Shown here in pieces: positions 1 through 62,443 of a DNA stretch of 62,443 nt. The stretch spans positions 1 through 62,443 of the forward strand of contig JAHDIR010000013.1 of the NCBI GenBank assembly GCA_020630675.1, given 5' to 3'. The notes below the pieces were generated by a model. It did no database searches, was not told the DNA's origin, and saw nothing but the letters and a program-made list of their open reading frames with translations. The stretch comes from Bdellovibrionales bacterium (GTDB lineage Bacteria > Bdellovibrionota > Bdellovibrionia > Bdellovibrionales > UBA1609). Position numbers and translations under genes: made by a program. Each line of letters begins with the position of its first letter. Positions within the stretch are counted from its first letter, which is position 1.

Positions 1-7
1 GAAATAA

Positions 8-84
8 TGGTTGGGATAAGCAGACTCGAACTGCTGACCTCCACGATGTCAACGTGGCGCTCTAACCAACTGAGCTATACCCCA
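8..84 (-). tRNA. tRNA-Val (GAC), CCA encoded
   Basis: On the minus strand a complete cloverleaf can be drawn. A 7-bp acceptor stem with one G-U pair joins 84-78 to 18-12. The D arm starts GCTC, a 5-bp CCACG/CGTGG anticodon stem carries the loop TTGACAT (anticodon GAC, valine), and a normal TTCGAGT T-loop follows. The discriminator is A and the 3' CCA is genomically encoded at 10-8. Confidence 0.95.
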
Positions 85-228
85 AGAATGTAATCAGAAG
101 TCCTTTATAGCTTTGATCTTAGTCATAGGTCAAGCATAGAGCCTGTTTAGATCTCTAGTTTTATTGAAATATCGCACTGTTATCAGCTAATTCTATAAAT
201 TTCTCAAAAAGCTTGTTAATATTTTTGT

Positions 229-1125
229 ATGAATTCATTCCATAGCCACAACCATAGTCATTGCCATTCGACTTCTTTCTCAAAGAATAGTCAGCTTCTA
301 GGCTTTGCTGTCTTTATTAATATTTTACTGACCTTGGCGCAGCTTTTTGCCGGTTATATAGCAGGTAGTTTGTCGTTAGTGGCTGATGCTCTTCATAATT
401 TTGGAGACGCAGGAGCTCTTGTTATTGCCCTTGTTGCTCATAAGGTTGCTAAGTGGCCCGCAAACAATAAAATGACATTTGGCTATCAGCGCTCTGAAAT
501 TTTAGGGGCTTTAATCAATTCAGTGGTGCTTATCATTGTTGCTCTTTACCTTTTATATTCTGGAGTCTCTAAGTGGCTGCAGCCATCTGCAGATATCAAC
601 GCTCAGGTTGTTATTTGGGTTTCCTTAGTGGCTCTAGTTATTGACGCTATTACAGCGGCTTTGATGTTTCGAGGGGCCAAAGAAAGTATTAATATGAAAG
701 CGGCCTATATGCATAATTTAATGGATGCTTTAACTTCTTTTGTGGTGATGATATCAGGTATTGCTATTTTATATTTTGAAATTTATAAAATAGATGCCAT
801 TGCGACCATATTAATTTCTATTTATATTGTTTGGCACACATACCCAATGTTAAGAAAAAGTGTGTTAATTTTAATGCAAGCCTCGCCAGATGAGATCAAC
901 ATGGAGCAGTTGAAAAAGTACTTATTAAGCCATAGTGAAGTTCAAACTATCGATCAAATTCATGTTTGGCAGTTAGATGACAATAACTTTTGTTTTTCGG
1001 GAAAATTAACACTTATGGCTTTGAGCCCTGAGGCAAAAGAGGGTTTGCGGCAAGAAATCAAAACCGCTTTAGAACACGATTTTAGCTTAAATCACTCGAC
1101 TTTAGAACTAGACTCTTCGATTTGA
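229..1125 (+). CDS. CDF family cation (Zn/Cd) efflux protein
   Basis: This 298-residue protein belongs to the cation diffusion facilitator family, inner-membrane proton antiporters that export Zn2+ or related divalent ions. The N-terminus is His-rich (HSHNHSHCHS, residues 5-14). About six membrane segments follow, with the two transport-site motifs HNFGD (after TM2) and HNLMD (TM5). A cytoplasmic C-terminal domain with a beta-alpha-beta metallochaperone-like fold begins near residue 205. There is no convincing Shine-Dalgarno before the ATG, but the His-rich segment is typical of real CDF N-termini, so I keep this start. The gene stands alone. Exact metal specificity cannot be read from the sequence. 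Confidence 0.92.
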   Translation: MNSFHSHNHSHCHSTSFSKNSQLLGFAVFINILLTLAQLFAGYIAGSLSLVADALHNFGDAGALVIALVAHKVAKWPANNKMTFGYQRSEILGALINSVVLIIVALYLLYSGVSKWLQPSADINAQVVIWVSLVALVIDAITAALMFRGAKESINMKAAYMHNLMDALTSFVVMISGIAILYFEIYKIDAIATILISIYIVWHTYPMLRKSVLILMQASPDEINMEQLKKYLLSHSEVQTIDQIHVWQLDDNNFCFSGKLTLMALSPEAKEGLRQEIKTALEHDFSLNHSTLELDSSI

Positions 1126-1336
1126 AGAGAAGATAGGCTTATTTACCATAATTGGTGCCTGAAAAAAATATAGGGTTTACACAGGGAGCCCCTTATTTAA
1201 CTTTATTAAGGGAGAAGGCCAGCTATTTTTAAAAGTAAGGTAAAACTTGCTTTTACAACAGTCATATTAGATATTTGACCCACTAATTTTAAATAATTGT
1301 TATTACCAGCCTTCAATGTTGGTGATTAGGGGTGTA

Positions 1337-2122
1337 ATGAAAGAAATTAACTTTTCAGGGAAAAAGGTCTTAGTTTGCGGAGCTTCACAAGGCATTGGCC
1401 GTAAAACAGCGGAGATTTTTGCTGAGCTTGGGGCGACAGTTATTCTTATGGCCAGAAATATTGAGCTACTAAAAGAGGTAAAAGCTGAGCTTCCCAATGG
1501 GGACCTTCATAAACTTTATGCCATTGATTTTTTGAATTTGTCATCTTTAGAAACAACCATAGATCAAATTTTACAAGAAACTAACGGTATTGATGTATTA
1601 GTTTGTAACTCTGGTGGGCCAGCTGCAGGCCCCTTAGTTAAGGCTGATCAAGAAAATTTTTTAAATGGGTTTACTCAGCATGTTTTAGCTAACCAGTTGC
1701 TCGTAAAGAAATTAAGTCCTCATATGATTGAAAATAAATTTGGTCGCGTAATCAATATTATATCCACGTCGGTAAAAGTTCCAATTCCGAACTTGGGTGT
1801 GTCTAATACCATTCGTGGAGCAGTTGCCAGCTGGTCAAAATCATTAGCCAATGAGTTAGGAAAACATAATATCACCTTTAATAATGTTCTTCCTGGCTAT
1901 ACTAAAACTGGTCGCTTGGAAAAATTAATAAAAGCCAGCTCTGAGCGCCAAGAAAAAACCCCGTCACAGGTGATTCAAGATTGGAAAGCCAAGGTGCCTA
2001 TGGCTAGGTTTGCTGAGCCTGAAGAGGTGGCTCAGTCTATTGTATTTTTAGCTAGCCCTTGGGCTTCTTATATTAATGGTATCAATTTACCTGTTGATGG
2101 GGGAAGGACTGGTACATTATGA
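1337..2122 (+). CDS. Atypical SDR family oxidoreductase (catalytic Tyr/Lys replaced)
   Basis: First gene of the aromatic-degradation-like operon. It is an NAD(P)-binding short-chain dehydrogenase/reductase with a Rossmann glycine motif (GASQGIG) near the N-terminus, the NxGG variant of NNAG, and the usual C-terminal PVDGG. The YxxxK active-site tetrad is not recognisable: the aligned segment reads SNTIR, as in a divergent SDR group of poorly known function. I start at ATG 1337 because AGGGG lies just upstream; an in-frame ATG at 1316 would add seven residues. It overlaps the next gene by ATGA, implying translational coupling. It could act on a ring or aldehyde intermediate, or have lost redox activity; sequence cannot decide. 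Confidence 0.85.
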   Translation: MKEINFSGKKVLVCGASQGIGRKTAEIFAELGATVILMARNIELLKEVKAELPNGDLHKLYAIDFLNLSSLETTIDQILQETNGIDVLVCNSGGPAAGPLVKADQENFLNGFTQHVLANQLLVKKLSPHMIENKFGRVINIISTSVKVPIPNLGVSNTIRGAVASWSKSLANELGKHNITFNNVLPGYTKTGRLEKLIKASSERQEKTPSQVIQDWKAKVPMARFAEPEEVAQSIVFLASPWASYINGINLPVDGGRTGTL

Positions 2123-3345
2123 AATATGATGTTTTTTTATCGATTTGCCAAAATGAAGTAGATGGCTTTTTACCCACTGAAAAACAAATGTTTGATAACT
2201 TTTTTTCACAAGTTGTACTTGCTGACAAATTAGGTTTTGAGACGGCCTGGATTGCCGAAACCCATTTGTCTTGTGAAACTCAAAAAACTGGAAGTCATCC
2301 TGTGATCCCTCACTTTGTTGGAGAAATTGGATTAAACACAGATATACTTCAAATGGCTTTGGCTGTTTTTTCTAAAACAAAACAAATCAATGTTGGCTCT
2401 GCGATTAGAAATATTTTATGTAATGGTGGACCAATTGCTCATGCTGAAAGTTTAAAAACTTTTTTAAACTTAATGAAGTACACGGGAAATGAAAATAGAA
2501 CTCTTCATTATGGTTTTGCGTCTGGGCGTTTTGAGTTTTCTAATCGACCTTATGGAATTATTCCTAGAAATGAAACAGAAAAGGCAGCCTGGCCGGTAGT
2601 GAAAGGGAAAATCTTACAAGAAGCCACCGAAATATTTTTAAGATTAATTAACGGTGAAACCCTAAGCTTTGAAGATGTACGCGTAAAAACTTTACAGCGC
2701 CAAGATTTTAGGCAAGAAGAAGACTGGAAAAAAGTTCAGCTTGCTCATCAAAAAGAATCTGGTGAACTTAAAGACAAAATTTTCTTGAAGCCCTATTGGC
2801 CTTTTGAAAAATTACGAATTATTCCTGCAGACGTCGATTTGTCTCAATTAAATTTAGTGATTGGAAGTCATGACCCTGCAACTCAGAAATTAGCCAATGA
2901 ATTTTTACCAGTGTCTGTTTTTAACCTTTCTATTACTCCTGCCGATGTTATTGAGAAAACTCACGAAAGAATGAAATCTGAATTTCATAGGGATGGGGGG
3001 CCTTGGCAACGCTCTTATATGCCTCGCACCGCTTTAGTTTATTTAGACGACAGCGAGGGGTTGAGTCGTGAAGAAAAAACGGCAAAGGCTCATGATAAAG
3101 CTCGTAGTGCTTGGGGAGCCTACTTAACAGCTATTCAAGGAACTTTGGACAAAGAAAAAGTCGAAAAAGCAGTAAGTAATACTTTAGCTGGAAGTCCTGA
3201 AGATTTAGCTGCGCAGATTAAGGAAAAATACCACCCTGAAGATAGATTAATGTTGTGGTTTGATTTTAATAACCATGACAATCATGACGTTTGTAAAAGC
3301 ATGAAAGTATTTAAAGAAAAAGTTATACCTTTGATTGAAAATTAA
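2119..3345 (+). CDS. LLM-class (luciferase-like) flavin-dependent monooxygenase
   Basis: This 408-residue protein has the luciferase-like monooxygenase layout: an N-terminal strand with acidic residues (residues 1-15), FETAWIAETH near residue 40, and a long TIM-barrel with the family's VGSAIRN-type strand. Family members are usually FMNH2- or F420-dependent oxygenases acting on small organic substrates. It is translationally coupled to the SDR (ATGA) and followed directly by an aldehyde dehydrogenase, so I infer an oxygenation step feeding the ring-cleavage genes, for example hydroxylation of an amino-aromatic. The substrate is not deducible. Confidence 0.88.
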   Translation: MKYDVFLSICQNEVDGFLPTEKQMFDNFFSQVVLADKLGFETAWIAETHLSCETQKTGSHPVIPHFVGEIGLNTDILQMALAVFSKTKQINVGSAIRNILCNGGPIAHAESLKTFLNLMKYTGNENRTLHYGFASGRFEFSNRPYGIIPRNETEKAAWPVVKGKILQEATEIFLRLINGETLSFEDVRVKTLQRQDFRQEEDWKKVQLAHQKESGELKDKIFLKPYWPFEKLRIIPADVDLSQLNLVIGSHDPATQKLANEFLPVSVFNLSITPADVIEKTHERMKSEFHRDGGPWQRSYMPRTALVYLDDSEGLSREEKTAKAHDKARSAWGAYLTAIQGTLDKEKVEKAVSNTLAGSPEDLAAQIKEKYHPEDRLMLWFDFNNHDNHDVCKSMKVFKEKVIPLIEN

Positions 3346-3358
3346 AAAGGGGAGCCCT

Positions 3359-4798
3359 GTGGAAGTTAAAAATTTTATAAATGGGGAATATGTTGATAGT
3401 CATAGTCAAAAAACAATAGATCTATATGACCCTTCAACGGGAAAGCCTTACGGTACTTTACCGGCTTCAGATGGTATCGATGTTGTTCAAGCTTATCAGT
3501 CTGCAAGAAAAGCTTTTGAAAGCTGGTCTAAAACCAAAACTGCTGAGCGTGTAGAAATCTTTCACCGTATTGCCGATTTAATTGAAAAAAATCAAGACCG
3601 CTTAGCTTTAGCAGAGTCCAAAGATGTCGGAAAGCCCTTATGGTTAGCTAAGGAAGTTGATATTCCTAGGGCGGCATGGAACTTTAGGTACTTTGCCGGA
3701 TTGATCGAACATCACCTTGATCAGTCGGCTAAGGTTGGCCAATCTTTAAGTTACACTTTAAACCAACCTATGGGGGTGGCTGGGTTAATTTCCCCCTGGA
3801 ACCTTCCTTTGTACCTGCTAACATGGAAAATTGCACCGGCCCTTATCATGGGAAATACGGCGGTTTGTAAACCTTCAGAAGTGACACCTGTGACTGCTTT
3901 TTTGCTGGGAGAAATTCTTAATGAGGCCGGTTTGCCGCCTGGGGTTTGTAATATTGTACAAGGAAATGGTGCCGATGCTGGTGCTGCTATTGTTTCTCAC
4001 CCAGGTATTCCTTTAATATCTTTCACGGGCGGAACGGCAACAGGGGAGAGAATTTCTAGTTTGGCAGCTCCTCACTTTAAAAAAGTTAGCCTAGAGTTAG
4101 GTGGAAAAAATGCTAACATTATTTTTAAAGATGCCAATATAAAAAAAGCAGTTCGAGGCTCTGTTCGTGCCAGTTTTTTAAACTCTGGACAAGTTTGTTT
4201 ATGTGGCTCAAGAGTTTTGGTTCAAGAAGCGGTTTATGATGAGTTCATGGAGCAATTTATTGCTGAGGTTAAAAACTTAAAAGTGGGACTGCCATCGGAT
4301 GAATCCGTTTTTATGGGGCCCGTTGTTTCCCAAGATCAAAAAGAAAAAGTTTTAGCTGCGATAACTCAAGCTAAAAAAGAAAATGGTGTAATTTTATGTG
4401 GAGAAGAAAATTTAGATATTCCCAAAGAAAATCAAGATGGATATTTTATTCGCCCCACAGTTGTTGCAGATCTCACTGATTGTTCTGATTTGTGGCAGCG
4501 AGAAATTTTTGGACCACTGGTTACTGTGAGGTCTTTTAAGTATGCTCATGAAGCTGTTAAGCTGGCTAATACTAGCCCGTATGGTTTGTCGGCAAGTATT
4601 TGGACTTCTGATTTATCTCGAGCTCACAAAGTAGCCCATGAAATTGAAGCGGGAACAGTCTGGGTGAATCAATGGTTAAAACGTGATTTGCGTATGCCAT
4701 TTGGTGGCTGGAAGCAGTCTGGTATTGGTCGAGATGGGGCTGAACATTCCTTAAGTTTTTATAGTGAGCAAAAAACTGTTTGCATAAATTTTGGGTAA
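3359..4798 (+). CDS. Aldehyde dehydrogenase, 2-aminomuconic/2-hydroxymuconic semialdehyde dehydrogenase-like
   Basis: NAD-dependent aldehyde dehydrogenase of about 479 residues. Visible family landmarks are SPWNLPL (cofactor-site Asn), FTGGTATG, the general-base segment LELGGKN and the nucleophile segment NSGQVC, plus a C-terminal PFGGWKQSG. I place the start at GTG 3359, preceded by a strong AAAAAGGGGAG, rather than an in-frame ATG at 3335 inside the previous gene. Next to two LigB-type dioxygenase subunits and a RidA gene, it best fits AmnC, which oxidises 2-aminomuconic 6-semialdehyde to 2-aminomuconate; the related hydroxymuconic enzyme (DmpC/XylG) is the alternative. Confidence 0.88.
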   Translation: MEVKNFINGEYVDSHSQKTIDLYDPSTGKPYGTLPASDGIDVVQAYQSARKAFESWSKTKTAERVEIFHRIADLIEKNQDRLALAESKDVGKPLWLAKEVDIPRAAWNFRYFAGLIEHHLDQSAKVGQSLSYTLNQPMGVAGLISPWNLPLYLLTWKIAPALIMGNTAVCKPSEVTPVTAFLLGEILNEAGLPPGVCNIVQGNGADAGAAIVSHPGIPLISFTGGTATGERISSLAAPHFKKVSLELGGKNANIIFKDANIKKAVRGSVRASFLNSGQVCLCGSRVLVQEAVYDEFMEQFIAEVKNLKVGLPSDESVFMGPVVSQDQKEKVLAAITQAKKENGVILCGEENLDIPKENQDGYFIRPTVVADLTDCSDLWQREIFGPLVTVRSFKYAHEAVKLANTSPYGLSASIWTSDLSRAHKVAHEIEAGTVWVNQWLKRDLRMPFGGWKQSGIGRDGAEHSLSFYSEQKTVCINFG

Positions 4799-4821
4799 TT
4801 TAAAAAAAAAGGAGTTTATAT

Positions 4822-5697
4822 ATGTCTGGTAAAATCGTTGCAGGAGCCTTAGCGCCGCATCCTCCTCATTTGGTTTATGCAGAAAACCCAGAGCAAAATG
4901 AGCCCAAAGCTGAGTGCGGATGGGAAACTTTACGCTGGGGCTATGAGTCTTTAAGGCAAAACTTAAATCAAATAGACCATGATGTTTTGATTGTTCACTC
5001 TCCGCATTGGAGAACTCAAACGTCAACGCACTTTTCTGGAGTCTCTCGCTTAAAGTCTCTGTCTGTCGACCCTGTTTTTCCGAACCTTTTTCGTTATAAC
5101 TACGATATGAAGGTAGATGTTGAGCTTGCTGAGGCCATGTATGAAGAAACAAAGGCGGCGGGCCTGCCTGCAGAAATGATGAGAAATAAAAATTTCAGAG
5201 TCGATTATGGATCAATTGTTAGTTTGCATATGGTCAGTCCAACGTGGCAAAAACCGGTGGTGGTAGTTTCTAGTCAGGGGGGGGCTCAGTATTACAATAT
5301 ACACGTAATGCAAGACCTTATGACAGCGCTTGGAGAAGCCACAAGAAAAGCCATAGAAAGTTGTGGTCGAAAAGCGATATTATTAGCTAGTCATTCGTTG
5401 TCTCATCGTCACTTTGTTGAAGAACCGGATATTCCCGAAGATATGAGTAAAGAACATATTTACAACCATGGGCAGTACATTTGGGATATGAAGATGATTG
5501 AACTCATGAAGCAAGGTAAAATGAAAGAGTTTATTGATATTTTACCTGATTTCACTGAAATGACAGAAGCTGAAACTCATGGTGGTGGTTTGATCTGGAT
5601 GATGTCAGCAATGGGTTTTCCAAGCACACCTGCTAAGGTTCACGCCTACGGAACAGTGATTGGTACGGGTAATGCCGTGGTTGAGTGGCAAGCTTAA
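4822..5697 (+). CDS. Class III extradiol dioxygenase, catalytic (AmnB/LigB-like) subunit
   Basis: A 291-residue LigB-fold protein with a full set of candidate Fe(II) and base residues: H13 in APHPPH, H62 in HSPHW, H190/H194 in SHSLSH, and E250 in AETHGG. In this family (LigAB, AmnAB) such residues bind Fe(II) and cleave an aromatic ring next to a hydroxyl or amino group. The following gene is a LigB-fold partner lacking these residues, which matches the AmnB (catalytic)/AmnA (non-catalytic) heterotetramer of 2-aminophenol 1,6-dioxygenase. Shine-Dalgarno AAAAAGGAG precedes ATG 4822. The natural substrate (2-aminophenol, 3-hydroxyanthranilate or other) is inference. Confidence 0.85.
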   Translation: MSGKIVAGALAPHPPHLVYAENPEQNEPKAECGWETLRWGYESLRQNLNQIDHDVLIVHSPHWRTQTSTHFSGVSRLKSLSVDPVFPNLFRYNYDMKVDVELAEAMYEETKAAGLPAEMMRNKNFRVDYGSIVSLHMVSPTWQKPVVVVSSQGGAQYYNIHVMQDLMTALGEATRKAIESCGRKAILLASHSLSHRHFVEEPDIPEDMSKEHIYNHGQYIWDMKMIELMKQGKMKEFIDILPDFTEMTEAETHGGGLIWMMSAMGFPSTPAKVHAYGTVIGTGNAVVEWQA

Positions 5698-5749
5698 TCG
5701 TTTAATATAGATCAAGAGTTAAAGAGTAATTTTTTTAGGAGTAAAAAAA

Positions 5750-6757
5750 ATGTCAACAAATGAAAATGTTAATAAGCAAGACCCTCTTGCTGCCGGTTAC
5801 TACCTGCCTGGTTTGCCTCATATTTTACTGGCTCCCCATAAATATCCTGCTTGGCAAAAAGTGAATGCAGCCTTTCAAAAAGTGAAAGAAGAAATCGAAA
5901 ATATTCAACCAGATCTATTAATAATTTATAGCACCTATTGGGCCAGTGTTTTGGGTCATCAAATACAAGCTAGGCCAAACCCTGAGTGGATTCATGTTGA
6001 TGATCAATTTCATGCTCTTGGTGAGATACCCTACAAATTTAAAATGGATGCCGAGTTTGCCCATGCCTTTAAAGATGAATGCCAAAGCAAAGGGCTTCAT
6101 GCAAGAACGGTCAATTATCATGGTTTTCCAATCGATACTGGAACAGTTGTTGCCTTAAAGTTACTAAATCCAGAAAATAAAATTCCAGCGGTGGTTGTTT
6201 CTAGTAATGTTTATTCTGACCGTAGTGAAACTCTCATTTTAGGAAAGTCGGCGAGACGTACCGTTGAAAAAATGAACAAAAAAGCTGTGGCTATATGCAT
6301 TTCTTCATTATCGAATCGTTTACTGGAAAATTCTGAAGACAATTCTGAAAAAATTTATTCTAAAAAAGATGAAGAGTGGAATCAAAAAGTTTTAGAGTTC
6401 TTTCAAGATGGCCGTTTAGAAGATTTATCACAACTGTCCCGCCAATTTCATAAAGAAGCTCGGGTTAAAAAAGTAAATAACTTTAAACCGATGTGGTTCA
6501 TGGCCTCTCTTATGGGAGAGCATAACAACTATGAAGGTGTTGTTCATGAGTATCAGCCTATGTTGGGAACAGGAGCTGCCGTTGTTGGGCTCACTCCATC
6601 AGTGAGTAAGGCCAATCAGCTTGAGTTTGATGAGTCGAGTCCTGATGTTTTTGATGGTGAAAAAGATGTTCTAGGTGAATTAGAGTTTCCTGAGCGTCAA
6701 AATATGGGAAGGTCTCACCTTTCCGAGTTTGATGAAGGGAAAGGAGCTTTTTCATGA
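5750..6757 (+). CDS. LigB-fold non-catalytic (AmnA-like) dioxygenase subunit
   Basis: This 335-residue protein is a homologue of the previous subunit with the iron ligands gone. The second-ligand region reads YSTYW (residues 60-64) instead of HSPHW, and the SHSLSH segment is replaced by SSLSNR. YST-W and GFPIDTGT match my recollection of the alpha subunit of 2-aminophenol 1,6-dioxygenase. It is longer than the roughly 270 residues of AmnA: an acidic tail of about 55 residues follows the conserved MLGTGAAVVG segment. Shine-Dalgarno AGGAG precedes ATG 5750, and the gene overlaps the next one by ATGA. It probably forms a structural partner that shapes the active site of the catalytic subunit. 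Confidence 0.82.
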   Translation: MSTNENVNKQDPLAAGYYLPGLPHILLAPHKYPAWQKVNAAFQKVKEEIENIQPDLLIIYSTYWASVLGHQIQARPNPEWIHVDDQFHALGEIPYKFKMDAEFAHAFKDECQSKGLHARTVNYHGFPIDTGTVVALKLLNPENKIPAVVVSSNVYSDRSETLILGKSARRTVEKMNKKAVAICISSLSNRLLENSEDNSEKIYSKKDEEWNQKVLEFFQDGRLEDLSQLSRQFHKEARVKKVNNFKPMWFMASLMGEHNNYEGVVHEYQPMLGTGAAVVGLTPSVSKANQLEFDESSPDVFDGEKDVLGELEFPERQNMGRSHLSEFDEGKGAFS

Positions 6758-7854
6758 GTTCCATAAGTAACAGCAATAAGTACCCCTCTTCTTCTTTAGG
6801 TGAAACTGAAGCCGGAATTCCAACTGGGCGTGATGTCGAATGGCAACCTCTTGTCGACTATCGCCGAAACGGCGTGAGTGAAAATACTATTCACGGGGCT
6901 GTTTCTTGGTTTAGCGGAAACAAGTTAGTACATTCTTTTGGCGGTAATGTTTTGTGTTATGGTCGAAGCATGATGAAGCCTTTTTATATAAAAGTTTTTT
7001 CTGAAGAATTAAAAAGTAAAACTAACTGGAAGCAAAAAGCCATCAGTGTTTCTAGTCACAATGGTACAGTGGCTCATGTGGAGGCCGCCCTTTCTCTTTT
7101 ATCAAAAGGGGAGCGTGGTTTAATGCGCACGCCATTGGACTTGCCCTTGGTGCAGTTTGGTCGCCAGGTTCGAAGGCCTCGTCGTTGGTACAATAACTCT
7201 TCAGGTCATCATGCGGCTATACTGTTGGGTTGTCGATTAAAGGGTTGGAGTCGAGCCGGTTACACTTTACCTTCGCATAAAATTTTTGAAGGCTATAAAA
7301 AAGTGGTAAAAAGTTACCTAGGAGAGAGTTGGGCCCCTTTAAAAATTGCTCGTGATGGTGATGGTTTGCCGACCTGTTCTATGACAGTGAGTGAGCTTGC
7401 AAAATGTTACGCCGGACTTTCTTTGCGTAAAAATGAGGACTGGATTTGGGAGGCCATGTGTAAAGAGCCAGATTTAGTCGGAGGATATAATCGTTTAGAT
7501 ACAACCATTATTAAATCCTGCACAGGCAAAGTAATTGCTAAAGAAGGTGCTGACGGTCTTTTGGGTATGGCCATTGAGCATCCTGATTTCCCTGAGGGCT
7601 TAGGGGTTGTTATTAAAATAGCCCATGGTTGGAACCCTCAGGCCACTTGGTATGTTGCTCGTGGAATCTTAGGCTGTCTAGATTTTGAGTTAAGAAACCC
7701 TTATCCCTTACAGCGTCAAAAAGCTTTTTTAGTTCCTGGAATAGTGCCTGAATTTTTATTAGAAAAAATGAAAAAAATTAATACTTGGGACGATTGGGAC
7801 CCTGATAATGATCGTTGGTATTATGATTTAGAAAGGCATAAAGGTCTTTTGTAA
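6754..7854 (+). CDS. Asparaginase II (AnsA/ReAV-type) family protein with substituted metal-site residues
   Basis: A 366-residue member of the asparaginase_II family (Rhizobium etli thermolabile asparaginase type). Family landmarks are YGRSMMKPF (residues 69-77), SSHNGT (100-104) and NNSSGHHAAIL (147-157). In the characterised enzyme the zinc site is formed by Cys and Lys of the CSGKH motif and Cys of the DGCG motif. Here these are S149, H152 and D203 (SSGHH and DGDG), so all three ligands differ. It is coupled by ATGA to the dioxygenase alpha subunit. I infer a changed hydrolase or amidase, perhaps acting on an aminomuconate-derived compound, rather than a housekeeping asparaginase. Confidence 0.82.
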   Translation: MSSISNSNKYPSSSLGETEAGIPTGRDVEWQPLVDYRRNGVSENTIHGAVSWFSGNKLVHSFGGNVLCYGRSMMKPFYIKVFSEELKSKTNWKQKAISVSSHNGTVAHVEAALSLLSKGERGLMRTPLDLPLVQFGRQVRRPRRWYNNSSGHHAAILLGCRLKGWSRAGYTLPSHKIFEGYKKVVKSYLGESWAPLKIARDGDGLPTCSMTVSELAKCYAGLSLRKNEDWIWEAMCKEPDLVGGYNRLDTTIIKSCTGKVIAKEGADGLLGMAIEHPDFPEGLGVVIKIAHGWNPQATWYVARGILGCLDFELRNPYPLQRQKAFLVPGIVPEFLLEKMKKINTWDDWDPDNDRWYYDLERHKGLL

Positions 7855-7921
7855 AATTAGGGCAATCGTAATTAAATGAGCTCTTGTTTTTTTAATTGAA
7901 AATTTATTTTAGGAGAAAGTT

Positions 7922-8335
7922 ATGTCTGAGAAAATTATGACAAGTGGGGCGCCAGAGCCAGTGGGCGCTTACCCTCATGCAAGAATAGAGGGAGATTTTA
8001 TTTTTTTAAGTGGCGTGGGACCAAGAAAAAAAGGAAGCTCAGACATACCTGGTGTGACCTTAGATGATCAGGGAAACATAATTGACTATGATGTTGTGGT
8101 GCAAACAGAATCCGTCATTAACAACGTAAAAATGATTTTAGAGTCAATGGGGAAATCTTTGATGGATGTGATTGATGTTCAAGTCTTTTTAACAAACATG
8201 AAGGCAGATTTTAAAAAATTTAACCCTGTCTACGCGAAACATTTTACTGATATTGGTGCAACTCGAACAACCATTGAAGTAGGAGCTTTGCCAACGCCCA
8301 TTGCCGTTGAATTTAAAGTTATTGCAAAGTCTTAA
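7922..8335 (+). CDS. RidA family protein, 2-aminomuconate deaminase (AmnD)-like
   Basis: A 137-residue RidA/YjgF/UK114-family protein: GAPEPVGAYPHA at the start, a FLSGVGP strand, and ALPTPIAVEFKVIA at the end. The usual Arg of RidA proteins that binds the imine's carboxylate is not obvious (TTIEVGAL in place of RTTVEV-type strands, though a TRTT run precedes it). Known AmnD 2-aminomuconate deaminases belong to this superfamily, and the neighbouring LigB-type and aldehyde dehydrogenase genes suggest this role. General imine deamination is the alternative. AGGAGAAA sits seven bases before ATG 7922. A 67-bp gap separates it from the upstream gene; it is probably the last gene of the operon. Confidence 0.82.
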   Translation: MSEKIMTSGAPEPVGAYPHARIEGDFIFLSGVGPRKKGSSDIPGVTLDDQGNIIDYDVVVQTESVINNVKMILESMGKSLMDVIDVQVFLTNMKADFKKFNPVYAKHFTDIGATRTTIEVGALPTPIAVEFKVIAKS

Positions 8336-8366
8336 CTAATAATTTTTCTCAGTTCTTAGGATATAA

Positions 8367-9527
8367 ATGCTAAAAGTAAAACTCATTAAAAATTTACGCA
8401 AATCTATTCTTCAAGGACACCCTTGGGTTTATAAAGACGCCATAGAAAATATTCATGGGATCGACCAGGCGCAAATTTGTAAAGTAGTTGACAATAAAAA
8501 TAAGGTTTTGGCTTGGGGTTACTTTGATCCTTACAGTGTGATTGCTGTAAGAATTTTATCATTAGATAGCAAGCCGCCAAATAAAGATTTTTTTCATGAA
8601 AAAATTCTTGGCTGTGTTTCTCAGCGCTTACGTTTTTTTGACTTACAAAAAACCAACGCTTTTCGTTTAATTAATGGTGAAGGTGATCGTCTTCCTGGTT
8701 TGGTTTGTGATATTTATAACAGAACGGCAATTTTACAAACTGATGGTTTAGGCCCCTCTCAATTTTGGGATTTAGATTTTGTCGCTCAAACATTATTAAA
8801 TAGTGGTGTCTGTCGGCGTGTTTACCATAAGCCTCGTAGTAAAAACGAAGCATCGCTGGGTCATTGGGGTGATCAGCTACAAGTGGAATTAGAAGTTATC
8901 AAAGAAAACGGTCTTAACTATTTTGTTGATATTCTTCAGGGACAAAAAACAGGTTTTTTCTTAGATCAAAGAGATAATAGAAATTATTTGCGTTATTGGG
9001 CTAAAGATAGGACCGTAGTGAATATGTTTAGCTATACTGGTGGGTTTTCTGTGGCTGCAGGAGCTGGTGAGGCCAGAAAAGTTACCAGTGTTGATATTTC
9101 TCCCAAAGCTATTTCTTTGTGTGATAAAAATTGGCAAAGCAATGAGTTTTCAAAAGAGCAGCATGAGGGGCTTTGTGTTGATGTTTTTAATTATGTTCAA
9201 GATGTATCAGAGAGCTTTGACATAGTCATTGTTGATCCTCCGTCGATGGCTCACTCCGAAAAGCAAAAAGCGGCAGCCATTGCCAAGTACAGTGATTTGT
9301 TTTGTCAAAGTGCTCGCCTTGTTAACTCGGGCGGAGATATATTTTTAAGCTCTTGTTCTAGTCACATTTCTTTTTCAGATTTTTATGAAGTGGCCGAGTC
9401 GGCTTTGTCTCAGGCTAGGCGAGTGGGTCAGGTTTTAAGGTATTCAGGGCAAGGGGTAGATCACCCCTTTTTACATATTTGCCCCGAGCAAAGGTATCTT
9501 AAGTTTTTACACTTAAAATTAAATTAG
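8367..9527 (+). CDS. Class I rRNA large-subunit methyltransferase, RlmI-like
   Basis: This 386-residue protein fits the RlmI (23S rRNA m5C1962) family. An N-terminal PUA domain (residues 1-75, with GHPWVYKDAI) is followed by a middle domain with GEGDRLPGLVCDIY, and then a SAM-binding Rossmann domain with DQRDNR, MFSYTGGFSVAA and the catalytic-loop DPPS. It lies 31 bp after ridA on the same strand. It is likely a housekeeping gene that merely adjoins the aromatic operon. The methylated position cannot be confirmed without experiment. Confidence 0.88.
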   Translation: MLKVKLIKNLRKSILQGHPWVYKDAIENIHGIDQAQICKVVDNKNKVLAWGYFDPYSVIAVRILSLDSKPPNKDFFHEKILGCVSQRLRFFDLQKTNAFRLINGEGDRLPGLVCDIYNRTAILQTDGLGPSQFWDLDFVAQTLLNSGVCRRVYHKPRSKNEASLGHWGDQLQVELEVIKENGLNYFVDILQGQKTGFFLDQRDNRNYLRYWAKDRTVVNMFSYTGGFSVAAGAGEARKVTSVDISPKAISLCDKNWQSNEFSKEQHEGLCVDVFNYVQDVSESFDIVIVDPPSMAHSEKQKAAAIAKYSDLFCQSARLVNSGGDIFLSSCSSHISFSDFYEVAESALSQARRVGQVLRYSGQGVDHPFLHICPEQRYLKFLHLKLN

Positions 9528-9540
9528 CTGAGCGCTTAAA

Positions 9541-9777
9541 CTACTGCCTCCATGTACCTAATCTTCTTCGGCAGTATTGTTCGCTTCTTTCTCTGCGACA
9601 AGCGTCGTACAAATTTTGATCGAGAGTGTTTTTCATTAAAGGTGCATGTTCGCCCGATGAAGGGTATCTATTAATGCGCTTATATTGGGCCGTGCTGTGT
9701 TGGGGGCGTTTTCCTGCGCAACTAGAAAGAAGACATAAAAGTAGGGTTGTAAATGTCGTTTTAATTACATATTTCAT
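9541..9777 (-). CDS. Small lipoprotein, unknown function
   Basis: A 78-residue protein with a short basic N-terminus, a hydrophobic core and a lipobox ending LLSSC at Cys20, so it is probably lipid-anchored. The mature part is basic and ends in an Arg-rich stretch with two Cys (ACRRERSEQYCRRR). No family is recognised. It converges with the rlmI-like gene, whose stop is only 13 bp away. Confidence 0.6.
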   Translation of the reverse strand: MKYVIKTTFTTLLLCLLSSCAGKRPQHSTAQYKRINRYPSSGEHAPLMKNTLDQNLYDACRRERSEQYCRRRLGTWRQ

Positions 9778-9908
9778 GGTTTCACCTTGGTAAAAGACAA
9801 TAATACTCTAACCTATTATCGGTGAATGGGTCGGTGGGCCTGAAGGGTCCTGGTGAAACGTCGAGTGTTTTTTGGGGGTATTGTTTCAATTTGTAACAAA
9901 AAATGAGT

Positions 9909-9946
9909 AAAAAAAAGCAAGCTTGTGAAAGAAGCCTGCTTTTTTT
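9909..9946. terminator. Bidirectional rho-independent terminator
   Basis: An A-rich run and GCAAGCTT pair across a GTGAAA-type loop with GAAGCCTGC and a T run, with one wobble/mismatch. The hairpin has A and T tracts on both sides. It lies just past the stop of the acyl-CoA dehydrogenase gene and would terminate it. Confidence 0.75.
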
Positions 9947-9964
9947 GCGAAGTTATTTTTTTAA

Positions 9965-11116
9965 TTATTTAGAGAGTTCAATTTTAGCAATAGTTTGAAG
10001 TTGCATATTAGAAGTCCCTTCATAAATTTGACCAATCTTTGCGTCACGGTAGAATTTTTCAGCTGGGTACTCTTTGGTAAAACCATTGCCACCAAAAAGA
10101 TCCACCGCCATAGAGGCTATTTTTTCAGCCGCACGCGATGAATAGAGTTTAGCCATTGCGGCTTCTTCGACAAAATCTTGACCATTGTCTTTAAGGCGAG
10201 CGGCATTGTACACCATTAAACGTGAAGCTTCGAGTTCAGTTCGCATTTCAGCGAGTTGAAATTGTACACCTTGAAATTTAGCTAGAGGTTTGCCAAATTG
10301 CTCTCGAGATTTGATATAATCTAAAGTTGCTTCATAAGCGCCCTGAGCTATACCTAGCATTTGGGCTCCAATTCCTATTCGACCTTCATTTAATGTTTCA
10401 ATAGCTATTTTATAACCTTTACCAACTTCACCAATGACATTTTCTTTAGGGACTTTGCAGTTTTCAAAAATAAGTTCACAAGTGGAACTTGCACGTATGC
10501 CAAGTTTATCTTCTTTTTTTCCGATGGTAAAACCTTCAGTGTCACGATCTACTATAAAGCCTGTAATGCCTTTGTAACCCAATTCTGGATTGATGTTAGC
10601 AAAGACTAAGAAAATTTCGGCCTCACCGGCGTTAGTGATCCAAAGCTTATGGCCATTGAGAGCATAATGGTCACCTTTGTCTTCAGCTTTTAGTTTTAAA
10701 GCAAAAGCATCACTGCCGCTTACGCTTTCACTTAAAGCATAGGCACCGACCTTGCTCTGAGCAAGTTGAGGTAAGTATTTCTTTTTTTGTTCATCATTGC
10801 CCCAGCGAATAAAGGCATTGGTCACAAGAGTATTTTGAACATCAACCATAACACTCACAGAGCCATCTACCCTAGCTATTTCTTCGACAGCAAGGCAGGC
10901 CATTGTAAATGAACTACCCACTCCACCGTATTCTTCAGGTGTTTCAATTCCCATGAAGCCCATTTCAAAAATTTGCTTAATGAGTTCTGGGCTGAGCTTG
11001 GCCTCTTCATCCATTTTAGTCACTAACGGTTTGATTTCTCCTTCAGCAAATTGTCTTACGGCGTCTTTGAAGGCTAATTCGTCCTCAGAAAGTTGGGTTA
11101 TAGCTGGGTTTGTCAT
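9965..11116 (-). CDS. Acyl-CoA dehydrogenase
   Basis: FAD-dependent acyl-CoA dehydrogenase of 383 residues, the normal length for short/branched-chain enzymes. Landmarks are the FAD/substrate segment YALSESVSGSDA, LWITNAGEA, LNEGRIGIGAQMLGIAQGA, FGGNGFTKEYP and the catalytic-base segment IYEGTSNMQ close to the C-terminus. It catalyses the alpha-beta dehydrogenation of an acyl-CoA in fatty- or amino-acid catabolism, passing electrons to ETF. It is divergent from a stand-alone B12-binding protein, which may hint at branched-chain or propionate metabolism. Chain-length preference cannot be read. Confidence 0.94.
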   Translation of the reverse strand: MTNPAITQLSEDELAFKDAVRQFAEGEIKPLVTKMDEEAKLSPELIKQIFEMGFMGIETPEEYGGVGSSFTMACLAVEEIARVDGSVSVMVDVQNTLVTNAFIRWGNDEQKKKYLPQLAQSKVGAYALSESVSGSDAFALKLKAEDKGDHYALNGHKLWITNAGEAEIFLVFANINPELGYKGITGFIVDRDTEGFTIGKKEDKLGIRASSTCELIFENCKVPKENVIGEVGKGYKIAIETLNEGRIGIGAQMLGIAQGAYEATLDYIKSREQFGKPLAKFQGVQFQLAEMRTELEASRLMVYNAARLKDNGQDFVEEAAMAKLYSSRAAEKIASMAVDLFGGNGFTKEYPAEKFYRDAKIGQIYEGTSNMQLQTIAKIELSK

Positions 11117-11300
11117 TGTATGTATTCTCCGTGTAAGAAGTTCAGTTTGATATAATTAGTTACAACTTATGGGTGAAGATAACAATGGCGATTTTTTTGA
11201 TTTGTTTTTCGGATGCGGCATATCAAGGTTCAGCTTTGATAATATGCTGCATCTAAAAAGAAGCTAGTCGTTTTAGGGATTTGAAGGTAACCTCTGGTTT

Positions 11301-11699
11301 ATGAGCAATATATATAGAGTACTAGTGGCAAAGCCAGGTTTAGATGGTCATGATCGTGGAGCTAAAGTTGTGGCTAGAGGGCTTCGAGACGCAGGGTTTG
11401 AAGTGATTTACACAGGTCTTCATCAAACTCCAGAAATGGTGGTTCAGGCGGCCCTTCAAGAAGATGTTGATATCATTGGTTTGTCTGTTTTGTCCGGAGC
11501 TCATTTGCCTCTAGTTAAAGAAATTCAAAAACTCATGAAAGAAAAAGAATTATCTAGTCCTATTTTTGTTGGTGGAATCATTCCTGATGATGACGCCGAC
11601 GAACTATTAAGTTCTGGAGTGGCCGCTGTATTTGGCCCGGGTTCGGAGTTATCGTCTATTGTTTCTCGAGTTAAAGAAATTTTATCTGGAGTTAATTAA
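11301..11699 (+). CDS. Stand-alone cobalamin-binding domain (methylmalonyl-CoA mutase C-terminal type)
   Basis: A 132-residue protein that is only the B12-binding domain of acyl-CoA mutases: [18 protein letters not shown] carries the DxHxxG motif whose His coordinates cobalt, followed by the Rossmann-like strands [11 protein letters not shown] and [11 protein letters not shown]. Separately encoded B12 subunits are known in split methylmalonyl-CoA and isobutyryl-CoA mutases, so a large mutase subunit should exist elsewhere in the genome. The stop codon abuts the GTG of the next gene. Confidence 0.88.
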
Positions 11700-12362
11700 G
11701 TGGATATTGATTTAGTCTCGGCCTTGCCGAGAATTGCGATGTTCTTTCCTGTGTTTTTATTTTCTCTTTGTTTTCATGAGTATGCTCATGGCTGGATGGC
11801 CAAGCGTTTAGGTGATGATACGGCCGAGCAAATGGGTCGTCTATCTATGAATCCCGTTGTTCACGCAGATATTCTGGGCACGATTGTGTTGCCTCTTTTT
11901 TCTTTACTTAGTGGCTATGCTTTGTTTGGTTGGGCTAAGCCTGTACCAGTGAACCCTAGAAATTTTAAGTCTCCTGAAAAAGATATGTTTTGGGTGGCTT
12001 TTGCCGGCCCTTTATCAAATGTTTTGTTGGCTATTCTTGGCGCATTTATTTTAGTTATTGGGTTGGGCTTTGTTGCTCCTGGCTCTGGTCAAAAAAACTT
12101 TCACCAGTTTTTTAATCAATTTATTTTCTTTAATATTTTATTAGCTCTATTTAACATGATTCCTTTGCACCCTTTAGATGGGGGTAAAGTGATTCAGCGT
12201 TTTATTCCTCGTTCATGGAACCGTGCTCTAGAAGAAAACCAAAATATTTTACAGATGGTATTGATTGGCTTTCTAATAATGGGTGGGTTTAGATATTTGG
12301 CGGGCCCAATTATGGCCATGCAAAGAACACTGATTATTGGTGTGGCCACTCTATTTTCCTAA
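11700..12362 (+). CDS. Site-2 protease family membrane protein (peptidase M50)
   Basis: A 220-residue polytopic membrane protein with the zinc-metalloprotease motif HEYAH near residue 25 (HExxH) and the third-ligand segment NMIPLHPLDGG near residue 155. It is a short, PDZ-less M50 protein like those next to scpA in many bacteria. Members cleave membrane-embedded segments of anti-sigma factors or signal remnants; the substrate is unknown. It starts at GTG 11700, directly after the previous stop with GGAG upstream, and lies upstream of scpA-scpB. Confidence 0.88.
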   Translation: MDIDLVSALPRIAMFFPVFLFSLCFHEYAHGWMAKRLGDDTAEQMGRLSMNPVVHADILGTIVLPLFSLLSGYALFGWAKPVPVNPRNFKSPEKDMFWVAFAGPLSNVLLAILGAFILVIGLGFVAPGSGQKNFHQFFNQFIFFNILLALFNMIPLHPLDGGKVIQRFIPRSWNRALEENQNILQMVLIGFLIMGGFRYLAGPIMAMQRTLIIGVATLFS

Positions 12363-12407
12363 TGCAATGTTGCTCTTTTTTTTAACTTAACATTTTATTT
12401 TTTGGAG

Positions 12408-12554
12408 TTATGGCCTGTCTGTAGCTTTTGGGACTTTTATTTCAGGTAAAGGCTGAGGTGGCCTCTTGAAATCCCTGTAATAACCGAGGATTTTCATTAA
12501 TGCGGCGGATAATAAATCAAGAGCTTTTTGTTGATCATTGCCTAAGGTCTTGGT
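12408..12554 (-). other. Coding-like open frame without a standard start
   Basis: On the minus strand 49 codons are open between two stops and read like protein (KALDLLSAALMKILGYY, then a proline-rich RPPQPLPEIKVPK ending). The only standard start is an internal ATG about one third of the way in. It may be the 3' remnant of a lost gene, a very small protein, or chance. It sits antisense in the gap before scpA. Confidence 0.25.
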
Positions 12555-12599
12555 TCAATAGGTTTGGTCAAATTCTTTGCTGAAGGGAAAATACGCGTT

Positions 12600-13640
12600 T
12601 TGAGTTTAAATATACAAATAGAAAAATTTGAAGGCCCTCTGGCGTTATTGTTACACCTTATTCGTAAAGAAGAGATGGATATTTTTGATATTAATGTTCA
12701 TCATATCACCACGCAATACTTAGCCTATATCAAAGTTATGAAACAATTAGATCTTGAAGTGGCCGGTGAGTTTGTAGCCATGGCTGCAACCCTTATTCAC
12801 ATCAAATCTAAAATGTTACTTCCTCAGTACGATGAAGACGGTGAAGAGATTGAAGTGGATGACCCAAGAAAAGAATTGGTCCAAAAGCTAATAGATTACC
12901 AAAAGTATAAAGAAGCCTCTGAAAAGTTGTATGCAAGAACCTTAGTTGGGCGTGATGTCTGGTTGCGTGGAATGAAAGAAGATTTTTCTGGCCACCAACC
13001 CGAAGAAGAAATTGTTATTGAAGACAATCCTCTATTTTCATTAATTGCTGCTTACCGCTGGAGTTTAAAGAATATGAAAAAAACAGTTCATCGAGTGATG
13101 GGTGAGCTACAATCTATTTCTGAACGTGTGCTTGAAATGCGCGATCGTTTAATTCCTGGCCGTACAGTTAAATTTTATCAACTTATAGATGCAACGGGAG
13201 AGTATAAACAAGGTCAAGTGCTCATGACTTTTCTTTCTATGCTTGAGTTGGCAAAAATTGGTTTAGTTTCTTTGTTTCAATCAGATAACTTTTCTGAAAT
13301 ACATGTGACCACCAAGCGACAAATTGATCATAATGTTTTAGATAGCGTTGAAGACTACGAGTCCAATGTTAGTGGAGGTTTGCAAGATCAAGCTTCACTT
13401 TTTGACTCTCCTCAGCCGAAGCAGTTGTCAATAGGTGAGGAGCTTCAGCAAGAAATGGAATCAGCTGATGATGAACCTGAGTCCATAAATTCTGTTAACT
13501 CCTATGCTGCTGACACTCCGACAGTTTTTGTAAAAGAAGAAGATCAACCATTAGAAGAAGAAATAGCCAGTGATGAAGATATATTGTTGGAAGAGCAGCG
13601 ACTCAATTTGAAAGGACAAGAGGGAGAGAATAACTTATGA
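12600..13640 (+). CDS. scpA: Segregation and condensation protein A (ScpA)
   Basis: Kleisin subunit that bridges SMC heads in the Smc-ScpAB condensin. The N-terminal motif FEGPLALLLHLIRKEEMDI and the repeated hydrophobic helices are typical, and the winged helix with LELAKIGLVSLFQ lies before residue 250. A tail of roughly 85 residues follows, rich in Asp/Glu/Ser/Gln and probably disordered; family members usually end near residue 250. The start is uncertain: TTG 12600 has GAAGGG upstream and leaves few residues before the conserved motif, while TTG 12564 would add 12. The stop overlaps scpB by ATGA. Confidence 0.9.
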   Translation: MSLNIQIEKFEGPLALLLHLIRKEEMDIFDINVHHITTQYLAYIKVMKQLDLEVAGEFVAMAATLIHIKSKMLLPQYDEDGEEIEVDDPRKELVQKLIDYQKYKEASEKLYARTLVGRDVWLRGMKEDFSGHQPEEEIVIEDNPLFSLIAAYRWSLKNMKKTVHRVMGELQSISERVLEMRDRLIPGRTVKFYQLIDATGEYKQGQVLMTFLSMLELAKIGLVSLFQSDNFSEIHVTTKRQIDHNVLDSVEDYESNVSGGLQDQASLFDSPQPKQLSIGEELQQEMESADDEPESINSVNSYAADTPTVFVKEEDQPLEEEIASDEDILLEEQRLNLKGQEGENNL

Positions 13641-15085
13641 ATGATATCGAACCTGAAATTGAACGTGTAGATATTGATGACACCTCAGTGGATACAATAG
13701 ACCCTTCTGATGTTGAAGCTAGCAGTGAAGAAGAAACCATATCACAAGACGTTATCGAATCAGAAGAAGTTCAGCCACTTGATTTAGATGGGCAAGTTTT
13801 AACGGATGAGGTTTCTGATCAAGAAACAGTAGACGCTTCTGCTGGTGAGCTCGAAGAGTACAGCTCTGAAGTTATTGAAGAAATTGAGTACCTAGAAGAT
13901 CAGCAGGTTCTATCTATTATTGAAAGTATTCTCTTTGCTTCCAGTAAACCTCAGGGCTTAAGTGTTTTTAAGCAAGTTTTTAAGGGAACGGATGTTGATA
14001 GCGCTAAAATCAAAAAAAGCATTGAAGCTTTAAAAATTGATTACGCTGGTGGAAGCCGTGGAATTACTATTGAAGAAACTACCGGTGGTTTTCAGTTAAG
14101 AACTAAATCAGACAATATGGTGTTTCTTAAGCGCATGATTAAAGGAAGGAGCTTTAAGTTGTCAGGCCCGGCTTTAGAAGTTTTATCAATCGTAGCTTAT
14201 AAACAACCTTGTATTAAGTCTGACGTTGATGAAATTCGTGGTGTAGAGTCAGGGCATATTTTACGAGGTTTAATGGATAGAGGTTTGGTTTCTTTTGCTG
14301 GGAAAAGTGAGTTACCAGGAAAACCAATGCTTTATGTGACAAGTCGTAAGTTCTTAGAAATTTTTGGTTTAAGAAATTTAAATGAGCTCCCTTCTCTCTC
14401 TGAAATTGACGAGCTTCTGCCTGAAGGTATCGAAGAGCAAGCTGAAGAAAAGCAAACTCTCGATCAGCTGACAGATCAGCTGTCTAAAGATGCTGTTGAG
14501 ACATACTCAGAAGGAGAAGAAGAGCTGGGTAAAATCACTGAAAAATTATCTGCCATATCATCAAGCACTGAATTTTTTGAAATGGAAAAGCAGCGTTTGA
14601 AGAAAGAAAAAGAAGAGATGCGGGCTCAAGATATTGAAGATGCTTTAACTGTCGGTGAAGATGTGCCGGCAAAAGATATTAAATGGTTGGAGCGATACAA
14701 AGAAAATTTACAAGCCCAGGAGCAAGAGCAAGCTGAAGAGCATGGGCAAGAAACAGATTCAGTGCACGTCCAAGCCGCAGAGGGTGCTATTAATACTGAA
14801 GATCTTGTTTCAGACGCAAGCTCGTTTGACGACCCTCAAGACGCAGAGGTAGATCCGCAAGAAGTTGCTGCCTCTTCAGAGATAGATACTCAAGAATTCA
14901 GTGTCGAGGAAGCTGCCGCAGAAATTGATTCCCAAGAACTCAGTGCCGAGGAAGTCACTGCAACAGTTGATTCGCAAGAGCCTAGTGTTGAAGTGTCTGC
15001 CGCACAAGAGGCCACAGAGGCCAATAAAATAGGTGATGTTGATGTTTCAAGTTTGAAGGATGATCTTGACTTTTTAGACAGTTAA
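13637..15085 (+). CDS. scpB: Segregation and condensation protein B (ScpB), with long acidic extensions
   Basis: The 482-residue product is more than twice the usual ScpB length. The two winged-helix domains that bind ScpA occupy about residues 90-245, with SIIESILFAS, LSIVAYKQPC and SGHILRGLMDRGLV. They are flanked by about 90 acidic residues before and about 235 after, including an imperfect tandem unit (VDPQE/IDTQE/IDSQE/VDSQE with SVEE/SAEE) between residues 405 and 465. The extensions look disordered. Coupled to scpA by ATGA, so both are made together for chromosome condensation and segregation. Confidence 0.92.
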   Translation: MNDIEPEIERVDIDDTSVDTIDPSDVEASSEEETISQDVIESEEVQPLDLDGQVLTDEVSDQETVDASAGELEEYSSEVIEEIEYLEDQQVLSIIESILFASSKPQGLSVFKQVFKGTDVDSAKIKKSIEALKIDYAGGSRGITIEETTGGFQLRTKSDNMVFLKRMIKGRSFKLSGPALEVLSIVAYKQPCIKSDVDEIRGVESGHILRGLMDRGLVSFAGKSELPGKPMLYVTSRKFLEIFGLRNLNELPSLSEIDELLPEGIEEQAEEKQTLDQLTDQLSKDAVETYSEGEEELGKITEKLSAISSSTEFFEMEKQRLKKEKEEMRAQDIEDALTVGEDVPAKDIKWLERYKENLQAQEQEQAEEHGQETDSVHVQAAEGAINTEDLVSDASSFDDPQDAEVDPQEVAASSEIDTQEFSVEEAAAEIDSQELSAEEVTATVDSQEPSVEVSAAQEATEANKIGDVDVSSLKDDLDFLDS

Positions 15086-15135
15086 TTTTTTGTCAAAGGT
15101 TTTGGTGTTTTATTAATGAATCATCTAAGACCTAA

Positions 15136-15150
15136 AAGCACTTAGTGCTT
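15136..15150. terminator. Short convergent hairpin between scpB and dus
   Basis: AAGCAC-TTA-GTGCTT is a perfect 6-bp hairpin whose 3' half overlaps the last codons of the dus gene. Flanking A and T runs on both sides suit bidirectional termination between the two convergent genes. Confidence 0.5.
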
Positions 15151-16119
15151 CAGACTTTTTATTTTTTTGCGTGTACATTCTTGAATTTCTACTAAGGTTT
15201 TCAACCTCTTAATTTCTTGAAATAAATCCAATACCCCAGGATAGGTACGGCCCAAGTATCGAGCCCATTGTTTACTGCGGTTAACAGCAAATTTTTCGTC
15301 TTTAAAATCAGCCGACCTCTTGCCAAATTTTAAAAATAAAGTTTCTAAAACTTGATGAGCGCTCATGGGAGAATAAGTCGGCTTATCGCCTTTAGGTTTT
15401 TGGGTGGCTCTAATTTCTTTTGCTAGGTCGGGGCGAGCAAAGGCCGGTCGACCCAACGAAATATCTTTGCAGCCCGACACCTCAACACAACGTAAATAAT
15501 CTTCCGGGCTCCAAATATCTCCGTTAGCAATGACTGGAATTTGAACATGATCTTTCATTTGCGCAATATATTCCCAGTGAGCAGGAGGTTTGTAGCCTTC
15601 TATTTTTGTTCGTGCGTGCACAGTCAGGCGGGTGGCGCCGCCGCTACAGCTAGCTTGAGCAATGTCCTTGCACAGCGATTTATCTTCAAAGCCAAGGCGA
15701 ACCTTACTGGTGACTGGAACTTCAGGGGGAAGAATGCTTTTTATCTTCGAGATGATATTAAAAAGTCGTTCTGGGTTTTTCAGTAAAGTGGCTCCGCCAT
15801 CATGTCGGTTGACCGTTTTAGCTGGGCAACCGAAATTAAGATCAATGCCAAGGGCTCCAAGTTCGTAGGCTTTATGGGCATTTTCCGCTAATAAATTGGG
15901 GTTGCCGCCCAAGAGCTGTAAAAACACAGGCACACCAGAAGTTGTTTTCCCTTCATTAAGAAGCTCTGGGGCATATCTTAAAAAAACTTTGTCGGGGATA
16001 AGCTGATGAGTCACACGAATAAATTCAGTTACACATTGATCAAAGCCTCCGACTTCGGTCAATATTTCTCGGGTGATAAAGTCGAACACTCCCTCCATGG
16101 GAGCTATTGAAATAAACAT
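15142..16119 (-). CDS. tRNA-dihydrouridine synthase
   Basis: FMN-dependent enzyme of 325 residues reducing specific uridines of tRNA to dihydrouridine. Family landmarks: APMEGVFD at the start (FMN-binding strand), NFGCPAKTVNRHDGGATLL with the catalytic Cys, VTSKVRLG, HARTKIEGY and the phosphate-binding IANGDIWSP. The C-terminal helical tRNA-binding domain begins near residue 245. The class (DusA, B or C) is not certain; the MEGV start resembles DusC. It is 18 bp downstream of the EVE gene, so the two are probably co-transcribed. Confidence 0.9.
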   Translation of the reverse strand: MFISIAPMEGVFDFITREILTEVGGFDQCVTEFIRVTHQLIPDKVFLRYAPELLNEGKTTSGVPVFLQLLGGNPNLLAENAHKAYELGALGIDLNFGCPAKTVNRHDGGATLLKNPERLFNIISKIKSILPPEVPVTSKVRLGFEDKSLCKDIAQASCSGGATRLTVHARTKIEGYKPPAHWEYIAQMKDHVQIPVIANGDIWSPEDYLRCVEVSGCKDISLGRPAFARPDLAKEIRATQKPKGDKPTYSPMSAHQVLETLFLKFGKRSADFKDEKFAVNRSKQWARYLGRTYPGVLDLFQEIKRLKTLVEIQECTRKKIKSLKH

Positions 16120-16137
16120 AGAATAGATGAGCTTAGT

Positions 16138-16599
16138 TTAAGATTCACAGTGCTTAACGATGATATCAAATTGTTTCTTGCTAACGGGTTGCACAGATAA
16201 GCGCGAACGATTCACTAAAGGCATATCAGCCAAAGACTTCATTTCTTTCACCTCGTTGAGGCTTAGCATATTTTTGAAAGTCTTTTTGTATTTAACTTCA
16301 ACGCACTCCCAGCGAGGTTTTTCTTGGGTGGATTTTGGGTCAAAGTACTTTGAATTTTTTTTGAATTGAGTAGGATCAGGCACTGCTTTTTTAGAAACTT
16401 GTGCTAGGCCGACAACACCAGGAGGTTTGGCATTTGAGTGGTAAAAAAGAATTTGATCGCCCACATTCATTTCTTTCATAAAGTTTCGGGCCTGATAATT
16501 GCGAACGCCGTCCCATAAAGATTTTTTTTCTTTTTTTAATTGCTCTAATGGATAGGTGTCAGGTTCAGACTTCATTAACCAATACTTAATTTCACTCAT
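16138..16599 (-). CDS. EVE domain protein
   Basis: A 153-residue single EVE domain (PUA-like fold; thymocyte nuclear protein 1 type). It opens with YWLMKSEPDTYP, followed by LWDGVRNYQARNFM and a VGDQILFYHSN turn, the residues that build the modified-base pocket. EVE domains are thought to bind modified bases in DNA or RNA, and co-location with a tRNA-modification gene is consistent with an RNA role. Length matches the family. Confidence 0.92.
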   Translation of the reverse strand: MSEIKYWLMKSEPDTYPLEQLKKEKKSLWDGVRNYQARNFMKEMNVGDQILFYHSNAKPPGVVGLAQVSKKAVPDPTQFKKNSKYFDPKSTQEKPRWECVEVKYKKTFKNMLSLNEVKEMKSLADMPLVNRSRLSVQPVSKKQFDIIVKHCES

Positions 16600-16785
16600 G
16601 ATGGGTCCCGGTAAAAATATTATTTTAAGCTCTTAGCTGGTTTAGACAATTTTTTAAAAAAGAGCAAGAGCCAAGTAACATAATATTTATATTTTGAGAA
16701 CCTTCGTTCGCCTCTGGGCGCCTTGAGTTTCTTTCGGAAGCAGTTAAAACTGTCCCTTTATTTTTGGTAGAAAAGGAGATGAGTC

Positions 16786-18174
16786 ATGGAATTTAGAATT
16801 GAAAAAGATAGTATGGGTGAAGTAGAGGTTCCTAGCTCCGCTTATTGGGGAGCTCAAACACAGCGTTCTCTTGAAAATTTCAAAATTGGCTCTGATAAGT
16901 TTCCAAGGGAAATGATTCGGGCTCTTGGCATTTTAAAAAAATCTGCGGCCAAGGCCAACACAGATTTGGGTTTATTGAGTCAAGAAAAGTATGGTTATAT
17001 TGAGCAGTCGGCGAATGAAGTGATCAGTGGTCAATTGGATGAACATTTTCCTTTAGTTGTTTGGCAAACCGGAAGTGGTACTCAAACAAATATGAATTCA
17101 AACGAAGTTATCGCCAATCGAGCCATTGAAATCAAGGGGGGAGAAAGGGGCGATAAATCTATTCACCCCAATGATGATATAAATAAGGCACAGAGTTCAA
17201 ATGACACCTTTCCTACGGCGATGCATATTGCTGTAACAGAGCAAATTCATCATCGTCTTTTAGGCGCTTTACAAGAGCTTTCGGGTGAGTTTCAGCGAAA
17301 AGTTGAAAAATTTAACTCAGTGGTAAAAATTGGACGAACTCACTTGATGGATGCGACTCCTCTTACCTTAGGCCAAGAATTTTCTGGTTATGTTGAGCAG
17401 TTGAATAAAGGCTTAGTTCGCGTTAAGTCGACTTTGCCTCATATGTATCAGTTAGCTATCGGCGGCACTGCTGTCGGAACGGGTTTAAATACTCACCCGG
17501 AGTTTTCAGATCGTGTAGCAAAAGCTATTTCTGAAGAAACAAAACTTCCCTTTGTTTCAGCTCCCAATAAATTTGAATCTTTAGCTGCTCATGATGCCCT
17601 CGTTGAGGTGAGTGGAGCACTTAAAGTTGTTGCCTGTAGTTTAATGAAAATTGCTAACGATGTCCGCTGGCTTGGTAGTGGCCCACGGTGTGGCTTAGGA
17701 GAGATATTATTGCCTGCCAACGAACCAGGAAGTTCTATTATGCCTGGAAAAGTGAATCCTACACAGTGTGAAGCGATGACGATGGTTTGTGCTCAGGTGA
17801 TTGGTAATGATATGGCGGTTTCTGTGGGAGGAAGCTCTGGCAATTTTGAGTTAAACGTTTACAAGCCCATGATGGTTTTTAATGTTCTTAATTCCATTCG
17901 TTTGTTAAGTGATGCTTGTGATAGTTTCAGAGAAAAATGTGTGGTAGGTATTGAGGCTAATCCATCTCGTATCCAAGCTCATTTAGAAAATTCTTTAATG
18001 CTTGTAACAGCATTAAACCCACATATCGGATATGATAATGCTGCGAAAATTGCAAAAACAGCCTATGAAAAAGGAATCACTTTAAAGCAGGCCGGTAAAG
18101 AGTTAAACCTTATTGATGAAGCCACTTTTGATAAAGTTGTGCAGCCTGAAAAAATGATTGGACCATCGGCTTAA
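16786..18174 (+). CDS. fumC: Fumarate hydratase class II
   Basis: Fumarase C (462 residues, standard length) interconverts fumarate and malate in the TCA cycle. Visible are the N-terminal DSMGEVEVP, the B-site/A-site segments [15 protein letters not shown] and [27 protein letters not shown], and the superfamily signature [26 protein letters not shown] precedes ATG 16786. The next gene starts two bases after the stop, so they form one transcript. Confidence 0.97.
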
Positions 18175-18175
18175 T

Positions 18176-18718
18176 ATGAATATCAGTCTTTTTTGTAGCT
18201 CTAGCCAAGATCTGTCTCCTGTTTTTTATTCAGAGGCAGAGTGTGTTGGGCGATGTATTGGTCGCCTAGGGCATCGCTTGTATTTTGGGGCATCTGATAT
18301 GGGTTTAATGAAGTCTGTCTCTGAAGAGGTTGTTAGGGCCGGCAGTGAAGTTGTTGGTGTAACGACTGAAGGTTTAAATAAAAGTTGCCGCTCATTGGTG
18401 GGTTTAAAAGAGTTAATTGTTTGTGAAGACCTAAACGAGCGAAAAAAAAAGTTAATCGACTTTGCCGATGTGCTGTTAATTCTTCCAGGAGGTATAGGAA
18501 CTCTGGATGAGCTTTTTGATATATTGGCGGCGAAACAGGTGGGTGAGTCTGATAAGCCCGTAATATTGTACGATAGCTTTGATTATTGGTCAGGGCTTGT
18601 GAGCTTTTTTACACAAATCAAAGAAATGAATATGATTACCCAAAACCTGAGTGATCTTTATACAGTAGTAGACTCTATCGATAGATTGGTTGAAGTTTTG
18701 AGCTCTTATCATCAGTGA
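18176..18718 (+). CDS. LOG family protein (TIGR00730; predicted nucleoside 5'-monophosphate phosphoribohydrolase)
   Basis: About 180 residues with the LOG-family Rossmann fold: an N-terminal SLFCSSSQ strand, GHRLYFGASDMGLM and the nucleotide-binding motif PGGIGTLDE. Relatives cleave ribose-5-phosphate from cytokinin-type or ordinary nucleoside monophosphates. I use ATG 18176 right after the fumC stop; an in-frame TTG at 18158 overlaps fumC and has no independent support. Confidence 0.9.
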   Translation: MNISLFCSSSQDLSPVFYSEAECVGRCIGRLGHRLYFGASDMGLMKSVSEEVVRAGSEVVGVTTEGLNKSCRSLVGLKELIVCEDLNERKKKLIDFADVLLILPGGIGTLDELFDILAAKQVGESDKPVILYDSFDYWSGLVSFFTQIKEMNMITQNLSDLYTVVDSIDRLVEVLSSYHQ

Positions 18719-18813
18719 CCGCTCCAGTTTTAATTGTAATTCTTGTTTAGACTATGGCCTTGAATCTTTAAGGACTAATTTGAGCTCTTTGTTTAAGACC
18801 TTTATAATAGGGG

Positions 18814-19701
18814 ATGTCAGTTTTGAGTTTAGATCAGTTGCTTGTCGATAAAAATAAAGTCGATTGGCTTTCACAAGATTATATTCGTCCCTATGTTTTT
18901 GTTCGGCCTGATAATAAGATTGAGCAGCCAGGTCAAAGGTTTCCCTTGTCTTGGTTTTCTTCTGAAGTCATTAGAAAAAACCCCCTTAAGATGGCTGATG
19001 TTAACTTCGCCAACCTCATTTTAGATTTAGAGCATAAAGCTTTTGAAAAGTCGCAAATGCCAATGCCTCGTTGGGTTTTTTACGACTGTGCTATTATGCC
19101 TGGGTACGTTGCTGGGTTTGCTATGAAGCAAAGTCAAATGTCTGATTTGCAAAAAAGCTTTTATCCACGCTTGAAGCCTGAGGACGAGTGGGTTCCAATT
19201 TCCCTATTTATTATTATTCCTACTATGGCTCGAGGGGAGTGGGTGGCTCATAATTTGTGTTCTATTAACTCTTTGTCGTCCCGTGAAAACCGTTTTTATG
19301 GTCTTGGCTTTTTAACAAAGGCCTTTGCCTTATGGTTTGCGAATATTGAAATTTGTTGTGGCATGACACAATGGACAAGTCCGGCTTTAAGGCTTCACTC
19401 CCATTATGGAGAGTTTGAAATTCTTACAGCTTATACTCCTGTTCATGATTACCCTGAAACTCTAACTTACCGATTGAAAGTAGATCCTCATTATTGGGAG
19501 GTCTTTTTTAATAAATCTACCAGTGAAAATTTTGAAGAGCGTTATATGAAGAGTGAGCACAGTGTCTGCAGAAAGGATGTTGGAAGTTTGAAGGCTCTTC
19601 AGCTCTTGATTGAGTCTGGAAAAGGGCCTTTTTATTTGCGTCCCAGTGAGTTGAGAAGTGGATCTCTTGAAGATAGTTTGGCAATCTACTTGCCAAGATG
19701 A
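18814..19701 (+). CDS. Conserved-looking cytoplasmic protein of unknown function
   Basis: A 295-residue protein with no recognised family, signal peptide or membrane segment. It is aromatic-rich with scattered Cys (for example the NIEICCGMTQW segment near residue 185) and an alternation of strands and helices that recalls acyltransferase-like folds, but I see no cofactor motif. Codon use resembles its neighbours, so it is very likely a real gene. It stands alone between the LOG gene and a zinc-ribbon gene. Confidence 0.75.
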   Translation: MSVLSLDQLLVDKNKVDWLSQDYIRPYVFVRPDNKIEQPGQRFPLSWFSSEVIRKNPLKMADVNFANLILDLEHKAFEKSQMPMPRWVFYDCAIMPGYVAGFAMKQSQMSDLQKSFYPRLKPEDEWVPISLFIIIPTMARGEWVAHNLCSINSLSSRENRFYGLGFLTKAFALWFANIEICCGMTQWTSPALRLHSHYGEFEILTAYTPVHDYPETLTYRLKVDPHYWEVFFNKSTSENFEERYMKSEHSVCRKDVGSLKALQLLIESGKGPFYLRPSELRSGSLEDSLAIYLPR

Positions 19702-19754
19702 GTCAATATGTTATGATAGATTAGTATTTTTAATTGCTTAACATAGGAAAATTT

Positions 19755-20186
19755 ATGTCTGAAGAAGCTCCGGCCAGTCCAGAAGTTTATGTGTTACCCA
19801 AAGTAGCGACCAATTTTTACTACCCTTGTAAAAAGTGTGGGGCCGAAAAGTTTCATGTCGTTTTGGCTCATACTACAGACGTGTCTGCAAAAATTGAGTG
19901 TGAAATATGTGGCAGTAAAAAGACTTACAAGCTTCCAAGTACATCTACCCGTAGTCGTAGTAAAAAAACTTCTGTGAGATCTTCTGCGGCCAGTGCATGG
20001 GGAATGTTTAACGAAAAAATTGGCTCTGAGTCTAAAGTGACCTACAAAATGTCTGAGTCCTACGAGCCGGATATGGCCATTGATCATGTTAAATTTGGGT
20101 TAGGTTATGTTAAGTCTGTCACGAGCTCAAAAATTGAAGTGGTTTTTGAAGACGCCATCCGTCTTCTTGTTCACAACCGCAATTAA
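19755..20186 (+). CDS. Zinc-ribbon protein with C-terminal DUF3553-like/SH3-type segment
   Basis: A 143-residue protein with a CxxC...CxxC zinc ribbon (PCKKCG about residue 23 and CEICGS about residue 51) followed by a Ser/Arg/Lys-rich linker. It ends in a short beta-barrel-like segment, IDHVKFGLGYV and KIEVVFEDAIRLLVH, similar to small domains found on helicase C-termini and CarD-like proteins. ATG 19755 has TAGGAAAA upstream; an in-frame TTG at 19734 lacks one. A nucleic-acid-binding role is inferred. Confidence 0.75.
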   Translation: MSEEAPASPEVYVLPKVATNFYYPCKKCGAEKFHVVLAHTTDVSAKIECEICGSKKTYKLPSTSTRSRSKKTSVRSSAASAWGMFNEKIGSESKVTYKMSESYEPDMAIDHVKFGLGYVKSVTSSKIEVVFEDAIRLLVHNRN

Positions 20187-20192
20187 GTTCTG

Positions 20193-20981
20193 ATGTTTTC
20201 GATTCCCCTGTTCTTGGGGTTCATTGTTGGTTTAGTTTCTAGTATTCTTGGGCTAGGGGGTGGAATTCTCCTAGTTCCTTTATTGCCTTTGGTCACAGAC
20301 CTTTCCAGAAAAGAATCTGTTTTTGTTTCTTTAACTACGATTTTTTTTATTGTGAGTGTGAATAGTTACTCATTTTATAAATCAAAAAAAATGAATATGA
20401 AGTCAGTGCTAACTTTTGGTCCAATGACAGGTTTAGGGTCTTTGTTGGCCGCTTTGGTGATCAGCCCTTATTTTTCCAACAATGATCTTAGGATAACTTT
20501 GGCGGTTGTATTAATGGTTTGGGGGGTATTAAACGTTTTTAAAATGTTTCGACGCCGTAAGGGCCTGAGCCCTATTAATAACTCAGGGGCTTCTCTTTCT
20601 AAGTCACAACTACTTCATTACATTTGTTTGGCTTTAATTGCGGGAATGCTTTCTGGTTTGTTGGGAATTGGCTCTGGGCTTATTTTAAGCCTTGTGTTGG
20701 TTGGCTTATCTTGGGTTAAAGATGATGAGATATCCCCTTCCTCTAATGGTATAATGGTGTTTACGACTTTCTTTGCTGCCTTAGTTTACCTTTTTAAAAG
20801 CCCCTCGCTTTCTGAGTCTTTAATATTTTTGAAAAATTATACAATGCCTTTGGTCTTAGGGGCTGTAATATCTTCCTATTTTGGCAGAAAGTACCAGCAT
20901 TTGCTTTCTCGTCAGTGGAGAGCTTTTATCTTGATTGGATTATTGTTTAGTTTGTCGTTAAGAACCTTTTTCTCTCAGTAA
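20193..20981 (+). CDS. Sulfite exporter TauE/SafE family membrane protein
   Basis: A 262-residue integral membrane protein with about eight hydrophobic segments and the two internally repeated glycine motifs of the family: SILGLGGGILLVPLLPL near residue 16 and GLLGIGSGLILSLVL near residue 155. Members move sulfite, sulfoacetate or other organosulfur anions; the substrate cannot be told. It begins seven bases after the zinc-ribbon gene. Confidence 0.9.
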   Translation: MFSIPLFLGFIVGLVSSILGLGGGILLVPLLPLVTDLSRKESVFVSLTTIFFIVSVNSYSFYKSKKMNMKSVLTFGPMTGLGSLLAALVISPYFSNNDLRITLAVVLMVWGVLNVFKMFRRRKGLSPINNSGASLSKSQLLHYICLALIAGMLSGLLGIGSGLILSLVLVGLSWVKDDEISPSSNGIMVFTTFFAALVYLFKSPSLSESLIFLKNYTMPLVLGAVISSYFGRKYQHLLSRQWRAFILIGLLFSLSLRTFFSQ

Positions 20982-21149
20982 ACCCAAGCTTTTGTCGATT
21001 ATAGATAACTGAACAAAGGCTTTTGCAGAATAGATTATTTAATAATTTGTAAGAATTATCCTGCATAATTTACATGTTTTTATTTGCTATTTGAATATAA
21101 AGATCCTAGCCTTCTTTTCGTAGAAACAATTCACACTGGGGGGTGGCGG

Positions 21150-21776
21150 ATGCTGTTAAGGTTGTTGTTTGTTGTTGTTTTTGGTTTTTGTGGTCAGGCT
21201 ATGGGGGCAAAAATCACCCACCTAAGAAATGATCGGACGGTTCCTGAAAAGTGTAAAACCAACGTCGTAGCGGACTTTTTATCCCATGAGCTAGAATATA
21301 TCACCTACAGTCGTACAGGTGGAAAGAAAAGAGGATTCGATGAAGAATATAAGATAAGCCGCGAAGTTGTTCGCAGGCTTTGGCGAATATTTAAAAACGC
21401 ATCTCATAACAATCCCGGCTCTCGAAAGTGGATTCGCTCTCACCCTGAAATTGAAGATGCTTATAAAATTTTAAAAAATAACTACCAGGAAATGGATTTT
21501 GACTTTAATGATGAAGGTCAAGTTTTAGAGCTGTTAGCTTTAGTTGATTTACGTAGCCAATTTGATTTGTCTCGTTATTACATCACAGGATCTGTCGCTT
21601 ACTCAGGAAACCGCCAAGATAGGCGGCTAGGGGAACTAGATATTGTTGTAGGTGATGTTAAGACTTGCCAAGTAGTGATGGTAGGAGAGGTAAAGGTGAA
21701 TCCAAAAAGGCTAAGCTTAGCACGAAGTCAGCTCTCTCGATTTAGAAAGTTTTTGGACAGCGAAAGAGGTTGGTAA
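21150..21776 (+). CDS. Predicted secreted protein with PD-(D/E)XK nuclease-like motif
   Basis: About 208 residues starting with a clear signal peptide (hydrophobic core to residue 17, cleavage near GQAMGA). The start is ATG 21150, preceded by GGGGGTGGC; the in-frame TTG at 21084 would bury the signal. Near the C-terminus GSVAYSG, LGELDIVV and MVGEVKV follow in the order and spacing of PD-(D/E)XK nucleases (a conserved Asp, then E-x-K after a strand). I infer an exported nuclease-like protein, attractive for a predator that digests foreign DNA, but no activity is shown. Confidence 0.6.
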   Translation: MLLRLLFVVVFGFCGQAMGAKITHLRNDRTVPEKCKTNVVADFLSHELEYITYSRTGGKKRGFDEEYKISREVVRRLWRIFKNASHNNPGSRKWIRSHPEIEDAYKILKNNYQEMDFDFNDEGQVLELLALVDLRSQFDLSRYYITGSVAYSGNRQDRRLGELDIVVGDVKTCQVVMVGEVKVNPKRLSLARSQLSRFRKFLDSERGW

Positions 21777-21778
21777 GT

Positions 21779-22090
21779 TTGCAAAGAGAAAAAAGAATGG
21801 CGGCACTGGTTCAAGAGCAGTTGTCGCCAGCTTATTACGAACTAGTTAATGAGTCCGACCAGCATGCTGGGCCTCCGGGGCGTGAAACTCACTTTAAACT
21901 GATTGCTGTTAGTGACTTTTTTTCAGGACTATCCAGGGTTGAGAGACATCAAAAAGTTTATTCTATATTTGCCAGTGAAATGACTTCAGGCCTTCATGCT
22001 TTGGCTTTGAAGCTTTACACTCAAAATGAGTGGAGCCAAATGCCTGAGAGTAAAAACTTAAGCAGCCCCGACTGTTCTCATAAAAAATAA
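21779..22090 (+). CDS. BolA family protein
   Basis: About 103 residues with the BolA/IbaG fold. The diagnostic segment SDQHAG...GRETHFKLIAVSDFF and then LSRVERHQKVYSIFASEM and HALALKLY agree with the family almost throughout. BolA proteins pair with monothiol glutaredoxins in Fe-S handling. Start assignment: TTG 21779 gives a usual N-terminus and has AAAGAGG about ten bases upstream; ATG 21797 is the alternative. It follows the secreted nuclease-like gene with almost no gap. Confidence 0.9.
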   Translation: MQREKRMAALVQEQLSPAYYELVNESDQHAGPPGRETHFKLIAVSDFFSGLSRVERHQKVYSIFASEMTSGLHALALKLYTQNEWSQMPESKNLSSPDCSHKK

Positions 22091-22093
22091 AAA

Positions 22094-22720
22094 TTATGGG
22101 CCTGTGGTTGTTGCTGGGCTTTGAAGTTCTTTTTGGGGCGTTAATGAAGTGTTAGGGTTGGTGGGCTTAGGCTTAATCAAAGAGGTCGAGTCTTTGAGCT
22201 TTTGTTGGGGATTTGTCGCTTGAATAAAACATTGGGTCCAATATTTTTTATGGTAACCCACTCCAGTGAGATTAAATTTGGGGTTGAGGATGTTTTTTTT
22301 GTGATCAGGAGAACCCATCCATTGGTCGATCAATCTTTGTTCATTTGGAGATAAAGCAATATTTTCAGCCATGGTTTCTCCCAGGGCATTGAACTTTTGA
22401 ATTCGGTCAGACCATTTTTCATCTGTGCGATCATGAGCTAAGTTTTGCTGAGCAGACATGGACTCAGAGTTGTAACGAGCTTCCAAAATGCAATTTTCAA
22501 CTGCTATCAATGGTAGAAGTTGGTTGTTTTTTCTTACATTATTAATCATTTTGAAGACATGACATTCATTAGCGGTCATAGATAGGCAGTCGTTATCGTC
22601 GCTGCCGAGACCATCATAAATAATAGGTGTTTTTTTTAAGCGAATGATTTGTGGCGAGGAGCTGCAGCCATTGAGTAAGAAAGAGGTAAGAGCAATACTT
22701 AGTAGGGCCGTGGCTTTTAT
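22094..22720 (-). CDS. CAP/SCP-domain lipoprotein, apparent non-ATG start
   Basis: The CAP (SCP/PR-1-like) domain covers most of the protein, with HVFKMINNVRKNN, AHDRTDEKWSDRI, GETMAENIA and the W/H-containing MGSPDHKKNILN. The first ATG (22579) would lack any export signal. The same frame is open upstream and encodes a convincing lipoprotein signal (KATALLSIALTSFLLNGC, lipobox ending in Cys) before reaching a stop. No ATG, GTG or TTG exists there. The best candidate start is ATA 22720, which overlaps the previous gene's TAA and has AGGA six bases upstream; ATC 22723 is next. The C-terminal 30 residues are Pro/Thr-rich. Confidence 0.7.
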   Translation of the reverse strand: MKATALLSIALTSFLLNGCSSSPQIIRLKKTPIIYDGLGSDDNDCLSMTANECHVFKMINNVRKNNQLLPLIAVENCILEARYNSESMSAQQNLAHDRTDEKWSDRIQKFNALGETMAENIALSPNEQRLIDQWMGSPDHKKNILNPKFNLTGVGYHKKYWTQCFIQATNPQQKLKDSTSLIKPKPTNPNTSLTPQKELQSPATTTGP

Positions 22721-22899
22721 GATAGATCCTGAATGAGAGATTTGATTTTAATAACGAGTTCTTTTTGAGCTTTTGCTTCGTTAAAAGAAGTATTGTTTCC
22801 TTCTAGGCGCGATTTTTTGATTCCCTCAAATTCTTTGAGGGCTTCCTTTAGTCTTTGGCTGGCACTATCGAAGTTTTTATCTTCTTTCTTTTCATCCAT
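22717..22899 (-). CDS. Small charged helical protein, unknown
   Basis: A 60-residue, highly charged, probably all-helical or coiled-coil protein (SQRLKEALKEFEGIKKSRLE). It resembles no family I can name; exonuclease VII small subunit was considered but its motifs are absent. Its stop overlaps the proposed start of the CAP lipoprotein, suggesting translational coupling. Confidence 0.5.
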   Translation of the reverse strand: MDEKKEDKNFDSASQRLKEALKEFEGIKKSRLEGNNTSFNEAKAQKELVIKIKSLIQDLS

Positions 22900-23066
22900 A
22901 TCAGCATTTAAAAATGTCTTTGTAATTTTGACAAGTTAAAAAGAACTAATGTACAAGAAATAGCTAATTTTTTTATATTTTTTGTGCAAGCTTGGGTTTT
23001 TCAAGGTTTAATCCCGTATTGCGTAAACTTAAAATTAGATTTGACTCAAAATTGAAGGAGTTTGTT

Positions 23067-24743
23067 ATGGCTGAAGAAATTATTTATACCATGAAGGGAG
23101 TGAGCAAAGTTTATCCCCCAAACAAATATGTTTTAAAAGATATTTACTTATCTTATTTTTACGGAGCTAAAATTGGTGTTTTAGGTTTGAACGGTTCAGG
23201 AAAGTCATCGTTGTTAAAAATCATTGCCGGCGAAGATCAGGATTTTCTTGGGGAGTCTTTTCCTGCTAAAGATTATAAAGTGGGTTACCTTAAGCAAGAG
23301 CCCGAGCTTGATGCCTCGAAAACAGTCAAAGAGAATATCTTGGAAGGTCTAGGGCCATTGAGTGGTTACTTGTCAGAGTTTCAAGTCTTAAGTGAAAAAA
23401 TGTGTGATGAAAGTATAACACCAGATGAAATGAATGCATTAATTGAGCGCCAGGGCGTGGTACAGGAAAAAATTGAGGACCTTGACGGTTGGGATGTTGA
23501 CCAGAAGATTGATCGCGCTATGGAGGCTTTACGTTGTCCTCCCGATGACAGTGCCGTCGATAAGCTTTCTGGAGGAGAAAGACGGCGAGTTGCTCTGTGC
23601 CGTCTTCTTTTGTCTGAGCCTGACATACTTTTGTTAGATGAGCCAACCAACCATTTAGATGCCGAATCTGTCGCTTGGCTTGAGCACTATCTAGATACTT
23701 TTCCGGGGACGGTCATTGCAGTAACCCATGATCGATACTTTTTAGATAATGTGGCGGGCTGGATTCTGGAGCTCGACCGAGGGGAAGGTATCCCTTATAA
23801 AGGAAATTATTCGGGTTGGTTGGAAGCTAAAGGTAAGCGCTTGTCGCAAGAGCAAAAGAGCGAAAGCCAAAAGTTAAAAACTTTAGAAAAAGAATTAGAG
23901 TGGGTAAAAATGGCTCCAAAAGGTCGTAGAGCAAAGTCAAAGGCCCGGGTGAGTTCCTATGAAGATATGCTCAAAGAAGCTACTCCAGAAAAATTAAAAG
24001 ACTTACAGATATATATTCCCCCTGGTCCAAGGCTTGGAGACGTGGTGGTCGAGTCCAAGTCGGTGGTGAAGGGCTACGGAGATCGTGTTTTGATTGATGA
24101 TGCTAATTTTATGATTCCAAAAGGAGCTATTGTAGGTGTGATCGGCCCCAATGGTGTTGGTAAGACCACTTTGTTTAATATGATTACAGGAAAAGAAAAG
24201 CCTGACTCTGGTGAGTTTAATGTTGGGCAAACCGTTAAGCTAGCATACGTCGATCAATCAAGAGACGGCATCGACCCTAATAAAACCGTATTTGAAGAAA
24301 TCACAGGCGGAAATGAGCAGTTGAATGTCGGTGGGCGTGAAATGTCTTCGCGAGCCTATGTGTCTAAGTTTAACTTCAGTGGTGGTGATCAGCAGAAAAA
24401 AATGAAAGACCTTTCGGGGGGTGAAAAAAACCGAGTTTATCTCGCAAAAATCTTAAAAGAAGGGGCTAATTTAATTCTTCTAGATGAGCCAACTAACGAT
24501 TTGGATGTAAATACTATGCGAGCTTTAGAGGAAGCTTTGCTTAATTTTGGTGGGGCAGCCATTATTATTAGTCATGATCGCTGGTTTTTAGACCGTGTTT
24601 CGACGCACACACTAGCATTTGAAGGGGAGAGTAAAGTGAATTTATTTTCTGGCACTTACTCTGAATATGAGGAGGAGTTAAAAAAGCGTCTAGGCGTTGA
24701 TACTTTAATCCCTAAAAGGCTTAAGTATAAGACCATTCAGTAG
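23067..24743 (+). CDS. ettA: Energy-dependent translational throttle protein EttA (ABC-F ATPase)
   Basis: About 558 residues (E. coli EttA 555). Two soluble ABC ATPase domains with Walker A GLNGSGKSS and GPNGVGKTT, signatures LSGGERRRVALCRLL and LSGGEKNRVYLAKIL, and Walker B followed by DEPTNHLD and DEPTNDLD. A charged P-site linker (residues 270-330) and the EttA arm insertion in domain 1 are present. ABC-F proteins bind the ribosomal E site and tune the first elongation steps to ATP/ADP. ATG 23067 follows GAAGGAG; an ATG at 22992 without a ribosome site would add 25 atypical residues. Confidence 0.95.
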   Translation: MAEEIIYTMKGVSKVYPPNKYVLKDIYLSYFYGAKIGVLGLNGSGKSSLLKIIAGEDQDFLGESFPAKDYKVGYLKQEPELDASKTVKENILEGLGPLSGYLSEFQVLSEKMCDESITPDEMNALIERQGVVQEKIEDLDGWDVDQKIDRAMEALRCPPDDSAVDKLSGGERRRVALCRLLLSEPDILLLDEPTNHLDAESVAWLEHYLDTFPGTVIAVTHDRYFLDNVAGWILELDRGEGIPYKGNYSGWLEAKGKRLSQEQKSESQKLKTLEKELEWVKMAPKGRRAKSKARVSSYEDMLKEATPEKLKDLQIYIPPGPRLGDVVVESKSVVKGYGDRVLIDDANFMIPKGAIVGVIGPNGVGKTTLFNMITGKEKPDSGEFNVGQTVKLAYVDQSRDGIDPNKTVFEEITGGNEQLNVGGREMSSRAYVSKFNFSGGDQQKKMKDLSGGEKNRVYLAKILKEGANLILLDEPTNDLDVNTMRALEEALLNFGGAAIIISHDRWFLDRVSTHTLAFEGESKVNLFSGTYSEYEEELKKRLGVDTLIPKRLKYKTIQ

Positions 24744-24893
24744 ATTCTCTTATGGGAAAAATAGGCCGATTTAAGATATAAAAAGGTGTTTTTGCAAGGG
24801 GGAGTCTTTAGATATTCAATCATTTTTTTGGGTTAATTTTACGGTTTTCAGAGGGGGAATCTAATTTTTTTTTGACTAAAGTGCATTTTTCTT

Positions 24894-24921
24894 TGGACAA
24901 TTCATGGCAAATCAGTATGAT
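24894..24921 (+). promoter_or_regulatory. Possible sigma-70-type promoter for the H1-like/SWIB gene
   Basis: TTGGAC and TATGAT are separated by 16 bases about 55 bases before the start codon. An alternative pair, TTGACT at 24872 and GACAAT at 24896 (18-base spacing), overlaps it. The gap from 24744 to 24976 holds nothing else I can name. Confidence 0.35.
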
Positions 24922-24976
24922 TTTAGAAAAACAGAGTAAAGTAACATTTTTAAATTATAACACCGAGGGGAGCATA

Positions 24977-25501
24977 ATGGCTAAAAAGAAAGCTAAGAAA
25001 AAAGCGACAAAAAAAGCTGCAAAGAAAAAAACAACTAAAAAGGCAGCTAAGAAAAAAACAGTAAGAAAAGCGGCTAAGAAAAAAACAACTAAAAAGGCAG
25101 CTAAGAAAAAAACAACTAAAAAAGCGGCTAAGAAAAAAGCAACTAAAAAAGCAGCTAAGAAAAAAACAACAAAAAAAGCATCTAAGAAAAAAACGACTAA
25201 AAAAGCCGCTAAGAAAACAACTAAGAAAAAGGCTGTAAAGAAAAAAACAAAAAGAAAGCCTAACGCTGCTTTCATGAAGCCTTTAACTCCAAGTTCTGAC
25301 TTAGCTCAGGTTGTTGGTGCCAAGCCACTTCCAAGAACTCAGGTTGTTAAAAAACTATGGCAGTATATCAAAAAACACGATCTTCAAGATCCAAAAAACA
25401 GAAGAAACATCATTGCTGACAGCAAGTTAAAGCCAATTTTTGGTAAAAACAGTGTTTCTATGTTTGAAATGACTAAATTAGTGAGCAAGCACCTTAAGTA
25501 A
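24977..25501 (+). CDS. Histone H1-like Lys/Ala repeat protein fused to SWIB domain
   Basis: A 174-residue nucleoid-type protein in two parts. Residues 1-95 are almost only Lys, Ala and Thr in imperfect AAKKKTTK units, like the C-terminal tail of eukaryotic histone H1 and bacterial H1-like proteins. Residues 98-174 form a SWIB/MDM2 domain (TPSSDLAQVVG, VVKKLWQYIKKHDLQ, SMFEMTKLVSKHLK). Similar SWIB and H1-like proteins occur in Chlamydia. I infer DNA compaction or chromatin organisation. ATG 24977 has GAGGGGAG upstream; the longer frame from TTG 24872 is non-coding in character. Confidence 0.9.
   Translation: MAKKKAKKKATKKAAKKKTTKKAAKKKTVRKAAKKKTTKKAAKKKTTKKAAKKKATKKAAKKKTTKKASKKKTTKKAAKKTTKKKAVKKKTKRKPNAAFMKPLTPSSDLAQVVGAKPLPRTQVVKKLWQYIKKHDLQDPKNRRNIIADSKLKPIFGKNSVSMFEMTKLVSKHLK
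24980..25260 (+). repeat. Tandem Lys/Ala/Thr codon repeat array inside the H1-like gene
   Basis: About ten imperfect 24-30-base units built from GCTAAGAAAAAAACAACTAA-like sequence. They encode the AAKKKTTK repeats and vary at single positions (Thr to Arg, Ala to Ser, Thr to Ala). Such arrays commonly expand and contract by recombination, so copy number may differ between strains. Confidence 0.85.
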
Positions 25502-25528
25502 ATTTAGGAAAAATGCTTAATTATCAAG

Positions 25529-25557
25529 AGCCTGCCAGTTTTGGTGGGCTTTTTTTA
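25529..25557 (+). terminator. Rho-independent terminator after the H1-like/SWIB gene
   Basis: A 9-bp stem (AGCCTGCCA with TGGTGGGCT, two G-U wobbles) closes a four-base loop and is followed by seven or eight T residues. It ends the transcript 28 bp after the stop codon. Confidence 0.8.
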
Positions 25558-25609
25558 TTTTGACCTTTTATTGACCCTGACATGGCCCTAATGGTAAATT
25601 TCTGTCCAT

Positions 25610-26365
25610 ATGGCTTTGAATGAACAAGAAATTGAAAAAATGAGAGTGGTTTGCCGTCTAGCGGCCCAAACCCTTAAGTTTATTGAGCCTTATGTTCAAC
25701 CCGGAGTCACAACAAACAAGCTAAACCAACTCGTCCATGACTTCACTCTAGACAATGGCGCTGTACCAGCCCCACTTGGCTACCATGGTTTTCCAAAGTC
25801 TATTTGTACATCTGTTAACCATTGCGTTTGCCATGGCGTACCTGACGACACTCCTTTGGTTTCTGGTGATGTCATCAACATTGATGTGACCCCTCAAAAA
25901 GATGGTTTTTTTGGAGACACTTCAGCCATGTTTTATGTGGGTGAAGTGAGTGATGCCGCTAAAAAAATTACTGAGTGCGCAAAAGAAGCTATGTGGAAAG
26001 GTATTGAAGCTATTGCTCCTTTTGGGACCACCGGTGATATCGGTTTTGCCATTGGTAAGTTTGTTCAAAAAAAAGGCTACTCGGCGGTTAAAGAAATCGG
26101 AGGTCATGGTATTGGTAAAGTTTTTCACTCTGACCCTTTTGTTCCTTCTTTTGGAAAAAAAGGGCGTGGGGAAAGGTTGAAGCCTTGGACTTGTCTCACC
26201 GTAGAGCCAATGGTGAATCAAAATTCAGATAAAATCATTGAAGTCGCAATTAAAAATTCATCTATTAAGTATTACGAAACTCATGATAAAAGTTACTCAG
26301 CTCAATTTGAACATACGGTTTTAATTACTGAGGATTCTTATGAGGTGTTAACTCTTTGTGATTAA
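25610..26365 (+). CDS. map: Methionine aminopeptidase, type I
   Basis: A 251-residue type I methionine aminopeptidase removes the initiator Met from nascent proteins. The five metal ligands are visible: Asp in NIDVTPQKDGFFGD (two Asp), His in GHGIGKVFH, Glu in TVEPM and Glu in FEHTVL. The substrate-gating segment NHCVCHGVPD also agrees. Type I length without an N-terminal zinc finger. It lies upstream of ahcY on the same strand with a 104-bp gap. Confidence 0.95.
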   Translation: MALNEQEIEKMRVVCRLAAQTLKFIEPYVQPGVTTNKLNQLVHDFTLDNGAVPAPLGYHGFPKSICTSVNHCVCHGVPDDTPLVSGDVINIDVTPQKDGFFGDTSAMFYVGEVSDAAKKITECAKEAMWKGIEAIAPFGTTGDIGFAIGKFVQKKGYSAVKEIGGHGIGKVFHSDPFVPSFGKKGRGERLKPWTCLTVEPMVNQNSDKIIEVAIKNSSIKYYETHDKSYSAQFEHTVLITEDSYEVLTLCD

Positions 26366-26434
26366 GGACTATTAAATAATAAACTGTTGAGGCTGTATAA
26401 GCCACGAGCGTTTGAAAAACTATTACCGTCAGTT

Positions 26435-26450
26435 GAAGCATAAATGCTTT
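26435..26450 (+). promoter_or_regulatory. Short hairpin in the ahcY leader
   Basis: GAAGCAT-AA-ATGCTTT forms a six- to seven-bp stem some 20 bases before the ahcY start. I looked for an SAH riboswitch in the 104-bp leader and could not match the known core, so this is recorded only as a possible structure; it could be a weak terminator for map. Confidence 0.3.
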
Positions 26451-26469
26451 TCTGGCTAAGGAGAAAAAG

Positions 26470-27831
26470 GTGGAAACAATGTCTACAGAAGTGAAAAAAA
26501 CAGGAAGTAAAGTGGACTTCATGGTTTGTAAAGAAGCAATGAATGATCCGAAAAAATTTGAAGAACTAGCTAAATGGGGTCGTGAAGAAATCACTATTGC
26601 AGAAAGTGAAATGCCGGGCTTAATGTCTTTACGTACTGAGTACGGTGACAGTCAGCCGTTAAAAGGAGCTCGTATTTCAGGTTGCTTGCATATGACAATT
26701 CAAACAGCTGTATTAATTGAAACCCTAGCTCATTTAGGAGCAGAGATTCGTTGGAGCTCATGTAATATCTACTCTACTCAAGACCATGCTGCTGTTGCTA
26801 TTGCTGCCGCTGGAATTCCTGTGTTTGCATGGAAGGGCGAAACTGAGGATGAGTTTAACTGGTGTATTGAACAAACCATCACTGGTTGGGGTGACCAAGG
26901 TTATAACTTGATTCTTGATGATGGTGGTGACTTAACTAATATGATGCATGAAGAGAGATTTTCTAAGCAAATGGAAAATATCATTGGTTTGTCTGAAGAA
27001 ACAACCACTGGAATTGTTAATCTTGTGAAGCTTCACAAAGAGAAAAAATTAAAAGTTCCTGCCATTAATGTAAACGATTCCGTCACAAAGTCTAAGTTTG
27101 ATAACCTCTACGGTTGCCGTGAGTCTTTAGCTGATGGCCTTAAGAGAGCCACTGATGTAATGTTAGCTGGTAAGGTTGTTGTTGTTGCTGGCTTTGGAGA
27201 TGTAGGTAAGGGGTCTGCTGCTTCTGTGCGTAACTATGGTGCCAGAGTACTAATTACTGAAATCGATCCAATTTGTGCTTTACAGGCTGCGATGGAAGGT
27301 TACGAAGTGGTTACTATGGAAATGGCTGTTAAGCAGGCGGATATTTTTGTAACAGCGACGGGTTGTTATGATATCATTAAAGAAGAGCACTTTAAGCAAA
27401 TGAAAAGTGGAGCTATTGTTTGTAACATTGGTCACTTTGATAATGAAATTGATATGGCTTGGTTAAATGACAATACTGAAATGAGAGAAATTAAACCTCA
27501 AGTAGATATACATAAATTCTCAGATGGTCGTGAAATTGTTGTTTTGGCTAAAGGTCGATTAGTTAACTTGGGCTGTGCCACAGGTCACCCGAGTTTTGTA
27601 ATGAGTAACTCTTTTACAAATCAAGTTATGGCGCAAATTGAGCTTTGGGAAAATAAAGGTAAATATCAAGATGTTGGTATTTACGTTCTTCCAAAAGAAC
27701 TAGATGAAAAAGTAGCGAAGCTTCATTTGAAAAAAATTGGAGTTCATCTTACTGAGCTTACTGAAGCTCAAGCTGAGTACTTAGGTGTAAACAAGCAAGG
27801 CCCATTTAAAGCCAATCACTATAGATACTAA
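26470..27831 (+). CDS. ahcY: S-adenosyl-L-homocysteine hydrolase (adenosylhomocysteinase)
   Basis: NAD-dependent SAH hydrolase, 453 residues, splitting SAH into adenosine and homocysteine and so relieving product inhibition of methyltransferases. Landmarks: [28 protein letters not shown], the NAD-binding [12 protein letters not shown], and a C-terminal FKANHYRY that reaches into the neighbouring subunit. The start may be GTG 26470 (AGGAG seven bases upstream) or ATG 26479 (AAGGTGG upstream); only three residues differ. A strong terminator follows. Confidence 0.97.
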
Positions 27832-27897
27832 GCTTAACGTAAGACAAATAAACTTTCCTAATTTTATTTAACTCATAAAATAGGATTCTTTATAAAG

Positions 27898-27930
27898 TGC
27901 CTTCAATTTTTTATTGAAGGCATTTTTTTT
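27898..27930 (+). terminator. Strong rho-independent terminator after ahcY
   Basis: TGCCTTCAAT pairs perfectly (10 bp) with ATTGAAGGCA across a five-T loop and is followed by eight T residues. Confidence 0.95.
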
Positions 27931-28000
27931 ATGAACTCATCTAGGCAATTTCAAAAATCAATGGTTCAATAACCTATCTTGTTTGATAAGGAGGACGGCA

Positions 28001-29275
28001 ATGAGTGACTCACTGATTTATGCAATAGATTTTGGCACATCAAACTCCTTATTGTCTGCTAGTACAAAGGGGGGCGTGATCCCTCCTATTCCTTTGGACC
28101 TAGAAAATAAAGATTCCTCTATTATGAGAAGTCTTATGTACTTTCCAAAACAAGGGGCTCCATCATTTGGTCGGCAAGCAGTTCTTCAATATGTTGAAGA
28201 GGGGGCTGAGGGACGTTTTATTCGATCCATAAAAAAATATTTACCTATGGAAAGCTTTGTAGCAACAAGTATAAATAACAAGGCTTATTCCTTGGAAGAC
28301 TTGGTTAGTCGGTTCTTGGCTGAAATGAAATCTAGAGCTGATCATCATTTTAACCATGATTGCTCTCAAGTGGTTCTAGGGCGGCCAGCTCGATTTTCAC
28401 AAGATGACAAGTTGGATGCTTTAGCCGAAAAACGCTTGCAAAAGGCGGCTCAAATGGCGGGATTTACCAATATTCACTTTTTGCCAGAGCCTATTGCTGC
28501 CGCCTATGAGTATAAAAAAACTTTAAACAAAGAGCAGATACTATTAGTTGTCGATTTAGGTGGTGGAACTTCCGACTTTACTTTAGTTAAAGTTCATCAA
28601 GGGCGCTTTCATAAAGAGGACGTTTTAGGAGTGGGCGGTCTTTCCTTGGCTGGTGATCACCTAGATGGATGTATTATGGGAGAAAAGGTGGCCCAGCACT
28701 TAGGGTCGCAAGTACAGTATAAGTTTCCAATGAGTTCAAATATTCTAACAATGCCTCCGACCTTAAAGTTTAACTTAATGTCACCTGCAGATATTACTCT
28801 TATGTCTAGAGGTGATATTATGTCATTTTTAAATGAAGTTCGAAAATGCACAATGAATGAACTTGATTTAGAAAAAATGGACAATTTGTTCTATTTAATT
28901 CGAGAAAATTTAGGTTTTGCCATTTTTGAAGAGATTGAAAAATGCAAACAAAGTATTGGTGGTTCAAGCCAAGTGTCTTTTATTTTTGAGAGTGATGATA
29001 TTTATATAAAAGAAGAAGTTAAAAAAAGTGAGTTCGAAAAGTTCACAAAATCTTCTGTCGATAAAATTTTAGGTAAAATGGATGAAATAATTGTACAAGC
29101 AGGTTTGAGCTCTTCTGGCGTTGATTTAGTTTGTTGCACCGGGGGCACATCGAAAGTTGGTAGTATTCAAGACGGGCTTGTAGAAAGATTTGGCTCGGAT
29201 AAAATTAAATCTTTCAAAAATTTTCATTCTGTTTCTCAAGGTCTCAGTGAGTATGCTGCTTCGGATTTATTATGA
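28001..29275 (+). CDS. Hsp70 family protein, YegD-like
   Basis: A 424-residue actin-fold ATPase of the Hsp70 superfamily lacking the C-terminal peptide-binding half. Phosphate-1 loop IDFGTSNSLLS lies at the N-terminus, with FLPEPIAAAYEY and phosphate-2 VVDLGGGTSDFTLV mid-protein and CCTGGTSKVG late. YegD-type proteins are about 450 residues and their role is unclear. ATG 28001 has a perfect AAGGAGG upstream; a TTG at 27983 does not. Confidence 0.9.
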   Translation: MSDSLIYAIDFGTSNSLLSASTKGGVIPPIPLDLENKDSSIMRSLMYFPKQGAPSFGRQAVLQYVEEGAEGRFIRSIKKYLPMESFVATSINNKAYSLEDLVSRFLAEMKSRADHHFNHDCSQVVLGRPARFSQDDKLDALAEKRLQKAAQMAGFTNIHFLPEPIAAAYEYKKTLNKEQILLVVDLGGGTSDFTLVKVHQGRFHKEDVLGVGGLSLAGDHLDGCIMGEKVAQHLGSQVQYKFPMSSNILTMPPTLKFNLMSPADITLMSRGDIMSFLNEVRKCTMNELDLEKMDNLFYLIRENLGFAIFEEIEKCKQSIGGSSQVSFIFESDDIYIKEEVKKSEFEKFTKSSVDKILGKMDEIIVQAGLSSSGVDLVCCTGGTSKVGSIQDGLVERFGSDKIKSFKNFHSVSQGLSEYAASDLL

Positions 29276-29325
29276 GTGCCCTTAAGTTTTAAAATTAACA
29301 ATTTGCTTTTAGTCTTTGTTTGGTT

Positions 29326-31092
29326 TTACAAGATTTCTTTTATGGCTTTTCTCAGTTGGGTCACTGTACGTTGCTCACTCAAACTATCTTTAGATATTGA
29401 AACCTCTGAAAGAGCTTTGTTGAGAAGACTTTTAGCTTGTGTTTTTTGCTGAGTTAGCGTTAGTAGCTTCGCTGTCTCTATGAGGTTATGATAATAAATA
29501 CGCCCGTACGAGTACTTGAGGGCACTTTGTGACAAAGAGAGAGCTTTTTTGTATTTTTTTTCTTTTTTAAAGATACGTGCCTTTTTTCTGTAGAACATTT
29601 CTTCATGAGGGTAGTCTTTAATCAGGCCACTCAGTATATTTAAGTTTACTGAGTGGCTAGTGCTATTGTCATTAAGGCAAGACATTTGTTCCACACGTAA
29701 TGTTCTTGATCTTTCTTTTAGGGGAGAAAAGGATTTGATGAGTTCGAACGAGTCGAAGCAGTTGGTGTGGAGTTGTTTTAAGTGAGTAGGTTTGGGGAAA
29801 GTCAAACGACCAATTTTTAAGAGAGTTTTGTTAAAATTAGCGGCTTGAATAGCTTTATCTATGGTAGTTAGGTTTTCATTCAATTTTTTGTGTTTAGCCT
29901 TTGCATAGGATTTATAGTTGAGCAAAGATTTTTGACACCTTTTTTGTAAGTCATCATTTTGAATGTCAAAAGGGCAATAGGTTTCAAATAAACCCAGGTA
30001 GGAGGGGTGATCCTCTTGAGGTTTATCAATGATTTTAAGGGCGAGTTCTTTAATTTCCTTTTCAATAACTTTGAGAGTATTTTTATCGACCTCTTTATTC
30101 TTTTGTTCCCACTTTTTCTCTAGTAACGACCAACGTTCAAATTGATTTTGTTTTTTAGGATCTAAGTTAAATTTTGATAGGTTGATAATTTCATTGTTGG
30201 ACAAGGCCCAACGAATTAAGCTGAGGCTATCTTGTTTTTTTTGTTTTTTGTTTAGAAAATCTTTAGTTTTTTGCCAAATAGATTTTTTTTGCCTTGCAAG
30301 TTGTCGTTCTTTAACTTCCCTCATAGGGTTATTTATATTTTTTTTGTAATAGTTGATCCAATCTAAAAACTGGGCGGAAGTGACAGCGTCAGTTCCAAAC
30401 TCAATGAGCTCAAGTTTTTTATTGAAAAAATAAAAGCTGGGGTAGTACTTTAAGTCAAATTTTTTCTTCCACGAGGCTAATAGGGGAGTGTCACCGTCGA
30501 TATATATTTTTAAAAAATTTTGAGAAGCTTTTTGAACTTCTTTTTGCGGAAATAAAAATTCTTTATTTTGATTGCAAGGAGGGCACCATTCAGCGCTAAC
30601 TAAGACCAAGACACCTTCGTGTTTGTCGGTGAGGCTAGATAAGGCCATTTCAGGTGTTAGAGATTTAAATCCTGGCAGTAGTACAGATTTAAGTTTTTTT
30701 TGGTTATCTAAAGTTTCACTTTTAGGAAGAAATACTTTTTCCTCTGAGGCAGAGTTTTGCACTTCTACTTTAAAGTTTTCTTGTTTGCAGTATTTTTTTT
30801 CATTGTCACATACGCTGACAGTAGTTGTATATTTGCCGGGTTTATGGAATTGACAAGTGATTTTTCTGGCAGTGGTTTGTATTGTGCTAAGATCTTTTTG
30901 TTTAAGTGGTTGTTTTGTACATTTTTGAGGGGCTTCCAAATTGAAGTGGTGCTGGGGAGCGGGGGAAAACTCAACTTTTTCGTTCATCAATGGTTTTAAT
31001 TGGCTGGCTGTAGCTAGATCAGACTTCGGGATATCAGCATGGGAAACGCGGGAAATAAAAATCGTGATCATTAGCAAAAAATAAAAGCGCAT
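29326..31092 (-). CDS. Secreted thioredoxin-fold protein with TPR-like C-terminus
   Basis: A 588-residue exported protein. A signal peptide ends near residue 19, a PKD-like beta domain with four Cys spans about 40-112, then a thioredoxin-like domain carries the redox motif WCPPC at 169-173. The rest (250-588) is charged and helical with TPR-like repeats near the end (FYRKKARIFKKEKKYKKAL). A periplasmic disulfide oxidase, reductase or thiol-dependent folding factor is likely. No close named family. orn lies 20 bp upstream, so these genes may share a transcript. Confidence 0.8.
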   Translation of the reverse strand: MRFYFLLMITIFISRVSHADIPKSDLATASQLKPLMNEKVEFSPAPQHHFNLEAPQKCTKQPLKQKDLSTIQTTARKITCQFHKPGKYTTTVSVCDNEKKYCKQENFKVEVQNSASEEKVFLPKSETLDNQKKLKSVLLPGFKSLTPEMALSSLTDKHEGVLVLVSAEWCPPCNQNKEFLFPQKEVQKASQNFLKIYIDGDTPLLASWKKKFDLKYYPSFYFFNKKLELIEFGTDAVTSAQFLDWINYYKKNINNPMREVKERQLARQKKSIWQKTKDFLNKKQKKQDSLSLIRWALSNNEIINLSKFNLDPKKQNQFERWSLLEKKWEQKNKEVDKNTLKVIEKEIKELALKIIDKPQEDHPSYLGLFETYCPFDIQNDDLQKRCQKSLLNYKSYAKAKHKKLNENLTTIDKAIQAANFNKTLLKIGRLTFPKPTHLKQLHTNCFDSFELIKSFSPLKERSRTLRVEQMSCLNDNSTSHSVNLNILSGLIKDYPHEEMFYRKKARIFKKEKKYKKALSLSQSALKYSYGRIYYHNLIETAKLLTLTQQKTQAKSLLNKALSEVSISKDSLSEQRTVTQLRKAIKEIL

Positions 31093-31112
31093 AATGAGAA
31101 AGCTCCTTAATA

Positions 31113-31631
31113 TTAATTATTATTAATAAATCCTAAGTAGTACTTAAGCTCAGCAATTGACTCTTTTATGTCGTCCATAGCTTGGTGTGTTTCTGTTTTC
31201 TCAAACCTTTTATTGTACATAAACTTAAATACAAGTTTCCAGGAGGAGACATCTAGCATTCGATAATGAAGCCTCTCAGCGAATAGTGGGAAGTATTTAT
31301 TAATGAAAAGACGGTCCTGATTTATTGAGTTTCCGGCTATAATTGGTTTTTCATTTTTAAAATGTTTGTCTACCAAAGCAATCAAGTCTTGCTCAACCTC
31401 TTCAGGGAGATTTCCTGAGGGGATTTTGCTAATGAGGCCGGACCTGCCATGATGGGTTTTGTTCCACTCATCCATGTTTTCAATGTATTTTTGAGGCTGC
31501 TTAATAACGGAATGGTATTGATCTTGAGGGGTCAAGCTGTGGTCGGTAACAATAGCTGCGACTTCGATAATAACTTCCTTATTGATGTCAAGCCCTGTCA
31601 TTTCTAGGTCAATCCACAAAATATTATCCAT
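31113..31631 (-). CDS. orn: Oligoribonuclease
   Basis: A 172-residue DEDDh 3'-5' exonuclease that degrades diribonucleotides (including pGpG from c-di-GMP turnover). Exo motifs: LWIDLEMTGLD (D-x-E), GNSINQDRLF and HQAMDDIKESI with the catalytic His and Asp. It is 30 bp downstream of the Smr gene and slightly shorter than E. coli Orn (181). Confidence 0.93.
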   Translation of the reverse strand: MDNILWIDLEMTGLDINKEVIIEVAAIVTDHSLTPQDQYHSVIKQPQKYIENMDEWNKTHHGRSGLISKIPSGNLPEEVEQDLIALVDKHFKNEKPIIAGNSINQDRLFINKYFPLFAERLHYRMLDVSSWKLVFKFMYNKRFEKTETHQAMDDIKESIAELKYYLGFINNN

Positions 31632-31661
31632 CTAATTATCCTTTTGGTTGTTCGGCAAAAA

Positions 31662-31925
31662 TCATTGAAGAAAAACGACCAGAACACCTTCATTAATTTG
31701 TCCGTTGGCATTACGTAAAGGTTTGCTGGGGTAGCCGGCTTGTTTAAGGTATTCCTTTGCTACCTTTTTGACAACTCCTTTTCCTTTGCCTGTCATAATG
31801 TGGACTTGCTCATGACCTTGTTGGTTACTTTTTGTAAGAAACCTATCTATGAGGTCGTAAACCTCATCTTGTGTTTTTCCATGTAAATCTATCATAGGTC
31901 GTTTTTTAGGTTTTTTTTTATTCAT
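31662..31925 (-). CDS. Small Smr domain protein
   Basis: An 87-residue stand-alone Smr domain. The DLHGKTQDEVYDLIDRFL start (the LDLHG motif) and the TGKGKGVVKKVAKEYL loop (TGxG) are the two hallmarks of this nuclease-like fold, known from MutS2 and RqcU-type ribosome-rescue nucleases. Preceded by a Lys/Pro-rich stretch. A role in nicking DNA or RNA at stalled complexes is possible; not shown. Confidence 0.85.
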   Translation of the reverse strand: MNKKKPKKRPMIDLHGKTQDEVYDLIDRFLTKSNQQGHEQVHIMTGKGKGVVKKVAKEYLKQAGYPSKPLRNANGQINEGVLVVFLQ

Positions 31926-32017
31926 AGCTTATTATTAAAAATATTAAAGCCTAGGTAAAGTCACGCTGAACTAATTAGGGGGTGACAACACCTTTGGTAA
32001 TGCCTCATAATTTAATT

Positions 32018-33370
32018 ATGAAAAAAATAGCTGGGTTCTTTTTTATTTTTTTATTTTTGATTAACCCGTTGCAGGCAAATGTCATTGGGGCTGATACACA
32101 AAATTTTAATCCAAACCCTGATGGTTTAGATTATGTGACAGTTCAGTCAGCATCAACTCTAACTCCCGGTGTGCTTAATTTTGGATTTTTTCTTAATTTT
32201 GCTGCAAACTCTTTGCCTTTGTTGGGTACGGTGTCGAACCCTCAAGCAAAAACTAAGGTCAATGACACCTTGTTGTCTGGTGATTTTAATTTTGCTCTTG
32301 GTTTAACGGAAAAGTGGCAAGTGGGAGCAAGTATTCCTTATTTGTTTCGTCAATCGATTGATAATGAAGACCAGTTTGGCCGTTTTGCCGACACTGGAGT
32401 CACGGAGTTTAGGTTAAACTCTAAATACCGTATTCTTGATCATTCTCTTTTGCGTTTAGCGGGTGTTTTAACTGTAAATAAAAGTAATATTGCAAACAAC
32501 CCTTTTACTGGCGAAGACCCTGGCCTGACGTGGACATTAGAATTTGTAGTGGATAAAAAGTGGGGAGATGACTGGAGCACAGCTTTTAACTTGGGTTACC
32601 GATGGCGTGATCCTGGGCGTGAAATCTCGTCTTTTGGTATTGAACCTATTTCTAATCAGTTGATTGCCTCTGCGGCAGTAAGTCGTTATCTAAGTTCGTT
32701 AAATACTTTGGTCATTGGTGAAATTTACGGCAGTGTGCCTGATAGTAAAGCTGACAATGAAGTGGACCGCAACCAAAGTTCTTTAGAGGCATTGATAGGT
32801 CTTAAGCATAACCTTAGGCATAATTTATCTGTTCACGCCGGTTTTGGCTCTGAGGTGGGTCATGGCACGGCCACTGCTGACTGGAGGGTCTATACTGGTT
32901 TAAATTATGCCATTGGCCCTTTGTGGCAAAAGACAAAGCCTAGTCCACAAAAGCTCACTTTTGAGTCCGATGGAAGTGCCGAAAACTATGAAGTAAAAAC
33001 TTATGTTTTGAGTGATATTCGTTTTCATTTTGATTCCTCTCGAATGGTTTCAAGTTCTTACAAGAAGTACAAAGCAACTTTATTGCATTTGCGTGAATCT
33101 ATATCTGATATTGCAAAATTAGAGGTTCATGGTCACACAGATTCTTTGGGTAGATCGTCTTACAACCAAAATCTGAGTTTACGAAGAGCTAAGAAAATTG
33201 CTCAGCTACTCAGAAAAGACATCCCAGAAATTAAAGATATTCAAGCCTTTGGTTTTGGTGAAGACCGTCCCATTGCTTCTAATGTGAATTTTCAGGGTCG
33301 ACTTAAAAATAGGCGTGTAGAAGTAAAATTATTTCGAAAAGTTAAGGTTTTTAGAGCTCCTAAAAAGTAA
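32018..33370 (+). CDS. OmpA-family outer membrane protein with large N-terminal barrel
   Basis: About 450 residues. A signal peptide (MKKIAGFFFIFLFLINPLQA) is followed by roughly 290 residues of alternating amphipathic strands typical of an outer-membrane barrel (a DUF3187/phenol-transporter-like pattern). A C-terminal OmpA domain carries LEVHGHTDSLG and the peptidoglycan-binding SLRRAKKIAQLL and NRRVEV segments. It anchors the barrel to meso-DAP peptidoglycan. I use ATG 32018; GTG 31982 is immediately after AGGGG, too close to serve. Confidence 0.85.
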   Translation: MKKIAGFFFIFLFLINPLQANVIGADTQNFNPNPDGLDYVTVQSASTLTPGVLNFGFFLNFAANSLPLLGTVSNPQAKTKVNDTLLSGDFNFALGLTEKWQVGASIPYLFRQSIDNEDQFGRFADTGVTEFRLNSKYRILDHSLLRLAGVLTVNKSNIANNPFTGEDPGLTWTLEFVVDKKWGDDWSTAFNLGYRWRDPGREISSFGIEPISNQLIASAAVSRYLSSLNTLVIGEIYGSVPDSKADNEVDRNQSSLEALIGLKHNLRHNLSVHAGFGSEVGHGTATADWRVYTGLNYAIGPLWQKTKPSPQKLTFESDGSAENYEVKTYVLSDIRFHFDSSRMVSSSYKKYKATLLHLRESISDIAKLEVHGHTDSLGRSSYNQNLSLRRAKKIAQLLRKDIPEIKDIQAFGFGEDRPIASNVNFQGRLKNRRVEVKLFRKVKVFRAPKK

Positions 33371-33426
33371 CATAATATTTTATGTTTACCCCTTGGGTTT
33401 TTGTTGATAATTGCCGATAAGATTTT

Positions 33427-33912
33427 ATGTCCAGGCCTGCCCCAGATCGCTTTATTTATTGCCCTCAAAGTATCGCTAGAAACTTCGTGGAGGTTTCCTC
33501 TGATATGGTCTCAACTCCCACTCGTAAATTGGTGATTAAATGGTATAGATCTTCTCATGTCGACCTTCAGGTTTGGTTGGATCATGGTCACTCGAAAGTG
33601 ATCCGTCAGCAGTTTTCTTATATGGGGTTAGTTGTTGAGTGGAATCATATTCAAGGTGTTCGAACGGGCTACTTACAAGATTCCTTGGCCGGTGAGGAAG
33701 CCACAAATAATGCTCAGGTGACATATGATAAGAGCATTCAAAAAGAGAGTGTTGAATTAGTGCTAGAGGTTATGAAGCTAACTGAAGGCATTTCAGAAAA
33801 GCAAGAAATTATTAACAACTATGAAAACAGCCCAAAAATATCTAAATGGCAGTCGACCGTCCTGGTGGTTAAGCATTTACTTCAAAAAATAAAATTAAGA
33901 TGCAATAAATAG
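33427..33912 (+). CDS. Unknown protein
   Basis: A 161-residue soluble protein with no family I recognise. The first 75 residues are mixed strand (RKLVIKWYRSSHVDLQVWLDHG), and the rest is helical and charged. No signal peptide or cofactor motif. It precedes the LolC-like genes by 36 bp on the same strand. Confidence 0.6.
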   Translation: MSRPAPDRFIYCPQSIARNFVEVSSDMVSTPTRKLVIKWYRSSHVDLQVWLDHGHSKVIRQQFSYMGLVVEWNHIQGVRTGYLQDSLAGEEATNNAQVTYDKSIQKESVELVLEVMKLTEGISEKQEIINNYENSPKISKWQSTVLVVKHLLQKIKLRCNK

Positions 33913-33948
33913 TAGGCAACTGTGATTGCTTGAATTAGACTGTGGCAC

Positions 33949-34845
33949 ATGGTTAGAGATATCATGTGGCGATTTATGTTTTCAAAAAGGGCAGGTTCTT
34001 ATGTAAGAACTATGTCTTGGTTGTCAGTGAGTTCTGTAAGCTTATCTCTAGCAGCTTTAATAATAATAACATCTGTCATGAGTGGCTTTAACGACAGTAT
34101 GTTAAAAAGAATTGTTCAAGCCGAACCAGACTTAGTGGTTTCAAATACCGGCGATGAAAGTAAGATATTAAGTTCCTTAAAAGCCATTGGCGTTATTTCT
34201 CAACAAAAAGTAGTTCAGCATGATGTTATCGTTAAGACTATTGATGGTTCCTTTGGAGGGGCGATCGCTAAAGGTATGTCTAGTGAGGGAATTTCCCAGT
34301 TCCTAAAAGATTTAAATTTAAACGCGGATTCTAGAAAAGTAAATTTAGAAAAAAATGAGGTTATTCTAGGTGGGGACCTAGCTAAGAGCTTAGGTTTGGT
34401 CACTGGTGATGAAATTGTTGTTTTGCCACCAGATGTATTGATCACAAATAATAGTGAAGGATTAATTTATGACAAAGTGGTGGTCGTAAATATTTTTTCT
34501 TCAGAAGTGCAAAACCTTGATAAAAACTTAATGATTTATCAGAAAGGGCAATCTTTTTTGTCGGCAAAAACATCTGCCAGCTTTTCTCGTTGGATTGAAG
34601 TGCAACTTAAGGACCCCTTTCAGGCGGATCATTATAAAAAGCTATTGGTGTCTAAGGGGCTTTTAGTTGAAAGCTGGGGAGATCGAAACGGGGCCTTAAT
34701 TATGGCCTTGAAGTTAGAGAAAATTGCGATGACTACTTTTCTGACCTTAGGGGCGATCATTACTAGTTTTTCGATAGCCACTGTTCTCATTTTATTAATT
34801 AATCAAAAAAAACGCGAATGGGGAATAGTCAATGGGGCTGTCTAG
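33949..34845 (+). CDS. LolC/LolE-type ABC permease, N-terminal part (frameshifted)
   Basis: The 298 residues correspond to the first two thirds of a LolC/E (FtsX-family) permease. MFSKRAGSYVRTMSWLSV...LIIITSVMSGFN is the family's characteristic first membrane helix, the periplasmic domain spans about 50-240, and the second helix leads to the cytoplasmic KKREWGIV loop. There the frame stops (TAG 34843). The remaining helices are encoded in the next frame by the following gene. Lol permeases extract outer-membrane lipoproteins from the inner membrane. Either the gene is broken or two coupled polypeptides are made. Confidence 0.8.
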   Translation: MVRDIMWRFMFSKRAGSYVRTMSWLSVSSVSLSLAALIIITSVMSGFNDSMLKRIVQAEPDLVVSNTGDESKILSSLKAIGVISQQKVVQHDVIVKTIDGSFGGAIAKGMSSEGISQFLKDLNLNADSRKVNLEKNEVILGGDLAKSLGLVTGDEIVVLPPDVLITNNSEGLIYDKVVVVNIFSSEVQNLDKNLMIYQKGQSFLSAKTSASFSRWIEVQLKDPFQADHYKKLLVSKGLLVESWGDRNGALIMALKLEKIAMTTFLTLGAIITSFSIATVLILLINQKKREWGIVNGAV

Positions 34846-35125
34846 ATCTGCCACCCGTCGTTTGTTTTCTAGTATTGGTTTTTATTTGTCGTCTATAGGT
34901 ATTTTTTCTGGCTTTTTTATTGGCCTTGGACTTTCTCTTTTTTTGAAATTTTATAAGCCAGAGGTTCTCCCTGACTTCTATTATGATCGAACGATTCCCT
35001 TAGAAATTAATACAGTCAGTTTAATGATTATTTTACTATTAGCTTTTGCTGTAGCTTTTATGGCAAGTTTTGTTCCCGCTCATATTTATTCACGATTAAA
35101 GCCTTATGAAAGTATAAAAAGTTAA
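34832..35125 (+). CDS. LolC/LolE-type ABC permease, C-terminal part (frame +1)
   Basis: A 97-residue fragment beginning MGLSRSATRRLF, the usual cytoplasmic continuation of the permease, followed by the last two membrane helices and the ending SRLKPYESIKS. It overlaps the N-terminal part by 14 bases. A stop at 34826 limits how early the frame could switch, so the break is between about 34829 and 34845, next to a GGGG run. Losing one G, or gaining two bases, would fuse the two parts into a normal-length protein. Confidence 0.78.
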   Translation: MGLSRSATRRLFSSIGFYLSSIGIFSGFFIGLGLSLFLKFYKPEVLPDFYYDRTIPLEINTVSLMIILLLAFAVAFMASFVPAHIYSRLKPYESIKS

Positions 35126-35626
35126 CTATTTTTCATTTTTTTTTGAGCCCGCTTTATCAGGCAGTTGCTCCGCTTCCACTTTTCCGTTGTGTAAATGTTT
35201 AAATATATCCTTACACTCTTCATGGTTCTCGGCGGTTATTTTTGGGTTGTACTCACAGATAACTCTTTTGCAATTTCTGGATATGGCAGCCCAGTGCCCC
35301 CCTGTCTTGTGCTGCTTTTGTTCTTGGCAAAATTGAATTCCATTTTTCACATGGTTGCTTACAGCTGAGGCCTCGCCAGAATTCAGAAGAGTATTGTGCA
35401 AGCGAGCCGTAAACAAAGTGCAAACTCTAACTTTTTCTTTGATGGTTTTGTCACGGTAAAGCGAGAATTCGGGCATGCAAATATCTATACAATCGTTATA
35501 AATATCATAGAGGTTAGTTTTGCCTTTCATTTTTGATCGACAAATTTTTTCCCAACGTGGAACGTACGAGTTGGCAAAAGGAGATAAAAAAATAAAACCA
35601 ACGAAAAAAAGAAAAGCTAATTTCAT
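35126..35626 (-). CDS. Secreted Cys-rich protein, unknown function
   Basis: About 166 residues: signal peptide (MKLAFLFFVGFIFLSPFANS) followed by a helical, basic mature part with some eight Cys (WEKICRSKM, DCIDICMPEF, NCKRVICEY, EECKDIF). The start is placed at ATG 35626; a GTG at 35644 adds six residues and has no ribosome site. The stop touches the lolC C-terminal gene, which converges with it. Confidence 0.7.
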   Translation of the reverse strand: MKLAFLFFVGFIFLSPFANSYVPRWEKICRSKMKGKTNLYDIYNDCIDICMPEFSLYRDKTIKEKVRVCTLFTARLHNTLLNSGEASAVSNHVKNGIQFCQEQKQHKTGGHWAAISRNCKRVICEYNPKITAENHEECKDIFKHLHNGKVEAEQLPDKAGSKKNEK

Positions 35627-35658
35627 AATAGCTATATTGTACACATTAATTCGTGTAA

Positions 35659-35693
35659 CGATCAGTGATTCTTTTAAAGTGAACCACTGATCG
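35659..35693 (-). terminator. Inverted repeat downstream of dapD
   Basis: CGATCAGTG and CACTGATCG form a perfect 9-bp stem with a 17-base loop 56 bp past the dapD stop. No long T run follows, so it is a terminator of moderate confidence or a binding site. Confidence 0.5.
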
Positions 35694-35748
35694 GGACTTT
35701 TGTCTTAGATGTGTTTATAGGCACTAAGGTTATTGGAAGCTTTCAACC

Positions 35749-36567
35749 TTAAACAGACACTTCAAAGTCTCTAAGGGCGCTGTTTAAAGATGTTTTTTTA
35801 TCTGTTCCCTCGCTACGTTTTCCAATAATAAGGGCGGCGGGCACACCAAAGCGACCTGCAGCAAAATCTTTATTGATGGTACCAGGAATAACGACACTGT
35901 TTTTGGGGACTCTACCTTTATAGGTTGTTGCCTCAGGAGTGGTAACGTCAATAATTTTTGTGCTGGCAGTAATGGTTACCCCAGCTCCAAGAACGGCTCC
36001 TTCTTCGACAATAGCTCCTTCAACGACAATACAGCGACTGCCAATAAAAGCATTGTCTTCAATAATAACTGGGGTGGCTTGCAAGGGCTCCAAAACACCG
36101 CCAAGGCCAACTCCGCCCGAAAGGTGAACATTTTTTCCCACTTGAGCACATGAGCCAACAGTCGCCCATGTATCAACCATAGTGCCACTGTCGACATAAG
36201 CACCAATGTTAACATAAGAAGGCATCAAAATAGCGCCAGGGGCAACAAAGGATCCAAATCTTGCTAAAGCGTGAGGAACAACTCGAACTCCTTCAGATCC
36301 ATTCCACTTTTTTAGGGGAACTTTGTCATAAAAATTGAGGTCTTCGCAAGAAATAGGACCCATCTTTGCTGTTTTAAAAAACAATAAAATGGCCTGCTTA
36401 ACCCAAGAGTTAACTTGCCACTGTCCATCGTGCTTTTCGCAGACTCTTAGTTTTCCATCATTAAGTTCGCTAATAACTGTTTGTATGAGGTCGAGATTTT
36501 TTTGGTCTTTTAAAAGCTCAGGGTTGTCTGCGGATTGGGAAAATAGAACTTCAATATCATTTTGCAT
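35749..36567 (-). CDS. dapD: 2,3,4,5-tetrahydropyridine-2,6-dicarboxylate N-succinyltransferase
   Basis: A 272-residue DapD that succinylates tetrahydrodipicolinate in the DAP/lysine pathway. The centre is a left-handed beta-helix with repeating hexapeptides (IGAYVDSGTMVDTWATVGSCAQVG), and GVLEPLQATPVIIEDNAFIGSRC and the C-terminal PAALIIGKRS agree with the family. It is co-oriented with the MpaA-like gene 23 bp upstream, which places peptidoglycan-derived DAP recycling and DAP synthesis side by side. Confidence 0.95.
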   Translation of the reverse strand: MQNDIEVLFSQSADNPELLKDQKNLDLIQTVISELNDGKLRVCEKHDGQWQVNSWVKQAILLFFKTAKMGPISCEDLNFYDKVPLKKWNGSEGVRVVPHALARFGSFVAPGAILMPSYVNIGAYVDSGTMVDTWATVGSCAQVGKNVHLSGGVGLGGVLEPLQATPVIIEDNAFIGSRCIVVEGAIVEEGAVLGAGVTITASTKIIDVTTPEATTYKGRVPKNSVVIPGTINKDFAAGRFGVPAALIIGKRSEGTDKKTSLNSALRDFEVSV

Positions 36568-36590
36568 GGAGGAATCCTTGTAAATGCCTT

Positions 36591-37259
36591 TTAAAAGCGT
36601 TTTTCAGTTGTTTTTAAACCTTCTAAAATGGCGGGTAAATGAGTTTTAATGATTTCTTTTTCATCAATATTTCTTTCTATCTCGTAGGTCAAGGTGGGCA
36701 TGTCTCTTTCTAGTCCGCAGTAGGTTCCTAAGCAGCCCGGAGTGGGGTAACCAATAGAGTCTTGAATTTCATATTGTGTAATCTTGGCAATGGTTTCTGC
36801 TTCGGGCTTACAATTTCCGTTCGTATTAAGAAGTGGTTTCCAAGAGTGCAAAGTAAGAACAAATTGAGGTTTATGAATCTTTAGCCAGTCGACGAGGCCT
36901 TGGTTTTCAGGCTCACTGCAAGGTTCAGGTCCTGGGTTGTAGTCTTCTTTTGCGACTTCCGGGCTCCAGTCGTTAGTTGGAAGGTTTCTGTTTAAATCGA
37001 TACTTCGGGCGTTTTTTCGCTGACCTCTTAATATGCCATCGACATTAAACTCAGGAACAATGGTTAATTGAAGCTTGTATGTAAAAGATTCCATAAATTT
37101 TCCAAAAAGAGCTTTGGCAGCAAAAACTCCTTCCCATTCGTTGCCGTGCACTCCACCTAAAATAAGCACTTTGGGCCCATTATTGCCAAAGTTATGGCCA
37201 GTAATTGGCAGTTGATTAACGCTTTTAGAGAATATAAAACTTTTCACGTGAGTCTCCAT
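36591..37259 (-). CDS. mpaA: M14-family murein peptide amidase, MpaA-like
   Basis: A 222-residue zinc carboxypeptidase of the M14 fold. Zinc ligands sit in GGVHGNEWEG (HxxE) and LTLHSW (His); substrate residues are in RNLPTNDW, and a Glu in TYEIE would be the base. SEPENQ...WLKIHKP and GYPTPGCLGTYCG match E. coli MpaA, which cuts the gamma-D-Glu-meso-DAP bond of imported murein peptides. Next to dapD and lysC, this fits salvage of DAP from prey or own peptidoglycan. No signal peptide, so cytoplasmic. Confidence 0.82.
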   Translation of the reverse strand: METHVKSFIFSKSVNQLPITGHNFGNNGPKVLILGGVHGNEWEGVFAAKALFGKFMESFTYKLQLTIVPEFNVDGILRGQRKNARSIDLNRNLPTNDWSPEVAKEDYNPGPEPCSEPENQGLVDWLKIHKPQFVLTLHSWKPLLNTNGNCKPEAETIAKITQYEIQDSIGYPTPGCLGTYCGLERDMPTLTYEIERNIDEKEIIKTHLPAILEGLKTTEKRF

Positions 37260-37276
37260 AGTGTAGTGTTTTTTGC

Positions 37277-38509
37277 ATGAACTCGATGAAAACCCAATCT
37301 TCTGTTGTGGTCAAGAAATTTGGTGGAACATCTGTAGGCTCGATTGAGCGTATAGAACAAGTGGCTGAGCGCGTTTTAGGTGATACAAGAAAAGGGCAAA
37401 AGCCCATTCTTGTTGCCTCGGCAATGTCTGGTGAAACCAATCGCCTAGTTTCTTTGGCTAGTGAAATTAATCCCGCTTACCGAGGGGAAGCTTACGATAT
37501 GTTGCTAGCCTCTGGTGAGCAAGTTTCGATCTCTCTTTTGGCTATGGCCTTAGAAAAAAGAGGGCTTAAACCTGAGCCGCTTTTAGCCTATCAGCTGGGT
37601 ATTCAAACCGACTCTTTGTTCTCTAAAGCAAGAATATTAAGTGTAAATCATGAAAAAATGAATAGCATCATCGCAGCGGGAAAAATTCCTATTGTTGCAG
37701 GCTTTCAGGGTGTCAATGAGATACATAAAATCACAACTCTCGGTCGTGGTGGGTCAGATACCACAGCCGTGGCTTTAGCCGCAGCCATTGGTGCTGACTC
37801 TTGTGAAATTTACACAGATGTTCCTGCTGTATTTTCAGCAGATCCGAGGTTAGTTCCCAAAGCTAAAGAGCTTCCTGTTTTGCGTTATGATGAAATGATG
37901 GAAATGGCCTCTTTAGGTTCTAAGGTGCTTCACTTTCGTTGTGTAGAGTTGGCGGCTAAATATAAAATTAAAATTCATTTAAGATCTACCTTTGAAAAGC
38001 GTGAAGGAACTTGGATTGTTCCAGAGGAGGAAGCTATGGAAAACCCCGTCGTGTCTGCTGTCACACATGAGCCTTTAACGGCCGTGATTAAGCTCTTCCC
38101 TGTTCCTAAAGGTACAGGGTTTTTGGCTGACCTATTTGATAAGTTATCAAAAAATAATGTAGTTATAGACATTATTACTCAGTCTCATAACGAGGAGGGG
38201 CAACGCTTAGCCTTTTCTTTGCCAATGGAAGATTTAGAACAAGCTAAAGAAATTATTGGTTCCTCTTATGGCGATCAAGTCAATATTTCAGTTATGCAAG
38301 ATAAGGCCAAAATCTCTATTGTTGGTGTTGGCATGAGAAACTACACTGGAGTGGCTTATCGTTTTTTTAATTGTTTAAATAAAAATGAAATTGACGTTGA
38401 TTTGGTAACAACTTCAGATATTAAAGTGAGCGCAATTATTGATAAAGATAAGCTTTCTCAAGCTGCTATTGGATTACACTCTGAATTTGGTTTGGATAAC
38501 GATCAATGA
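37277..38509 (+). CDS. lysC: Aspartate kinase
   Basis: A 410-residue monofunctional aspartate kinase. The N-terminal VVVKKFGGTSVGS (ATP/aspartate site), LGRGGSDTTAVALAA and DVPAVFSADPR are canonical; two ACT domains follow residue 265 for feedback control by lysine and/or threonine. The start is ATG 37277 or 37286. Only 17 bp separate it from the divergent mpaA-like start, so both promoters must overlap the opposite coding region. The stop overlaps lysA (ATGA). Confidence 0.95.
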   Translation: MNSMKTQSSVVVKKFGGTSVGSIERIEQVAERVLGDTRKGQKPILVASAMSGETNRLVSLASEINPAYRGEAYDMLLASGEQVSISLLAMALEKRGLKPEPLLAYQLGIQTDSLFSKARILSVNHEKMNSIIAAGKIPIVAGFQGVNEIHKITTLGRGGSDTTAVALAAAIGADSCEIYTDVPAVFSADPRLVPKAKELPVLRYDEMMEMASLGSKVLHFRCVELAAKYKIKIHLRSTFEKREGTWIVPEEEAMENPVVSAVTHEPLTAVIKLFPVPKGTGFLADLFDKLSKNNVVIDIITQSHNEEGQRLAFSLPMEDLEQAKEIIGSSYGDQVNISVMQDKAKISIVGVGMRNYTGVAYRFFNCLNKNEIDVDLVTTSDIKVSAIIDKDKLSQAAIGLHSEFGLDNDQ

Positions 38510-39747
38510 GCTTTACTTATAAAGACAATAATTTAGGTGTTTCCCAGTCTGAAAACTTTTTTTCTTTGTCATCATTTTCTAAAAATCATGATGAGCCTTT
38601 TTATATTTACGACTTAGACGGAATTGTTGAGAGGTTTAATGTTTTTAAGTCTGGATTTTCGTCTTTGGAAAACAATTTGAGGGTTCATTATGCGATGAAG
38701 GCTAACTCCAATAAAATTGTATTGTCGGCTTTAAAAAAAGAAGGGGCTAGGGTAGATGTTGTATCTTTGGGTGAAATTAAACTAGCACTCAGTTGTGGCT
38801 TTGAGCCAGCTGATATTGTTTTTTCAGGTGTTGGCAAGTCTGTTAAAGAAATCACTGAAGCTTTAAAATTAGGTATTTACCAAATAAACATTGAGAGTGT
38901 TGCTGAGCTAGAGCGAATAGGATCAATAGCTTCACAGTTAGGTGTTGTTGCTCCAGTGGCTGTTAGATTTAACCCTGATGTTAACCCTGAAACGCACCCG
39001 TATATTACGACGGGTTTTCGCGAAAATAAATTTGGACTTAACTTTTCAGAAATACCTCGTATCGATGATGTGAAAAAAAAGTTTAATGATAATATCCGTC
39101 TTCAAGGTTTGAGCATTCATATTGGTTCGCAAATTCGTAACAACACAAGTTTTGTCGATGCTTTAGAAAAAACGCTTAAGCATTTATATTTGCTAGAAAA
39201 AAATAAATGCTGGAATATTCAAAGTTTAGATATTGGTGGGGGAGTTGGAATTCACTATGACAACCCTGATGCCTATTCAGATCATGAGCTTATGCAAGAT
39301 TATTCTAGTAAAATGGTAGAGGCCTTAAGCGGTGTAAATTCAGCTATAGATATTATTTGTGAACCCGGCCGAGTGATTGTTGGTCGTTTTGGCTGTTTAA
39401 TGACTAAGGTGGAGTATATAAAACAAAATGAGTTTAAAAACTTTGCAATTGTTAACTCAGGCATGCATCACTTAATGCGACCATGTTTGTACAATGCTCA
39501 ACATACCATTTTGCCAGTCGTTAAAGTCGATGGTCCATGTAAGCAAGTTTTGTACGATGTGGTCGGGCCCATTTGTGAGTCTTCAGATGTTGTTGGACAT
39601 GATCGCTTGTTGCCAGAACTACAGCAGGGTGATTGGCTCGGGGTTATGGATGCTGGGGCCTATGGTTTTGTGATGGCTAGTCATTATAATCAACACGAGC
39701 TTCCACAAGAAATTGTTGTGCAGAACGGGCAAGTCATTTTTAGTTAA
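38506..39747 (+). CDS. lysA: Diaminopimelate decarboxylase
   Basis: PLP-dependent enzyme of 413 residues converting meso-DAP to L-lysine. PLP-lysine in HYAMKANSN, the conserved ESVAELERI, HIGSQI, GGGVGIHY and CEPGRVIV (substrate-binding Glu-Pro-Gly-Arg), and CESSDVVG near the C-terminus with the active-site Cys. Translationally coupled to lysC. With dapD and the MpaA-like gene, this locus handles most of aspartate-to-lysine and DAP turnover. Confidence 0.97.
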   Translation: MSFTYKDNNLGVSQSENFFSLSSFSKNHDEPFYIYDLDGIVERFNVFKSGFSSLENNLRVHYAMKANSNKIVLSALKKEGARVDVVSLGEIKLALSCGFEPADIVFSGVGKSVKEITEALKLGIYQINIESVAELERIGSIASQLGVVAPVAVRFNPDVNPETHPYITTGFRENKFGLNFSEIPRIDDVKKKFNDNIRLQGLSIHIGSQIRNNTSFVDALEKTLKHLYLLEKNKCWNIQSLDIGGGVGIHYDNPDAYSDHELMQDYSSKMVEALSGVNSAIDIICEPGRVIVGRFGCLMTKVEYIKQNEFKNFAIVNSGMHHLMRPCLYNAQHTILPVVKVDGPCKQVLYDVVGPICESSDVVGHDRLLPELQQGDWLGVMDAGAYGFVMASHYNQHELPQEIVVQNGQVIFS

Positions 39748-39923
39748 AATAGCTGGCTAGAGTAATGAAAAAAAGTAACTTAATTTTTATTGTTGTTTTA
39801 AAAAGATATTACTTTTTAAGTAACTGATAACTTTACTTTTATTTCTTGAATTTGGGTCATTTGACAATAGCCATAAGCTAAGTATACCGTGCTTATCACA
39901 AAACAAAAGCTTAGGAGGCTTCA

Positions 39924-40292
39924 ATGGCAGTTATCAAATTCTTTACAATTTTTATGTTGTTTATATTTAGTTCAAGCAATGCACTCGCTTGCCGGCCTAA
40001 TAATAAGCAAGTTAAAAATAATCTAATAGAGATAGCTAAAGAATCTCTTTTAGTTAATGACATTTCGGAATACGAATTAGACCCTAATTCAATAGGCCTA
40101 AAATCTCGATATTTGGTTTCTGATTCAGGTATTGACTGCCCAGACTATCATGAAATTAGTTTTATATTGAAGCTAGATGATGAGCAGACTGACAAACTAA
40201 ACTGTCATCGCAAGGTATTTGCAACTGATGGAATTTTAGGTAAAAAGGGTCTTGTTTCAAAAAAGATTTGTCGCCCCATTGTTGAGTTATAA
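39924..40292 (+). CDS. Small secreted protein, ACR-family with the 53.6 kb gene
   Basis: A 122-residue exported protein: signal peptide ending ALA-C, then ACRPNNKQVKN, two more Cys (IDCPDYHE, KLNCHRK) and a Cys near the end. It shares its layout with the 130-residue product starting at 53653: a mature ACR start, a KN/KND after about ten residues, a mid-protein C-P, and F-I...D...L...C. They appear to be distant paralogues of a small periplasmic or secreted fold. AGGAGG lies about six bases upstream of ATG. Confidence 0.7.
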   Translation: MAVIKFFTIFMLFIFSSSNALACRPNNKQVKNNLIEIAKESLLVNDISEYELDPNSIGLKSRYLVSDSGIDCPDYHEISFILKLDDEQTDKLNCHRKVFATDGILGKKGLVSKKICRPIVEL

Positions 40293-40426
40293 AACACATT
40301 CATCAACTGACCCTAATTCACTTTCTGAAGAACCATTATCTAGACTTTGAAAGTGCTAACGAAGATATAATTGTTGAAGTGGTCATTGGACTTTCTCAAA
40401 GCTCTAAAGATAGTCACCTTAAATAA
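40286..40426 (+). other. Coding-like frame without a standard start
   Basis: An open frame of about 46 codons downstream of the secreted protein reads like protein (HFLKNHYLDFES, EDIIVEVVIGLSQSSK) but contains no ATG, GTG or TTG before it. It may be a decayed gene end or chance; the rest of 40427-40489 is AT-rich. Confidence 0.2.
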
Positions 40427-40489
40427 TCTAACCTCTAGTTATTAATCTGTTAAAAATATATTTTAAAATTTTTTAAACCTGACTAGAAG

Positions 40490-41077
40490 TTAATATTTAA
40501 ATTCTTTTTTTAAACGGCTGAAGGCTTCTGGGGTTATTCCTAAAAACGAGGCAATATCTTTGCTTGTAATTTTGTGATGGCATTCCTTGTATTCTTTTAA
40601 AAACTCAGTGTAGCGTTCACTGGCACTTAACATAAGTAGTTGATATTCTCTTTGCTCTCTGGCAATGAAGTGTTTTTCTAATAAAGTTCTAGAGATTCTC
40701 TCCCAGCATATGTGTCTGGGGTAAAGATTTTGGTATTCACGAAAATTAAAAGTTATGATTTCGGTATCCTCTAGGGCGGTGATATCAACCTTGGAAGATT
40801 CATTCATGAGTATGGACGAGTAAGCTCCGCTGAGTTGACCTGCTCTTCCAAAGTAGTGCACGAATTCTTTGCCAGCGCTAGAGGTATAACTTCTTTTTAC
40901 CATGCCTGAAATAATTAATCCCATATTTGAGCTAAAATCACCAGCTTGAATAATGACTTGGTTTTTTTTGAATTTAGCCAGCTTACAATGTTTTTCAAAC
41001 TGTTCCCATTCAGAATCTGGCATATTACTCACAGATTTAAAAAAATCTTTTAAAATTAAAATTTTTAATGAGTTCAT
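40490..41077 (-). CDS. Crp/Fnr family transcription regulator
   Basis: About 195 residues: cyclic-nucleotide-binding-like beta-roll (residues 20-120), dimer helix, and a C-terminal winged HTH (SKDIASFLGITPEAFSRLKKEF). The recognition helix has Glu-x-x-Ser-Arg (EAFSR), the FNR pattern that reads TTGAT half-sites. No N-terminal Cys cluster for [4Fe-4S] and no cAMP-contact motif are visible, so its signal is unknown. The start is ATG 41077; a TTG at 41134 adds 19 residues. It lies downstream of the GH3/ketosynthase genes whose leader has FNR-type boxes, so it may control them. Confidence 0.85.
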   Translation of the reverse strand: MNSLKILILKDFFKSVSNMPDSEWEQFEKHCKLAKFKKNQVIIQAGDFSSNMGLIISGMVKRSYTSSAGKEFVHYFGRAGQLSGAYSSILMNESSKVDITALEDTEIITFNFREYQNLYPRHICWERISRTLLEKHFIAREQREYQLLMLSASERYTEFLKEYKECHHKITSKDIASFLGITPEAFSRLKKEFKY

Positions 41078-41192
41078 AAAGGCCCTGTTCCAAAGTTTTA
41101 ACAGGAACCTAACTATTTTTAATATATATTTCAATGTTTACCTGCACTTCTTTGGTTAATTAGATAAGAAAATAAATATGGGTTGGTGATAT

Positions 41193-41207
41193 GTGAAATA
41201 TATTCAC
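41193..41207. promoter_or_regulatory. Inverted repeat GTGAA-N5-TTCAC upstream of the Crp/Fnr gene
   Basis: GTGAA and TTCAC are separated by five bases, 115 bp before the regulator's start, with an adjacent TAGATCAC. It resembles a Crp-type operator. Autoregulation is possible but unproven. Confidence 0.3.
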
Positions 41208-41297
41208 TTTCTAGATCACATAAATTCATAAACCAAGCCTTATGGCTACTGTTCATGGCATTGCTTGAAGAGCCCCTAGTAACGAAAAAAATTTTTA

Positions 41298-42764
41298 TTA
41301 AACCTTGCTAAAGCGAGACATTTTATTTTGACCACCAAATTTTCCTTTTGTTTCTAAATATTTATATAACTCATCTTTTTTATAAAAGATTATCTTAGAT
41401 GCTCCGATGTGATTTCCATGAATTAAATCTCTATAATAAGAGTTTATATCCATTAGGCTTTGATCAAGAATAAAGCTGATGTTTTCAGGCTGTTTTGATT
41501 TATTATTCAGTTCAATGTGCCATTGGTAATATGGCTTTTTATTTGCTTGAATGACAGGCTTGATAAAATAGTCAACCATAGTGATATTTAGTTTTTGTAG
41601 AGTAGAGCTCATGGCTTTGTCTATTTCTTCTTCAGAAAGATGCTCTCCAAAAAAAGACAAGCTATGACCTTGTCTTTTTATGAATTTAAATTTGTAGGGA
41701 TTTGTTTGCGTAAACTGGATAATATCATCCGATAAATAGCCATATAAACCGCTCAAAGAACTAATGATAATTACATAGTTAACTCCTAATTGGATTTCTT
41801 TTAGGCAGCAACGATCTTGCCACCTATTTTGTTTCAAACTCTCTGTTGAGATAAATTCATAAAAAATGCCGGACTGTGGGTTGAGAGTAAAGTCAGGGTC
41901 GTTGGGGTTGTGTCTAAGCCCAATGAACCCCTCTGAACTGGCAAAACTTTCTAGGCGAGTGATTTTTCTTTCTTTGAATATACTTTCAAATGCACTTTTG
42001 TAAGGAGTGTACGACGCACCTCCTTGAATGTAATAATTTAAATTTGGGTAAATTTCATGACATGGTTTTTTTAGTAACTCTTCAGATCGTCTAAGAAAAT
42101 GTAATACCCAGGGCGGAACACCTGCAATGAGCTTAAGCTCTTTGTGAGGGCATTCTTTAATGATTTGGTCCAGTTTTTTACCCCAGTTACTAATACAATT
42201 GGTTTTATAACTTGGGATCTTTTTAGATTTAAGAAATTGAGGCGTGTAATGATGAGTGATTCCTGACAGTCGACCACTCGGAACACAGTTTGTTCTATTT
42301 AACTCAGGTGACCCTTGTAAATAGAGAATTTTTCCGGACAATATGTCAACATCCTCTGTCTGGCCTATGTAGTTTAAAAGCAAAGACTTTCCAGAAGAAA
42401 TATATTTTTTTAAATGTTTTCGGCTAATAGGGATGATTTTTTTGCCAGACAGCGTGCCTGAGGTTTCGGCAAATACTTCGGTGCCTTGGTTTGTTAAAAT
42501 ATTTTTTTCACCGCAGCTAATAAGTTGAATATACTTTAAGAGTTCATCATATTTCTTAAGTGGAACATTTCTTTTATAATCCGAATAACTTTTGATGTCT
42601 GTGAAGTTATGTTCTTGGCCAAATTTTGTGTTTTTTCCATTTTTAATAATATTTTTTAGTTGTTTGCTTTGAAGCTGGTGTATATTTTTAAGGTCACTAC
42701 AGTAAGAAGTGAAGACCTTCTTACTGTAGTGTTTAATTAAAAAATTAACTGATAAAAAACTCAT
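41298..42764 (-). CDS. GH3 auxin-responsive-promoter family ligase
   Basis: About 488 residues of the GH3 family, ANL-superfamily enzymes that adenylate an acyl acid and join it to an amine or amino acid. Recognisable segments: KLKNIIKNGKNTKFGQEH near the N-terminus, VFAETSGTLSGKK (phosphate/ATP loop), and LESFASSEGFIGL around the adenine-pocket region. I start at ATG 42764 with AGGA about ten bases upstream; the frame opens earlier at 42866 inside the neighbouring gene. Twenty-five bp separate it from the ketosynthase fusion, so it probably conjugates that enzyme's product. Confidence 0.85.
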   Translation of the reverse strand: MSFLSVNFLIKHYSKKVFTSYCSDLKNIHQLQSKQLKNIIKNGKNTKFGQEHNFTDIKSYSDYKRNVPLKKYDELLKYIQLISCGEKNILTNQGTEVFAETSGTLSGKKIIPISRKHLKKYISSGKSLLLNYIGQTEDVDILSGKILYLQGSPELNRTNCVPSGRLSGITHHYTPQFLKSKKIPSYKTNCISNWGKKLDQIIKECPHKELKLIAGVPPWVLHFLRRSEELLKKPCHEIYPNLNYYIQGGASYTPYKSAFESIFKERKITRLESFASSEGFIGLRHNPNDPDFTLNPQSGIFYEFISTESLKQNRWQDRCCLKEIQLGVNYVIIISSLSGLYGYLSDDIIQFTQTNPYKFKFIKRQGHSLSFFGEHLSEEEIDKAMSSTLQKLNITMVDYFIKPVIQANKKPYYQWHIELNNKSKQPENISFILDQSLMDINSYYRDLIHGNHIGASKIIFYKKDELYKYLETKGKFGGQNKMSRFSKV

Positions 42765-42789
42765 AAAATTCTTTTCCTGCCTGCAGCCA

Positions 42790-44691
42790 TTAGTAGTTAT
42801 TGATTTCTTCAAGTTGTAAAAGGTAAAGTCTGGCCGTGGTTTTAGCTGTTTTAATAATTTCATCAACCAATTCAGATGTTAAAGGAGCTTGTGCAATAAT
42901 ACTCTCTATAGGTGAAGTGATATTTTCATCTTCATGAGTTGCATGGTGAGTTAAAAATGTGAGCTGGTTATCTGTTAAATTCAACTGTTCGCCAATTTGT
43001 GTTTTCCACTTTGTACACACTTTAGAGCTAAGGCCTTCGATAATGTACATTGCGCCTAACATACAGAAAGGATTCTTTTTAGAGGCTTCTTGCAACATAT
43101 AAGCATTAAGAGCTTCTGATCCAATATTTCTTTCGGCATTTTCAATGTCTTCAATCTTACCTCCAACGCTCACATAGTCATGATCCAATTGGCCGTAGTC
43201 TTTGTGTCCGTAAAGAGCGTGCTTGAAGGCAAAAGAGCGAAAATCAAAATAGTCTTTACTAATGTTAGAGATCATGCGAGCTATCCAGGCATTACCTTCA
43301 ATAACTTGTGGGCGTAGATTAAGAAGTAGATTTTTATAAGCCTCTATGGTGAATTGAGACTTATTAAGTTTGTTAACGATATTTATACTATTCAGCTTAA
43401 TTTCAAAATCAATCCAAGTTGAGCCTAAATTTCTAACTAATTTTTCAGTGAGTTTATTGTTCGCAAAGTCACCACTAAATTGAGGGGCTGTCACATTTTT
43501 TTGATTTACTGACATCTCTGTTTTTGTTTTGGTGTTTGAATCAGTATTATCAACTACGGTACAAAGCATGTAAGAAGAAATGAATCGTCCGCTTTCTGGT
43601 ACTTGGCAAAGTATTTTTGCACCAGCTTTCAAGTCTTTTGTTTTTAAAAACTCATCAAGCATTATAAATATTGATGCTGCACCTGTGTTTCCTCTTTCAT
43701 AAAGGTTTGTGTACCACTTTTCTTCAGGCAAATTTAAACCTGCTTTTTTCATAAAATCATGAATCTTTGACTTAAAAAAATGTGATGAGTAGTGACAGAC
43801 CATCCAGTCCAACTGGTCAAGATCAACTTTTTTGTTCTCAACTAAATCTACAAAATGCTTAACACCAATTTTTACAACATTGTCTAACATTTTAATGTCT
43901 TGTTTGAGGTTAAAATGTCCTTTAGCTGTCGACTCGAGCTCGTTTTTTTCTGTGTACCAAGTTGAAGATATTTTGCCTGTCTTTTTGTCTTTATTGCCGC
44001 CTAGATACATGCAAGTCTCGAATTGATTTGCATGAGAGCGAATGTCTACCCATTCAATCCTTAAGCTCTTGCCATTAGGCCTTGGTTTGTCTTGCAAGAT
44101 CAAAGCCCCAGCTCCATCACTTAGCATCCATCTTAAGAAGTCTGTATCAAAACCAACTCCCTTTTCTTTAACTTCTTTTTGGGCGTTGTAGCGTGTGTTT
44201 CTGAATGTTCTAGATACGAATTCACTACCAACGGCTGTAGCATTGCGTTTTGAACCCGTTTGAATCTGCATAAAAGCATTTTTAATCGCCATCATTGAGG
44301 ACGAGCAAATTCCATGGGCTGTGTTGACCTCTAGAGTTGGGCCGCCAAGCTCTCCGTGAACCATGCTGCCATGGCCGGGCGCTAAAACATCACCTAGAGT
44401 TGTGCTGGCTGAAAGTAGCTGAAGGTCATCTAAGTGTATTGGGGAATTGTCAATGGCATTTAGAATGGCGTTCTTGGCCATTTCAGCATTGGTGTGAGTG
44501 ATATTGTGGTTTTTGTCTATAGCGTAGTGTCTTAATTTAATTTGATTAGATTTTAGTATTCTTTTTTTAGACTTAGAAGGTTTATCATTAATAAGTCCTA
44601 AGTAATTTTCGATTTCCTCATTAGATATTGCTGGTCCAGGTAAGTAGTGGCCCGTTCCCGTTATAAATACGTCTTTGATTTCTTTTTTCAT
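42790..44691 (-). CDS. Ketosynthase III-like/haem-oxygenase-like diiron (HDO) fusion protein
   Basis: A 633-residue two-domain protein. Residues 1-390 form a FabH/ketoacyl synthase III-like thiolase fold with a complete triad: Cys129 in HGICSSS, His300/304 in VCHYSSHF and Asn335 in NTGAAS. Residues 405-633 form a haem-oxygenase-like helical bundle with candidate metal ligands Glu465, His491/495, Glu552 and His582-586 plus Asp588, as in HDO-type diiron oxidases. AAAGGAC precedes ATG 44691. I infer condensation of an acyl chain followed by oxidation, decarboxylation or N-oxygenation, with the GH3 ligase acting next. Confidence 0.75.
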   Translation of the reverse strand: MKKEIKDVFITGTGHYLPGPAISNEEIENYLGLINDKPSKSKKRILKSNQIKLRHYAIDKNHNITHTNAEMAKNAILNAIDNSPIHLDDLQLLSASTTLGDVLAPGHGSMVHGELGGPTLEVNTAHGICSSSMMAIKNAFMQIQTGSKRNATAVGSEFVSRTFRNTRYNAQKEVKEKGVGFDTDFLRWMLSDGAGALILQDKPRPNGKSLRIEWVDIRSHANQFETCMYLGGNKDKKTGKISSTWYTEKNELESTAKGHFNLKQDIKMLDNVVKIGVKHFVDLVENKKVDLDQLDWMVCHYSSHFFKSKIHDFMKKAGLNLPEEKWYTNLYERGNTGAASIFIMLDEFLKTKDLKAGAKILCQVPESGRFISSYMLCTVVDNTDSNTKTKTEMSVNQKNVTAPQFSGDFANNKLTEKLVRNLGSTWIDFEIKLNSINIVNKLNKSQFTIEAYKNLLLNLRPQVIEGNAWIARMISNISKDYFDFRSFAFKHALYGHKDYGQLDHDYVSVGGKIEDIENAERNIGSEALNAYMLQEASKKNPFCMLGAMYIIEGLSSKVCTKWKTQIGEQLNLTDNQLTFLTHHATHEDENITSPIESIIAQAPLTSELVDEIIKTAKTTARLYLLQLEEINNY

Positions 44692-44880
44692 TTTTTTGTC
44701 CTTTGCTCTTTTATGCAGAGCTAAAATTAGTTATTTAAAAATAATTATTAATTTGATTAAAATAATGGCGGATACAAATACGATTTTTTTAGAAAAGAAC
44801 TTAAAGTATTTTTTATTAGCTAAAACTTGAGTTCGAAAGTATTTGACCCAATAAATTATTGCGCTAGCAAACTCAGCCTT

Positions 44881-44997
44881 TCACATAAGTAGTTCGTTAA
44901 AATTTAAAGTAGCCATAATTAAAATAAAAAAAGACACTGAGGCTAAGCTAAAAAAAGATATAAATATGTTTTCAAAAAAGTTTTGGGGTATTTTCAT
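44881..44997 (-). CDS. Small single-pass membrane protein, in-frame TGA then open frame
   Basis: A 38-codon ORF with GGAG seven bases before its ATG encodes one hydrophobic segment (FFSLASVSFFILIMATL). It ends at TGA 44883-44881. The same frame stays open to TAA 44731 and would encode about 49 more residues, with a basic stretch and a second membrane helix (KKIVFVSAIILIKLIIIF), but has no start of its own. Possibilities: a real short protein, a broken two-helix gene, or stop read-through. Lies between the FNR-type boxes and the ketosynthase fusion, probably on the same transcript. Confidence 0.45.
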   Translation of the reverse strand: MKIPQNFFENIFISFFSLASVSFFILIMATLNFNELLM

Positions 44998-45057
44998 TTT
45001 TTCTCCATTGAGTAAGTAATTTCAAATCGAAGATAAGAAATTAATAATGGAAAGAAA

Positions 45058-45152
45058 TTGATGTAGATCAAAAAAATATAAATAAAAAAATTTTTTTTAT
45101 AAAAAAATTGATCTAGGTTAAGGTTGATTTTCATCACCTTGATCTAGATCAA
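45058..45152. promoter_or_regulatory. Cluster of four FNR-type boxes (TTGAT-N4-ATCAA)
   Basis: Perfect boxes at 45058-45071 (spacer GTAG) and 45139-45152 (spacer CTAG). A one-mismatch box lies at 45124-45137 (ATCAC right half), and a two-mismatch box at 45108-45121 (GTTAA right half). They sit in the leader between murI and the small ORF/ketosynthase/GH3 genes. The EAFSR recognition helix of the regulator at 40490-41077 fits this target. All matches are by eye. Confidence 0.7.
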
Positions 45153-45197
45153 TTTGGTTGATTACTTTGAGGGGAGTATTTTGTTTATAAATTAAAT

Positions 45198-46013
45198 TTA
45201 TAGGTGGGTGGCAGTAATATTTGAATAAGAAATTGGCTTTAGAAAACGAGCGGCCACTTCTTGAAAACGACTATTTATGTCTGTTATGCAAAGTTCAATG
45301 TTTTGCTCTTTTTGATCTTGGTTAGCTAACAGAGTTCCTGTTGCCATTTTATGTTGTAAGATGTCTGCAACAGCAGGGGCTGAGTCGATCAGTTGGATGT
45401 GTTTGCCCATAACCTTTTGTATGAAAGCTTTAATAATGGGGTAGTGGGTGCATCCCAAAATAATAGTGTCAACATTAGTGGCTAATAGTGGGCTTACATA
45501 GCGGTGGATAACAAGGTTGATTAGCGGATCGTTTATTAGCCCTTCTTCAATGAAAGGCACAAACAAAGGGCAGGCTTGGCTATGTATAATCATTGAAGGT
45601 TTTAGTTTGTGAATGACTTGCTCGTAAATATTTTGGCCAATGGTGGCTCGTGTACCAAGAACGCCAATGCTACCTGTCGTACTGGTGTTTAAAGCAGACT
45701 GTGAAGCTGGCTCAATAACATTTATGACTGGCACCGGATATGACTTATCACTGTGACTTAAGAGAGCACTTGATGCTGAATTACAAGCTGCGACTATAAG
45801 CTTTGCCTTTTTTTTCATTAGAAATTCGATGTTTTGTTCTGCATACCTTTGGATGGTTGCAATCGATTTGGAGCCATAGGGTAGCCTTGCCGTGTCTCCC
45901 AAGTATACAAAGTGTTCTTGAGGAAACCGTTGAGCCAGCTCTTTTAAAACAGTCAGGCCACCTAGGCCTGAATCGAAAACTCCAATGGGTGAGTTGTTAT
46001 TAGCTTCGCTCAT
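45198..46013 (-). CDS. murI: Glutamate racemase
   Basis: A 271-residue cofactor-independent racemase supplying D-Glu for peptidoglycan. GVFDSGLGGLTVLKEL at the N-terminus, first catalytic Cys in VAACNSAS, second in ILGCTHYPII. I use ATG 46013 (MSEANNN), which leaves seven residues before the conserved strand; a TTG at 46049 would add 12. Its 3' end borders the FNR-type leader. Confidence 0.95.
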   Translation of the reverse strand: MSEANNNSPIGVFDSGLGGLTVLKELAQRFPQEHFVYLGDTARLPYGSKSIATIQRYAEQNIEFLMKKKAKLIVAACNSASSALLSHSDKSYPVPVINVIEPASQSALNTSTTGSIGVLGTRATIGQNIYEQVIHKLKPSMIIHSQACPLFVPFIEEGLINDPLINLVIHRYVSPLLATNVDTIILGCTHYPIIKAFIQKVMGKHIQLIDSAPAVADILQHKMATGTLLANQDQKEQNIELCITDINSRFQEVAARFLKPISYSNITATHL

Positions 46014-46052
46014 ATCATCTGTATTAAACAATACTCCTGAGTTAATCAAAAA

Positions 46053-46085
46053 AAAACCGACTTTTCTTTCGAGAAAGTCGGTTTT
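46053..46085. terminator. Strong terminator between the GMP reductase-like gene and murI
   Basis: AAAACCGACTTT pairs over 12 bp with AAAGTCGGTTTT across a nine-base loop, with A and T runs on both sides. It ends the upstream guaC/guaB-like transcript. Confidence 0.93.
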
Positions 46086-46286
46086 AAAAAAAACTTAAGA
46101 CAGCAACACTGGTCACGGAGGAGATACCAAATGGCCTGTTAGTAGGCTAAGTTGATTCTAAGCTATGGTCAAAGTGTTTAATAGAGTGTCTTAAACAATA
46201 AAACTAATGCAAAACATTAAGTGTCTAAGATGGTTCACTATCATTAAATCAAGTCAAATATCTTTAAAAATTTACTAAACTATAGT

Positions 46287-47339
46287 CTAGTTTTTGTTCA
46301 GGCCATGAGCAACAGATTCAAAGTGACCCATCGGTGTCATTTCAATGAACCTGGCGTTGGTTGGCATTTCCTCTAAATTTTCAGCATTAATATAACTCAT
46401 TCCACTGCGTAAGCCACCGGAGAGCTCATTTACAACATCTTTTACATGCCCTTTAATGGATACATAGGTAGACTCTCCTTCAGGTGCCATGCCCTCTGCC
46501 ATTTCTCCACGCCAAGATATTTGTGCCGACTTTGAAGCCATACCACGATATTGTTTTTTTCCATTTCGAATTTCACCCGGTGTTTCCATAGTTCCCGATA
46601 AAATAGAGCCAAGCATAACTGAGTCGGCGCCGGCGGCCAGAGCTTTTACAATGTCACCAGATGTTTTAATTCCTCCATCGGCAATGACGGGTATATTATG
46701 TTTTTTAGCAGCCTCTGCACAAAGAGCAATGGCTGAAAGTTGAGGAACGCCGCAGCCAGTGATAACGCGAGTCGTGCACATTGAGCCTGGCCCTATGCCA
46801 ACCTTTATGGCGCTGGCCCCGGCATTGATAAGGTCTGTTGTTCCCTCAGGGGTGGCTGTATTGCCGGCAATAATTTCAATATGAGGGTGGGTGGTTTTTA
46901 ACCACTCCATGGTTTCCATCATGGCAACGGAGTGACCGTGGGCAATATCTACAGTAATAACATCGGCCCCAGCCTCTATAACTGCGTTAGCTCGTGCTTG
47001 ATATTCGTTATTTACACCTATACTTGTGCCAACGTGAGGGTGACCTAATTTTTTTAGTTGTTGCACTTGAGTGGCCTGTTCTTCAATGGTCATAAAGCGA
47101 TGGATGATCCCAAAACCACCAAGGTTATGCATGGCAACGGCCATATCTACCTCAGTAATGGTGTCCATGTTGGAGCTAATAAAAGGTTTATCTATTGATA
47201 TCTTTTCTGTTAATCGGCTTTGAAGGCTTGGGTCTTTTCTAGAGCGCACTTGAGATTTTGCCGGAATGATTAAAACGTCATTAAAGGTTAGGCCTTTCGG
47301 TCTATTTTTGATGTCTGTCCACTGAAACATTAAACTCAT
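46287..47339 (-). CDS. GMP reductase/IMP dehydrogenase family protein without CBS domains
   Basis: A 350-residue TIM-barrel enzyme. [11 protein letters not shown], the NAD-loop [10 protein letters not shown], and the catalytic-Cys loop [20 protein letters not shown] are shared by IMPDH and GMP reductase, and the flap [10 protein letters not shown] with the tail [11 protein letters not shown] follow. No CBS pair is inserted. The length matches GuaC (about 346), but the substrate cannot be fixed by eye; CBS-less IMPDH is the alternative. It starts with no strong ribosome site; the downstream hairpin is a strong terminator. Confidence 0.8.
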
Positions 47340-47411
47340 ATTGTCTTACCTTTTTGTTATAGAGTGTATTAAAAGCCTTGCGGCACAAAAGCACATCACA
47401 ATATAGAAGGT

Positions 47412-48101
47412 TTATGCAATTGTTTTTTGTGAAAATTGTCTTTCTAAGCCGCTATACAGCGAGGCTAGAATAGAGTGGTAAAAAAGGGGGTAAAGAGATG
47501 CATAGGTGGATAGTACTAAGGTGATTGAAAGGGGAGACTTTTCAATAGCTTTAGATGTTATTAGGTCAAAAGGAATAGAGATCAGAAAAAGTATAGCTAG
47601 TAAAATTTTTACTTTGGTTGAGCGAGTAAGTGTGTTTGAGAGCTCCAGGGCGTCTATGTTTTTGTTCTCCATGGAGGCATAAGGAACAAATATAAGTCTT
47701 ACTGCTTTGTATAACCCAGGAAGTATAAGGCAAAGTAAAAATATCAAAACTTTGTTAAAAGCCCGAGTAATGTCAGTGAGTAGGGGTAGGAAGTTTAGGT
47801 TAAAGAAAGAAAAAAAAGTTTGCTCATTATGTTGTAGGCTATGAAAACCAACTATTAAAATTGTATAGATATATAAAAAGAGTGAAATCAAAAGAAAAAT
47901 TGTCAGTCGAGGCAAAATTTTTAGTGATGTTTCAGGGTCTAAGCCGTTTTTAAGGGCTTCTAGGTCAGGTAATACAAAAGCGTTATTTAAAAAATGAAGA
48001 CTAATAAGTCCTAGTACCAATGGGGAGGCTTTGATAACTAGTTGATTAAAGTTCAAAATTATATGGAAAAAGGAAAAAAAGCGATTTGAAGACTGAGTCA
48101 T
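47412..48101 (-). CDS. Polytopic membrane protein, unknown
   Basis: A 229-residue integral membrane protein with about five or six hydrophobic segments (around 20-40, 65-90, 115-135, 165-185 and 195-215) and a cytoplasmic loop. A conserved-looking RAFNKVLIFLLCLILPGLY segment is present but no family is recognised. It precedes tRNA-Leu and is likely on its own transcript. Confidence 0.65.
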   Translation of the reverse strand: MTQSSNRFFSFFHIILNFNQLVIKASPLVLGLISLHFLNNAFVLPDLEALKNGLDPETSLKILPRLTIFLLISLFLYIYTILIVGFHSLQHNEQTFFSFFNLNFLPLLTDITRAFNKVLIFLLCLILPGLYKAVRLIFVPYASMENKNIDALELSNTLTRSTKVKILLAILFLISIPFDLITSKAIEKSPLSITLVLSTYASLYPLFYHSILASLYSGLERQFSQKTIA

Positions 48102-48258
48102 GAACTAATTTTATGAACTGATTCCTTCAATTGTCACTCATTAATGTTGTAAAGGGCCTATATCCCTAAGTTATTTCATACAGCAATGTGTTAGCCAATT
48201 TTTTTTATCTTGTACTTTATACGAACTTAAATATATAAATGACCTTCAATTTTGGAAT

Positions 48259-48347
48259 GCCCGAGTGGCGAAATTGGTAGACGCACAGGACTTAAAATCC
48301 TGCGACCTTCACCGGTCGTGCCAGTTCAAGTCTGGCCTCGGGCACCA
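48259..48347 (+). tRNA. tRNA-Leu (UAA), CCA encoded
   Basis: An 89-base class II tRNA: acceptor stem GCCCGAG/CTCGGGC, D arm TGGCGAAATTGGTAGACGC, anticodon stem CAGGA/TCCTG around loop CTTAAAA (anticodon TAA, leucine), a long variable arm (CGACCTTCACCGGTCG), T-loop TTCAAGT, A discriminator and encoded CCA. The following 35 bases recur at 54.5 kb, as for a site-specific integration target. Confidence 0.96.
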
Positions 48348-48382
48348 TTTTCGCCAATAAAATCAATAACTTAAATTTTTAA
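48346..48382 (+). repeat. Direct repeat copy 1 at the tRNA-Leu 3' end (att-like)
   Basis: Begins with the tRNA's terminal CA and runs through TCGCCAATAAAATCAATA. It matches 54485-54521 at 33 of 37 positions, and the inner 18 bases are identical. Such repeats mark the ends of elements integrated at tRNA 3' ends. Confidence 0.6.
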
Positions 48383-48493
48383 AAGGATCTTTTTGTACCA
48401 TTTAGTACTCTTTTTTAGGTCTATGACCTCATAACCCATGATGAGTAGTTTCTTATCTAGGCACTTACTCACTTGTGTAGTTTTCATTGACAT
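48371..48493 (-). CDS. Short ORF, possible remnant of a VirB3/TraL-like protein
   Basis: A 40-codon ORF with a strong Shine-Dalgarno (TTAGGAGAA, about nine bases before ATG). Its start, KCLDKKLLIMGYEVIDL, recalls small conjugation proteins of the VirB3/TraL type that follow VirB2-like pilins. The expected membrane helix is missing and the frame ends inside the tRNA-adjacent repeat. I infer the 5' end of a gene cut off at the integration site. The family call is weak; the ribosome site is clear. Confidence 0.4.
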   Translation of the reverse strand: MSMKTTQVSKCLDKKLLIMGYEVIDLKKSTKWYKKILLKI

Positions 48494-48504
48494 AAATAAT
48501 TCTC

Positions 48505-48795
48505 CTAATGGACCAAAGCTTTGATAAAATCAATTATACTGGGGGCTGCAAAGCCAACAACAGCACCAACAATGGCGAGTAATAAATGGTTGCGAGCATT
48601 GGGTGAACCTGTGACAAACGAGAAGCCTGCGAAAACTAAACCTAAAATGGCACATAGGGGGAGTATGGTAGATATTAACTTCCCTTGTATGGCACTGAGG
48701 GTAGATTCAACACTTGAAAATCCAAGCTCTGGGTAAAAAAATAAAGTTAAACTTGTTAAGCCAAGCATCATTATATAAAGACCTTTCTTATTCAT
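48505..48795 (-). CDS. TrbC/VirB2-family pilin-like protein
   Basis: About 96 residues with a long N-terminal signal/TM segment ending near FSSVES and two further hydrophobic helices (LISTILPLCAILGLVFAGF and HLLLAIVGAVVGFAAPSI) separated by a short polar turn (TGSPNARN). This is the T4SS major-pilin pattern. M5 (48795) has AAGGA at good spacing; M1 at 48807 does not. It is followed on the same strand by the VirB3-like stub. No other T4SS genes are in the window. Confidence 0.7.
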   Translation of the reverse strand: MNKKGLYIMMLGLTSLTLFFYPELGFSSVESTLSAIQGKLISTILPLCAILGLVFAGFSFVTGSPNARNHLLLAIVGAVVGFAAPSIIDFIKALVH

Positions 48796-48882
48796 AAGAT
48801 TACGCATCCTTATTTTGGTTGTTGATGTTCTCTGGGAACAAACACATATAAACTTTTAAATTGTGTTTCGGTAATTTGATCT

Positions 48883-49167
48883 CTAAATGTTCTTTGAGGT
48901 GAATTCGTAATTTCCATAACCGGCAAGTCGATCAAATTTAAAAGGGGTTAGTTTCTTTTCAAAGATTAAATACTCACCAGACTTTTTGTTATTTCTAATC
49001 AGATAAAATGTTTTATTCGGAATGCTATCTATCCTGATCGTATAGTAGCGGTTATTGTCTATTAGAGCGGTAGTACCAATTTTGGCGGTTTCAATCATTT
49101 GCTTTCGGCAGGGTTGTTTGCAGTGATAAATTCCAAATGTTAAATGGTCGTAGTAATATAAACTCAT
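48883..49167 (-). CDS. Small protein, unknown, near T4SS remnants
   Basis: A 94-residue soluble protein, rich in Tyr, Lys, Ile and Asn, with a CKQPC pair near residue 16. AAGGAG stands eight bases before ATG 49167. No family recognised. It precedes the VirB2-like gene on the same strand and may belong to the same mobile element. Confidence 0.55.
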   Translation of the reverse strand: MSLYYYDHLTFGIYHCKQPCRKQMIETAKIGTTALIDNNRYYTIRIDSIPNKTFYLIRNNKKSGEYLIFEKKLTPFKFDRLAGYGNYEFTSKNI

Positions 49168-49331
49168 ATTTCATTCTCCTTGGTTTTTTAGTAGCCAATC
49201 GAGTTGTAGCTAGATTTTGTTTTTATTTCTAAAATTCTGTTATTTAGTGAGTTGGCCTCGTCGTCGCCTAACAGTAGGTAGGTTATGGAATTTAAAATTT
49301 GTCTTGAAAGTTTTATAGGTTTTAAACATTT

Positions 49332-49595
49332 TTAACCCACCAACTTTTTGGTGTTTTGGTTCTTTCTTAATTTGATAACTGGGCATATTTCCTCTTTTTT
49401 TGTTTTTTCTATTTGTTTTTTCATAATCAGAGCTTGGTTGTAGCTTTGCTTAAGGTGTTTGGTGAAACTCATACGGCTTGTATGGTAATTACAGTTCACA
49501 CAGTAAGAGTGTGATTTAAATTATTCCAAACCATCTTCTCCACAGCGGGGACAGGTTTGAAAGTTTTGCAGTTTGTACTCATTGAGTGTTTCCAT
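49332..49595 (-). pseudogene. Zinc-ribbon protein gene interrupted by an in-frame TAA
   Basis: AAGGA lies nine bases before ATG 49595. The frame reads METLNEYKLQNFQTCPRCG, hits TAA at 49523-49521, and continues with SHSYCVNCNYHTSR, ending at TAA 49334-49332. The CxxC-n-CxxC halves lie either side of the stop, so this is a nonsense-mutated zinc ribbon. The same frame stays open again from 49331 to TAA 49190-49188 (about 47 codons, ILNSITYLLLGDDEANSL) without a start. The gap 49596-49893 beyond it shows nothing else. Confidence 0.7.
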
Positions 49596-49893
49596 ATTTT
49601 TTATTCCTTGTAGTTAACGAAGAAATAATTTCCCTCGTTCACTTATTTAAATTGCGAGGAACACACCAGGTTTTGCCAAATGGATTAAGTGTTTGATTTT
49701 TAATTGGTATTTGTTTTTTAGAGAGAATTGTAAAAGTTAAGAAAATTTTTGTTATGACGATGATCTCGCCGTTTATCGAGAGTTTTAAGTGATTTAAGGT
49801 ATTTACTTGTGACGAAACAACTAGCCTTAAGTGGAGTCTAGATAGTCTTCTTTGTTTAATTCTATATACTTATACTTTTGAGGTAAATTAAGT

Positions 49894-51984
49894 ATGACTG
49901 GCTTATTAAATTATTTTTTTATTTTGCTATTTTTATCGTCTTGTATTTCAACACCTACCTCTAATAGAGATATTGCGAGCGTTGAAGAGTTTGACACAGA
50001 CACAATTTTAAAATTAATTGAAAAAGATATTGCTGATTTTAAAAAATTTTCAGGGGTTAGCAAATATAAAATCAGACAATTCCCAATAACAGATATATCA
50101 GCATTAGAAAATCATCTAGAATTAAAAGACTTTTTGAAAGAAAAAGAAGATCAAATGGAATTGTACTTTTCTATTACCGAAGGATACAGAAATGACAGTA
50201 ACTATGATTGGAGTAATGATTTTAAAATACAACTCGGAAGAAAAGAAAAGTTAGATAAAGAATACTTTAAAAAGTTTAATTTCAGTGAAAGAAAATCAAT
50301 AATTGCAATGTGCTATTCGGTAGATTTGAGGTTAGGGCGAGTTGTCAACCCTGGTGCATTTTTTTCAATAGCTTGCTCTGAGAATTTTTTTCACGCCAAA
50401 CAGTTCACTAAAAAAGAATTGGAGAGTGCTATAATTAGTTTTCCAGCCGTCCCTAAAGGTGTCAAGTATCTGGGGGAACAGGCTGAAATGAAAATTTCAT
50501 CTAAAGAACTAGTAGATAAAATAAATATAATTACATATTATCTTATTAATGATAAGAAAGGGTTTCGTGAAGTTTTTTTTGATTTACCACAAGACGTAAT
50601 GAATAAGTTTAGGTTTAATAATTACTCAAATGACGAAGAAACAAAAGTTGAACCTTTTGATCTAATTTTGCATCAACTGACTGTAAATTTTAATACCAAT
50701 AATGGGACAATTTTTCACGAAATATCTCAACCTATTGATTTTATTTCTAGTAAAAGATTATTGAAGAAGGCTTTGGCGCAAACTTTGCTTGTTCCAAACG
50801 ATAAAGATATCTTCGCTTGGAAGTCTCCAGATGTGAGTGTGTTAAAAAATAGAGATAATTTTTTGATTTTATGCGCAAATGGCATCCTACAAAATAGTCA
50901 AAGTTATGATGGCAGTAATTATAGGACAAAAGACATGACGCCCTTATCTCGCTTTTATACCCAAAACGAAAGAGATATTCTTGAAAAGTGGGAACTGATG
51001 TTCTCACTAGATAAATTGTTATCAAATGGTTTTAGTGACTCAAAATTTAGGTGTGGTTCTCAATTTTATAATGTTAGGTATAAAGTTAAAAAAGTTGAGA
51101 AAATCCCAGAGCCTGACGCTTTGAAATTTCCTTCCGAAATAAATGTTTTGATGACCGTTGCGCTAACTGCTGAAATATCTAAACCTCAAAGGATTTTGTT
51201 AAGGCAATATCTTACTAGTTTAAAAGACTGGAGTGTTTTAAAAAACTTCGAACGAGTAGAGACAAAATCGAAGTTTGAAGAGCTTTTTGTGGAGTCTCAT
51301 ATGTATTTTCCAGTTTCTCACGCGATGGACGTTAATTACTTTATGGTCGGTACAGAAAAATCAAATTATATTGTATTGCAAAAAAAGTTTGAATCTGGCG
51401 GAGATAGTAAAATTGTAAATTTCCATGTCTTACTTCCAGATCAAGGAAATGTTTTTACAGATGCAGTTCATTATGACGTTAATAAGCTAGGTGAATTTTA
51501 TTCCTTGCGTAGAAGCAAAGAGATGCCATCTCTGTTTTTGATGAACTTATCGTGTAGTTCAGAAAATACTTTAACAACTTGGACACAAGTTTTTAGACAA
51601 TCTGTTCAGAATGACAAGCAACAGCGTTCTGTTAAAAACTTCAAGGATTTGCCATACATATTAGGAGCAAACCGCTATTTCAACACTGACAGTATTAGCG
51701 AGATATCTCAACACATCAATTACCCATTAAAAACTATCGAATTACTTGCTACAGGAAATGATGTTCGGAGTGTAGTAAATTTTCTTAGTGAGCCTAACGA
51801 CAAGAGCTTTTTGAATTCGATTAAGAGTATTTTTGGGGCTCCAGAAAACAAAGACAACGAAGAAGACGAGCAAAGAGGTTTTATGCCCGTATATAATCTA
51901 GACCGTCCTGAGCTTCAGGAGTATGGCGGTTTTTCAATTGAGGTATTGAATTTACAGACAAAAAAGAGACAGGTTTACAATTAG
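49894..51984 (+). CDS. Large lipoprotein of unknown function
   Basis: 696 residues. The N-terminus has a hydrophobic core and lipobox FLSSC at Cys17, so it is probably membrane-anchored. The mature protein is hydrophilic, Lys/Asn-rich and mixed alpha-beta, with scattered Cys (IMCYSVD, SIACSENF, ILCANG, FRCGSQF, LSCSSEN). No family recognised. Codon use is markedly AT-rich, as in other accessory genes here. It lies within the tRNA-Leu repeat interval and could be cargo of that element. Confidence 0.75.
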   Translation: MTGLLNYFFILLFLSSCISTPTSNRDIASVEEFDTDTILKLIEKDIADFKKFSGVSKYKIRQFPITDISALENHLELKDFLKEKEDQMELYFSITEGYRNDSNYDWSNDFKIQLGRKEKLDKEYFKKFNFSERKSIIAMCYSVDLRLGRVVNPGAFFSIACSENFFHAKQFTKKELESAIISFPAVPKGVKYLGEQAEMKISSKELVDKINIITYYLINDKKGFREVFFDLPQDVMNKFRFNNYSNDEETKVEPFDLILHQLTVNFNTNNGTIFHEISQPIDFISSKRLLKKALAQTLLVPNDKDIFAWKSPDVSVLKNRDNFLILCANGILQNSQSYDGSNYRTKDMTPLSRFYTQNERDILEKWELMFSLDKLLSNGFSDSKFRCGSQFYNVRYKVKKVEKIPEPDALKFPSEINVLMTVALTAEISKPQRILLRQYLTSLKDWSVLKNFERVETKSKFEELFVESHMYFPVSHAMDVNYFMVGTEKSNYIVLQKKFESGGDSKIVNFHVLLPDQGNVFTDAVHYDVNKLGEFYSLRRSKEMPSLFLMNLSCSSENTLTTWTQVFRQSVQNDKQQRSVKNFKDLPYILGANRYFNTDSISEISQHINYPLKTIELLATGNDVRSVVNFLSEPNDKSFLNSIKSIFGAPENKDNEEDEQRGFMPVYNLDRPELQEYGGFSIEVLNLQTKKRQVYN

Positions 51985-52375
51985 TTATTTTTTTGAGCTA
52001 GTTCCAAATTTTATTATAGATTGTTGATGTTAAAAATAGCCATAATTTGAGCGAATACGTAAGTGTTGTGCTGAAGCGACGAAATCAACTAGCTAAAATC
52101 AATCAATAAGCCAGAAATGACAGCTTCATCGCACAAGATCCACATATAAAATATTCTTTTATTGAGTAGGAAATATTGGCTTTTTTATCTAGGCTGAATC
52201 TACTTTCCTTTAAGGTAACTCCCATTAATATATTTAGACTAACTCTATTCTTGCTTGTTTAATGATGGGTGACGTTGATAACTTGACTTAAGCGTCGCTG
52301 ATTGAACAGAAACGCTTAAATTTTTAATAAAATTTAGATAAAGTATCAATTATTTTCAGCTTATGTAATAGAATA
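51985..52375. other. Intergenic region, AT-rich
   Basis: No convincing gene. It holds an 8-bp inverted repeat at 52288-52319 (TTAAGCGT and ACGCTTAA, 16-base loop) that could end the minus-strand gene beside it. Confidence 0.5.
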
Positions 52376-52831
52376 TTAACTACTTTTTGTTGAAAGGATT
52401 TCACAATCTCTAAACTCTGTTTTTGATGTCTCTCCAGGAAAATAAAAGAAAATATCGCCCTGTAGATTATCAGCACTAATATTATGAGGCCCTGAGACAT
52501 TGTGAATTTCTCCAAATGGCTGGAAGGAATCATAATTATTGACGTCTTCTATCCAGAAAATTTTTCCGTCTGGATGTGATGTATCACACATACTTCTTTC
52601 TGGTAAGAATACTCTATATAAATTGCTTGATGCAGTGGGCTCGCCTTTGCAAACGAGATCATATGCTTGAGTTTTAAAACAATCGTTATTTTCTTTAGTG
52701 CTATTTTCTGATGGATAGAAACCCCATCCACCGCCTTTGTATGGTGGTGGTGGTGACGGTTTATTACCAGCACCATGGGCAAATATATAAATTGGTAATA
52801 TTAATATCATTAGACTAGTAATTGTTTTCAT
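52376..52831 (-). CDS. Small secreted protein, unknown
   Basis: 151 residues with a signal peptide (cleaved near FAHG). The mature N-terminus is Pro/Gly-rich (PSPPPPYKGGGWG), then Cys at NDCFK, LVCKG, RSMCDT and DCEI (four, so possibly two disulfides). No family recognised; a lectin- or Ig-like beta protein is conceivable. A shorter frame overlapping its 3' end is dismissed. Confidence 0.65.
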   Translation of the reverse strand: MKTITSLMILILPIYIFAHGAGNKPSPPPPYKGGGWGFYPSENSTKENNDCFKTQAYDLVCKGEPTASSNLYRVFLPERSMCDTSHPDGKIFWIEDVNNYDSFQPFGEIHNVSGPHNISADNLQGDIFFYFPGETSKTEFRDCEILSTKSS

Positions 52832-52903
52832 GCTTTCTCCATATTGGTTTATTATTGCAAATATTTATTATTATATATCTGTGAAAATAGTGATCAAAGG
52901 TAA

Positions 52904-53317
52904 CTATTGGCATCCGTTATCAGGGTTCAAAGGAATTATTTCTTCTCTATGGAATGTAAAGACTATACATTCGTGAGTTTTAAGAGTGTAACCAGCATGA
53001 CATGATCCTGGTGGCATATACATATCATCACCCTCAACATACATTACGTCGTCAATATTAATACATCCCTTTACAATAAAAGTGTATTCGCCTTTTGGAT
53101 GCTTATGTGCAAACTTATGATCAGGAGGGAGTTTAAAAAACCTAGCTAGATTCTTTCCATCAGTCCACACCATTTTATATGATAAGCCACCAGTATCAGG
53201 GATCTCTATCCAGTCTCCAAATTCTTTATGTTCAAATTCTCCTGCAAATGCTTTAGACATCAATGTTAAACTGAGTCCACCAATTATACTATTTGTAATA
53301 AGACTTCTTCTTTTCAT
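52904..53317 (-). CDS. Exported cupin-fold protein
   Basis: 137 residues: an RR-S-L-containing N-terminus (MKRRSLITNSIIGGLSL) followed by a single cupin barrel with metal-ligand candidates in HKFAHKHPKGEYTF (two His and Glu) and SCHAGY. The double Arg suggests Tat or Sec export. It resembles ChrR-like cupins used as anti-sigma or storage domains, but function is unknown. Confidence 0.75.
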   Translation of the reverse strand: MKRRSLITNSIIGGLSLTLMSKAFAGEFEHKEFGDWIEIPDTGGLSYKMVWTDGKNLARFFKLPPDHKFAHKHPKGEYTFIVKGCINIDDVMYVEGDDMYMPPGSCHAGYTLKTHECIVFTFHREEIIPLNPDNGCQ

Positions 53318-53652
53318 AATTACCCCTCCTCGGTTCCTAATTTATAATTTGTTTAATAATATGGAGCAACGGCAAATAACGCCTTTGAGGGCTGCAAATT
53401 TTGCAGGTGCTGGGAAAGTCGAGTAATTAAAGTTATTTATGGTCAAAGCAAGAAGTTGAAAGATTCTTAACTGTTAACAACTAATGGCTTTGGGTTTGGA
53501 GTGCACGCTACTTCAAGATAGTCCTGTGTTAATAGCTGATGTAATAACTAGATAAGTATGAATTTACTACGCTAGACCAAAGAAAAATTTGAGACGTCTC
53601 ATTATCAATGATATTTAATTTGTTGAAAACTAACAATATAAAGGAGTTTGAA
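53318..53652. other. Intergenic region
   Basis: Between the divergent cupin and secreted-protein genes. I see no ORF or structure worth naming beyond AT-rich promoter-like sequence. Confidence 0.4.
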
Positions 53653-54045
53653 ATGAAAAGGTCAGTTTGTTTTTTGGGATTATGTTTAATAATTTCTCTT
53701 TCCAGTTTGGTTAATGCAAATGCTTGCAGAGTAACACCAGTTAACTCAACCCAACAGAAAAACGATTTAGCAGCCAGTGTGCTTACAAAAATGGATGTCA
53801 GTGTTGAAAATGTTTTATTCGTGAAAGTAGAAGGTTATACTGGTGATTATGTATGGACGCCAATGTGTCCAAAAGGTCTTAATAGCCAAGCAACTTTTAC
53901 AATTTCATTTAATGATGTTAATGATCCTCTTGCAAAAGGCTGTACTGCAATTGTAAAAGTGTATAAAAAATGGATTTATGAAGAGGGTGATGCAAAATAC
54001 ACCTATGAATTTATTCAACCTGCTTCTTGTTTAGAGAGCCTTTAA
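53653..54045 (+). CDS. Small secreted protein, ACR-type paralogue of the 39.9 kb gene
   Basis: 130 residues starting at ATG 53653 behind AAAGGAG; the frame opens at 53608 but that start lacks a ribosome site. Signal peptide to about residue 22, then ACRVTP...KNDLAASVL, WTPMCPKG and KGCTAIVKVYKKW with a Cys pattern like the 122-residue protein at 39924. Probably a small beta-rich secreted fold, function unknown. Confidence 0.72.
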   Translation: MKRSVCFLGLCLIISLSSLVNANACRVTPVNSTQQKNDLAASVLTKMDVSVENVLFVKVEGYTGDYVWTPMCPKGLNSQATFTISFNDVNDPLAKGCTAIVKVYKKWIYEEGDAKYTYEFIQPASCLESL

Positions 54046-54092
54046 ATATTTTTGTGTAATTGCGGTTTAATCATTAAAAGTTTTCCAACTTC

Positions 54093-54122
54093 AGCCGAGA
54101 GAGATCTTTAGCTCTCTTGGCT
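54093..54122 (+). terminator. Hairpin after the ACR-type gene
   Basis: AGCCGAGAGAG pairs with CTCTCTTGGCT over 11 positions (one wobble). The short T stretch after it is weak, but it lies 48 bp past the upstream stop. Confidence 0.6.
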
Positions 54123-54484
54123 TTGTGGCTGCATGAAATAAAGTATAGAGTTCACTCATTACCAAGCGCTATACATTATTCATCAAGATTAACTTCCGAG
54201 TTAGCAAGACTTTCTGAGAAGTACCACTCCACCTAAAGTCGATGACCTAGGTTTGATAATGCTATATATTCTATCGCTTCGATAATTTTTATTCCTGTGG
54301 TTTTGATAGGCTTTAGCTTCACGAAGACAACACAGAAAAGAACAATAAACCACTTCCTTTCCAGCTCAATTAGTTTTAAATAGGTTATTTCTATTGATGC
54401 ATGTAATTTTTTTTACGACTAGTTCTTTGCTCTAACCTAAAATATCAAGACTAGATAGCTCGTGTGCTTTATGCTTACGGACAA

Positions 54485-54521
54485 CATTCTCGCCAATAAA
54501 ATCAATATCATAAATTTTAAA
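54485..54521 (+). repeat. Direct repeat copy 2 (att-like)
   Basis: Matches the tRNA-Leu-adjacent copy at 48346-48382 in 33 of 37 positions; 18 central bases (TCGCCAATAAAATCAATA) are identical. The interval of about 6.1 kb would be the element. Confidence 0.6.
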
Positions 54522-54559
54522 TAATTTTCAGGAACAATAAATCAGGTCAATCTCAAATT

Positions 54560-54793
54560 TTATTCTGGGGTTGTTTTTTTATTGTTTAATAACTTATCAT
54601 CTACCTTCATAAATGAAGGTTTACCACATGGGTTAGGATTAATCTTTTCAGGTTTATTATTTAACTTAATAAAGGTACCTCTCTTACAACCATAGATTGT
54701 CCAGGTTTCGTTTTTATGATTTTTAATACATTTACCAACACGTACCATAGTGTCTAACTTTAAGGGCGCACTCCATTTATTATTCAACCACAA
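54560..54793 (-). CDS. Possible small protein, unknown
   Basis: A 77-codon frame from TTG 54793, overlapping the upstream gene by 14 bases. It has Cys in RVGKCIKNH, IYGCKRG and NPCGKP and a basic composition. Whether it is translated separately or joined to the upstream gene by a frameshift is unclear. Confidence 0.35.
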   Translation of the reverse strand: MWLNNKWSAPLKLDTMVRVGKCIKNHKNETWTIYGCKRGTFIKLNNKPEKINPNPCGKPSFMKVDDKLLNNKKTTPE

Positions 54794-55100
54794 AGTTTAA
54801 ATGCTTATTTTCAAATATATATTTAACGAAAGCTTCTCTGCATTGATTACTAAACACTATCCAGCCAGCTGGTTTTTTGCCAATTTCTAAATTATAAAAA
54901 AATTGATCGGAGTTAATTGATGGAGCCAAAATAGTATCAACGTCACTGCTTTGGTAATCAAAGTTATTATCCTTAAAGTATTTTCCAAGAGTCTGAGAAA
55001 TTACACTATCTATTTGTTCTTGTTTACAGGCTTCAAGTTCGTTGGCTGATAAAAAATTACAGCTGTATAAAAAAAATAATATAACAAAAAATTTATTCAT
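54780..55100 (-). CDS. Small secreted protein, unknown
   Basis: 106 residues with a signal peptide (cleaved near LSANE) and Cys at EACKQ and NQCREA. No family recognised. GGGAG occurs a few bases before ATG 55100. It may be one gene with the following overlapping frame. Confidence 0.6.
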   Translation of the reverse strand: MNKFFVILFFLYSCNFLSANELEACKQEQIDSVISQTLGKYFKDNNFDYQSSDVDTILAPSINSDQFFYNLEIGKKPAGWIVFSNQCREAFVKYIFENKHLNFVVE

Positions 55101-55292
55101 AAATAATAACTCCCTTCAGGTTGAGTGACTAACACTAAAGGAAAGTACAGATTAAAATCAACCGGCAAATATGTTATTGTATTTTAAACAAATGACATGA
55201 GGTCATAAGCTGCTCAAAAAAACTCTGGCATACCACTGATTTAAAAATAACTTTAATAATCCCAGCACTTTGCCTTCCAATCTGGGTAAAAA

Positions 55293-55319
55293 AAGCCCTC
55301 TGCTTTGAGTAGAGAGCTT
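55293..55319. terminator. Imperfect hairpin
   Basis: AAGCCCTCT pairs with AGAGAGCTT with one mismatch, nine-base loop. It is similar in style to the hairpin at 54093. Downstream of no known gene on the plus strand. Confidence 0.35.
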
Positions 55320-55396
55320 CCTGGAGAATCAAACCATTGATAATTTTGGTGGGTTTTGCTTTAGCAGTTGAGGTGAAGAAGATATATTATTAGGAT

Positions 55397-55678
55397 TTGG
55401 CTTTCTGCTGGCTAACTCCTCCTTTAACATTTCTTTTTTCATTCTGTTCTTCTTGCTTTCGAGGTCATAGTTATTGCTTTCCTAATTGTAGATATGAAGG
55501 GTATGAGCTACGAAGGCGAATAGCTAGACGAAAATATAATTCGTCTAAGGAGGCAAAGTTAGATCATCGTGATCGACAGAATAAATATCGTTCTAATAAT
55601 TACATTTCAAGTCATGTTGTTAAGTCTGTGCTGGATAAAACTTCCGACAAACGTTTTTATTGTTTAAATAAAACCTAA
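55397..55678 (+). pseudogene. Cys/Arg-rich remnant resembling IS-associated zinc-finger-like proteins
   Basis: A 93-codon frame from TTG. Its middle (CFRGHSYCFPNC) and RRRIARRKYNSS...HRDRQNKYR strongly recall a family of about 100-residue Cys/Arg-rich proteins often found beside transposases (their GQRYC-C and RRKHAxRQxRYR pattern). The N-terminal first Cys pair is not recognisable, so this looks truncated. No transposase is visible nearby. Confidence 0.45.
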
Positions 55679-55873
55679 CTACAGGAGCTAAGGTTAAGCT
55701 TTTGTATTATTTGTGGTGTTAAAACTTAAAAAGTAGAGATGTTAAATTGTTAAAAGTAGTTACTCATGAAATTCCCTAAGAATTGAGGGGAATAGTTGTT
55801 TTGTTGAAAGGTTTAATAAGTTTTTGCTTAGTTGCGAAACTCAAAGCTCTCTAGGGGGTCGAAGACAGAGCAC

Positions 55874-55889
55874 CACGGGCTTGCCCGTG
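55874..55889. repeat. Perfect palindrome CACGGGC-TT-GCCCGTG (REP-like)
   Basis: A GC-rich 7-bp stem with a two-base loop in AT-rich surroundings, 25 bp past the stop of the minus-strand gene. It could be a terminator stem without T run or a REP-type element; no second copy seen in this window. Confidence 0.45.
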
Positions 55890-55913
55890 AGAATCTACTA
55901 AATCCTAAAATAA

Positions 55914-56702
55914 TTAGGGGTGTGTTACGTTAATAAGCTTTATTTCTTGCATCTCTTTTTCAAAATGCCGGTAGGCTTGAGGGCTTAAACGTTTAATCTC
56001 ACCGACGAATTCAATGTGATCAAAAACAAACGGATTCAGTAAAGTGAACTCGAACCTCGGGAAAGCACCATCATAGTAGCGAACCTCATGAATGACACCT
56101 GCGATATTATAGGTTTTTAAAAAATCTAAGTCAGCAAGAAGCTCTCCTAGGCTATCTGCAACTTGATCTTTAGGTTTTCTTGTTAAATAGGCTTCTTGAG
56201 TTCCTTGTTCTTGATGGATCACTTTTTTACGAAAAAACTCATTGTCTTCCTCATTCTCCAACCACTTTTCAGTAGAGGTTGGGTTGTTGGATTTATAAAC
56301 ATCATATGCTTTTAATAGCTGATCAACCTGTTTAACATTGTTGGCGTTAAGAAAAACACTTCCTTCTTTGAGGTAAATTTCTGCGACGTTTTTTCCGTAA
56401 TTAGTGACTAGATTTTTTTGAGATCCTCGATGAGAAAATACTCCTTTGTAGTCGCCCAGAGTGATCCAATTTTTGAGTGATTCAGTATTAATTTCATCTT
56501 TGTTAGACAACTTTGTTTGCCAAAGTTTATAATGCTCAAAATGACGAAAAGCATGATAAAAAGGTTTTTTAGAGTCAAAGTTAACTATCATGTTAGCAAG
56601 AGGGTGATTTAATTCATGCTTATCTGACAAAAGTAACTTGCACTCTTCTGCATTAGCCAGAAAAGAAAGTGACAAAACTATTAATAGCATAAGATGTCTC
56701 AT
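55914..56702 (-). CDS. Secreted protein, unknown
   Basis: 262 residues with a signal peptide ending ANAEE. The mature part is helical-rich with His/Phe/Tyr (AFRHFEHYKLW) and the segment ELLADLDFLKTYNIAG. No family recognised. A predatory-associated secreted protein is possible but unsupported beyond export. Confidence 0.7.
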   Translation of the reverse strand: MRHLMLLIVLSLSFLANAEECKLLLSDKHELNHPLANMIVNFDSKKPFYHAFRHFEHYKLWQTKLSNKDEINTESLKNWITLGDYKGVFSHRGSQKNLVTNYGKNVAEIYLKEGSVFLNANNVKQVDQLLKAYDVYKSNNPTSTEKWLENEEDNEFFRKKVIHQEQGTQEAYLTRKPKDQVADSLGELLADLDFLKTYNIAGVIHEVRYYDGAFPRFEFTLLNPFVFDHIEFVGEIKRLSPQAYRHFEKEMQEIKLINVTHP

Positions 56703-57117
56703 GTTATTAGTAAGCTGTGCAAACGTGCCAAGTTAATATAGGGTGCTTTTTTCGTATAAGTAATTGTCTGAATACATGTTGCAGGTCCTATATCTCTAAT
56801 ATTATATGTTTTTTCTGTGTTTTTTATTTTACATAATAAAGTGACAGTTTTCGCAGTTTTTTATCACTCTTAGGCTTTTATGGAGGGGGTATCTGAACAT
56901 AAATTCGTTAGTGTTTATAGGTAGATAGTTTAAGAACCTATACCTTTGTGTGTTTTTCCGCAAAAAAGATCTAGGGTTTGATTTACCGTAGTTGATTTTC
57001 TTTGAAACTTTCATTTTATTGTTAGATCTTTCAGCCAATGCAGTTGTTAATCTTTATTTTATAATGCCTTAACATTTATTCTATATTGTCGAATTGTTTT
57101 GGGTAGTTTAATAATAG
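56703..57117. other. Intergenic/degraded region upstream of the protease fragment
   Basis: AT-rich, stop-dense in the plus strand. The N-terminal half of the aspzincin gene is expected here but I cannot follow it in any frame, so it has decayed or been lost. Confidence 0.4.
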
Positions 57118-57426
57118 GTTTTAACCCCAAGGCACCGGTGGAATGGGAGCAGGTTTTGGAGTAATAAAGTAAATAAAATAAATCTTTGCCCAAAGTACTG
57201 GTCTCCTGGAAGAAGCACCCATTTGGGAATACTTGCTCACGAGCTTTCACATGGGTGCGGTACCAATGATGCAACCTATTTTGGAAGATTAGCTCGAGGA
57301 GGTATTGGAGGTTACCCCAGAGATTACAATGGAGTTCGTTGGTATGATATTGCTGACACTTACCAGTTTTGGTTCGATTTTGGTCTGTATATTCCCAAAG
57401 TAACTCCCGAACCTATAGAATTCTAA
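57118..57426 (+). pseudogene. Aspzincin (M35-type) zinc metalloprotease, C-terminal fragment
   Basis: The frame encodes NLCPKYW, then the zinc motif HELSH (H codon at 57238) and GTNDATYFG, matching the aspzincin HExxH + GTxDxxYG signature. The C-terminus ends at TAA 57426. Upstream the frame stays open only to TAG 57115-57117 and has no usable start before the signature except TTG 57223, so the N-terminal half is missing. Relatives are secreted deuterolysin/peptidyl-Lys endopeptidases. Confidence 0.6.
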
Positions 57427-57581
57427 TGTTGGAGTTTACCCAAGCGTGTAAGGATTTATTTTTGAGTGACTTGGCTAGCCGACCAATTACATTAGCAGGC
57501 ATTTGCCTCATTTTAGCATTACTTTTTTACATAACTGTGATGAAGAAGTTCAGTAATAGATTATTTAGTGTAAGATACTGA
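57426..57581 (+). CDS. Small single-pass membrane protein
   Basis: 51 residues starting at the ATG that shares its A with the protease fragment's TAA (TAATG), so coupled. Central hydrophobic helix (ITLAGICLILALLFYITVM) and basic C-terminus. No homology recognised. Confidence 0.5.
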   Translation: MLEFTQACKDLFLSDLASRPITLAGICLILALLFYITVMKKFSNRLFSVRY

Positions 57582-57609
57582 AAAGTATTAGAAAGTTGGA
57601 GAGATAACA

Positions 57610-58332
57610 ATGAAGTCATTATTTATTTTAGCAGTCTGCTTATTTTCGCTACCAACTTACGCTGAGACTGTAAGCTTTCGAGCTGAAACAGTTATAGATA
57701 GCCATCTGCTTGAAGCTTACTTAGGTAATCCAAATGTTGAAACAGTTGAGATGGCTCCATATGATCTTTCTGGTACTGCGGAAAAATACAATGAATTTGA
57801 AGGAGTTTCTGATGATGAGCTATTGTCGGAATATGGTTCTATTAAGATAAATCAGCAGCATAGAAATGGGACTAAAGATTATAAGTATGTAGCTTTTCTA
57901 TGGGGGTATTTAGAACAAAGCCATTTCAATATTGAATATCGAGAAGTGAGTAAAGTCGTTCATATTTTTAGAAAAGCTGGGTTTGGGGTTCATATTGATA
58001 AGTTTGTTACAAAAAATGACGCCAAAAAAGAGTTTAGCGACGACCGTAATGTTGCTATTTGGTGGTCATCTCATGGATCATCGAGCGGTGAATTCACGGT
58101 TGAAGTAGATGCTTATACTTACGAACGGTGGAATCCAAATACAATTCCTAAAAAAAATTATGGAACTAAAATGGTTTATTTATGTTCTTGTTATAGCATA
58201 GCTGCTTCAAACGCTATTACACAAAAATTAAAAAATGCAACGGTTTGGGGGTTCTCAGGAACTGTAACTGTTAAAAGCTGTGCTAAAGGTGTTTCTGGAG
58301 ATTTTATCAAAAAATTCAATCAGTCCATTTAG
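57610..58332 (+). CDS. Secreted caspase-like (clan CD-type) protein, tentative
   Basis: 240 residues with a signal peptide (cleaved near TYAE). The C-terminal half has a strand-His pattern (VAIWWSSHGSSSG, His155) followed about 35 residues later by strand-Cys (MVYLCSCYSIAAS, Cys192/194). This His-Gly...Cys order and spacing is that of caspase/gingipain-type cysteine peptidases. Canonical DxC or QxC context is absent, so a divergent or inactive member is possible. It follows the aspzincin fragment in the same orientation. Confidence 0.5.
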   Translation: MKSLFILAVCLFSLPTYAETVSFRAETVIDSHLLEAYLGNPNVETVEMAPYDLSGTAEKYNEFEGVSDDELLSEYGSIKINQQHRNGTKDYKYVAFLWGYLEQSHFNIEYREVSKVVHIFRKAGFGVHIDKFVTKNDAKKEFSDDRNVAIWWSSHGSSSGEFTVEVDAYTYERWNPNTIPKKNYGTKMVYLCSCYSIAASNAITQKLKNATVWGFSGTVTVKSCAKGVSGDFIKKFNQSI

Positions 58333-58416
58333 CTAGCTTTCCCAATCACCGCCAAAAAACCCCATAGTTTGTATCGGCAGTTAGGTGCTTTTTATAATGG
58401 TTTTAAAAATTGCTAT

Positions 58417-58430
58417 AAGCTCTTGAGCTT
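58417..58430 (+). terminator. Small hairpin AAGCTC-TT-GAGCTT
   Basis: Six-bp stem with two-base loop and a T-rich tail, downstream of the caspase-like gene. Confidence 0.4.
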
Positions 58431-58489
58431 GTTTCTTATTTTTCGAAGCCTTGACGAACTGAAGTTATTCAACAAAAATGTAATACATT

Positions 58490-58852
58490 ATGAACGAATG
58501 CCATAAAATACTTCTGGAGCTAGAAAGCGAATTACTTAAGCACTCAACTCGTAAAAACTTAAATAAGTTAGATGTATTGTTGAGTGATGAGTTTTATGAG
58601 ATTGGAACATCTGGAAGAGTATATACAAAAAAAGTTATACTTGATCGAATGCCAAAAGAGCAACATTCAAATATAAAGGCTGATAACTTTCAAGCTATTG
58701 AACTTGCACCCAATGTCGTACAGTTACGATTCAGAACCATTAGGGAAAATAAAGATGGCTCATCCTCAGTGTCATTGAGAAGCTCTATCTGGAAACTAAA
58801 AAACAAACGATGGCAGATAATATTTCATCAAGGAACTGGATCTCATATATAA
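58490..58852 (+). CDS. DUF4440/SnoaL-like (NTF2-fold) protein
   Basis: 120 residues of an NTF2-like cone: an N-terminal helix, LDVLLSDEFYEIGTSGRVYTK (the usual L-D-F-x-E-x-G turn), and a closing sheet ending WQIIFHQGT. No signal peptide. Enzymatic or ligand role unknown; members are often found as mobile accessory genes. Confidence 0.8.
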   Translation: MNECHKILLELESELLKHSTRKNLNKLDVLLSDEFYEIGTSGRVYTKKVILDRMPKEQHSNIKADNFQAIELAPNVVQLRFRTIRENKDGSSSVSLRSSIWKLKNKRWQIIFHQGTGSHI

Positions 58853-58982
58853 ATTTAATAAAGCAACAGGTTTGTAATTTTTGTACATTCGTAATTTTTA
58901 ATTATTTCAATTTAAGAAAAATAATGAACACTTAATGTAAATCTAATATTTTTAAAAAAATATAACTTTTTTGGGGGTATGA

Positions 58983-59357
58983 ATGAGAGCAACGTTGAAT
59001 ATTTTAATTAGCATATTTTTAACCTTATCGGCTTGTAATTTAATGGCAACAGTTGAAGAAACTATTCAAGAGCCTGGCAAGTATGATATTGATATGGGAA
59101 CAACTCATTATCTTGGAGTTCTTCATGATTTTGCATTATTAACATTTCCAAAAACAGCTGGAGATGATGTGAAAGTCGTTGAACTATATAATTTTTTGGC
59201 AGACTGCGAATTTGAGGTGATCCAGAAAAGTAAAGTGGCGGTAGTTCAAGTTAATTTTGATGTTGAGAATGATGGTGGGTTTAACTCTTGTACGTTACTC
59301 GTAACCTCCGGCGATAATTCATACGAAGTTACTCTTGGCGCTGAGGTTGGTGAATAG
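58983..59357 (+). CDS. Small probable lipoprotein, unknown
   Basis: 124 residues with an N-terminal hydrophobic stretch and lipobox LTLSAC. The mature part is acidic with two further Cys (FLADCEFE, GGFNSCTLL), likely one disulfide. No family recognised. Confidence 0.6.
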   Translation: MRATLNILISIFLTLSACNLMATVEETIQEPGKYDIDMGTTHYLGVLHDFALLTFPKTAGDDVKVVELYNFLADCEFEVIQKSKVAVVQVNFDVENDGGFNSCTLLVTSGDNSYEVTLGAEVGE

Positions 59358-59461
59358 TCTGGAGATTTTTTTTGTAAACAGCTCAAAATTTAAATTACTT
59401 TGAGCTGAGGTACTTTTTTGTTGTATCTTTGATTGAAGTTGTTAGGTGTTTTTGTAGTGAA

Positions 59462-59914
59462 TTAATTTGTTTTTTCACAAGAAAATTCGTAGCTTTCATT
59501 ATCTGTATTTGTTAGGCCCAGTATGTTGAGCGCACCACTTAATATTGTGTTTTCACCAGATTCGAAAGAAATTTCAATACCATTTTCTAAATCATTAAAC
59601 TGTGTAATTTCTTGGTTACTGATCGCTATCATCTTTAAGCTATCAAGATCATCTTCAGTAACAGTTATCACCTCTTTAGTTTTAGTCTCTTTGTAGGTGA
59701 TCAAGTAGGGAGCTGACATTCGAGTTTCGAATGGGTCGGGGAGTAGCTTTGTGAATGACTCTGCTTCAGGTGTAAGCGTAAAGTAAAAGCCTAGAGATTC
59801 AGTTGTTTGATGCTCATCTTTAATTTGATGGCATTCGTAGGCTGGTGCGTTCTTGGCTTGGGCAAAGTTTGATAAAAGGAATGAAGCAAAGATAATTGAG
59901 AATACTTTTAACAT
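59462..59914 (-). CDS. Secreted protein, unknown
   Basis: 150 residues with signal peptide (cleaved near AQAKN) and two Cys (YECHQ and FSCEK) near the ends, probably joined by a disulfide. Acidic, beta-rich. No family recognised. Confidence 0.6.
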   Translation of the reverse strand: MLKVFSIIFASFLLSNFAQAKNAPAYECHQIKDEHQTTESLGFYFTLTPEAESFTKLLPDPFETRMSAPYLITYKETKTKEVITVTEDDLDSLKMIAISNQEITQFNDLENGIEISFESGENTILSGALNILGLTNTDNESYEFSCEKTN

Positions 59915-60150
59915 TTTAGGTAGGCTCCTTTTTTATAATTTATTTCCTTAGGCTGTAACACGCGGAGTCGATTGTCTGCAAAATTTTTTTAATGAGTTTA
60001 AAGTATATATCTCAAATCAAAAATAAAACACTATTTAGTGTGAAATAAATTCATAAGTTTATAGAAAGTATAATGGACCATTTTTTGTGACTAACTTAAT
60101 TTCTGTTCAGTAGTTATGTTGTTACGACACTGTAAACAAAGGTAAAGGTA

Positions 60151-60927
60151 ATGAAAAATTTTTGTATAAGTCTGTTCATATTGTTGATGTCTTTAGTTGG
60201 ATCTTTTTCGATCGCGGCCAATAAAAATGTTCAAGATGCAGTGGCTAAAATTCAAGCTCAAACGGCTAAAGATATCGGTGCTGTTGGCATCGAAGGTTAT
60301 TTCGGCAAAAGAGGTGGGAGTGATGTATTTTATCCGGAAGACTTTAAGTATATTAAGTCTTTGATCATAAAAAATCCTGAAGCTTTACCCAAGGGTTTTG
60401 ACTATATAATAGGTTCAGTACACCATGTTAATTTAATCTGTATTGATGCTTCTCCTGAGTTAACTGAAAAAGCGATTAAAACCTTTGATGATTTAGAGAG
60501 CTTTGCGATTGAATACTATAAAGCTATTTCAAGAATGGTAGAAGCACTTAAACCAGAAATAGTTGGCCATATTGATTTAATAAAAAAGTTTGCTGCTGAA
60601 TTTGGTAATTTAGATACTCCGAAGATAAAAAAACAAATGAAAAAGACATTATCAATTATTAAAAAATATGACTGTACTCTTGATTTAAATGTTTACCCTT
60701 TTAGGATTGGACAAAGTGAGCCTTATCCAGCTCCATGGATCATTAAAATGGCCAACGATATGGGTATACCCTTTTCTTTTGGAGATGATAGTCATTCTCC
60801 AGCTACTGTTGGAGAAGGTATTCTTGAAGGACGAAATTATTTATTAGCTAACGGAGCTGATCATGTTATAATTTTCAAAAAACATGAAAACTCTGTTATT
60901 AAACAACTTGTTAGTTTAAAGTCTTAG
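60151..60927 (+). CDS. Exported HisK-type PHP-family phosphatase-like protein, first motif lost
   Basis: 258 residues. The signal peptide (MKNFCISLFILLMSLVGSF) is followed by a sequence resembling histidinol-phosphatase of the PHP family: GSVHHV (His91/92), KPEIVGHIDL (His140) and FGDDSHSP (Asp212/213, His215), which are metal-ligand motifs II-IV. The first PHP motif (HxH near the N-terminus) is absent; its place is taken by the leader. Family enzymes are cytoplasmic, so an exported, truncated version is unusual and may have lost or changed activity. Confidence 0.6.
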   Translation: MKNFCISLFILLMSLVGSFSIAANKNVQDAVAKIQAQTAKDIGAVGIEGYFGKRGGSDVFYPEDFKYIKSLIIKNPEALPKGFDYIIGSVHHVNLICIDASPELTEKAIKTFDDLESFAIEYYKAISRMVEALKPEIVGHIDLIKKFAAEFGNLDTPKIKKQMKKTLSIIKKYDCTLDLNVYPFRIGQSEPYPAPWIIKMANDMGIPFSFGDDSHSPATVGEGILEGRNYLLANGADHVIIFKKHENSVIKQLVSLKS

Positions 60928-61178
60928 AGTCAGAATATTTTTTGAACGCACTCCCCCTTAAACCGAGTAGTTCCGTAGATCCGTAGTTCCCTAGACTCAT
61001 GTTCTTTGCAAGAGCTTTGATCTCAAAGCCGTAGAAAAACTGTACAACCTGTGAGCCGAAATCATTTATTTACAGGGACTGCAAAATTTGTCACTTTTCA
61101 GAAAAACCACAATCTCCTCCACGTCAAACCCTCCTATTTACTCAAAGGGGGCACAGTCTTTGCAATTTGACTAGAGCT
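60928..61178. other. Intergenic boundary to a compositionally different segment
   Basis: Contains short repeated CCGTAG(A)TCC motifs (60970-61000 region) and no gene. G+C seems to rise toward the next gene; a plausible recombination boundary. Confidence 0.4.
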
Positions 61179-62443
61179 ATGCTTATATTGTTATTTGGAT
61201 TTTTACTAATCGTGGGTTCTCCTATACAGGCTGAGGAGGCTTCACGTCACAGACCGGAGCGCCCCGAGGATGTGGCCGACTATGAGCTCACTCACCAGAT
61301 ACACCCTGACGAAGCGGCAGTCGTCGAAGCACTTATTACTTCTATCCATACCGATTACCGAGCGGCTTTAGAAATAGCCGATTATTTTATAGCTTGTGTT
61401 CGTGAAGACGATGAATGGTTTCGTAAGCATGGAGATAGTTTTCTACATGCCAAAAGGAATTGTAGTTACAACTTACAGCCTGAGCTCAAGCTCATAAAAG
61501 AACGTTTTACAAAAATGCGCCTCCTTATGGGCCTTGCGCAATATCATCGACCAGGAGATTCTACCCCCACATTCCTGGAGCGTGGTCCCGAATGGGTGCA
61601 AAAACCTTTTAACTCGAAAAAACCTGCGTTTCGATATCCCGTAGAGCCTAAGATTAAGCATAGATTTAAAAACGCAGGGAATTTAAAGGCCCTATCGAAG
61701 AGCGATATGTTTGAAGCCGAAAAACTATTGAACGGAGACCTCAAAATGCGTCGCCACTGGCGTCTTGGGGATCTTACGGATCGAGATTTTTCAGATACCG
61801 TTTGTGCTACGGACTCTAAAAAAAATTATATCAGAGGAGGATCCGACTGCTACCGAAAAGCCTATACGGACCTCATCGTGGGAGATCACTCTCGGGATGA
61901 ATTTAAAGCCGTACCTCTGCTTGCATTTGTCGATAAAGCGGAGCCCTCTCAGGAGGACCTTGTTGAGGCTATCAACAAAATCAAAGCCAATGCCAAAACC
62001 CTGAATGATGCCCTGGAGAGGCGTTATTATATTAAAGAAGACTCAGGCCGCTATCGACTGCGAAAAGACTTTATTCCACTACTCTCTTTCAACCCAGAGC
62101 TTCTGGATCGCATCGAAGCTGGCAACCGACTTATTTACCCCGTGATTGAACCCACTGAGACCGAAGACATCGAACGTCTATATCGATGGCGGCAGATCGT
62201 TGAGGACGGGCGAAAGGCCCGAGCTGAGGCGCTCGTTCGTGAAACTTGGACTCAGTTAGGTGGAATCGTCATATGGAGTGTCGGCTGTATGTTTGTTGCC
62301 AAGGGCTCTCTTGCCAAGGGCCTTTGTGAGCTTCCCGTTGGCCTCGTGGCGAATATTGTATTTTACCAAATGGATTCGGGCCTTTATGATCAAGTCGTAC
62401 GCGATGCATTTTACCGCCCCGATAGCTCTAGAACTATGGGAAT
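61179..62443 (+). CDS. Secreted or membrane-linked protein, partial (runs off the window)
   Basis: From ATG 61179 the frame stays open to the end of the window (about 421 codons, no stop). The N-terminus is a signal peptide (MLILLFGFLLIVGSPIQA). The mature protein is rich in Arg, Glu, Asp, Pro and has Cys at DYFIACVRED, KRNCSYN, DTVCAT and GSDCYR, and a hydrophobic, possibly membrane, stretch near the end (LGGIVIWSVGCMFVAKG). Codon use (CTC, CGC, GTC, CCC, TAC) is clearly more GC-rich than its neighbours, suggesting recent transfer. Function unknown. Confidence 0.75.
   Translation, partial: MLILLFGFLLIVGSPIQAEEASRHRPERPEDVADYELTHQIHPDEAAVVEALITSIHTDYRAALEIADYFIACVREDDEWFRKHGDSFLHAKRNCSYNLQPELKLIKERFTKMRLLMGLAQYHRPGDSTPTFLERGPEWVQKPFNSKKPAFRYPVEPKIKHRFKNAGNLKALSKSDMFEAEKLLNGDLKMRRHWRLGDLTDRDFSDTVCATDSKKNYIRGGSDCYRKAYTDLIVGDHSRDEFKAVPLLAFVDKAEPSQEDLVEAINKIKANAKTLNDALERRYYIKEDSGRYRLRKDFIPLLSFNPELLDRIEAGNRLIYPVIEPTETEDIERLYRWRQIVEDGRKARAEALVRETWTQLGGIVIWSVGCMFVAKGSLAKGLCELPVGLVANIVFYQMDSGLYDQVVRDAFYRPDSSRTMG

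Follow-up and report, generated by a model that had tools for sequence, protein, structure and literature searches.

A seven-gene operon at positions 1337–8335 of the window (the whole 62,443-nucleotide stretch of Bdellovibrionales DNA that was analyzed) probably specifies the middle steps of tryptophan degradation through kynurenine, by a route that avoids KMO and kynureninase: a Baeyer–Villiger oxidation by a luciferase-like monooxygenase (LLM) and a hydrolysis by an asparaginase-family protein (AsnII) would lead to 2-aminophenol. The route is based on gene content, linkage, co-occurrence, the exclusion of kynureninase, folds and conserved residues; from these we infer every reaction step, those of LLM and AsnII above all.

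Organization of the operon

The operon lies on the + strand and comprises the following genes:

1337..2122, +, SDR oxidoreductase (PF13561, 6e-45)
2119..3345, +, luciferase-like FMN monooxygenase, LLM (PF00296, 4.5e-11)
3359..4798, +, ALDH, AmnC-like, proposed 2-aminomuconate 6-semialdehyde dehydrogenase (PDB 4u3w, 2.8e-123)
4822..5697, +, LigB catalytic (beta) subunit, AmnB-like 2-aminophenol 1,6-dioxygenase (PDB 3vsg_B, 1.5e-106)
5750..6757, +, LigB alpha subunit, AmnA-like (PDB 7txy_A, 2.8e-46)
6754..7854, +, Asparaginase_II-family hydrolase, AsnII (PF06089, 1.5e-43; ReAIV/ReAV matches)
7922..8335, +, RidA-family protein (Ribonuc_L-PSP), AmnD-like, proposed 2-aminomuconate deaminase (PDB 6izh, 1.2e-23)

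Every ORF is open and intact, and the Pfam domains agree with the gene list of the first-pass annotation, which had been made from the sequence alone; the two ATGA overlaps that it reported are also present, at 2119–2122 (SDR/LLM) and 6754–6757 (LigB alpha/AsnII). An alternative in-frame ATG at 1316 is possible for SDR, and the start of ALDH, as read from the sequence, is a GTG preceded by AAGGGGAG. Scanning for promoters and terminators gave counts at the level of shuffled sequence. The arrangement is not due to chance, because the identical gene set recurs in relatives.

Predicted ring-opening enzymes

By sequence, the LigB pair clearly groups with the 2-aminophenol 1,6-dioxygenases of the AmnB/AmnA type. 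The first LigB protein, the beta subunit, aligns without gaps to 3vsg_B and also matches 8ihg_A (4.8e-106), whereas its match to HpaD (8iq8) reached merely 2.4e-13; the second is of the alpha type, the partner subunit, and matches 7txy_A. A protocatechuate- or HpaD-type LigB enzyme was ruled out, such matches being far weaker than those to AmnBA chains. In 53 aligned rows of the beta subunit, H62 and H195 were kept throughout, H13 in 51 (with two gaps) and E251 in 52 (with one gap); we take H13, H62 and E251 to be the iron ligands and H195 to be catalytic. The best PDB matches of ALDH are AMSDH (4u3w), and its score with TIGR03216 is 529 bits, below the cut-off of 693. The nearest PDB chain to RidA is the 2-aminomuconate deaminase 6izh (86 bits), with 84 bits for TIGR00004 against a cut-off of 106. 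The catalytic and non-catalytic LigB subunits proposed earlier thus correspond to beta and alpha, respectively, both with AmnBA-type rather than protocatechuate-type chains as best PDB matches, and the assignment of an AmnB/AmnA pair accompanied by AmnC- and AmnD-like enzymes is supported by the PDB matches of all four proteins.

The lower half of a meta-cleavage pathway, which had been described as absent, is indeed missing from the window, where no 4-oxalocrotonate-decarboxylase-like protein was matched. For FAA-hydrolase-type enzymes this extends to the whole genome (G000), in which no 4-oxalocrotonate decarboxylase or 2-oxopentenoate hydratase of this type was found; the sole PF01557 match is a 333-aa fumarylacetoacetase-like protein adjoining a GST-like gene. 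An acyl-CoA dehydrogenase at 9965–11116 was considered as a glutaryl-CoA dehydrogenase and rejected (304 bits against a cut-off of 470).

The operon shares with the Amn pathway (the cnb genes of Comamonas testosteroni CNB-1; the ARO microcompartment of Actinobacteria) the AmnB/AmnA-type dioxygenase together with a proposed 2-aminomuconate semialdehyde dehydrogenase and a proposed RidA-type deaminase. It differs in that no decarboxylase or hydratase was found, in the addition of SDR, LLM and AsnII, and in its linkage to TDO and KynB. In a paper on the ARO microcompartment, the precursor of its 2-aminophenol is called unknown (PMC10470539).

Link to tryptophan degradation

The tryptophan link of the operon is well supported. 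Tryptophan had been named in the first-pass annotation as one example of a source, and a search for the kynurenine pathway in the genome bore this out in part: G000 encodes TDO (PDB 4hka, 4e-100) and KynB (TIGR03035, 196 bits, below the cut-off of 223) at G000:C2, outside the window, whereas kynureninase had no match anywhere in the genome. KMO, HAO (3-HAA dioxygenase) and ACMSD (ACMS decarboxylase) were not found within the window. The missing kynureninase had cast doubt on tryptophan as the source, a doubt reversed by the presence of TDO and KynB in LLM neighborhoods. Among 80 fetched loci with relatives of LLM, drawn from several phyla, TDO or KynB was present in 30, mostly abutting the operon on the same strand; KynU (kynureninase), KMO, HAO and ACMSD occurred in none of the 80. 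TDO and KynB were the sole extra genes that recurred with the operon across groups.

KynB was present in all 20 LLM genomes and in 8 of the 27 other genomes of the family. Among 143 genomes of the class, 48 contain LLM and 17 a kynureninase over the cut-off, with no genome containing both (hypergeometric 6e-4, a value that ignores relatedness among the genomes). Two genomes (G019 and G020) have TDO and KynB, yet contain neither LLM nor a kynureninase over the cut-off. The kynureninase genomes carry the canonical operon KynU-KMO-HAO-ACMSD with the same types of ALDH, RidA and SDR. Compared with the canonical kynurenine pathway (TDO, KynB, KMO, KynU, HAO, ACMSD, AMSDH and deaminase; here loci L207–L209), TDO, KynB and the ALDH, RidA and SDR types are held in common, whereas LLM, LigB beta, LigB alpha and AsnII take the place of KMO, KynU, HAO and ACMSD. 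The nearest relatives of the operon SDR outside LLM operons are the SDRs of kynureninase operons (34–36% identity, 139–156 bits), the remaining SDRs scoring at most 80.5 bits. This similarity suggests that SDR probably acts at a late step common to kynureninase-type kynurenine operons.

The monooxygenase and the asparaginase-family protein

In its predicted model (pLDDT 85), LLM has the luciferase/type II BVMO fold. Fold comparison gave Z-scores of 26.8–28.0 for luciferases and RslO1, with 28.0 for luciferase, and 23.4 for the type II BVMO 3,6-diketocamphane monooxygenase (3,6-DKCMO, 4uwm_A; rmsd 4.0, 318 aligned, 16% identity), with which LLM shares the luciferase-family fold over the whole chain; RutA was also among the matches (Z 21.9). 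We propose that LLM may be a kynurenine Baeyer–Villiger monooxygenase. It differs from the type II BVMOs in that its substrate is only proposed and in that luciferases and RslO1 score higher against it.

Against the BVMO reading, LLM is closer to luciferases (Z 28.0) than to BVMOs (Z 23.4), and the reactions of the superfamily are diverse.

AsnII shares its fold with the Class 3 L-asparaginases ReAIV and ReAV of Rhizobium etli, at 21–25% identity. The correspondence of its residues to those of ReAV follows the order of the motifs and the alignment with ReAIV. R71, S72, K75, S101, H153, D201 and K263 are kept in all 69 aligned copies, so that AsnII retains the Ser-Lys tandems and the arginine (Arg47 of ReAV) by which ReAV holds the alpha-carboxylate of its substrate. 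The zinc-site positions are altered: the Cys-Lys-Cys triad of ReAV is replaced by S149, H152 and D203 in the window. Across the 69 copies the triads are SHD (28), CEC (22), CKC (16) and SQD (3), whereas among ReAV orthologs the ligands C135, K138 and C189 are conserved at 99%, 97% and 99%, according to PMC11024299. AsnII may release aspartate and 2-aminophenol from its substrate. A cyclised 2-aminomuconate was also considered as that substrate and dropped, since LLM and AsnII co-occur without LigB.

The pairing of the two proteins recalls RutA/RutB and PyrA/PyrC of N-heterocycle breakdown, where the product of a flavin monooxygenase is an acyl compound open to hydrolysis, which the partner enzyme then cleaves. 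The logic of a luciferase-fold oxygenase followed by a hydrolase is the same, but the hydrolase fold of AsnII and the substrate class differ. Opening of an N-heterocycle ahead of ring cleavage was dropped as a function, the linked genes being TDO and KynB. In five cases (G029, L145, L150, L175 and L180), LLM is followed directly by AsnII with no LigB nearby. In 7 of the 20 LLM genomes tested, nothing at all matched LigB beta, and an ortholog-like AsnII is missing from 7 of 19 LLM genomes whose locus is without AsnII; LLM may therefore serve other uses.

Proposed route and alternatives

Acting on kynurenine supplied by TDO and KynB from elsewhere in the genome, LLM with reduced flavin would place an oxygen atom between the ring of the aminophenyl group and the carbonyl of the side chain (a type II Baeyer–Villiger reaction), so that the beta-(2-aminophenyl) ester of L-aspartate is formed. 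This ester may rearrange spontaneously to its amide isomer, N4-(2-hydroxyphenyl)-asparagine. AsnII would hydrolyse the beta-aspartyl compound to L-aspartate and 2-aminophenol, whose ring LigB beta/alpha would open to 2-aminomuconate 6-semialdehyde; ALDH would oxidize this to 2-aminomuconate, and RidA would deaminate the latter to 4-oxalocrotonate. The probable substrate of SDR is a late shared intermediate, which it might reduce towards 2-oxoadipate. LLM and AsnII would thus probably turn kynurenine into 2-aminophenol, replacing KMO, kynureninase, 3-HAA dioxygenase and ACMS decarboxylase. The first-pass annotation had regarded LLM and an altered amidase as unusual added steps; both are present, but this probable role was missed.

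We consider it unlikely that LLM instead hydroxylates the ring in place of KMO and that AsnII, as a C–C hydrolase, replaces kynureninase, with alanine and 3-hydroxyanthranilate as products and the latter cleaved by the LigB pair. The upstream TDO and KynB and the exclusion of kynureninase would fit equally well, yet the product would be ACMS, and ACMS decarboxylase is found in 0 of 80 loci. Moreover, the LigB pair falls among the 2-aminophenol enzymes, and the active site of AsnII is that of an asparaginase, not of a PLP enzyme or a C–C hydrolase.

Ordinary catabolism of environmental 2-aminophenol by the Amn pathway, with the two extra genes directed at another N-aromatic and a coincidental tryptophan link, is very improbable. 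LigB, ALDH and RidA would suffice for 2-aminophenol alone, and plasmid amn clusters, those of Comamonas among them, contain relatives at 53–57% identity; however, TDO or KynB abuts the operon in 30 of 80 loci from several phyla, KynB is found in 20 of 20 LLM genomes, and LLM and kynureninase exclude each other.

We give hardly any credence to a biosynthetic operon making a signal or antibiotic-like metabolite from an opened amino-aromatic, as suggested earlier. With no FAA-hydrolase-type decarboxylase or hydratase a product could accumulate, and LigB is missing from some genomes that contain LLM and AsnII, but TDO and KynB are the only extra genes recurring across groups, and the kynureninase operons found within this family appear catabolic; our analysis found nothing pointing to detoxification or to an antibiotic or signal product.

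In Baeyer–Villiger reactions an electron-rich aryl group migrates preferentially. Alkyl migration to O-anthraniloyl-serine, hydrolysed to anthranilate and serine, is formally possible with the same enzyme pair and substrate but highly doubtful, since general chemistry favors aryl migration, anthranilate is not a substrate of AmnBA-type dioxygenases, and a beta-aspartyl product suits an asparaginase relative far better.

Distribution and significance

In many Bdellovibrionota, Acidobacteriota, Myxococcota and Planctomycetota, LLM and AsnII, followed by AmnBA-type enzymes, appear likely to form a second, widespread tryptophan route, used in place of KMO, kynureninase, 3-HAA dioxygenase and ACMS decarboxylase. 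The carriers include a cultured organism, Sulfidibacter corallicola M133 (locus L139, with LigB-AsnII in L239). In searches of the open-access PMC literature, by title and opening of the abstract, we found no description of such a route. Few routes of amino-acid breakdown have been studied as much as the kynurenine pathway, whose bacterial forms are assumed to require kynureninase. If the proposal is true, there is a gap in metabolic annotation: kynureninase-free genomes would score as unable to pass kynurenine, and the proteins concerned are currently named just 'luciferase-like' and 'asparaginase'. In that case, too, Baeyer–Villiger chemistry would extend to an aryl-ketone amino acid, the Class 3 asparaginase fold would gain a new activity, and 2-aminophenol would have a natural origin, which would provide a substrate source for 2-aminophenol dioxygenases.

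Across 34 loci, the distances among LLM, AsnII, ALDH and LigB beta correlate moderately (r 0.45–0.79), which hints at mixed inheritance of these genes.

Gene content of the operon

All seven operon genes reported in the first-pass annotation (1337-8335, + strand) were confirmed as present and intact by ORF check and Pfam, with the domains named there: SDR, luciferase-like FMN monooxygenase (LLM), ALDH, LigB beta, LigB alpha, asparaginase-II-family protein (AsnII) and RidA. The ALDH start, read from the sequence, is most likely GTG 3359, preceded by AAGGGGAG. Of the two LigB proteins, the first is a catalytic subunit of the AmnB type (PDB 3vsg_B, 1.5e-106, gapless alignment 1-290) and the second an AmnA-type subunit (7txy_A, 2.8e-46). 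The PDB chains nearest to the ALDH are 2-aminomuconate 6-semialdehyde dehydrogenases and the chain nearest to RidA is a 2-aminomuconate deaminase; because both proteins score below the NCBIfam cut-offs, the two assignments are likely but unproven. Given the LigB pair and these nearest matches, the chemistry proposed earlier for the steps after ring cleavage is likely. The only FAA hydrolase found genome-wide is fumarylacetoacetase-like in appearance.

Conservation and distribution

LigB, LLM and AsnII were each matched in 20 of the 47 genomes of the same family, LigB and LLM together in 19. G023 (74% complete) has LigB and AsnII with no LLM match; G029 has adjacent LLM and AsnII genes (AsnII 41% identical) and lacks LigB. 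The LigB match in G026 is an alpha-subunit fragment only, at a contig end, and G017, where the contig stops within LigB alpha, has no AsnII match. AsnII is the most conserved operon protein in most copies (fetched loci L033-L052), with 70-86% identity (58% in G018). In several genomes the SDR-LLM(-ALDH) and LigB-LigB-AsnII-RidA blocks lie on separate contigs, both retained. A small lipoprotein-like gene lies between LLM and ALDH in G008-G010, of one genus (L037:7707-8105, L041:3547-3957, L042:5767-6150). In G021 (same genus) a Flavin_Reduct-domain gene (L092:1634-2266), a candidate FMN reductase partner, adjoins LLM, and the SDR is not beside LLM.

An LLM profile scan with one genome per species confirmed 197 relatives, and the best 80 of the 197 loci were kept. 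The record titles assign these 80 to Bdellovibrionota, Acidobacteriota, Myxococcota, Planctomycetota and further groups; among them is Sulfidibacter corallicola M133, whose genome is complete. They carry AsnII (52), ALDH (54), SDR (54), LigB beta (37), LigB alpha (33) and RidA (33), and an FAA-hydrolase-type decarboxylase/hydratase in three; since many contigs are short, all gene counts in these loci are lower bounds. In the Bdellovibrionota loci the operon often has an oligoribonuclease-like gene beside it in divergent orientation (L038:1438-1974, L039:3505-4038 and others; 15 of the 80 LLM loci). L113, from a MAG titled Streptomyces griseus, has a Bdellovibrionales-type operon and is probably a mislabelled or mixed bin.

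Association with tryptophan catabolism

Tryptophan 2,3-dioxygenase (TDO) or kynurenine formamidase (KynB) was found in 30 of the best 80 LLM loci (KynB in 22, TDO in 16, both in eight); of the 48 loci that are 15 kb or longer, 23 have one or the other. Same-strand KynB genes follow at gaps of at most 92 bases. Of the 14 TDO genes that precede, 12 do so at a gap of 2-145 bases and two at gaps of 396 and 917 bases. Kynureninase (KynU), kynurenine 3-monooxygenase (KMO), 3-HAA dioxygenase (HAO) and ACMS decarboxylase (ACMSD) were found in none of the 80 loci when the reference proteins came from a genome of the family that has kynureninase; the same references do detect them in L207 and L209 (48-62% identity).

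The window's genome carries TDO and KynB about 1.1 kb apart on contig C2 (L201). This TDO is closest to eukaryote-type structures (4hka, 4e-100), and KynB scores 196 bits with TIGR03035 (cut-off 223); a genome search gave no kynureninase match. Within the family, KynB was matched in 20/20 LLM genomes versus 8/27 others, and TDO, never above cut-off, in 18/20 versus 11/27. Kynureninase scored above cut-off in five of the 47 genomes, none with LLM. Among 143 genomes of the class, 48 have LLM, 17 have kynureninase above cut-off and none has both, for which the hypergeometric probability, ignoring relatedness of the genomes, is 6e-4. Speaking against a simple LLM-or-kynureninase alternative are G019 and G020, which have TDO and KynB with neither LLM nor kynureninase above cut-off, and G039, with a kynureninase fragment only. 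The kynureninase profile also gives weak sub-cut-off matches in many genomes, some with LLM, as is usual for a PLP-enzyme profile. Tryptophan, offered in the first-pass annotation as an example source, is thus supported by TDO and KynB in this genome and beside LLM loci, and the operon is very probably tied to tryptophan catabolism; the signal or antibiotic product suggested there was not supported.

In LLM genomes and kynureninase genomes alike, the eukaryote-type TDO has beside it genes for a HutG-like ureohydrolase and a beta-eliminating-lyase-type (threonine-aldolase-like) PLP enzyme (L201:4064-6062 on C2, L202-L206, L210).

A sister operon with kynureninase

In three kynureninase genomes (G041, G042 and G045; L207-L209), kynureninase (TIGR01814, 423 bits in L208), KMO (PDB 5x6p, 2.6e-82), HAO (PRK13264, 252 bits) and ACMSD (PDB 2wm1, 5e-139) adjoin ALDH, RidA and SDR genes, whose products are 46-49%, 53-57% and 34-36% identical, respectively, to those of the window. 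The sister-operon SDRs are the nearest relatives of the window SDR outside LLM operons (139-156 bits, against no more than 80.5 for any other SDR). G045 additionally has a 4-oxalocrotonate-decarboxylase-like gene (TIGR03218, 210 bits; cut-off 351). The two operon types are alike in the steps before kynurenine and after 2-aminomuconate semialdehyde, and differ in the stretch between, which is covered by KMO, KynU, HAO and ACMSD in one, whereas the other has LLM, AsnII and LigB beta/alpha. The central inference is that, if LigB cleaves 2-aminophenol, LLM and AsnII must turn kynurenine into 2-aminophenol. If true, this would be a variant form of the kynurenine pathway with new reactions.

Predicted reactions of LLM and AsnII

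If the electron-rich ring migrates, a Baeyer-Villiger reaction on kynurenine yields the aspartate beta-(2-aminophenyl) ester, which is able to rearrange to N4-(2-hydroxyphenyl)-asparagine. We propose, as a probable though only predicted route, that LLM would catalyze this oxidation and that AsnII would convert the ester or the rearranged amide to aspartate and 2-aminophenol. The ester and the amide are both beta-aspartyl compounds, and an asparaginase-family enzyme would be a natural recruit for substrates of this type. The LLM model (pLDDT 85) has the bacterial luciferase fold, with luciferases (Z 28.0, rmsd 3.0, 319 residues) and RslO1 (Z 26.9) as the best structure matches. It also matches 3,6-diketocamphane monooxygenase (Z 23.4), which has been placed among the type II Baeyer-Villiger monooxygenases of the luciferase family (PMC4631483).

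The Ser-Lys tandems of AsnII and the surrounding Arg, Asp and His are kept in 69/69 aligned copies. For ReAV, a Class 3 L-asparaginase of Rhizobium etli, one report describes a tandem-associated Arg that stabilises the L-Asn alpha-carboxylate, and loss of activity upon alanine substitution of Arg47, Ser48, Lys51, Ser80 or Lys263 (PMC12292245). Its numbering was mapped onto the window AsnII by motif order and alignment with the R. etli enzyme ReAIV. Whereas the zinc ligands are given as 97-99% conserved across ReAV orthologs (PMC11024299), these positions are altered in the operon AsnII. Positions 149, 152 and 203 of the window protein covary across the 69 copies: the two Cys positions hold both Cys in 38, Ser and Asp in 31 and a mixture in none, and the Lys position holds Lys or Glu alongside Cys/Cys and His or Gln alongside Ser/Asp. 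The altered site is consistent with release of a group that is not ammonia, and its variants form a natural series for probing the metal's role.

Animals have a reductive exit to 2-oxoadipate. By analogy, such an exit would give the SDR its job and would explain the missing lower half.

LLM loci without LigB

LLM is followed directly by AsnII, with LigB not nearby, in L145, L150:9707-12203 (Alteromonas sp. a30), L175, L180 and L097:6367-8529 (G029). In L145, KynB comes immediately after AsnII and TDO 0.7 kb further on the opposite strand, which places the LLM-AsnII pair right after KynB. Genome-wide searches gave no LigB match in Alteromonas sp. a30 and G029; aminophenol from such pairs would need another fate. 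Among 20 genomes followed up whose LLM locus lacks LigB, 13 have LigB beta elsewhere; in the other seven, LLM must serve another end or feed another aminophenol user. AsnII is also missing from 19 of these loci, and 12 of the 19 genomes encode it elsewhere (62-77% identity). The LLM relatives in L140 (Tolypothrix campylonemoides), L171 and L178 (Planctomycetota MAGs), from genomes with neither LigB beta nor an ortholog-like AsnII, possibly put this oxygenase to another use.

Follow-up and report, generated by a model that had tools for sequence, protein, structure and literature searches.

A StlD/DarB-like ketosynthase fusion with an altered metal site is paired with a GH3-type ligase in two Bdellovibrionales species

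Results

The window analyzed here, by which we mean the whole 62,443-nucleotide stretch of contig JAHDIR010000013.1 (assembly GCA_020630675.1), is contig 11 of the 3.1-Mb genome of a Bdellovibrionales bacterium. Three genes lie on its minus strand in operon-like order: a small membrane protein frame (44731-44997), a 633-residue fusion of a StlD/DarB-like ketosynthase (KS) with a haem-oxygenase-fold (HDO) domain (42790-44691), assigned on profile, alignment and structure evidence, and a gene for a GH3-type acyl-adenylating amide ligase (41298-42764), starting at the better of its candidate ATGs (42764), which is preceded by AGGA and lies 25 nt past the fusion stop. The set is flanked by murI (45198-46049) and by a minus-strand Crp/Fnr-family regulator gene adjoining GH3 (40490-41134; recognition helix EAFSR). 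The same order of small ORF, fusion and GH3 is found in a second species of the genus (G002, recorded as uncultured Bdellovibrionales bacterium), with identities of 84% for the fusion, 66% for GH3 and 55% for the small ORF; since both flanks carry different genes there, we do not regard the three-gene arrangement as a product of chance. The Crp/Fnr-family gene does not adjoin the operon in G002, and its membership in the operon is uncertain. A preliminary description of this DNA had reported the fusion, the GH3 gene and the preceding small membrane ORF in such an order, and all of these stand.

Within the fusion, the KS domain takes up residues about 7-380 and is followed by a variable linker (381-411) and the HDO domain (412-633). 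The KS had been described as FabH-like with an intact Cys-His-Asn triad. The triad is complete and in StlD register, with C129, H300 and N335 falling on the StlD catalytic positions, but a plain FabH identity was rejected, StlD being far closer by both profile and alignment. More specifically, the domain matched the StlD/DarB family NF005293 (E=5e-133) at 443.7 bits, just under the cut-off of 450 and well below the DarB NCBIfam cut-off of 550 bits, aligned to StlD (5gk0) with E=3e-88 and ~38% identity, and ranked StlD at the top in Foldseek. As the relatives tested, fused and split alike, scored under 450 with NF005293 as well (362-447 bits) vs. 510 bits for the stand-alone DarB of a congener, we file this KS, on its sequence, as a StlD/DarB-like sister type. 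It resembles the enzymes of the isopropylstilbene and dialkylresorcinol/flexirubin pathways in sequence, triad and fold, and differs from them in its fused HDO domain. No DarA-like gene was matched in eight fusion-bearing genomes (G000 among them) and 80 loci by a stand-in query that was named by position and general look and itself matches no family. The congener with the stand-alone DarB (G003, L033 293-13102) carries it in an aryl-polyene-like cluster with a flavodoxin-like neighbour, and appears to have a classical dialkylresorcinol set in place of the fusion.

The C-terminal domain had been called a haem-oxygenase-like diiron domain. The fold is well supported: although the score with Haem_oxygenas_2 (PF14518) was 25.2 bits (E=1.7e-5) vs. 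a gathering score of 28.9, the AlphaFold model of residues 418-633 has a haem-oxygenase fold at pLDDT 92, only residues 589-592 of the model fall under 50, and its closest structures are 3dde (Z 25.1) and CADD (Z 23.4). The diiron part did not fare as well. In MboA, the canonical oxidase set consists of E86/H89/E143/H172/D176/H181, i.e. E-x2-H, E, H-x3-D and a last H (PMC13185094), positions which, in a register obtained via 3dde, correspond to residues 495, 498, 552, 583, 587 and 590/591 of the fusion. Among 85 related HDO domains, residues 552 and 583 are invariant, as is a His at 491, and E495 is found in 83, with conservation at residues 491-499 and 543-552 being partly selected by the patterns with which the 80 loci were found; D587, which like the last His is unaffected by this bias, is also present in 83 of the 85. 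Both exceptions at 495 and at 587 are the window and G002, which carry Gly495 and Glu587 and have the last His replaced by Ile. In place of a 3-His/3-carboxylate set, the window fusion thus has G495, D498, E552, H583, E587 and I591. Compared with 3dde, CADD, UndA and MboA, it shares the fold and keeps the helix-2 Glu and the helix-3 His, the differences being the first-helix Glu (Gly), the first-helix His (Asp family-wide) and the last His (Ile). Based on the changes at 495, 587 and the last His, we consider a canonical diiron site unlikely in the window and G002 fusions. The preliminary description had held that ligands missing from an alignment would speak against such a domain, and this is partly the case, with two near-invariant ligands lost and a third changed.

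Five potentially metal-facing residues are left in the window fusion (H491, D498, E552, H583 and E587). Between the window and G002, the HDO domain has pN 0.125 and pS 0.73 (dN/dS about 0.05, with dS near-saturated), its pN lying between those of KS (0.078) and GH3 (0.244). These values indicate strong purifying selection on the domain. It is therefore not decaying, but has been retained although its metal centre is altered or lost. As a separate observation on the 85 aligned domains, residue 498, where the usual first-helix His ligand is expected, is Asp in nearly all, and the invariant His491 precedes it by two turns, which hints that the metal site is rearranged across the whole KS-HDO family.

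To place the fusion among its relatives, one genome per species was scanned, yielding 468 related stretches, of which the best 80 were examined as loci. Represented among these 80 are Bacteroidota, Myxococcota, Acidobacteriota, Alphaproteobacteria, Actinomycetota, Cyanobacteriota/Melainabacteria and other groups. A KS-HDO fusion of 600-700 aa is the usual form; most of the Alphaproteobacteria, as well as the cyanobacterial group, encode KS and HDO in two adjacent genes. The split version also occurs on a Pseudoalteromonas plasmid, where the annotations read ketoacyl synthase III, iron-containing redox enzyme and hypothetical protein. Among the best 80, the next gene encodes DUF6999 (PF22523) in 76 of the 78 loci with room for it; 30 loci have a gene for a fatty-acid hydroxylase upstream, and a single one, that of G002, contains GH3. 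A KS-HDO/DUF6999/fatty-acid-hydroxylase cassette is thus kept across many phyla (loci L058-L135), with DUF6999 as a near-obligate partner. Within Bdellovibrionota, the fusions of G035, G100, G105, G108 and G229 adjoin DUF6999 and fatty-acid-hydroxylase-like genes, and G339 bears a fusion as well. The window fusion shares its domain order with this cassette, Glycomyces included (KS mostly 38-53% and HDO 41-52% identical), while the window and G002 differ from it in having GH3 rather than DUF6999 and in the lost metal ligands. In a quick tree, these two sit on a separate stem (length 0.73) outside a large multi-phylum group, the exact placement of the stem being soft (SH-aLRT 83-93% at the relevant forks).

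A search for the fusion and GH3 pair across genomes had been proposed at the outset; it revealed a widespread fusion, usually with DUF6999, and among other genomes of the order and phylum no instance of the pair besides G002. A literature search on KS-HDO, DUF6999 and GH3 plus ketosynthase found nothing on the cassette and no characterized pathway for the three-gene set, in agreement with the earlier statement that it resembles no pathway that could be named. The fusion thus belongs to a widespread family for which we found no publication, and the window and G002 represent a lineage-specific variant of it, marked by the pairing with GH3 and the loss of the metal site.

The gene 25 nt downstream of the fusion, earlier designated an acid-amido synthetase type, has GH3 N, M and C domains all above gathering score (best E=5e-31), and its motifs ETSGTLSGKK, FASSE and GLYGYLSDD agree with those described for OlsH and plant GH3 (PMC12493201). 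OlsH, a GH3-type lyso-ornithine lipid synthetase (NF052613), is the only curated family matched, with likeness in the GH3 fold and the three nucleotide motifs; at 265.8 bits vs. an equivalog cut-off of 620, OlsH identity was rejected, and we assign the product as a ligase of the GH3 kind other than OlsH. No OlsI- or OlsG-like neighbour was recognized beside it. Elsewhere in the order, GH3 genes share 25-33% identity with it and, in the two congeners inspected, do not lie beside such a KS.

The small membrane ORF (44881-44997) ends at a TGA (44881-44883), past which the frame runs on to 44731, giving 38 + 49 codons. In G002 (L028, 11023 onward, upstream of the fusion), TGA occupies the same codon and the sequence is conserved on both sides; of the 52 differences downstream of the TGA, 30 fall on third positions (p=2.7e-4 vs. 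one third). Selenocysteine at this codon was rejected: a tRNA-Sec search gave none, the near-threshold matches being ordinary tRNAs (Ser, Tyr, Leu and others), and no structure 3' of the TGA was supported. With no tRNA-Sec found, leaky stop-codon readthrough seems the likelier reading of the sequence.

Two perfect Fnr-type palindromes (TTGAT-N4-ATCAA) lie upstream of the operon, TTGATGTAGATCAA at 45058-45071 and TTGATCTAGATCAA at 45139-45152; they are the only two in the window, against 0.28 expected. The same upstream region of G002 has a counterpart with one mismatch, which alone is not significant. These predicted boxes suggest control of the operon by oxygen or a related signal; the Crp/Fnr-family gene is positioned about 4 kb away from them. 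Furthermore, a perfect hairpin of 15 bp (42695-42731, minus strand) falls within the first 25 codons of GH3. The 12-bp arms of its core, TACAGTAAGAAG-N7-CTTCTTACTGTA, are identical in G002 (L028 9007-9035), and the outer pairs of the hairpin differ between the two species on both sides in a compensatory manner. The core occurs once in each of the two genomes, ruling out a dispersed repeat as its origin.

Discussion

We speculate that the three genes constitute a lipid-modifying operon in which the KS makes a ring acid, the HDO domain is disarmed and GH3 amidates the carboxylate, a reading to which we give a probability of roughly 0.42. By analogy with DarB, which is reported to turn a beta-ketoacyl and an enoyl thioester into 4-carboxy-2,5-dialkylcyclohexane-1,3-dione with a carboxylate on the product (PMC5515871), the KS would join the same kinds of substrate. 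The HDO domain of the widespread ancestor, together with DUF6999 and often the fatty-acid hydroxylase, would oxidize the KS product, possibly in the role of the aromatase DarA. In the lineage of the window, this domain would no longer be a canonical diiron oxidase and may instead serve as a scaffold, a product holder or an altered metal site, such that the carboxylate survives and GH3, with ATP, would activate it and link it with an amine, probably that of an amino acid. In other words, we infer that amidation by GH3 takes the place of oxidation for an acid derived from the KS, perhaps a 4-carboxy-cyclohexanedione; the capture of the carboxylate as an amide is the step on which we would bet least. 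In favor of this reading are 1) the co-conservation of the GH3 pair in spite of different flanks, the loss of ligands and the replacement of DUF6999; 2) the carboxylate on the DarB product; and 3) the synthesis of N-acyl amino acids from free (fatty) acids by OlsH, a bacterial GH3 (PMC12493201). Against it, we count the sub-cut-off StlD/DarB score as regards ring formation, the five remaining metal-facing residues as regards the disarmed oxidase, and the restriction of the GH3 version to two genomes, so that ligand loss and GH3 gain may trace to one evolutionary event. The preliminary description had envisaged an oxidized, amide-linked lipid; given two near-invariant ligands lost and a third changed, the oxidized part is doubtful, while the amide linkage stays plausible as a prediction.

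The remaining residues could also mean that the fusion still oxidizes its product, binding one or two metals via H491, D498, E552, H583 and E587, with GH3 then amidating an oxidized acid. The confident fold, the conservative nature of D587E and the purifying selection on the domain are compatible with this, as is the occurrence of Fe or Fe-Mn sites in some HDOs (PMC13185094), but two near-invariant ligands are gone in both species, with E495 absent in no other of the 85 sequences, and the DUF6999 partner is lost, so that we consider continued oxidation unlikely, if worth keeping in mind. Doubtful to a similar degree is the possibility that GH3, akin to OlsH, makes N-acyl amino acids from ordinary fatty acids and the KS-HDO fusion a separate ring compound, the two being co-regulated rather than parts of one assembly line. 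OlsH, as the sole NCBIfam match, does accept free fatty acids, but GH3 is far under its cut-off (266 of 620 bits), the 25-nt spacing is tight and GH3 is paired exclusively with the window/G002 variant of the KS. We deem it very improbable that two related species of one genus simply inherited a fortuitous pairing of genes with no joint function, because the gene order is kept with both flanks different and synonymous sites near saturation, and because of the conserved hairpin and the upstream boxes.

Returning to amidation of a KS-derived acid, Fnr-type control would fit an oxygen-independent route. In its most far-reaching form, which is improbable as a whole, an oxidative ring-lipid cassette would have been rewired into oxygen-independent amidation, with the oxidase domain disarmed but kept structurally, DUF6999 replaced by GH3, N-acylated cyclohexanedione-carboxylate lipids as products, Fnr-type control, and a small membrane subunit made via UGA readthrough.

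The KS-HDO/DUF6999 cassette is very widespread and conserved, and we found no publication on it. The window and G002, having lost ligands and swapped the partner, offer a natural comparison for working out the role of the HDO domain in the other fusions. The pairing of this KS-HDO variant with GH3 suggests a new lineage-specific lipid, and amide-linked ring lipids of a new class are a candidate product of the set.
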